Positions 1-22,630 of a stretch of 22,630 nucleotides of DNA are shown piece by piece (the stretch's first letter is position 1; every line of letters starts with the position of its first letter). The stretch comes from a virus. The stretch lies in IMG/VR virus record IMGVR_UViG_3300022602_000461, positions 1 to 22,630 of that record; one strand, 5' to 3'. The notes under the pieces are model-generated. The model was not told the DNA's origin, made no database searches, and saw nothing but the letters and a program-made list of their open reading frames with translations. A program made the translations under genes and the position numbers.

Positions 1-2249
1 TTGTTTGTTGCACCTAAAGCAATTTCATAATACCCAGTAGCGTTGGGAGGAGTTGAAGTGTATATCTTAAAAGTTACTCGATCATTAATGTTCAATGTTG
101 ATGTAAAAAATACAAAATATTGAGGTCCTTGTGTAAGGAATCTATAATCTGTTGCAAATATTTTCTTAACATTGTTAACAAAAACATCAACTTTAATGTC
201 TGAGATATACCCAGGAGTATCAAGGGCTGTAATTTCAATAGTATTAGTTGCCGTTGTTAATACTTGAAATTGTATAATTGGAATATTAATGTTAGAACTT
301 AATTCCCATGTTGTAACATATTCTTCAGTAGGATAATTAAATTTTAAATAATATTGTTGTGTGTTATATACTCCTGTTGTAATGCCTTCTACAATAACAA
401 AAGTATCTGTTTGAAAATAATTAGTGAATAGATAATCACCAACATTATTAACATTTAGGTATTCCAACGGAAAACCTAACACGCTATCTGGTGCACCGGT
501 TCCAACAGAATATCCAAATATTCTAGTACCGGTAAATGTGCCACGATAAACAGATGTATCACCAAAACTTACTCCGCTTTTATCAAACACATCAAACAAC
601 GGAAATTGATTTAAACTTGTTTTTTCTTGTGCCGTATGCCATGTAGATCCATCAAACCACCAATTTTTTCCAGCATTAATTTCGCCGCGAAGGACAGCTA
701 CTCCTGCATTTGTTACAGGAATCCAATCTTCTGTAGGCACTAAAGAAATAACCTGCAATCCATTTATACTTACAAAATCAACTAGATATACTCTTCCTCG
801 AACTAGTGGATCATTATCGTTGTTAAAAATTACACGATACCCTGGTTGCAATAATTCGCTATCTACGTAATAACCAGGTGTACCTTCAACTTCTGTAAAT
901 GCATTTGCGGTAATATTGTCAATTAGATCAATAGGAGCAATCTCAGTAGACCCGTAATTAAATAATTGTAAATTTGGTTTGAACTCAACTATTGGACGAT
1001 TCGCACGTTGATTCTGTGGAAACACTGGAATAACATTATTTGCCTCGGCAGTTGCAATTATAACATCTGCATGAAACCAGCGATTGTATCTAGACCAAGC
1101 ATTACCGTCAAGACTACTTTTATTGATTGTGATATATTCTGGAGTAAACGGAATATTACTAAAATTATCAAACGGATATTCATCAAAGTTAGTACCATCA
1201 AAGTTGACATCTAAATTTGTTGTTGCAATTCCTGCATTTTGTAAAGTACTCCAGTCAGTTAATGTAATTGCAGTTCCAACTCCTTCAACAATCCATTCTT
1301 TATCAATATAAGAAGCAGGAGTTATCATTCCGCTAAAACGAATTTTCATTCCGTTAGTAAGTGTAATTCCATTTCCTGATTGATAGTTTACTTTTCCAAC
1401 TATTTCATTTACAACATCAAGTTTAGAATTTTCATCTAAGTTTTCTACTATAAATCTACCAGCTATTGTGCTATCATCTCCTGCAACATAAAATAATGTA
1501 GATGGAGTTGTTGCATCAACTGTTAGTATAATCTGACCACTAGAAATACCATTATTGCTGGCATTAAAATATGCATCTTGTGCCGAAGGGCTTACTGCTG
1601 TTTTAATCCAAAATTTATGTTTACTACTTACATTGAAAACGTAAGTCATTCCTCGATATAATGTAACCAATGGATCCGGTGTTACACCATCAGGTGTAAA
1701 AATGAATATCTCTTTTGTTGGATCATCTGTAACTGCATAAGTGCTAACTGTAGAAAGTACAGGTCCTGTAATTTCAATTGCATCAGGGCCAGTTGGCAAC
1801 CAATAGTATTGGTTGAAATTTACAAATTTATCCCAATCGATATATGGATTATAAGAGTAAGTTTTAGACTCAAATAATCTATTATGATTACTAGTAACTC
1901 CAGTTTCAAAAGCGATCTGATTTATTAAGTCATCGTATCCAACTGTTGTTTTTATATTTTGTTGTGCATCTCTAATTAATAATGCTGGTTCTAATTGATA
2001 ATCTGCTTCTAATCCGTTTGATGCAGGGATGTATTGATCAGTTGCCGGATTGTAATTTGGACTTAGTGTACTTCCAATGAAACCACTAATACGTTCAATT
2101 TTTGCAGGCTGTATTAATTGATCTAACGTGCTAGTTAAGAATCCTGTATTTTTATCTGTTCTTAAATAGGTTGGTAATAGATCAACAGTACGTCGAGTAT
2201 CTGATGGATTTGCAATGTCTACTACATTTATAATTTCATTATTTGCCAT
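1..2249 (-). CDS. Very large tail/baseplate structural protein at the gp7 position, 3' end outside window
   Basis: The reading frame is open from an ATG at 2249 to the window edge, giving about 749 codons without a stop. The start lies 2 nt after the gp6 stop, so it is co-transcribed with gp6 and probably translationally coupled. The first residues read MANNEIINVVDIANP, followed by LPTYLRTDKNTGFLTSTLDQ, a beginning I associate with very large virion structural proteins of aquatic T4-like phages. Around residues 190-265 a segment with LYRGMTYVFNV and later FYVAGDDS resembles the small beta-sandwich (cupredoxin/YHYH-like) domains often found in such proteins. Much of the rest is Asn/Thr/Val-rich, as in beta-rich structural proteins. 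T4 has wedge protein gp7 directly after gp6, so the position argues for a gp7 analogue, but I see no diagnostic gp7 motif. A tail fibre or tail-sheath-associated protein is the alternative. Full length cannot be judged. Confidence 0.75.
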   Translation of the reverse strand, partial: MANNEIINVVDIANPSDTRRTVDLLPTYLRTDKNTGFLTSTLDQLIQPAKIERISGFIGSTLSPNYNPATDQYIPASNGLEADYQLEPALLIRDAQQNIKTTVGYDDLINQIAFETGVTSNHNRLFESKTYSYNPYIDWDKFVNFNQYYWLPTGPDAIEITGPVLSTVSTYAVTDDPTKEIFIFTPDGVTPDPLVTLYRGMTYVFNVSSKHKFWIKTAVSPSAQDAYFNASNNGISSGQIILTVDATTPSTLFYVAGDDSTIAGRFIVENLDENSKLDVVNEIVGKVNYQSGNGITLTNGMKIRFSGMITPASYIDKEWIVEGVGTAITLTDWSTLQNAGIATTNLDVNFDGTNFDEYPFDNFSNIPFTPEYITINKSSLDGNAWSRYNRWFHADVIIATAEANNVIPVFPQNQRANRPIVEFKPNLQLFNYGSTEIAPIDLIDNITANAFTEVEGTPGYYVDSELLQPGYRVIFNNDNDPLVRGRVYLVDFVSINGLQVISLVPTEDWIPVTNAGVAVLRGEINAGKNWWFDGSTWHTAQEKTSLNQFPLFDVFDKSGVSFGDTSVYRGTFTGTRIFGYSVGTGAPDSVLGFPLEYLNVNNVGDYLFTNYFQTDTFVIVEGITTGVYNTQQYYLKFNYPTEEYVTTWELSSNINIPIIQFQVLTTATNTIEITALDTPGYISDIKVDVFVNNVKKIFATDYRFLTQGPQYFVFFTSTLNINDRVTFKIYTSTPPNATGYYEIALGATN

Positions 2250-2251
2250 TA

Positions 2252-5200
2252 TTAATATCCAATGGTATTGATCACAATACTTGCGGTTGTGTTAATTTGT
2301 GATGCTGTTAGTGAATCAATAACTTGAATGTCATTGATTGTTGCCCCAGTAACGAATATCTCATCGCTTTGTGCAGTTACTTGGAATAAGCTACCAAATA
2401 CAATATTTGATTTAGGAACTATTACAAAGTTTGTAATTGCTGGAGTTAGCGCATTCATTACATACGCAGACAGCTCTCCAAAATTAAATGTTTGTCCAAA
2501 ATCCCAATTTTCAACTGCAAAAAATTCTTCTATCGCTAACAAGATATTTGAAGCAATCTGATTAGGACTTACAGAAACTGCTGGGTTTTGTACTGCCTTA
2601 AATGTTGCTTGCAATGCCGGTACAGCATTATTACCAAACAGTACTTTATATTTTGCAGGGTGATACACGATTGTATCACTAATACTCTTAATTGGTTCTA
2701 GCACTGATGCAAAATTTTCTTCTAAACTATTTGTTGTAGGAGGTTGAGGTTCTGCTCCAGATCCTGTTAACAACCAACTGCGATATGTTGCATCATAATC
2801 AGTTGTTAGCAAGTAAATGTCAATAATATTCATTGGGCTTGGGTCAAATCTACGTTCCTCCCCGCTGTTATGCTGGTAATGAAAGTTTAAATTTCCTCTA
2901 CCAGGTTTAGCAAATAAACTAGGTTCTAACACCCAACCATACGCAGGGTCCCAACTCTTTATAACATCTGGTGTATAAAAATAATACATCGTTGATGTTG
3001 ATTGATCAGTTACTACTGATTGATCTGGATAAGCAACCACTGGCATATCAGTGTATAATTGATATCTTAAACCATCTGATAATTTTTGGAAGTAGACAAA
3101 ATTATATAGATAACCTGTTTGAGGAGAAATTCCGTCAGGGTTAACAATATTAATAAATGCGTCTGGATCATCTATCGATCCGTCATTCTTTGCATCAAAG
3201 AAACTGATTACTACTTTACTTGGATCTTGATATCCATCCGGTTCAATTATAGAAGAGTCTATCTGCCAATTATAGTCTACGCCTAATGATCCTAATTCTG
3301 GAGGAGCAGAAGGAGAAGCTACCACAACTGCCGATGTCTGTGTAGAATACCCTGTTCCGCTGTTAGCAACATACACTCCTGTAATAGATCCGTTTGTTAA
3401 TTGTGGAAATAACACAGCGCCAGTTCCGGATCCTGTTATTTTAATTGTATTTTGATCAACTGTAATATAACCACTACCTGGTTCACTAATATTAAATCCA
3501 TTAGATAACAGCAAGGATCCTCCATTTGTTGTTGCCGCAATAGATATACTGGCCGGAGTCCATACTGTAGGAGCATTATTATTTCCTAACACAGAAATTT
3601 TATCTTTAACTAATGTGCTAGATACAAAATCATAATTTTGAGATGTTGCGTCTATATAAAAGCCTGTTTCTGCTACACTTTGGAATAGATAATCTGTAGT
3701 TCTATATAATACATTGTAAGAACTACCAATCCACTGGAATGCCATCATCCAACTAGAATCTTTATTTGAATTTGTTAAGTCGCCCTGATACGTAAGGTTA
3801 AAAGAATTTTTAAGATCAAGATTAGTATCAACTATAATAAACCAACTACGAGTATTTGCATCAAAACTTAAACCAAAGTTTCTATTAATCAATCCTAGAT
3901 TGATAATTTGAGTCTCTAGCGCATACGACCAAATTGTTTGAAACGTTGGTATGATTTCTGTCGGCACAGAACCGGCAGGTACATTACCTGTTAAGATTAT
4001 AGGACCAGTTCCATCATTTAATGCTCCTAGTCCGCTATTAGATCCGTCACCGATTACCTGTATAACTTTTGCCCATAGATATGTTCTAGTAGTTGAATCA
4101 GGTATTGTTGTAGTTCTACCGTCTGGTAAGAAATATTGTTTCTGTCCGTTTACGATAGGTGCTACAAATTTCATCAGCGCACCAGATGTTACATACTGAG
4201 TATTTGTTGATGAAAAATATCCTGTCTGGATAGGATTTCCAAACTCATTAACAAAATAACCACGAGTTTGATTAATGCCAGGATTGACAGGTACCCATGT
4301 CAATCCCAATGTATCAATGCCAGGTCTCGGATAGTTTTCAAAATAATAATTTTTAAAACTTGCGCTGGTTAAAATTGGCTCAACTTGATTTTTTAATATT
4401 CCGTAAAACTCATTACGAGTTGTAAATGTAAAATTAATTGTAGGCTGGCTTGCTTCTTTATAAATGATTCCATCTGTTGCAAAAATTTCTGTACGACTAT
4501 ATTTGCCTGTTACATCATTTAATTCAAAATATTTAGAAATTCCGCTTGCTACTCGATTTACACTTTTTACTTTAAGTACATTTGTTCCAGCAGTAATAGG
4601 AGCGATGTTATAATCTTCTCCAGTAATCATACGATTCTGCGTATAATATTGTTGAGGTGCTTTTAATTTAATAGAATCGTTAGTTTCCGGACCTGAACTA
4701 TTATCTACCGTGTATTGTAAAGATAGTGTTAAGGTTAATGTTTGACTCTGCCCAAGTTTATTGTAATATGGAATTTGAACATTAATACCGCTAATTTGAT
4801 CAGATGTAATTATATAAGATAATGCGTTACTTTGACGATAGAATAATCGAAAGTTTCCTTTAGGTAAATCACCAAAGCTACCGTCTGCAAAATTTAAATC
4901 TATTTGATCATTGTTTCGTGAAGTAACTGCATAGATGTTTCTAATATTTTGACTTACACTATTGTAAATTACATTGTTTCCAGATGTTGCATCTACCTTA
5001 GTCCATAAGGTATTGTAATTACCAGTAGAGCCTTGTTGAAATAACCACACATCAGTATCATTAATATTGTTTGCATTAATACCAATTAATTCGTTAGCCA
5101 CTGGATTAGGAATACTAAAATCACTATAATTTAAATTTCCTTGACGGAAGTGTACAAAGAATCCAGTGTTAGAAGATCCAGATCCTTTATTGTCGTTTTG

Positions 5201-5917
5201 AAATATAAAACTAAACGTATTTCCGGGGGTAGGAGGATCTTCGTATATGTACGTTTTTCCTGCAAACAAGCATCCAACCATTTCAAAACTCATCGTTGTA
5301 CCGTTAATTGATTTTGAAAAACCAAATACAGGCACATCAGTATTAGTTGTATTAATTCTATATTGTTGGGTAGAAATTCCGTTTATTAATCCCGAATCAT
5401 ATGGCTTGCCAAATACAAAACTACCAGGCATAGCAGAATTTAAAATTGTAATAAATTGTTGATACCAATTAATATTTGTAGGGTCATTCCATCCTACAAC
5501 ACTATTTGCAAGGTTAACACCGTTAGCATCAATTACGTTATCTGTGGTTGTAATTGCAGATATTTTTAAGAAACCGTTAGCAGGAACATTTCGAGAAGCA
5601 TTATAGCTAATGAGTTGAGCTAATTGTAAAATGCTATCTCTGCGTGTAGCAGTTTCTAAGAAATTTTCACGGGCATTTAAATCAATACGGAAACTTAAAT
5701 TTTGACCCAAAAACGCAATCAGGTCAATAATTGCTACAAATTCGCTAGAATCGATGTAGTCATTAAAATCTTCGGGATAATTTTCACGAAGATATGCTAT
5801 GGCAGTTCGACGCAAAGTGTCAAAATCATAGCTTTGAAAGTCGGCATTTTGGAAAGATTTATAAATCTTTTTCCAATCTTCTGCGACAAGTATTTGTGAA
5901 TTAGTTGCTGGTATCAT
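2252..5917 (-). CDS. 6: Baseplate wedge protein gp6 (baseplate J-like)
   Basis: This 1221-residue protein has the gp6-type N-terminus. A helical region (about residues 10-110) with EDWKKIYKSF, YLRENYPEDFNDYI and IDLIAFLGQNLSFRIDLNAR is followed by ATRRDSILQLAQLISY, as in the baseplate-J-like proteins that dimerise into the inner wedge ring. T4 gp6 is about 660 residues, so this one is nearly twice as long. Part of the extra length is a Gly-rich beta segment at about residues 805-873 with two GSGY/GTGY repeats. The C-terminus returns to the J-like pattern (LAIEEFFAVENWDFGQTFNF, then SAYVMNALTPAITNFVIVP). The gene follows gp25, the normal T4 wedge partner order. The ATG at 5917 is preceded only by a weak GGAT, and the start codon lies at the edge of a 9-bp inverted repeat described separately. 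A late promoter motif lies 23 nt upstream. The identification is secure; the roles of the insertions are inferred. Confidence 0.92.
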   Translation of the reverse strand: MIPATNSQILVAEDWKKIYKSFQNADFQSYDFDTLRRTAIAYLRENYPEDFNDYIDSSEFVAIIDLIAFLGQNLSFRIDLNARENFLETATRRDSILQLAQLISYNASRNVPANGFLKISAITTTDNVIDANGVNLANSVVGWNDPTNINWYQQFITILNSAMPGSFVFGKPYDSGLINGISTQQYRINTTNTDVPVFGFSKSINGTTMSFEMVGCLFAGKTYIYEDPPTPGNTFSFIFQNDNKGSGSSNTGFFVHFRQGNLNYSDFSIPNPVANELIGINANNINDTDVWLFQQGSTGNYNTLWTKVDATSGNNVIYNSVSQNIRNIYAVTSRNNDQIDLNFADGSFGDLPKGNFRLFYRQSNALSYIITSDQISGINVQIPYYNKLGQSQTLTLTLSLQYTVDNSSGPETNDSIKLKAPQQYYTQNRMITGEDYNIAPITAGTNVLKVKSVNRVASGISKYFELNDVTGKYSRTEIFATDGIIYKEASQPTINFTFTTRNEFYGILKNQVEPILTSASFKNYYFENYPRPGIDTLGLTWVPVNPGINQTRGYFVNEFGNPIQTGYFSSTNTQYVTSGALMKFVAPIVNGQKQYFLPDGRTTTIPDSTTRTYLWAKVIQVIGDGSNSGLGALNDGTGPIILTGNVPAGSVPTEIIPTFQTIWSYALETQIINLGLINRNFGLSFDANTRSWFIIVDTNLDLKNSFNLTYQGDLTNSNKDSSWMMAFQWIGSSYNVLYRTTDYLFQSVAETGFYIDATSQNYDFVSSTLVKDKISVLGNNNAPTVWTPASISIAATTNGGSLLLSNGFNISEPGSGYITVDQNTIKITGSGTGAVLFPQLTNGSITGVYVANSGTGYSTQTSAVVVASPSAPPELGSLGVDYNWQIDSSIIEPDGYQDPSKVVISFFDAKNDGSIDDPDAFINIVNPDGISPQTGYLYNFVYFQKLSDGLRYQLYTDMPVVAYPDQSVVTDQSTSTMYYFYTPDVIKSWDPAYGWVLEPSLFAKPGRGNLNFHYQHNSGEERRFDPSPMNIIDIYLLTTDYDATYRSWLLTGSGAEPQPPTTNSLEENFASVLEPIKSISDTIVYHPAKYKVLFGNNAVPALQATFKAVQNPAVSVSPNQIASNILLAIEEFFAVENWDFGQTFNFGELSAYVMNALTPAITNFVIVPKSNIVFGSLFQVTAQSDEIFVTGATINDIQVIDSLTASQINTTASIVINTIGY

Positions 5918-5942
5918 ATGTTATGCCATCCGGATAACATAT
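5916..5942 (-). promoter_or_regulatory. Inverted repeat that can sequester the gp6 start codon
   Basis: Bases 5916-5924 and 5934-5942 are perfectly complementary over 9 bp (ATATGTTAT / ATAACATAT) with a 9-nt loop. In minus-strand RNA the distal arm includes the A and U of the gp6 AUG. The proximal arm overlaps the late promoter motif at 5940-5947. Transcripts reading through from gp25 would contain the whole hairpin, whereas transcripts starting at the late promoter (expected near 5934) would lack almost all of the upstream arm. Confidence 0.55.
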
Positions 5943-5947
5943 TTATT
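5940..5947 (-). promoter_or_regulatory. T4-type late promoter for gp6
   Basis: Read on the minus strand the bases are AATAAATA. They match the T4 late consensus TATAAATA at seven of eight positions and fully match the NATAAATA variant reported for marine T4-like phages. The motif lies 23 nt before the gp6 ATG, in one of the few intergenic gaps of this operon, with the expected RNA start around 5934. It would be read by polymerase carrying gp55, which is encoded in this window. Confidence 0.6.
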
Positions 5948-5967
5948 TGTTTGATAATGTATGTATA

Positions 5968-6408
5968 TTATTGTTGTTGGACAAGACCAATTTCCTTATC
6001 AAATGCTAGGCGTAATACATCGGTTTGATTTGTTCCAACATAGCTGAGCGTAGCTTCTAATTGTAACCCGTATTGTGCTTCAACCAGATTAATCTGCACA
6101 GGAACTACTCTAGGATCAGAATTTAATATAGCATTAACGTTGTCAACGACTGCTTGTTTTAATTGATCTGTTAACGGTTCATATATTAAATTCCAGATAA
6201 TTGTTCCAAACTCGGGATTCATTACTCGTTCGCCCTGTCTAGTATTAAACTGATTCATTAAGTCCTGTTTGATTAGATCATAATCATACAACTTAGGATT
6301 AGTTTTAGTAGGGTCAACTGTGCTAAACCCGCGATAGAATTGACTGTTCTGCGTATTTGCTTGAGCAGTATTATTCTTAGGAGTAATGACTATATTTTTG
6401 TATGGCAT
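5968..6408 (-). CDS. 25: Baseplate wedge protein gp25 (GPW/gp25 family)
   Basis: The protein has 146 residues; T4 gp25 has 132. It carries the family core: DLIKQDLMNQFNTRQGERVM followed by NPEFGTIIWNLIYEP, then TDQLKQAVVDNVNAIL and DPRVVPVQI. Proteins of this family resemble lysozyme in fold ancestry but serve as structural parts of the inner baseplate wedge, joining gp6 and gp53 near the sheath. The N-terminal 40 residues are polar and Asn/Gln/Thr-rich. The gene starts 7 nt after the gp5 stop. The only ribosome-binding candidate is an AGGTGG inside the end of gp5, rather far from the ATG, so coupling to gp5 translation is likely. The order gp5-gp25-gp6 matches the usual arrangement in aquatic T4-like phages. 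Confidence 0.93.
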   Translation of the reverse strand: MPYKNIVITPKNNTAQANTQNSQFYRGFSTVDPTKTNPKLYDYDLIKQDLMNQFNTRQGERVMNPEFGTIIWNLIYEPLTDQLKQAVVDNVNAILNSDPRVVPVQINLVEAQYGLQLEATLSYVGTNQTDVLRLAFDKEIGLVQQQ

Positions 6409-6415
6409 GCTTTAT

Positions 6416-8569
6416 TTACCCACCTGTTTGACCTTGCAAGTTTGCCAAGAAGCAAAGATATAAATCTTTTTTTGTAGCATATATATCAGGTGTACAATAG
6501 CCCACGCTGTGTACTGCGGCATCAAAATATGCAGGACTGTTTTGATCTGCTTTACATCTATCAAGCAAATAGGCCACTGCTATTTTTGCACTATTTGTAG
6601 GATCTAGTAATAGATCAGGATTGCCTAAAATATCAACTCCGGATAGTTGAGCATAGCGTTTATAATTGGGGTAGCCAGTTAACTGTATATATCCTCTACC
6701 GTAATACTTTCCACCTTGATCAGCTGTGGTGTTTCCAAGGTTCTTTCCCGATGGAGTTGTTGGTCCATATATAAAGGAGAAGAAATCGTAACGACTTCCT
6801 GTCCATCCAGAATACTTTGGTATAAGGCTTGAAAAATTGGCATTATTAAACCAAGAAAATACTGCGGTTAATCTACTAGAACTATAATTATACCCTTCTT
6901 GTATTGGTGTCCATTTACTTTCTCCGCCTACGATAGCTAACAAAGATGCTAGCGCAATTGGTGTCGTAAGTTGACCTGCGGCCGCGGCTTTTAACGCGGC
7001 AATCCCTGCTTGACTAGAAGCCGCATTAATTAATTTTCCAGCTGTTACGCTACAGCCAACTCCCTGAACAACCGCAGGAGTTACTGATGTATTTGAAGGA
7101 GGAGGTGTGTCGGGACGTACTTGTGTTGATACGTCTGTATTTGCCGCACTAAACGCTGTAGGATTAATATTTTCATGTTGCACATACGGTTCGTGAGTCG
7201 GAACACGTTGCATAATTGATGTAATATCAGCAGATTTATAAAATTTGCCTTGACTCCATCCTGCACTTTTATCTGAGTTAGGTAATGTATATAATGTAAG
7301 TTTAGTTGCTAGATCTGCAGGTACCGCAGGATTTCCTGCTACTGAATTTAATTGTATTTTTGATCCAACTACTACTGCATCACCTGTCGCTCCTAGTGTA
7401 GCGGTCCCAGAAACACTGGTATTCCAATTGCCGTTGGTTAGCAAATGCATGTCCGACGCAGATGTTATTCTCATCTGCTGACTAGCGTTTATGTTAAAAT
7501 TTGTAGGAGTTTGTAATTTAATATCGGCGCCTGCAATAACAAACCATCTATCAAAACAGTTCATTTCAATACCGCTACCTGCCGCCATATTGATGTTACG
7601 GCCTGCTTCTATATTAACATCTCTATCTGCTTTAAAATTAAAATCTGCTTGAGTATGTATACTAACAGAGTCGGCGGCATACATATCAATTTTGCCGTTG
7701 CTGGTAAGTTCTATCCAAGCATTTCCAGAAGCATTACCTATATAAATCAAATCACTACTATTGTGCAGAAGTATTTGATGCCCTGTTCGAGTGCGAATTC
7801 TAACTAGCTCATTTAATCCATCTTTGTCACCGTCATCCATAACAAACGTACTACCGCCTAATCTGCTAACTGGTGCAAGAATCTTGCTGTCGTAACCAAT
7901 TGTGGCTTTTTTTGCCCCTTGACTGCCATCGATTGGGCCCGGCGTCGAGATCCCAAATACCATACTAGGAACTTCTCGTCTAGCAGAACTTGATGTTACT
8001 CCACGAACAGTATCAAGCAATAATCCCTGGGCCAACAATCTATCAGCAAACGGGTGTACTGGTTTTCCAAACTGATCTGGTTTAGGTATCGATAAGGTCC
8101 TAGTTGATTTATTAAATTCCCCAACTGGCAAATATGTTGTGCCATACTTTTGTTGTTGCTCTGGGGTCATCTCAACATTTTTACTAGCCGCAATTCCAGG
8201 AACCATATAGTTCTGGAACCTATCCTGGACACATCCAATCCAGAATCCTTGGTTCATGTCACCGTCAATAAAGATTACTAATACTGTTGTACCTATGTCC
8301 GGAGGAACAGCCCACATTCCGTAACTTTTTTGTACATCGTTAAAGTTTGCAGAATTTGTGCCTTCATAATTCACACTGGTAACTCCATAAAAAGGACTTA
8401 GATATTGTACCTGTACTGTCTGCCCTTGATGATCTTTATTACCTGTAGTTCTTCTAATCAGCATAACTTCTAGTCCGCCCATATAGGTAGGATCTAAATG
8501 ATTAGTTACAATAGCCAGGAACGGGCCGTGTCCTACAAAATGCGATTTACCGCGGAATTCATCAGTCAT
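6416..8569 (-). CDS. 5: Baseplate central spike protein gp5 with C-terminal GH19-type lysozyme/chitinase domain
   Basis: I choose the ATG at 8569 (717 residues). It forms a TAATG junction with the upstream stop and has GGAG 6 nt before it; extending to 8581 would need a TTG start inside the upstream gene. The N-terminal OB-fold reads FLAIVTNHLDPTYMGGLEVM and later PPDIGTTVLVIFIDGDMNQG, as in gp5/VgrG proteins. A beta-helix needle region follows (about residues 235-400) with VRIRTRTGHQILLHNSSD, WIELTSNGKIDMYAADSVSI and repeated ADRDVNIEAGRNINMAAG. The last 200 residues form a GH19-like peptidoglycan-cleaving domain: GGESKWTP with the probable catalytic Glu, EGYNYSSSRL, then GGKYYGRGYIQLTGYPNYKR. 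In T4 gp5 the lysozyme domain is of the T4L type and lies between OB-fold and needle, so both its family and its position differ here. The protein should puncture the envelope and locally digest the wall during injection. Confidence 0.92.
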   Translation of the reverse strand: MTDEFRGKSHFVGHGPFLAIVTNHLDPTYMGGLEVMLIRRTTGNKDHQGQTVQVQYLSPFYGVTSVNYEGTNSANFNDVQKSYGMWAVPPDIGTTVLVIFIDGDMNQGFWIGCVQDRFQNYMVPGIAASKNVEMTPEQQQKYGTTYLPVGEFNKSTRTLSIPKPDQFGKPVHPFADRLLAQGLLLDTVRGVTSSSARREVPSMVFGISTPGPIDGSQGAKKATIGYDSKILAPVSRLGGSTFVMDDGDKDGLNELVRIRTRTGHQILLHNSSDLIYIGNASGNAWIELTSNGKIDMYAADSVSIHTQADFNFKADRDVNIEAGRNINMAAGSGIEMNCFDRWFVIAGADIKLQTPTNFNINASQQMRITSASDMHLLTNGNWNTSVSGTATLGATGDAVVVGSKIQLNSVAGNPAVPADLATKLTLYTLPNSDKSAGWSQGKFYKSADITSIMQRVPTHEPYVQHENINPTAFSAANTDVSTQVRPDTPPPSNTSVTPAVVQGVGCSVTAGKLINAASSQAGIAALKAAAAGQLTTPIALASLLAIVGGESKWTPIQEGYNYSSSRLTAVFSWFNNANFSSLIPKYSGWTGSRYDFFSFIYGPTTPSGKNLGNTTADQGGKYYGRGYIQLTGYPNYKRYAQLSGVDILGNPDLLLDPTNSAKIAVAYLLDRCKADQNSPAYFDAAVHSVGYCTPDIYATKKDLYLCFLANLQGQTGG

Positions 8570-11500
8570 TAAACACTCCAATCGCCGCTAAGGCTAGGAT
8601 CACTAGAAGAATCGTTTGTAGACGCCACTAGATTTGCAAGTGGGCTTGCTGATTGTAAACTACCAAATTGACTGGTTACAGATTGTGACAAGTTACTAGG
8701 TACTCCTGATTGTACTTGATTTTGGATTGATGCAATATTTGATTCAACTGACCCTAATCCAGCTTTTGCAGAAGATAATGCTCCAGATGTTATGTCTCCG
8801 CTAACTCCGGTGGCTCCCGCAACTAGGCTATTTAATTGTCCTTGAGCCGACGACAATTTATCTGTGATTGAAGAAGTGTCTAAGCCCCCTGTCAAACTAG
8901 ATAATCCGCCAGTTGATTGTCCCATCAAATTAGCAAACAAATTAGAGCTACCAATGCCAGGAACAAGACTTGCACCTGGTAGATTAGCTACAGATCCGCC
9001 ACCGGCGATAATTGCTTGTATATCTTGTTGATTATCATATGCAGGAGGCGATTCAGTTTGCGGTTGTGTTGGCGGTATATTATTAATTGTATTTTGATTT
9101 ACATAGGCCAGCACTATCCCTTGATCTTTTACCTGATTAATATCAACGTTTGCCGGAACATCTTGCGCAATAGTTTGTAATTGTGCTGTTACTTTGCTTG
9201 CGGTAGCAGGATCTAAACCTGCTAGTTGAGTTGGATCAATACCTAACGATGCGGCAAGCGCAGTTGGATCTGATGGCGTGCCTCCTGTTAGGCTAGCTAC
9301 CTGAGAACCTATTCCACTAACATTGTTAGCAACACTACTGCCTAAACTTTGTGCGCTTGCTAGAGCATTTGCGCCAAGACCTTGAACTGATCCGCCTAAA
9401 TTAGAAACTTGGGAAGCAACTCCAGATGCTAAATTTGCTGTATTGTTTGCAGATCCTAATCCCGGAATGCTACCCACTATGTTTGAGGATGATATCATTT
9501 TTGCGGCATTGGCTGTTCCGCCGATAAGATTTGAAATTCCGCTGGTAGCTAGTCTAATTCCAGATGCTAGTGCATTAACTCCTCCAAGACTATTTCCAAT
9601 TTGTGATCCAAATTGAGGTGCTATTGTTTTTACCTGTCCTACAATATTTTGTACCGTACCGCCAGCTCCTGCAACAGCGTTTAAAGCTCCTGTAACTGAA
9701 CCAATACTTAATCCCCCAAGCGCACCACCAGCGGCGCCGGTAAAGTTTGATAAAACCCCTGGTAGTCCGGGACTAGGAAGCCCTCGAGCCAACAATCCGG
9801 TTAGACTAAAATCATTAGGACGAGTGCCTGCTGTTTGTACCCCGGCAGGCGCAACATCTTTAACCTGTTGTTGCCCCGGTAACGGAGTTGACGTAAACCC
9901 ACCATCGGTGTTAACCTTTTTGGCTTCTGTTAATTGTCCAGGCATTCTAACCAATTTTAATTTTTGTTTAAAGACCCCTTGAGACAATGTAGAATTAACT
10001 GTGTTAACTCTATATATTCCACTAAACGGTAATAAGTTTGCTTCAAATCTCATTAGTCCGCCTTTGGCCAATGGATCTATATCTATAGGAGTTTTAAAAT
10101 TAACATTTACATAACACTCACCCGAATATAATGGTAATTCTCCGTTGCTGGTTATACCTTTATCCTTAGATTGGTGCGTTTGATTTCCTATACCGCCCGT
10201 TACCAGATAGTAAGGATCTCCGTATATTTCTAAATCACATATATTCAAGTCAACTGATTTGAGCACCGCTTCGTGCATAGACTGTGCTATTGCATGATAC
10301 GGAGTACTTTGTCCTGGTTGCCCTGTTCCACCTTGCGGAGTAGTAGCTGAACTTGCGGACGCAGATTTTATCGGCGCAGTTGGCTTTCCTTCTTTATCAG
10401 CTACTGACTTTGGATCACCGACTGGTGCTGTAACTTGCGGAGTATCAGGAGATCCTGCTGTTTTAGTTGTTTCGTTATTAGATTTATTACCTGTAGCAGG
10501 TGGTATTGCTTGGAAGTATAGATGATTAAATTTTAAATTAAAATTTATAACATCTTTATTTTTTCCTGTGTACAAATAATCATAGGTACGTTTAATTTGT
10601 TTTTGCACTCCTTCCCAATTAGCAACCCCTAACTGCTCTCCGGGAATTCTTGTATAGTGCATTTTATATGGCTGAACAACATAACGATAGTTCATATTTT
10701 TTGCCATTGTTTGAGGATCAAAATTTTTATCTAAAAAATCTGTTTCTAAACGGACCATAAAGTATGTCACTTGTCCATTGCCGCTAGTGTCTGCTTTTAC
10801 CTTAGGTAACTCTACCGCTAATAAATCTTTTGTAAATTTACTGTCTCGAATAACAGCAGAAATTATTTCATGTATTTGTGATCCACTTGCAAAATTTATT
10901 GCTCCTGCATTAGGATCGTATTTGGCCGTAGGCGTTGAATCGCCCGTGCTAGGTTGGCCTTGATATCCGCTAGTACCCGGAGCAGGACTTCCTGGATCGG
11001 GAAAACTATAATTAGGATTACCTCTTAACTCATCATTGATTTTTGCATTTGGTATTGAAGTATCTTCTGGTGTTCGATTAGGACCATTTGTTATTATTTT
11101 TTGTCCTGTATCTTCTGGAGCAAAATATATTTCATAAGTGTCATAATTTGTGGTGTTTGCTCCTTTGTTTTTCTTTGCTTCATCAACCACTGCATCATTA
11201 ATACTTTGTATCATCCCACGAAGTACTTCACCTACTGTGGTCCCTTTCATTTTGATATCAGACTTTACGTTGTTTGATTCACCAAATCCCTTTTCATTAG
11301 TTGGGCAACCAACACACTTGTACAACGTGCCTCTATCACTCGCTTCGACTTCAACTTTTGTAAACAAGAAAGGATAATATCTTGTGGTTTCTGGAATCAA
11401 TACAGGTTTGTCATCTGGGCCTGTTGATTTGTCTGAATAGCCAAAAAATTCCATTTTTAATACAAACGGTGCCGCGGCATAACTTAATTGCCCAACTGCT

Positions 11501-12060
11501 CTAGATGCTACTGCCAGAGCTTCTAAAAAACCGCCCATGCTGTATGGTTCAATTACATCAAATGATAATTTTGTAGGCAGTGACATTGACGCTTCTTCGC
11601 TGGCAGTTATCATTGAATCAATTGTTACATTGTCAATAAACAGGTCAAACCTACCAGGACTTTCTCTATTAAATTGAGTAATAAGATCATTGACATTTGG
11701 ATCAGCAGGTGTGTCTGGAGTATTAACAGAATTGCTAATTGTTGTAGATCCTTTACCTGAAGATTTTAAAATTACATATTTTAATGCAGAATCTTGATAA
11801 GAAGAATCTTTTAATGACGCAGGTTCTACGGCGGCAATAGTAAAAACATAATTCCAAGATCTATAATTGTGAAGAGGATTATATAAATTACTTCTTGCAA
11901 TAATTGGATCAGTGGTTGCCGACGAGGGAGTCAACACCGAAGAACCGGGTGTTGCGCCCGGTTGAGTATTAGACGACGAATCTGCTCCGCCTGTTTTAAC
12001 TTCTACATTATCAGAGTTGGCGTTGCCTGTTTGTCCTGGAAATGTTACTTCCGATGCCAT
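8569..12060 (-). CDS. Probable baseplate hub protein (gp27 position) with long low-complexity C-terminal half
   Basis: This 1163-residue protein lies between gp53 and gp5, where the partner of the gp5 spike would be expected. Residues 1-45 are polar and probably disordered. About residues 60-730 look folded: HNYRSWNYVFTIAAVEP, FDLFIDNVTIDSMI, KLSFDVIEPYSMGGFLEALA, TRYYPFLFTKVEVEA, then NYRYVVQPYKMHYTRIPGEQ and DLEIYGDPYYLVTGGIGNQ. Two Pro/Thr/Gly-rich linkers sit at about 340-380 and 530-590. This arrangement fits a large tail-hub protein but has no motif I can assign firmly to gp27. Residues from about 760 to the end are Gly/Ser/Ala/Leu/Asn-rich with many GLG, SLGSSV and SQV repeats, a composition suited to an extended or amphipathic segment. 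The start ATG lies 1 nt past the gp53 stop with AGGA upstream. It could instead be a separate structural protein with gp27 elsewhere in the genome. Confidence 0.7.
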   Translation of the reverse strand: MASEVTFPGQTGNANSDNVEVKTGGADSSSNTQPGATPGSSVLTPSSATTDPIIARSNLYNPLHNYRSWNYVFTIAAVEPASLKDSSYQDSALKYVILKSSGKGSTTISNSVNTPDTPADPNVNDLITQFNRESPGRFDLFIDNVTIDSMITASEEASMSLPTKLSFDVIEPYSMGGFLEALAVASRAVGQLSYAAAPFVLKMEFFGYSDKSTGPDDKPVLIPETTRYYPFLFTKVEVEASDRGTLYKCVGCPTNEKGFGESNNVKSDIKMKGTTVGEVLRGMIQSINDAVVDEAKKNKGANTTNYDTYEIYFAPEDTGQKIITNGPNRTPEDTSIPNAKINDELRGNPNYSFPDPGSPAPGTSGYQGQPSTGDSTPTAKYDPNAGAINFASGSQIHEIISAVIRDSKFTKDLLAVELPKVKADTSGNGQVTYFMVRLETDFLDKNFDPQTMAKNMNYRYVVQPYKMHYTRIPGEQLGVANWEGVQKQIKRTYDYLYTGKNKDVINFNLKFNHLYFQAIPPATGNKSNNETTKTAGSPDTPQVTAPVGDPKSVADKEGKPTAPIKSASASSATTPQGGTGQPGQSTPYHAIAQSMHEAVLKSVDLNICDLEIYGDPYYLVTGGIGNQTHQSKDKGITSNGELPLYSGECYVNVNFKTPIDIDPLAKGGLMRFEANLLPFSGIYRVNTVNSTLSQGVFKQKLKLVRMPGQLTEAKKVNTDGGFTSTPLPGQQQVKDVAPAGVQTAGTRPNDFSLTGLLARGLPSPGLPGVLSNFTGAAGGALGGLSIGSVTGALNAVAGAGGTVQNIVGQVKTIAPQFGSQIGNSLGGVNALASGIRLATSGISNLIGGTANAAKMISSSNIVGSIPGLGSANNTANLASGVASQVSNLGGSVQGLGANALASAQSLGSSVANNVSGIGSQVASLTGGTPSDPTALAASLGIDPTQLAGLDPATASKVTAQLQTIAQDVPANVDINQVKDQGIVLAYVNQNTINNIPPTQPQTESPPAYDNQQDIQAIIAGGGSVANLPGASLVPGIGSSNLFANLMGQSTGGLSSLTGGLDTSSITDKLSSAQGQLNSLVAGATGVSGDITSGALSSAKAGLGSVESNIASIQNQVQSGVPSNLSQSVTSQFGSLQSASPLANLVASTNDSSSDPSLSGDWSV

Positions 12061-12061
12061 A

Positions 12062-12361
12062 TTAGAATCCTAACACTGACTTCAGCGTGTTTAATTTTGG
12101 AATATAAATTGTTTGTCCTGGCACCATATCATAAATTGGATCTTTAATAGTGTCTGGATTGCGAACAGAAAATACCCACCATAGTTCTTGATTTTGATAA
12201 AAATCATAAGCTAATAAATCAGGACGATGCATATATGTTGGTGTAATTGTAAATTGAATATCATCTGCTTGGGCAGGAATATTTCTCCATGTCATTACAT
12301 CCATATAGCCTTGGCTCTGATCTGTAAAATAGTAAGGACTAGCCTTGTCATAAATTGCCAT
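12062..12361 (-). CDS. 53: Baseplate wedge protein gp53
   Basis: This short protein (99 residues; T4 gp53 is 196) has the gp53 core: RPDLLAYDFYQNQELWWVFS, VRNPDTIKDPIYDMVPGQ, then TIYIPKLNTLKSVLGF. The C-terminal part resembles a LysM-like fold, as noted for the gp53 family, although in the virion it has a structural role: gp53 binds gp25 and gp6 and completes the wedge-hub junction. The start ATG overlaps the gp48 stop by one base (TAATG), so the two are translationally coupled. Its stop is followed by the next gene after 1 nt. It represents only the conserved domain of T4 gp53, which is usual in small aquatic homologues. Confidence 0.88.
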   Translation of the reverse strand: MAIYDKASPYYFTDQSQGYMDVMTWRNIPAQADDIQFTITPTYMHRPDLLAYDFYQNQELWWVFSVRNPDTIKDPIYDMVPGQTIYIPKLNTLKSVLGF

Positions 12362-14325
12362 TATAGATATCCTTTACCTGCAAGTTTTCCTTGGAGCCAA
12401 GCATCAACTCCATATTGTAAAGCTTCTTGTCTACTGTACATTACATTTAATGTTATTGAAATTGTACAACTAGTTGGAACCATTGTGCTTCCATAACCTT
12501 GTATACCTTGACCCACTTGTATGTAATCAACGTTCTCAGGTAATTCTAATTTAAAATCTGCAACAGACACAGGAACATTAGACAACATATAATCGCCGTA
12601 GGCATCAAATCTACAAACCGGAGGCGGAGCTCCTGCATTTGAATCATCACCAAATTTCATTTTAGTTAACGATCTTAATAGGTGTAGCGTTGCTAAAATT
12701 ACAGCGCCTTCATATTCTGTTTGAGCTGTAAATTTTCCAGCTACTGTTATAGGACCAACTGAACTATTTTGATAATTGTAAAACGGAAAGTTACTGTGCA
12801 TAACCTTGTTTTGTTGGTAGGAAGCCTGATTAGACCAAGATACTTGCGGAGTGTAAGGGAAAACAATTCCGCCTAATGCGGCCAATGCGCCTACTCCTAC
12901 ATTGCCACCCGGAATAGGAACTGGTGCTCCCGATGATGTTGCTACAGCTCCTGAATTATTTGATCCTCCAAATAATGAAGATAAAGATCCTAATCCTCCT
13001 CCGCCTAATATTCCACCAAGTGCATTTGAAAGTGCTTGGTTTGGCGTAGGAGCAGGTCCTGCGGCTGGCCCTACTAGATAGTTAGTTGGTACACGCAATT
13101 TTACTCTTAAATCAGTTTTTGGAAATGATGCAGATCCTGCTACTGGAGCTCCTGGTTGAGAATTTAAAAGTCCTCTGCCAAGTCCTAATGCCGATGATCC
13201 TAATCCTCCTAAGGTGCTAAGAATGCCTTTTGAAGAACTAATGGCAGATGGATCAGCGTACTGTTTTGCAGTTTGTGTATCAGAATCTGATGGATTTGTT
13301 ACATTTGCTGTGGATCCCTCAGCAGATGCTTGTGCGTCGTCTAATTCCGACTGTGCATCATCCACATCAGACTGTGCATTTGCCACATCATCTTGGGCTT
13401 CGGACAATGTTTCATTTGCAGAATCTAATGCATCCTGCGCATCTTGTATTGCTTGATCATCTCCAGATTCTTGTGCAAGAGCTAGATTATCTTCTGCGGC
13501 CTGCACAGCAGTTTCTGCATCGGTTGCTCGTTGAATTGCGGCTTGCAAATTTGATTGTGCCGTATTAAGTGCATCTTGTAATGCAGAAATATTAGTAGCA
13601 ATGGCAGGATCACCAACAGGTGTGCCATCTGGTAGTGTACTAGCAGAATCTATTTGCGATTGTGCATCATCAACTGCTTGTGCATCAGCCGCGGCCTGTA
13701 TTTGCGCATCTTGTAATGCTTGTTGGGATGTTTGAGCTTCTGCCTGGGCGGCATTTAATTGTTCTGCTGTAGATTCGGGATCATTTAATAAAGCATTATA
13801 TTTTGCCTGTTTTTCATCTGCAACTGATTGTGCATCATTAACTGCGGCTTGAGAATCGGAACTGGTTTGCTGAGCCGAAACAAGATTTCCTTTTGCAATA
13901 GCTAATTGATTTTGTGCAGGGCTAGCCTGAAATGCTGAAGATCCACTAGTATCTATTGTTTTAGTTGAGCCATCAGCATACGTTGTTAGTGTTGAGCCGT
14001 CATCAAATACCTGAGTATTTGCTCCCGGTTTTCCGCTAGGGTTATTTGCAACAGTAGTTGCCGCATAGGCTTGCGCAGATGCAGTCAACGGAGGCACATC
14101 TAACGAATTAACGTTAACTCCTGGAACTGCAGGTTGGCTAACAGCACTAGGCAAAGTTGTACCTGCGTTATTTGATTGTGATATCAATGCGGCCGCATTT
14201 GATGCCTGCGCTTCGGCTTGATTAGCAACGCTTAATAATTGTGCTTGTTGAGTTGCATTGAGCTGACCGTAGGTAGTTGTTACCCCGTTAACTGTTACAA
14301 CATCAGAATTAGAGAAGTTAGCCAT
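12361..14325 (-). CDS. 48: Tail tube cap / baseplate protein gp48-like with N-terminal coiled-coil extension
   Basis: The C-terminal part (about residues 485-654) matches the gp48/gp54 tube-initiator family: FPYTPQVSWSNQASYQQNKV, FTAQTEYEGAVILATLHLLR, PPPVCRFDAYGDYMLSNVPV and SCTISITLNVMYSRQEAL. These proteins cap the hub and start tail-tube polymerisation. T4 gp48 is 364 residues. Here about 380 residues precede the conserved part: an Ala/Asn/Thr-rich stretch, then about residues 135-345 of alternating Ala/Gln/Asp with seven-residue periodicity (for example DDVANAQ, SDVDDAQ, SELDDAQ), a long predicted coiled coil. A Gly/Ser-rich linker joins the two. AAGGAA lies 6 nt before the ATG. It is the first gene of the leftward baseplate operon. 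gp54 is the alternative name; gp48 is favoured only because of similarity to aquatic homologues annotated that way. Confidence 0.8.
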   Translation of the reverse strand: MANFSNSDVVTVNGVTTTYGQLNATQQAQLLSVANQAEAQASNAAALISQSNNAGTTLPSAVSQPAVPGVNVNSLDVPPLTASAQAYAATTVANNPSGKPGANTQVFDDGSTLTTYADGSTKTIDTSGSSAFQASPAQNQLAIAKGNLVSAQQTSSDSQAAVNDAQSVADEKQAKYNALLNDPESTAEQLNAAQAEAQTSQQALQDAQIQAAADAQAVDDAQSQIDSASTLPDGTPVGDPAIATNISALQDALNTAQSNLQAAIQRATDAETAVQAAEDNLALAQESGDDQAIQDAQDALDSANETLSEAQDDVANAQSDVDDAQSELDDAQASAEGSTANVTNPSDSDTQTAKQYADPSAISSSKGILSTLGGLGSSALGLGRGLLNSQPGAPVAGSASFPKTDLRVKLRVPTNYLVGPAAGPAPTPNQALSNALGGILGGGGLGSLSSLFGGSNNSGAVATSSGAPVPIPGGNVGVGALAALGGIVFPYTPQVSWSNQASYQQNKVMHSNFPFYNYQNSSVGPITVAGKFTAQTEYEGAVILATLHLLRSLTKMKFGDDSNAGAPPPVCRFDAYGDYMLSNVPVSVADFKLELPENVDYIQVGQGIQGYGSTMVPTSCTISITLNVMYSRQEALQYGVDAWLQGKLAGKGYL

Positions 14326-14342
14326 AGTTTGTTCCTTAGCTA

Positions 14343-14350
14343 TATTTACC
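14343..14350 (-). promoter_or_regulatory. Possible weak late promoter for the leftward baseplate operon
   Basis: Read on the minus strand the bases are GGTAAATA, which keeps the TAAATA core of the late motif but departs from it at the first two positions. It lies 18 nt before the gp48 start, so the leader would be only about 12 nt and its 5' end would fall at the ribosome-binding site. The operon needs a promoter here and this is the best candidate I see. Confidence 0.3.
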
Positions 14351-14352
14351 CA

Positions 14353-14360
14353 GATAAATA
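14353..14360 (+). promoter_or_regulatory. T4-type late promoter motif upstream of gp55
   Basis: The bases GATAAATA match the NATAAATA late motif of aquatic T4-like phages and differ from TATAAATA at one position. It points rightwards, 75 nt before the gp55 start and upstream of the sigma-70-type promoter. If active, gp55 would stimulate its own late transcription. Confidence 0.45.
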
Positions 14361-14385
14361 ATGTATGTAGTTAATCATTCAATGG

Positions 14386-14414
14386 TTGACTTCTCTAATC
14401 CAATCTGCTATACT
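14386..14414 (+). promoter_or_regulatory. Sigma-70-type promoter for gp55 (extended -10)
   Basis: TTGACT at 14386-14391 and TATACT at 14409-14414 are separated by exactly 17 nt, and a TG one base upstream of the -10 makes it an extended -10 element. The expected RNA start is near 14421, leaving a leader of about 14 nt that is little more than the AGGAG ribosome-binding site at 14424. The same layout recurs before gp47. Confidence 0.8.
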
Positions 14415-14434
14415 ACTCAAAGTAGGAGAAAATA

Positions 14435-15337
14435 ATGACCGGTATAATAACAACAAGAAAGGTCAAGTATCTCAATAATAGAGATCTACTTGCAGAAATA
14501 CATAAAAGTAAAAACACATATTGCAGTTTTATAAAGCCAGAATATCATCAATACGATATTATCTTAACAAGTTTAGACAAGATAAACATCCGTACAGTAG
14601 CAGATGCTAAACGTGCAAGGGCAAAACGCATAGGAATTGAAGCATTTAATGCCGCAAAACTATCAGGTGATAAGAAAGTTAAGCTAGCAGAAGTAACACC
14701 CGATTACAAAACTATCCCTAAAACAGATGTCATTATTAGAATTATGACATTTGAACATATTCCTTCAGCGCCGGGCCGTAAGAAAACTGTTAAAAGTACA
14801 GCAGATGCTCACGATAAAGTAAATTTTCCGCCGTTTCAACATTGGAAATTTGACAACAACGATCAATTAGTTTGTGTTGGTAAAAGTCATTGGAAAGGTG
14901 GTATTAAAACAGGTAAGTTTTCTAAGGATCACGGACGCATTACAGAAAACTTAGGTAAGATGTATATCAAGTTATCTGAAAGATACGCACAAAGAAGTAA
15001 CTGGCGTGGTTATACCTACATCGAAGAAATGCGTGGACAGGCTATCCTACAATTAAGCCAAATTGGTTTACAGTTCGACGAATCTAAATCAGAAAATCCG
15101 TTTGCTTATTATACAGCGGCGGTTACTAATAGTTTTACCAGAGTTCTTAATATTGAAAAGAAAATGCAAAACATTCGCGATGATATGTTAGAACAAAATG
15201 GTTTAACCCCTTCATTAACTAGACAAACAAAACAAGAATTTGCAGAGGAAACAGCTCGTCAGGCAGAACTATACAAAAACATGCGTATGCCTAAGAGTGA
15301 AGAAACTCCGGAGGAAGATGAAGACGAACAGACTTGA
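14435..15337 (+). CDS. 55: Late-transcription sigma factor gp55
   Basis: The 300-residue protein contains a sigma region-2-like block at about residues 175-245: ERYAQRSNWRGYTYIEEMRG, QAILQLSQIGLQFDESKSEN, PFAYYTAAVTNSFTRVLNIE, then KKMQNIRDDML. This is the hallmark of gp55, which replaces the host sigma on RNA polymerase and recognises the single TATAAATA-type late promoter element. T4 gp55 is 185 residues. The longer N-terminal part here includes a basic segment and WKFDNNDQLVCVGKSHWKGG, which I cannot assign. The C-terminus is very acidic (EETPEEDEDEQT), reminiscent of but not identical to the short clamp-binding tail of T4 gp55. The gene stands alone between two sigma-70-type promoters, with AGGAGAA before the ATG, and should be made early or in the middle phase to switch on the structural operons. 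Confidence 0.88.
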   Translation: MTGIITTRKVKYLNNRDLLAEIHKSKNTYCSFIKPEYHQYDIILTSLDKINIRTVADAKRARAKRIGIEAFNAAKLSGDKKVKLAEVTPDYKTIPKTDVIIRIMTFEHIPSAPGRKKTVKSTADAHDKVNFPPFQHWKFDNNDQLVCVGKSHWKGGIKTGKFSKDHGRITENLGKMYIKLSERYAQRSNWRGYTYIEEMRGQAILQLSQIGLQFDESKSENPFAYYTAAVTNSFTRVLNIEKKMQNIRDDMLEQNGLTPSLTRQTKQEFAEETARQAELYKNMRMPKSEETPEEDEDEQT

Positions 15338-15362
15338 TCTAGCTCAGATAATCTGTTATACT
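15334..15362 (+). promoter_or_regulatory. Sigma-70-type promoter for the gp47-gp46 operon (extended -10)
   Basis: TTGATC at 15334-15339 and TATACT at 15357-15362 have a 17-nt spacer and TG one base before the -10. It shares AATCTG(C/T)TATACTA with the gp55 promoter, and AGGAG follows after only six more bases. The -35 lies inside the last codons of gp55. Confidence 0.75.
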
Positions 15363-15378
15363 AACAATAGGAGATTAT

Positions 15379-16392
15379 ATGGGACTTTTTAAAAAGGTAG
15401 CTTGTTTTACTGATATTCATTTTGGACTAAAATCAAATAGTTCAGTACACAACCAGGATTGCGAAGATTTTGTAGATTGGTTTATTCAAGAAGCTCAAAA
15501 AGAAGGATGCGAAACCTGCATATTCCTTGGAGACTGGCATCACAATCGTAATAGTATTAATTTAACTACGTTAGATGCCAGTTTACGATCGCTAGAAAAG
15601 TTAGGTGCGGCCTTTGAGCAATTCTTTTGGTTTCCAGGAAACCACGATTTATTCTACAAAGACAAACGTAATATTCATTCTAGTGCTTTTGGACGACATA
15701 TTCCAGGCGTAACAGTTGTTGATGGTATAACAACTATCAAAGATGTTACCCTTGTTCCTTGGTTAATTGGGGACGAGTGGAAAACTATGAAGGACATCAA
15801 GAGCAAATATGTCTTTGGGCACTTTGAATTACCCAAGTTCTTTATGAATGCCATGGTTCAAATGCCGGATCATGGTGAACTTCATGCAGAAGACTTCAAT
15901 GGTCCCGACTATATTTTTTCGGGACACTTTCATAAACGACAGACTAACAATAAAGTAGTTTATATAGGTAACGCATTTCCTCATAATTTCTCAGACGCAT
16001 GGGATGATGATCGAGGAATGATGTTTATGTCATGGGGTGGAAAGCCCGAATATCGTGTTTGGCCAGATGCTCCTAAGTTTCGTACAATTAAACTAAGCCA
16101 ACTGATTGACGAAAAAGATACTTTAATAAAAAGTAAGATGTATCTTAAAGTCAATATCAACTTACCTCTAAGTTATGAAGAAGCAAATTTTGTAAAAGAA
16201 GACTTTACCAGCAATTACGACATTCGAGAATTAAGTCTTATTCAAGAAAAGAATGACTTAGAAGGCACAATTGATGATAACCCAGATGCTAAATTTGAAT
16301 CAGTAGATCAAATTGTTAATGAACAATTAGTTAACATCGAATCTGAAGCATTTGACAAGTCATTATTACTTAATATCTATAACAACCTATAA
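15379..16392 (+). CDS. 47: Recombination endonuclease subunit gp47 (Mre11/SbcD-type)
   Basis: This metallophosphoesterase of 337 residues (T4 gp47 is 339) shows the family motifs in order: DIH at 12-14, GDWHHN at 51-56 (Asp52, His54), GNHD at 87-90, FGHFE near 147-150 and GHFH at 182-185. Together they bind two metal ions and cut DNA. With gp46 it forms the nuclease that resects DNA ends for recombination-dependent replication and helps degrade host DNA. The start is set by AGGAG with the usual spacing, and it opens the operon from its own promoter. The stop overlaps the gp46 start as TAATG, which suits equal production of the two subunits. Confidence 0.95.
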   Translation: MGLFKKVACFTDIHFGLKSNSSVHNQDCEDFVDWFIQEAQKEGCETCIFLGDWHHNRNSINLTTLDASLRSLEKLGAAFEQFFWFPGNHDLFYKDKRNIHSSAFGRHIPGVTVVDGITTIKDVTLVPWLIGDEWKTMKDIKSKYVFGHFELPKFFMNAMVQMPDHGELHAEDFNGPDYIFSGHFHKRQTNNKVVYIGNAFPHNFSDAWDDDRGMMFMSWGGKPEYRVWPDAPKFRTIKLSQLIDEKDTLIKSKMYLKVNINLPLSYEEANFVKEDFTSNYDIRELSLIQEKNDLEGTIDDNPDAKFESVDQIVNEQLVNIESEAFDKSLLLNIYNNL

Positions 16393-18179
16393 TGTTTAAC
16401 ATAAAAAATATAACAGTTAAGAACTTTCTTAGCGTAGGTAATCAAACACAGGCTGTAGATTTTGACAAAGAACACTTAACATTAGTGTTAGGCGAAAACT
16501 TAGATCTCGGTGGAGACGATAGCGGAAGCCGTAATGGTACGGGTAAAACTACCATTGTTAACGCATTGTGTTATGCTTTATACGGAAATGCATTAACTAA
16601 TATCCGTAAAGAGAACCTAATCAACAAAACAAACAACAAAGGTATGTTAGTTACCGTTGAGTTTGAAGTAAACGGAGTATCATATCGCATCGAGCGAGGT
16701 CGTAAACCTAATATTTTAAAGCTATACGTTAATAACGAAGTGCAAAACGATAGTGACGACAACGAAGATGATGCACAGGGCGATAGCCGCGAAACGCAAA
16801 AACACATAGAACAACTACTAGGTATGAGCCCGTTAATGTTTAAGCATTTGGTTGCTTTGAACACTTATACCGAACCTTTTTTGAGTCTTAAATCGGCCGA
16901 ACAACGTGAAATCATTGAGCAACTATTAGGGATAACTCTGTTATCAGAGAAAGCAGAGAACCTTAAATTGCAGATGAAAGACGTAAAAGATGCTATTACA
17001 AGCGAGACTGCAAAGATAGAAGCTATCAAAACAGCCAATGAAAACGTTCAAAAGAGCATCAATAGCCTAGGAATTAAGAGTTCTGCTTGGGAAAACAAGC
17101 ATTACCAAGACTTAGAAAGTCTAAGCAAAGCTATTATGCAGTTAGAAAGCGTCGATATTGAAGCTGAACTTATTGCCCATTCCAATTTGAAACTATGGAA
17201 TGACAATAATAACAAGATTAGAGAACTCAGTAAACAACGAGCTACGTTAGAAGCCGCAGTTGGGCAAGCAGAAAAGACTGTAAACAAATATCAAAAAGAA
17301 TTAACAACTCTAAGTGATAAGACTTGCCCAGCATGCGAACAAGATTTACATGATCATAAGCACGAAGAAATGACTACGCTGGCTACTACTCATTTAGCAG
17401 AAGCAGAAACTTATAAAAATAAAGTAAGTAGTGACTTAGAACTAGTACTTGCTTCTATAGAAGCAGTTGGAGAACTAGGTCGTAAACCAACTACCTTCTA
17501 CGAAACAGAAGCGGAAGCATTAGGACATAAAAATAATTTGTCTAGTTTAGAAATTAATCTTACAAATAAAGCAAACGAATCTAATCCTTACAACGAACAG
17601 ATTGAAGAACTAAAGAAAACAGCCATTCAAGAAATTAGTTGGGATGAAGTTAACGAGTTAACTAGGGTAAAAGAACATCAAGAGTTCTTGTATAAATTGC
17701 TAACCAACAAAGATAGTTTCATTCGTAAGAAAATTATTGATCAAAACTTAACATTCCTTAACAAACGCTTAGGATATTATATTGATAAGATTGGATTACC
17801 TCACAAAGTTACATTCTTAAACGATCTTAACGTAGAAATTACACAATTTGGACAAGACTTAGACTTTGATAACCTAAGTCGAGGCGAGCGGAATAGATTA
17901 ATTTTAAGTTTAAGTTGGGCGTTCCGTGATGTTTGGGAAAATTTATATCAACATATCAATTTGTTATTCATTGACGAGCTTATTGATGCAGGCATGGACG
18001 CCGCAGGTGTTGAAGCAGGTGTAGGAATTCTAAAGAAGATGGCTCGAGAACGTAACAAGAATATATACTTAATATCGCATAAAGATGAATTAATCGGGCG
18101 AGTAAACAATGTACTTCGCGTTATCAAAGAAAACGGTTTTACCTCTTACTCAAATGACGTTGACTATGTAGAGGCATAA
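16392..18179 (+). CDS. 46: Recombination endonuclease subunit gp46 (Rad50/SbcC-type ATPase)
   Basis: The protein has 595 residues (T4 gp46 is 560). The P-loop is GSRNGTGKTT with Lys52. A coiled-coil arm runs from about residue 180 to 420, broken by a zinc-hook CPAC at 312-315 that would link two molecules. The C-terminal lobe has the ABC signature LSRGERNRLILSLSW, Walker B LLFIDELIDAGMD and the switch histidine in ISHKDE. The ATPase opens and closes on DNA to control the gp47 nuclease. All key residues are present, so it should be active. It overlaps gp47 by one base and the next small gene also by one base, indicating one polycistronic message. Confidence 0.96.
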   Translation: MFNIKNITVKNFLSVGNQTQAVDFDKEHLTLVLGENLDLGGDDSGSRNGTGKTTIVNALCYALYGNALTNIRKENLINKTNNKGMLVTVEFEVNGVSYRIERGRKPNILKLYVNNEVQNDSDDNEDDAQGDSRETQKHIEQLLGMSPLMFKHLVALNTYTEPFLSLKSAEQREIIEQLLGITLLSEKAENLKLQMKDVKDAITSETAKIEAIKTANENVQKSINSLGIKSSAWENKHYQDLESLSKAIMQLESVDIEAELIAHSNLKLWNDNNNKIRELSKQRATLEAAVGQAEKTVNKYQKELTTLSDKTCPACEQDLHDHKHEEMTTLATTHLAEAETYKNKVSSDLELVLASIEAVGELGRKPTTFYETEAEALGHKNNLSSLEINLTNKANESNPYNEQIEELKKTAIQEISWDEVNELTRVKEHQEFLYKLLTNKDSFIRKKIIDQNLTFLNKRLGYYIDKIGLPHKVTFLNDLNVEITQFGQDLDFDNLSRGERNRLILSLSWAFRDVWENLYQHINLLFIDELIDAGMDAAGVEAGVGILKKMARERNKNIYLISHKDELIGRVNNVLRVIKENGFTSYSNDVDYVEA

Positions 18180-18403
18180 TGCTAAACAAGTATAAGGATC
18201 TTCACAGTCAACATATTGACTTACTTGTAGAATACTATAACATACATCAAGCGTATGTTAGAAAACCTACATATGAAAGATCCATACTTCTACGTAACAT
18301 ATTAACAAAATTACATAGAATGAACAAAGCCTTAAAAGATGAAATTCAAGTAGTCCGTAAACAAATGGAAGAAGAAAGAAGATTAAAAAAGGAGGCGCAA
18401 TGA
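18179..18403 (+). CDS. Small helical coiled-coil protein of unknown function
   Basis: I do not recognise this 74-residue protein. It is strongly helical and charged, basic in the middle (RKPTYERSILLRNILTKLHR) and ending in a coiled-coil-like KQMEEERRLKKEAQ. No signal peptide or membrane segment is visible. Its start overlaps the gp46 stop by one base and its stop overlaps the next start by four (ATGA), so it is co-translated with the recombination genes. A role as an accessory to gp46/gp47 or to DNA packaging or compaction is possible from context only. Confidence 0.8.
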   Translation: MLNKYKDLHSQHIDLLVEYYNIHQAYVRKPTYERSILLRNILTKLHRMNKALKDEIQVVRKQMEEERRLKKEAQ

Positions 18404-18594
18404 GCGCAACAATTCAAGCAATTAAAGATGCTGTTACAGCATGGGAAGCAGAAGACACTAAATTTGAAAAAGGTAATTCAGCCGCAGGTACTCGTGCCCG
18501 TAAGGCATTAGCCGAAGTAGGTAAGTTAATCAAAGCTCGCCGCAACGAAATTACAGAAACTAAAAATGCTCGTAAGGAGGCCAAGACTGCTTAA
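18400..18594 (+). CDS. Histone H1-like protein, Hc1 family
   Basis: The 64-residue protein contains the block KFEKGNSAAGTRARKALAEV followed by GKLIKARRNEI, which matches the N-terminal core of the Hc1 histone H1-like family known from chlamydial nucleoid condensation and from many aquatic bacteria and phages. The long Lys/Ala-rich tail of chlamydial Hc1 is missing; a short basic end (ETKNARKEAKTA) takes its place. It should be a small DNA-binding or DNA-bridging protein. It has the strongest ribosome-binding site of the operon (AAGGAGG at 18389-18395), so it is probably made in larger amounts than its neighbours. It is coupled upstream (ATGA overlap) and downstream (TAATG). The family call rests on the KGNxAAGTRARK signature. 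Confidence 0.75.
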   Translation: MSATIQAIKDAVTAWEAEDTKFEKGNSAAGTRARKALAEVGKLIKARRNEITETKNARKEAKTA

Positions 18595-19037
18595 TGTCTT
18601 GGACTTATCAAGGTACAATCGTTGAAGAACTACCTGAGGACTGTGTTGGATTTGTTTATCTTATCACGAACACAGTCACTGGGCGCATGTATGTTGGCAA
18701 AAAATTAGCCAAGTTTGCAAGAACAACATACAAAACAGTAAAATTAAAAAACGGCAAGAAGAAACGTAAGAAAATTAAAGGCAAAATAGATTCTGACTGG
18801 AAAACATATTACGGATCCAGTCCTAACCTAACAGCAGACATACAAACATTAGGCACAGACAAATTTACACGTGAAATATTACATTATTGCACATCAAAGG
18901 CCCTTACATCATATCTAGAAGCAAAAGAACAATTTGATCGCAAAGTACTAGAATCGCACGACTACTATAACGGGCACATCCAAGTTAGAGTTCACGGCTC
19001 TCATATTCTCAAAACTCAGGCAACTAAAACAGTATAA
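18594..19037 (+). CDS. GIY-YIG family endonuclease
   Basis: The protein of 147 residues has GFVYLI (19-24) and MYVG (32-35), variants of the GIY and YIG strands. A probable catalytic Glu109 lies in SYLEAKEQFD and YYNGHI (124-129) forms the usual closing motif. Between the second strand and the rest of the domain sits a highly basic loop, KLKNGKKKRKKIKGKI (50-65), probably a DNA-contact insertion, followed by WKTYYGSS. Such small GIY-YIG enzymes in T4-like phages act as free-standing homing endonucleases or in DNA branch or end processing. No separate DNA-binding domain is visible, as homing enzymes usually have, so a housekeeping nuclease in this recombination operon is as likely. It is the last gene of the operon, and its stop is followed directly by the structured non-coding stretch. 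Confidence 0.75.
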   Translation: MSWTYQGTIVEELPEDCVGFVYLITNTVTGRMYVGKKLAKFARTTYKTVKLKNGKKKRKKIKGKIDSDWKTYYGSSPNLTADIQTLGTDKFTREILHYCTSKALTSYLEAKEQFDRKVLESHDYYNGHIQVRVHGSHILKTQATKTV

Positions 19038-19380
19038 GCTAGCACAGGCTAACATCGTGTGCCCACGCCAACTCGATAATAAGAGGGACGGAATTCTCTG
19101 CGCTGTACAGAGTACTCAACTACTATCCTTAACAGGACGTCGATCGCAATTTGCCGCGGTTTAGTTGTTTGAATAGAGTGAAAAAAGAGCTAAAAGAGGG
19201 TTAGAAGCCCGTGGTTGTAGTGTAAGATTGCATTTGCGCTAGAACCTGCCGTCATAATAAGACATAGCTAGGGGTACAGGATGACCGCCTCGGTAACGCT
19301 ATAATGCAATGTGACTTGTCGAACTCAGATAATGTCCAATTCTTAGCCCAATCTGGGCTAAGTGTGACCATAGAATCTAG
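19038..19380 (+). ncRNA. Candidate structured non-coding RNA
   Basis: No convincing reading frame is present here. A hand count gives 134 G+C in the 300 bases 19081-19380 (45%), clearly above the adjoining leader (about 32% over 19381-19500) and the nearby genes. Inverted repeats are dense. They are 19042-19046 with 19058-19062; 19096-19100 with 19108-19112 (CTCTG/CAGAG, 7-nt loop); and 19198-19200 with 19208-19210. A long-range pair joins 19227-19234 and 19303-19310 (ATTGCATT/AATGCAAT, perfect), enclosing 19236-19238 with 19297-19299 and 19251-19255 with 19281-19285. A strong hairpin at 19342-19362 (CTTAGCCC/GGGCTAAG) closes the region but lacks a T-run. High GC in an AT-rich phage plus nested pairing suggests a folded RNA, either transcribed from the gp47 operon or processed from it. 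I could not match it to tRNA, tmRNA, RNase P RNA or a group I intron core. Strand is assumed from context. Confidence 0.45.
19342..19362 (+). terminator. Strong hairpin at the end of the structured stretch
   Basis: CTTAGCCC (19342-19349) and GGGCTAAG (19355-19362) form a perfect 8-bp stem with a 5-nt loop. There is no T-run after it, so it is not a classical intrinsic terminator. It may be the 3' end of the candidate RNA, a processing site or a stability element. Confidence 0.4.
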
Positions 19381-19473
19381 ATAATATATAACTGCTTCGC
19401 AGTATTATAGTTGTCAATAATTAAAGAAATAGCTTCAAGCGATAGCGCAGAAGCAAGTGAACGCAGTTCACTT
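19381..19473 (+). promoter_or_regulatory. Array of three hairpins before the head-protein gene
   Basis: Three small stem-loops follow closely. The first is ACTGC/GCAGT at 19391-19395/19399-19403, with flanking ATAAT/ATTAT able to extend it past a bulge. The second is GCTTC/GAAGC at 19432-19436/19450-19454. The third is a perfect 8-bp AAGTGAAC/GTTCACTT at 19455-19462/19466-19473 with a 3-nt loop. They may end the upstream message or protect its 3' end. The stretch from here to the next start is AT-rich and otherwise empty. Confidence 0.4.
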
Positions 19474-19496
19474 ATCATATTAAAATCACTTTTCGT

Positions 19497-19504
19497 GTTA
19501 AATA
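19497..19504 (+). promoter_or_regulatory. Possible late promoter for the head-protein gene
   Basis: GTTAAATA keeps the TAAATA core of the late motif with a T instead of A at the second position. It lies 33 nt before the ATG at 19537, and GGAG at 19526-19529 gives a good ribosome-binding site. A separate late start is plausible for a structural gene placed after the early-type operon. Confidence 0.35.
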
Positions 19505-19536
19505 AACTTATCAAATACCTGTAATGGAGTCACTAA

Positions 19537-20292
19537 ATGCGTATAAATGAATTATTTGAATCTCAACAATTAGAGGAAGGTCCTGGTTGGGATCAAGCTA
19601 AACAAGGCCTTGGACAAGTTGGTCAAGGAGCCATGAATGTTGCCAAAGGAGCCGCTAAAGGAGCTCCAGGTGTTATTGGTGGATTAGGTAAAGCCGCTGG
19701 TGCAGTTGCAGGTGGTGCTTTAGGTGCATGGGACAAAGCTAAACAGGGATTTCAAGCAGGACGTAATGCTGTAGGTGGCAATGCTGTTCCGCAAAAAGGT
19801 GGTGCACCTGCACAAGGTAATGCACCCGCAGGTAATGCCGCTCCGGCACAAGGTAATGCACCCGCAGGTAATGCCGCTCCGGCACAAGGCGGACAACAAG
19901 GTGGCGGAGCAGGTGGTGCTGATCCAAAACTAGCACAACAAGTACAGGCACTAGAAAAAGAAGTTGCAGATGTTAAGCAACAACTTAAAACAACTCAAGA
20001 TCAATTAGCAAAAACACAAGAAGCTCCAGCAAAAGAAGCTCCCCCAGCTAACAGTTTAGACACTCCAAATTCGAGTGCTCCATCACAAGCCGCTCCTCCA
20101 GAAGCCAATACAGAAACTCAACCAACAGAACCTGCTCCAGAAAATCAGCCAGGTGCAAATAATTCAGCCGCAATGGGCAACATGGCAGGACAATTACAGG
20201 CACAGGCAGATGCAAGAGACGCTGATCATAATAGATTAGCATCTGGACAAAATGAAGGTTTTCACAGCCGTTTTTTAGGACAAATGATTTAA
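19537..20292 (+). CDS. Low-complexity protein with capsid-targeting-like N-terminus, candidate internal head protein
   Basis: I do not recognise a folded domain in this 251-residue protein. The N-terminus MRINELFESQQLEEGPG resembles the short targeting peptides of T4 internal head proteins: it contains two matches to the prohead protease rule (L/I)xE before a small residue, LFE/S at 6-9 and LEE/G at 12-15. Residues 15-75 are Gly/Ala/Lys-rich and amphipathic. Residues 85-125 are Ala/Gly/Pro/Gln repeats, including an exact 36-bp tandem duplication. A coiled coil follows at about 128-165 (LAQQVQALEKEVADVKQQLK), then a Pro/Ala/Glu/Asn-rich stretch and a distinct C-terminus FHSRFLGQMI. The defined ends around a disordered middle suggest a virion or scaffold protein. 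Its stop overlaps the stop of the convergent gene. A tail-associated or scaffolding role is the alternative. Confidence 0.8.
   Translation: MRINELFESQQLEEGPGWDQAKQGLGQVGQGAMNVAKGAAKGAPGVIGGLGKAAGAVAGGALGAWDKAKQGFQAGRNAVGGNAVPQKGGAPAQGNAPAGNAAPAQGNAPAGNAAPAQGGQQGGGAGGADPKLAQQVQALEKEVADVKQQLKTTQDQLAKTQEAPAKEAPPANSLDTPNSSAPSQAAPPEANTETQPTEPAPENQPGANNSAAMGNMAGQLQAQADARDADHNRLASGQNEGFHSRFLGQMI
19810..19881 (+). repeat. Two exact 36-bp tandem repeats inside the head-protein gene
   Basis: The unit 19810-19845 is repeated without change at 19846-19881, and the first bases of a third copy follow. It encodes a 12-residue unit close to AQGNAPAGNAAP. The identity at third codon positions shows a recent duplication, and copy number may vary between strains. 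Confidence 0.9.
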
Positions 20293-20507
20293 AAGAAAGG
20301 CAGTCTAGTATCTTTAGTAGTTTCTAGATTTTCTTTTATTAGATCAACAATAAGATCTCGTTGAGTTCTATCAGTAGCATATATTTCATCGAGGGTTACT
20401 CCCCCTCTCATATACCAACACATTTTTATCAGTTCTTTTTGAATGGCTCTTGACTCTTTGTCCATACCATCTATTAATTCAAGAATTTCAGGTAAGGTTA
20501 GGCTCAA
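20289..20507 (-). CDS. Small conserved protein next to gp26 (gp51 position)
   Basis: The protein has 72 residues with MCWYMRGGVTLDEIYATDRT and then DLIVDLIKENLETTKDTRLP. I recall this pattern from small proteins beside gp26 in aquatic T4-like phages, sometimes labelled gp51-like hub assembly factors. T4 gp51 is 249 residues and I cannot show homology, so the symbol is left empty. The start is a TTG at 20507, 5 nt after the gp26 stop, with AAGG very close to it; no ATG upstream fits, and the next Met is residue 15. The TTG sits in the inverted repeat GGCTCAAGAGCC (20501-20512), which may limit initiation to ribosomes arriving from gp26. Its stop shares the bases TTAA with the convergent gene. 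Confidence 0.72.
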   Translation of the reverse strand: MSLTLPEILELIDGMDKESRAIQKELIKMCWYMRGGVTLDEIYATDRTQRDLIVDLIKENLETTKDTRLPFF

Positions 20508-20515
20508 GAGCCTTA
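20496..20515 (-). promoter_or_regulatory. Inverted repeat over the gp26 stop / downstream TTG start
   Basis: GGCTC (20501-20505) and GAGCC (20508-20512) are complementary, and flanking GTAAG-type and CTTAC-type bases allow extension past a small bulge. The element covers the TTG start of the small gene and touches the gp26 stop, a layout suited to translational coupling. Confidence 0.35.
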
Positions 20516-21376
20516 CGCGAAAAAACTTGCGTAATCAAATACAATAGGTAATTCAACCATTCTTGGAGTAGCCGGATCTTGACTAATATTAATACTCATT
20601 GGTTTAATGCTGTTTGATTTTCTTAGTTGTTCAAGTCGTAATTTGATTGAATCAAATACTTCTCTGTCAGAATTTTCCATAAACTCTTTAATAAATTCCG
20701 GATCCTCAGTTGATCCAGCATCAGAATCTATTTTGTAAACACAATAGTTAAGCATTCCGATAGATAAATCTGCTAGTTTATGAAAGCTTTCTTTAAAAAA
20801 ATCTAATCGTTGTTCGTCAGTTAATGCTTCGTCTTGAACAATTTTCATTATACGATTACTTTCAAATTCTGCTAGATTGTTAGCATTAGCAGTTTTGTAG
20901 TCCATAGGTTTGATATAGATTATTAAATTTGGTTTAATTTCGATACGCTCGTCCCATGTTATATCGTTTTGCAATTGATCCATAATTAATCGAAGATCAA
21001 TTTCATACTCACCACTGCCACCTTCTATATCAGGATGTGTAACCTGTAGAGGCATCATGTGTCCGTAAGAAGCAATACGAATCGCAATTAACATAACGTC
21101 AATATCCATATTTGGACAACCCCATGCATCGATTACATTAGGCATACAACTTTGAATAACATCTACCACCGCTTGTCCGTTGATTAGCGCATCTGGAGTT
21201 TTAAGCAATAGTTCATCCTTAGCAGTCATAGAATATACTGGAAATTCTCCAGTAGTACTAGGTGTAAGTGTACCTTCGGGCCAGTATTTCCCTCCGCTAG
21301 GTAGCTTGATAAAAATTTTTGGCTGTCGCATGTGTGCTAACAACGGATTAATTTTTTTAGTAGCTTGTGAAACCAT
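20513..21376 (-). CDS. 26: Baseplate hub protein gp26-like
   Basis: The 287-residue protein (T4 gp26 is 208) has the conserved start of the gp26 family in aquatic T4-like phages: MRQPKIFIKLPSGGKYWPEG, FPVYSMTAKDELLLKTPDAL, GQAVVDVIQSCMPNVIDAW and DVMLIAIRIASYGHMM. In T4 gp26 takes part in assembly of the baseplate hub. The related T4-like proteins often carry a Cys-rich metal site after the SYGH motif (a CPHCE type), but here the corresponding stretch QVTHPDIEGGSGEYEIDLRL has no cysteines, so that site appears to be lost. The start ATG at 21376 has GGAG upstream and an exact T4 late promoter 40 nt before it. It is followed by the small gp51-position gene. Confidence 0.82.
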   Translation of the reverse strand: MVSQATKKINPLLAHMRQPKIFIKLPSGGKYWPEGTLTPSTTGEFPVYSMTAKDELLLKTPDALINGQAVVDVIQSCMPNVIDAWGCPNMDIDVMLIAIRIASYGHMMPLQVTHPDIEGGSGEYEIDLRLIMDQLQNDITWDERIEIKPNLIIYIKPMDYKTANANNLAEFESNRIMKIVQDEALTDEQRLDFFKESFHKLADLSIGMLNYCVYKIDSDAGSTEDPEFIKEFMENSDREVFDSIKLRLEQLRKSNSIKPMSINISQDPATPRMVELPIVFDYASFFA

Positions 21377-21387
21377 TTTTTTCTCCG

Positions 21388-21395
21388 AATAAATA
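21388..21395 (+). promoter_or_regulatory. T4-type late promoter for the tape-measure gene
   Basis: AATAAATA reads rightwards, 53 nt before the ATG at 21449, with RNA start expected near 21402. It is the same variant as the gp6 promoter. It lies inside the leader of the oppositely directed gp26 message. Confidence 0.55.
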
Positions 21396-21415
21396 ACTTA
21401 GTAAATGTGTGACAG

Positions 21416-21423
21416 TATTTATA
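21416..21423 (-). promoter_or_regulatory. Exact T4 late promoter for gp26
   Basis: Read on the minus strand the bases are TATAAATA, the T4 late consensus without a mismatch. It lies 40 nt before the gp26 ATG, with RNA start expected near 21410. It faces the tape-measure promoter at 21388-21395, so the two transcripts would overlap at their 5' ends by several bases. Confidence 0.7.
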
Positions 21424-21448
21424 TACCAATATTACCAGGGAAATTTTA

Positions 21449-22630
21449 ATGGCATCAGTAACCGGTACCTTAGGCGGACAACCAATTGTTTTGGACAACG
21501 CCGCTACTGAAGAAACTCTTAAAAAAATACTAGCGGTTCTTACAGCCCAAAATAAAGCGTTAGGCGCTAAAACCGCCGGTGGCGGGGGTGCAGGCGCAGG
21601 CGCAGGAGCCGGTGGCGGGGGTGGTGTTGGCGGACTTGGTAAAGAAGCTGGTATAGCAGGCAAAGCTATGGGCTTGCTTGGTAAAGCCGCCGGAATGACT
21701 GGTGCAGGTGTTGGACTAGCATTTTCAGTATTAGGCAAAGTACTAGGCGGTATTGGCGGTATCATGGCGGATCTAGTAGGTGGTGCTGTAAAAGCCGCAG
21801 GTGCCCTAGTAGGGCTAGCAATGAAAGCGTTCGACGGCGATGTGCGCATGAGTGATTTCTTTGCGGCATTTAAAGATCTACCATTTGGAATTGGTTTAGT
21901 TGCAGGGCTATTTGAAAAGTTAGCAAAGGTACAAGAAGAAGAATTAGATGCGTTTCGTAGGATGACAAAGACTGGTATTGGGTTTGAAGGTAACTTACGA
22001 GACATTCGTTCAGCGGCTTTAGATATGGGCATGAGCTTAGAACAATTTACAGCCACAATGTCAAAAAATCAAGAAGTGTTTAGAGGATTAGGCGGTGACG
22101 CAGAATCTGGTGCTAAGGCATTTGTGGCTTTAAACAAAACACTCCGTGACAGTAAAGCAGGAGCAGAATTAAGAGCATTGGGCATGAGTGCAGAAGACAG
22201 CGCCAATGCTATGGGAAATTATATTCGTTCTAATGGATCATTAACTGCAACACAAAAACAAGATTATGCAGGGGTTGCTAAATCAGTTGCAGAATATGCA
22301 AAAACAACCGACTACCTTGCTAAGTTAACTGGACAGAGTGCAGACGAACTTGAAAAGAAAATGCAAAAAGAAGCCGATGATGCGGCATGGCAAGCAACCT
22401 TATTAGGTATGGATGAAGATCAAAAGAATGCGGCAAACCAGGCTCTTAAAGTTGCATTAGCAACAGGTGGTCAGGGCGCAGTTGATGCACTAAAAGCTAA
22501 GATAATGGGCTTACCAGTAATGACCGAAGCTGGGCAAAAATTTGTATCTATGAGCGCCAATGCGTCTAAACGTTTAGCAGAAATGGAAGCTGTTACAAAG
22601 AGTAACATGACGGTTGAAGAAAAAAATGCA
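21449..22630 (+). CDS. Tail tape-measure protein, 3' end outside window
   Basis: The frame is open from ATG 21449 to the window edge (394 codons), with AGGGA before the start. After MASVTGTLGGQPIVLDNAA and a short helix there is a run of Gly/Ala at about residues 46-62, then hydrophobic Gly/Ala-rich helices to about residue 130 (GLAFSVLGKVLGGIGGIMAD). The following helical part has FRRMTKTGIGFEGNLRDIRS, MGMSLEQFTATMSKNQEVFR and ALGMSAEDSANAMGNYI. I know this pattern from tape-measure proteins of large T4-like phages, where the long helical protein sets tail length and may pass into the membrane at infection. Its closeness to gp26 agrees with the T4 hub gene group, where gp29 is the tape measure, but similarity to gp29 itself is not evident, so no symbol is given. 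Confidence 0.75.
   Translation, partial: MASVTGTLGGQPIVLDNAATEETLKKILAVLTAQNKALGAKTAGGGGAGAGAGAGGGGGVGGLGKEAGIAGKAMGLLGKAAGMTGAGVGLAFSVLGKVLGGIGGIMADLVGGAVKAAGALVGLAMKAFDGDVRMSDFFAAFKDLPFGIGLVAGLFEKLAKVQEEELDAFRRMTKTGIGFEGNLRDIRSAALDMGMSLEQFTATMSKNQEVFRGLGGDAESGAKAFVALNKTLRDSKAGAELRALGMSAEDSANAMGNYIRSNGSLTATQKQDYAGVAKSVAEYAKTTDYLAKLTGQSADELEKKMQKEADDAAWQATLLGMDEDQKNAANQALKVALATGGQGAVDALKAKIMGLPVMTEAGQKFVSMSANASKRLAEMEAVTKSNMTVEEKNA

Follow-up and report, generated by a model that had tools for sequence, protein, structure and literature searches.

The window analysed here, a stretch of 22,630 nucleotides (positions 1 to 22,630 of the IMG/VR virus record IMGVR_UViG_3300022602_000461), carries on its plus strand a gp55-like late sigma factor gene, gp47-like and gp46-like genes and a SegE-type GIY-YIG endonuclease gene, the last of which is directly followed by a conserved noncoding RNA on the same strand (Table 1). 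Between the gp46-like gene, which is of the SbcC/SMC type, and the endonuclease gene, positions 18400-18594 encode a 64-aa protein that matches Pfam Hc1 (histone H1-like; E 1.4e-14). Late-promoter-like (A/T)ATAAATA sequences are found at positions 5947 (-), 21423 (-) and 21388 (+), 30-61 nt before late genes.

The RNA, here called type A, is about 365 nt long, starting just past the stop codon of the GIY-YIG gene and ending at a terminator-like hairpin. The first-pass annotation had proposed a structured RNA at 19038-19380; the RNA is real, while those limits proved too narrow, since it extends from about 19038 to 19404. The GC content reported for 19081-19380 (134/300) is exact, compared with 37.8% for the window. 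As had also been stated, the stretch holds no credible gene: listed ORFs of at least 40 aa are absent from 19038-19376, a 45-aa frame lies on the minus strand at 19377-19514, and no conserved reading frame was seen in 102 nonredundant relatives, in which the longest closed ATG frame within the RNA, on both strands, reaches 36 aa at the median and 88 aa at most. Three terminator-like sites were counted in 18500-19600 against a shuffle mean of 1.0, with the hairpin at 19391-19403 counted on both strands.

Table 1. Features of the type-A RNA and its surroundings (window coordinates unless a locus is named)
Feature	Position	Strand	Observations
gp55-like late sigma factor gene	14435-15337	+	phrog_12791, E 8.8e-87
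gp46-like SbcC/SMC gene	16392-18179	+	same strand as RNA
SegE-type GIY-YIG endonuclease gene	18594-19037	+	directly upstream of RNA; PF19835, E 1.5e-33
Complete type-A RNA	19038-19404	+	HMM/MAFFT alignment, 149 full-length copies
5' domain, Rfam RF01718 Polynucleobacter-1	19037-19170	+	cmscan, model 1-141 of 141
Hairpin 19042-19046/19058-19062	19042-19062	+	paired in 99-102 of 102; AU/GC/UA exchanges
Long stem 19117-19122/19162-19167, extended by 19142-19147/19156-19161	19117-19167	+	paired in 97-102 of 102; compensatory changes
Hairpin of the 3' half, outside RF01718	19214-19246	+	loop makes pseudoknot 1; 88.4% of cells paired; changes on both sides in 11/11 pairs
Pseudoknot 1, 19227-19233 with 19304-19310	19227-19310	+	98.9% of cells paired (40 sequences); double changes in 7/7 pairs
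Pseudoknot 2, 19251-19255 with 19281-19285	19251-19285	+	98.5% of cells paired; double changes in 3/5 pairs
Stem 19265-19268/19298-19301	19265-19301	+	98.8% of cells paired; double changes in 2/4 pairs
Stem 19271-19274/19288-19291	19271-19291	+	100% of cells paired; double changes in 1/4 pairs
Tag 1, ACUC (19323-19326) + core AGAUAAU (19327-19333)	19323-19333	+	
Hairpin separating the two tags	19342-19362	+	89.1% of cells paired; double changes in 2/8 pairs
Tag 2, AUCU (19375-19378) + core AGAUAAU (19379-19385)	19375-19385	+	
Terminator-like hairpin ACTGC-TTC-GCAGT	19391-19403	+	3' of tag 2; pattern match only
~90-aa gene between GIY-YIG gene and type-B RNA	L014 6646-6915; L025 6524-6802; L044 6696-6977; L050 7234-7512		

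A search of the Rfam models, ROOL and GOLLD included, gave a single match above cut-off: RF01718, which covers the 5' third over the full model with 90 bits (gathering threshold 37, E 2.4e-18). The earlier description of the RNA as unidentified therefore holds for the 3' two thirds, which remain below every Rfam cut-off, and fails for the 5' third, which belongs to a known family. RF01718 was also detected in 12/12 other short loci (80.9-121.1 bits). The view that the RNA is no tRNA or tmRNA agrees with ARAGORN and Rfam, neither of which gave a match, and no RNase P or group I/II intron signature was matched among the 4227 Rfam models. In one of the large phage records (G004, contig 1, 24515-24845), ARAGORN reported a tmRNA (tmRNA*) with the tag ASNDSIFALAA.

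The starting sample consisted of viral loci picked by their gp46-like gene. The RNA was matched in 65 of the best 80 of 598 confirmed gp46 loci, in most of them almost end to end or until the contig stops; in L016 the match begins only at column 160. Of the 15/80 loci without a type-A RNA, nine end at most 100 nt past the GIY-YIG gene and six carry a different RNA, type B, described below. The sample was widened by an IMG/VR pattern scan (at least 120 matches), and the type-A profile found the RNA in 185/200 loci. The 149 copies aligned as full-length begin no later than model column 8 and extend at least to column 360, the window duplicates L001 and L081 being excluded; 102 of them are nonredundant (<90% identity to each other), and the mean identity is 63%. 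A wider set of 164 comprises every type-A copy reaching column 350, including later-starting ones. In three divergent loci (L187, L090 and L197) the profile match stops at column 286-295, and the 3' end differs.

RF01718 occurs as one copy each in 8/10 viral records tested (35 to 355 kb), and the remaining two, those of L047 and L014, carry type B. A genome collection gave 13 matches, four of them good and located in bacterial genome bins: L202, L203 and L213 (Methylococcaceae) and L208 (Bacteroidetes). These four are probably phage contigs within bins; the other nine scored at most 10.8 bits and were taken as chance pattern matches. Nine named-phage records (eight isolates and one single-cell record) were also checked. 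RF01718 had no match at E <= 1 in six whole records, two control genomes matching below cut-off; Rfam gave no match in stretches of five named phages; the R1 search of all nine gave none, which is weak evidence given its stricter filters and lack of a positive control; and the tail pattern found no identical-core pair in the nine, whereas two viral control records had theirs. Accordingly, no cultured phage was found to carry the RNA, and INPHARED blastn with the RNA as query returned nothing.

As a rule, the RNA immediately follows the GIY-YIG gene. Its start lies at most 60 nt from the end of the GIY-YIG gene in 166/170 loci where that gene was found; it was not found in 14/184 loci, 10 of which have at most 106 nt before the RNA. 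In the Sinorhizobium phage Phosso (L221, 8411-9424) and PA5oct (L220, 8868-9530), the syntenic interval from the gp46 block to the baseplate hub gene includes a long gap without annotated genes; neither gap gave an Rfam, HMM or R1 match, and both may harbour other large RNAs.

There is strong support for the conclusion that the stretch specifies a conserved, folded RNA under selection in T4-like phage contigs. The strong evidence for the fold is comparative; single-sequence folding was only mildly above chance (z -2.1; 2/100 shuffles equally good). Compensatory changes are present in the aligned homologues, both with RNAalifold and in an all-by-all covariation table. For the 3' part (40 sequences, 45 named pairs), 93.1% of cells are paired, compared with 78.3% in shuffled and at most 47.0% in slid controls, the slid control being favourable to the structure, as the pairs had been picked on these very sequences. 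Doubly changed cells number 257 against 75.5 in the control, both sides change in 29/45 pairs, and the covariation score is 0.454 against 0.177. The 8-bp long-range pair noticed earlier (19227-19234/19303-19310) is present, with 7/8 pairs conserved. It had been described as nesting shorter pairs; the long-range pair is real, and the arrangement is better described as two pseudoknots. The closing hairpin is likewise present (19342-19350/19354-19362). Finally, the column pair 19126/19138 is U-C in 64 and C-U in 38 of 102 sequences, an exchange that suggests a non-canonical contact.

The tail of the RNA, 3' of the pseudoknot, carries two short tags that flank a hairpin and whose starts are 52 bp apart in the window. 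The 7-nt cores of the two tags are identical to each other in 149/149 full-length copies and in 164/164 type-A copies reaching the tail, 160 of which follow the strict pattern, while four with altered anchors (L198, L140, L136 and L182) were scored by eye. The covariation table accordingly contains same-letter pairs between tag 1 and tag 2. The cores are not fixed in sequence: ten different ones were found among type-A loci. On an RNA tree calculated without the tail, the four variable core columns require 25, 5, 9 and 6 parsimony changes, about 45 in total, a count that tree errors would inflate, with mismatched cores at 0/102 tips. Around 25 of these changes fall at position 19327. The same columns require 29, 7, 8 and 4 changes on the GIY-YIG tree (95 tips) and 18, 6, 5 and 4 on the gp46 tree (75 tips).

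The constant differences between the tags are transitions, CUC/UCU and then G/A past the core, as would be expected if both tags paired with one strand through G-U wobble. Transversions also occur: U/A at 19322/19374, a little outside the core, in 12/102 sequences, and A/U at the first anchor letter in L198, L140 and L136. Plain gene conversion is unlikely, since each event would need to end precisely at the constant letters. No close pairs with unequal cores and more than 88% body identity were found among 143 type-A copies in a crude anchor search. In type A, UGAC-like letters are conserved 5' of each tag. Partial self-complementarity of tag 2 was seen in 62/102 sequences, not across all core types. 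A 25-nt stretch of the 5' domain (19057-19081) is 72% identical to the tag 2 region 19362-19386, a likeness probably due to chance because most of the shared letters lack conservation in the consensus of the alignment. The tags were also considered, and rejected, as late promoters: they contain ATAAT, but the (A/T)ATAAATA sites precede three late genes instead; moreover, ATAAT is not conserved (ATGAA variants occur), and the tag motif is not convincingly recurrent outside the RNA, with nine loose matches in 102 loci.

The same tail ends two different RNA bodies at one locus. In six gp46 loci (L014, L025, L044, L047, L050 and L051) it closes a different noncoding stretch of about 400 nt, type B, which lies directly 3' of the GIY-YIG gene in two of them and behind an extra gene of about 90 aa in four (Table 1); L047 and L051 resemble each other over the portion examined. 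The cores of these six are ACATGAA, GCATGAA or ACATAAA. The type-A 3' covariance model scores weakly in three of the six (21.6, 16.4 and 12.2 bits), probably in part due to the tail. A search located type B in 55 viral stretches; five of these belong to the contigs of the six gp46 loci. In 8/55 loci, Rfam searched at E up to 5 yielded nothing beyond a microRNA match of 22.7 bits (cut-off 80). Since the type-B alignment required the tail and gives no core frequency, the frequency was taken from the 55 stretches: 49 have identical cores, three are too short and three differ by one transition, these three being the only loci in which unequal cores were met. Two type-B blastn queries matched the GIY-YIG part of Melnitz phages, a part that the queries overlapped; one of the two also gave a 31-base match in three Oenococcus phage records.

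The tail was also used to look for further loci. Within 3.39 Mb of retrieved DNA, searched on both strands, the strict tail is confined to these RNAs. Tail-only scans with two tails gave at least 120 matches each; among the matches listed, 224 loci were new, which the profiles assigned to type A (109), type B (114) or neither (1). Of the 223 assigned to a type, 44 scored below 60 bits, comprising the 3' part only, little beyond the tail, or a stretch that was cut off. These loci say nothing on the frequency of core mismatches because they were selected for equal cores. Among the same listed matches, a GIY-YIG gene lies at most 900 nt upstream of the tail in 157/224 loci and elsewhere in 13; it was not found in 37/224 with a short upstream stretch and in 17/224 despite more than 1.5 kb. 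The gene is thus a frequent neighbour and not a strict partner.

Searches for a partner of the cores covered contiguous complements, conserved genes and tRNAs, partly in five large phage records that may be incomplete. No covarying partner was found within the RNA, and no common position of a pairing partner within the RNA or up to 1.5 kb away. Tag 1 pairs weakly with UUGUUUGAA past the long stem in 21/102 sequences, a neighbouring bin adding five; this pairing was rejected, as it would not demand core identity. The flanks gave 15 matches (at least 13/14 positions) against 10-13 for swapped tags, with around six of the 15 being the tag's own opposite strand. In the five records, no complement of the core was shared, the sharing of sites near conserved genes did not exceed that in permuted controls, and none of the tRNAs predicted by ARAGORN contains the core complement. 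Considered as the guide RNA of a nuclease, the RNA likewise had no target that could be located in these five records.

Neighbouring genes gave a similar result. No residue of GIY-YIG, gp46, gp47, o64, m72 or m287 was found to track core position 19327, the best ratio, which is not corrected for tree shape, being 0.41; at the nucleotide level, none of six neighbouring genes convincingly tracks the core. The ratio of 0.88 for o74 comes from only 20 sequences, 15 of which share one letter. Values near 1 at the last core position (gp46, gp47 and o64) and at 19331 (o74) reflect rare states of one to five sequences and were set aside.

The explanation to which we tentatively give preference, at somewhat under an even chance, is that of a stand-alone phage RNA acting in trans, the tags of which would recognise one common target. 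The RNA would probably arise as the 3'-terminal part of the gp47-gp46-GIY-YIG transcript, with the folded body serving as a scaffold. In favour of this view count the covarying fold, the place of the RNA behind the GIY-YIG gene and, in some loci, close to a convergent gene, the matched cores with their changes on the tree, the transitions that separate the tags and the unequal type-B cores, and the tail, which two bodies share and which the scanned DNA holds only in these RNAs. Both tags would base-pair with the same short nucleic-acid target, or with two copies of it, and a change in the target would force the identical change in both tags. Such a target would lie outside the searched stretches, elsewhere in the phage or in the host. 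That it was not found is the main weakness of the pairing mechanism; what was directly observed is the fold, the extent, the position and the twin-core rule. Further observations count against the proposal: some differences just outside the core are transversions, zero core mismatches in 102 nonredundant copies are stricter than expected if one tag sufficed, and L187, L090 and L197 lack the tags altogether.

Other explanations have been weighed. The tags could bind a phage-encoded dimeric RNA-binding protein, in which case the RNA would serve as a sponge, a scaffold or a signal for packaging, and the specificity of the protein would dictate the core; two copies at near-constant spacing with a hairpin between them, and the UGAC-like letters 5' of each tag in type A, would suit this arrangement, yet position 19327 changes about 25 times while six neighbouring proteins fail to track it, and we regard the idea as unlikely. 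A role without any function in trans, as a 3'-UTR element by which the gp47-gp46-GIY-YIG mRNA is stabilised or terminated, is more improbable. Pseudoknots can block exonucleases, and the RNA follows the GIY-YIG gene directly almost wherever that gene was found; such an element, however, leaves unexplained why two 7-nt cores stay identical while changing, and the 17 tail-found loci in which the gene was not found despite ample upstream sequence do not fit it. It has also been considered that the tags act as DNA, as paired sites for strand exchange or template switching in which a short overlap must be identical and any sequence is allowed. Overlaps in site-specific recombination do combine a short identical core, free in sequence, with constant, different flanks, which is what the tags display. 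The short distance between the tag starts, the conservation of the upstream fold as RNA, the retention of the inter-tag hairpin, and the presence of both tags in all 164 type-A copies reaching the tail argue against it and make this a distinctly poor candidate.

A riboswitch-like, cis-regulatory 5' leader is the least probable of these and very unlikely. It would agree with the same-strand ORF that starts at 19537, 132 nt past the RNA, and with the table of the 2010 paper, where RF01718 is tentatively marked 'cis-reg? y'; the authors of that paper usually take a motif that is commonly found upstream of genes to be part of a 5' UTR (PMC2864571). However, a convergent m72/m287 gene lies at most 150 nt from the RNA end in 24/120 loci where it was found, loci that do not conform to the label. 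The RNA is thus not a consistent 5' leader, contrary to the tentative 2010 label; no consistent place upstream of a co-directed gene was seen, and the terminator-like hairpin 3' of tag 2 also speaks against a leader.

Returning to the trans-acting RNA, pairing of the tags with a target would mean that the twin-core rule predicts the target sequence, making the function directly testable. A broader version, which we consider doubtful, holds that RNAs with this tail form an abundant superfamily in phages, in which the bodies are interchangeable and the two copies of a twin seed must match a fast-changing target. If true, this would be an undescribed type of guide or regulatory RNA in phages, whose target might be nucleic acid of the host or of a rival, and RF01718 would be merely the fragment noticed first. 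Irrespective of mechanism, one or more further large RNAs bear this tail, among them type B, which is frequent in viral metagenome contigs and went unmatched by Rfam in the tested loci.

GOLLD, ROOL and OLE are large, elaborate bacterial RNAs (PMC12286853), a character that the type-A RNA shares. Some of these ornate RNAs are phage-borne. They are present in Rfam, and none of the three was matched in the window RNA among the 4227 models. In a relaxed search of 18901-19600, cow-rumen-2 (RF02947) aligned end to end with 19214-19311, with which it has ACAGGAUGACC in common; STnc410 was a weaker match on the minus strand (12.8 bits). The RF02947 score is 24.2 bits against a cut-off of 66, placing the RNA outside that family. 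It was also found at the equivalent part of the RNA in 2/12 other loci at about 23 bits, and several model pairs are not formed in the window RNA, so this is a resemblance only.

The closest known system is RF01718 itself, which, in the literature text accessible for the search, appeared under this accession or as Polynucleobacter-1 in the 2010 paper alone (PMC2864571). The type-A RNA is about 2.6 times longer, its conserved match spanning around 375 columns compared with the 141 of the model, and beyond the model limits it has two pseudoknots and the twin-tag tail. In contrast to the description of RF01718, it sits in T4-like phage contigs without a consistent place upstream of a gene. Of this RNA, only the 5' third had been catalogued, as RF01718; the family of 2010 forms the opening third of a longer phage RNA that obeys a precise twin-core rule.
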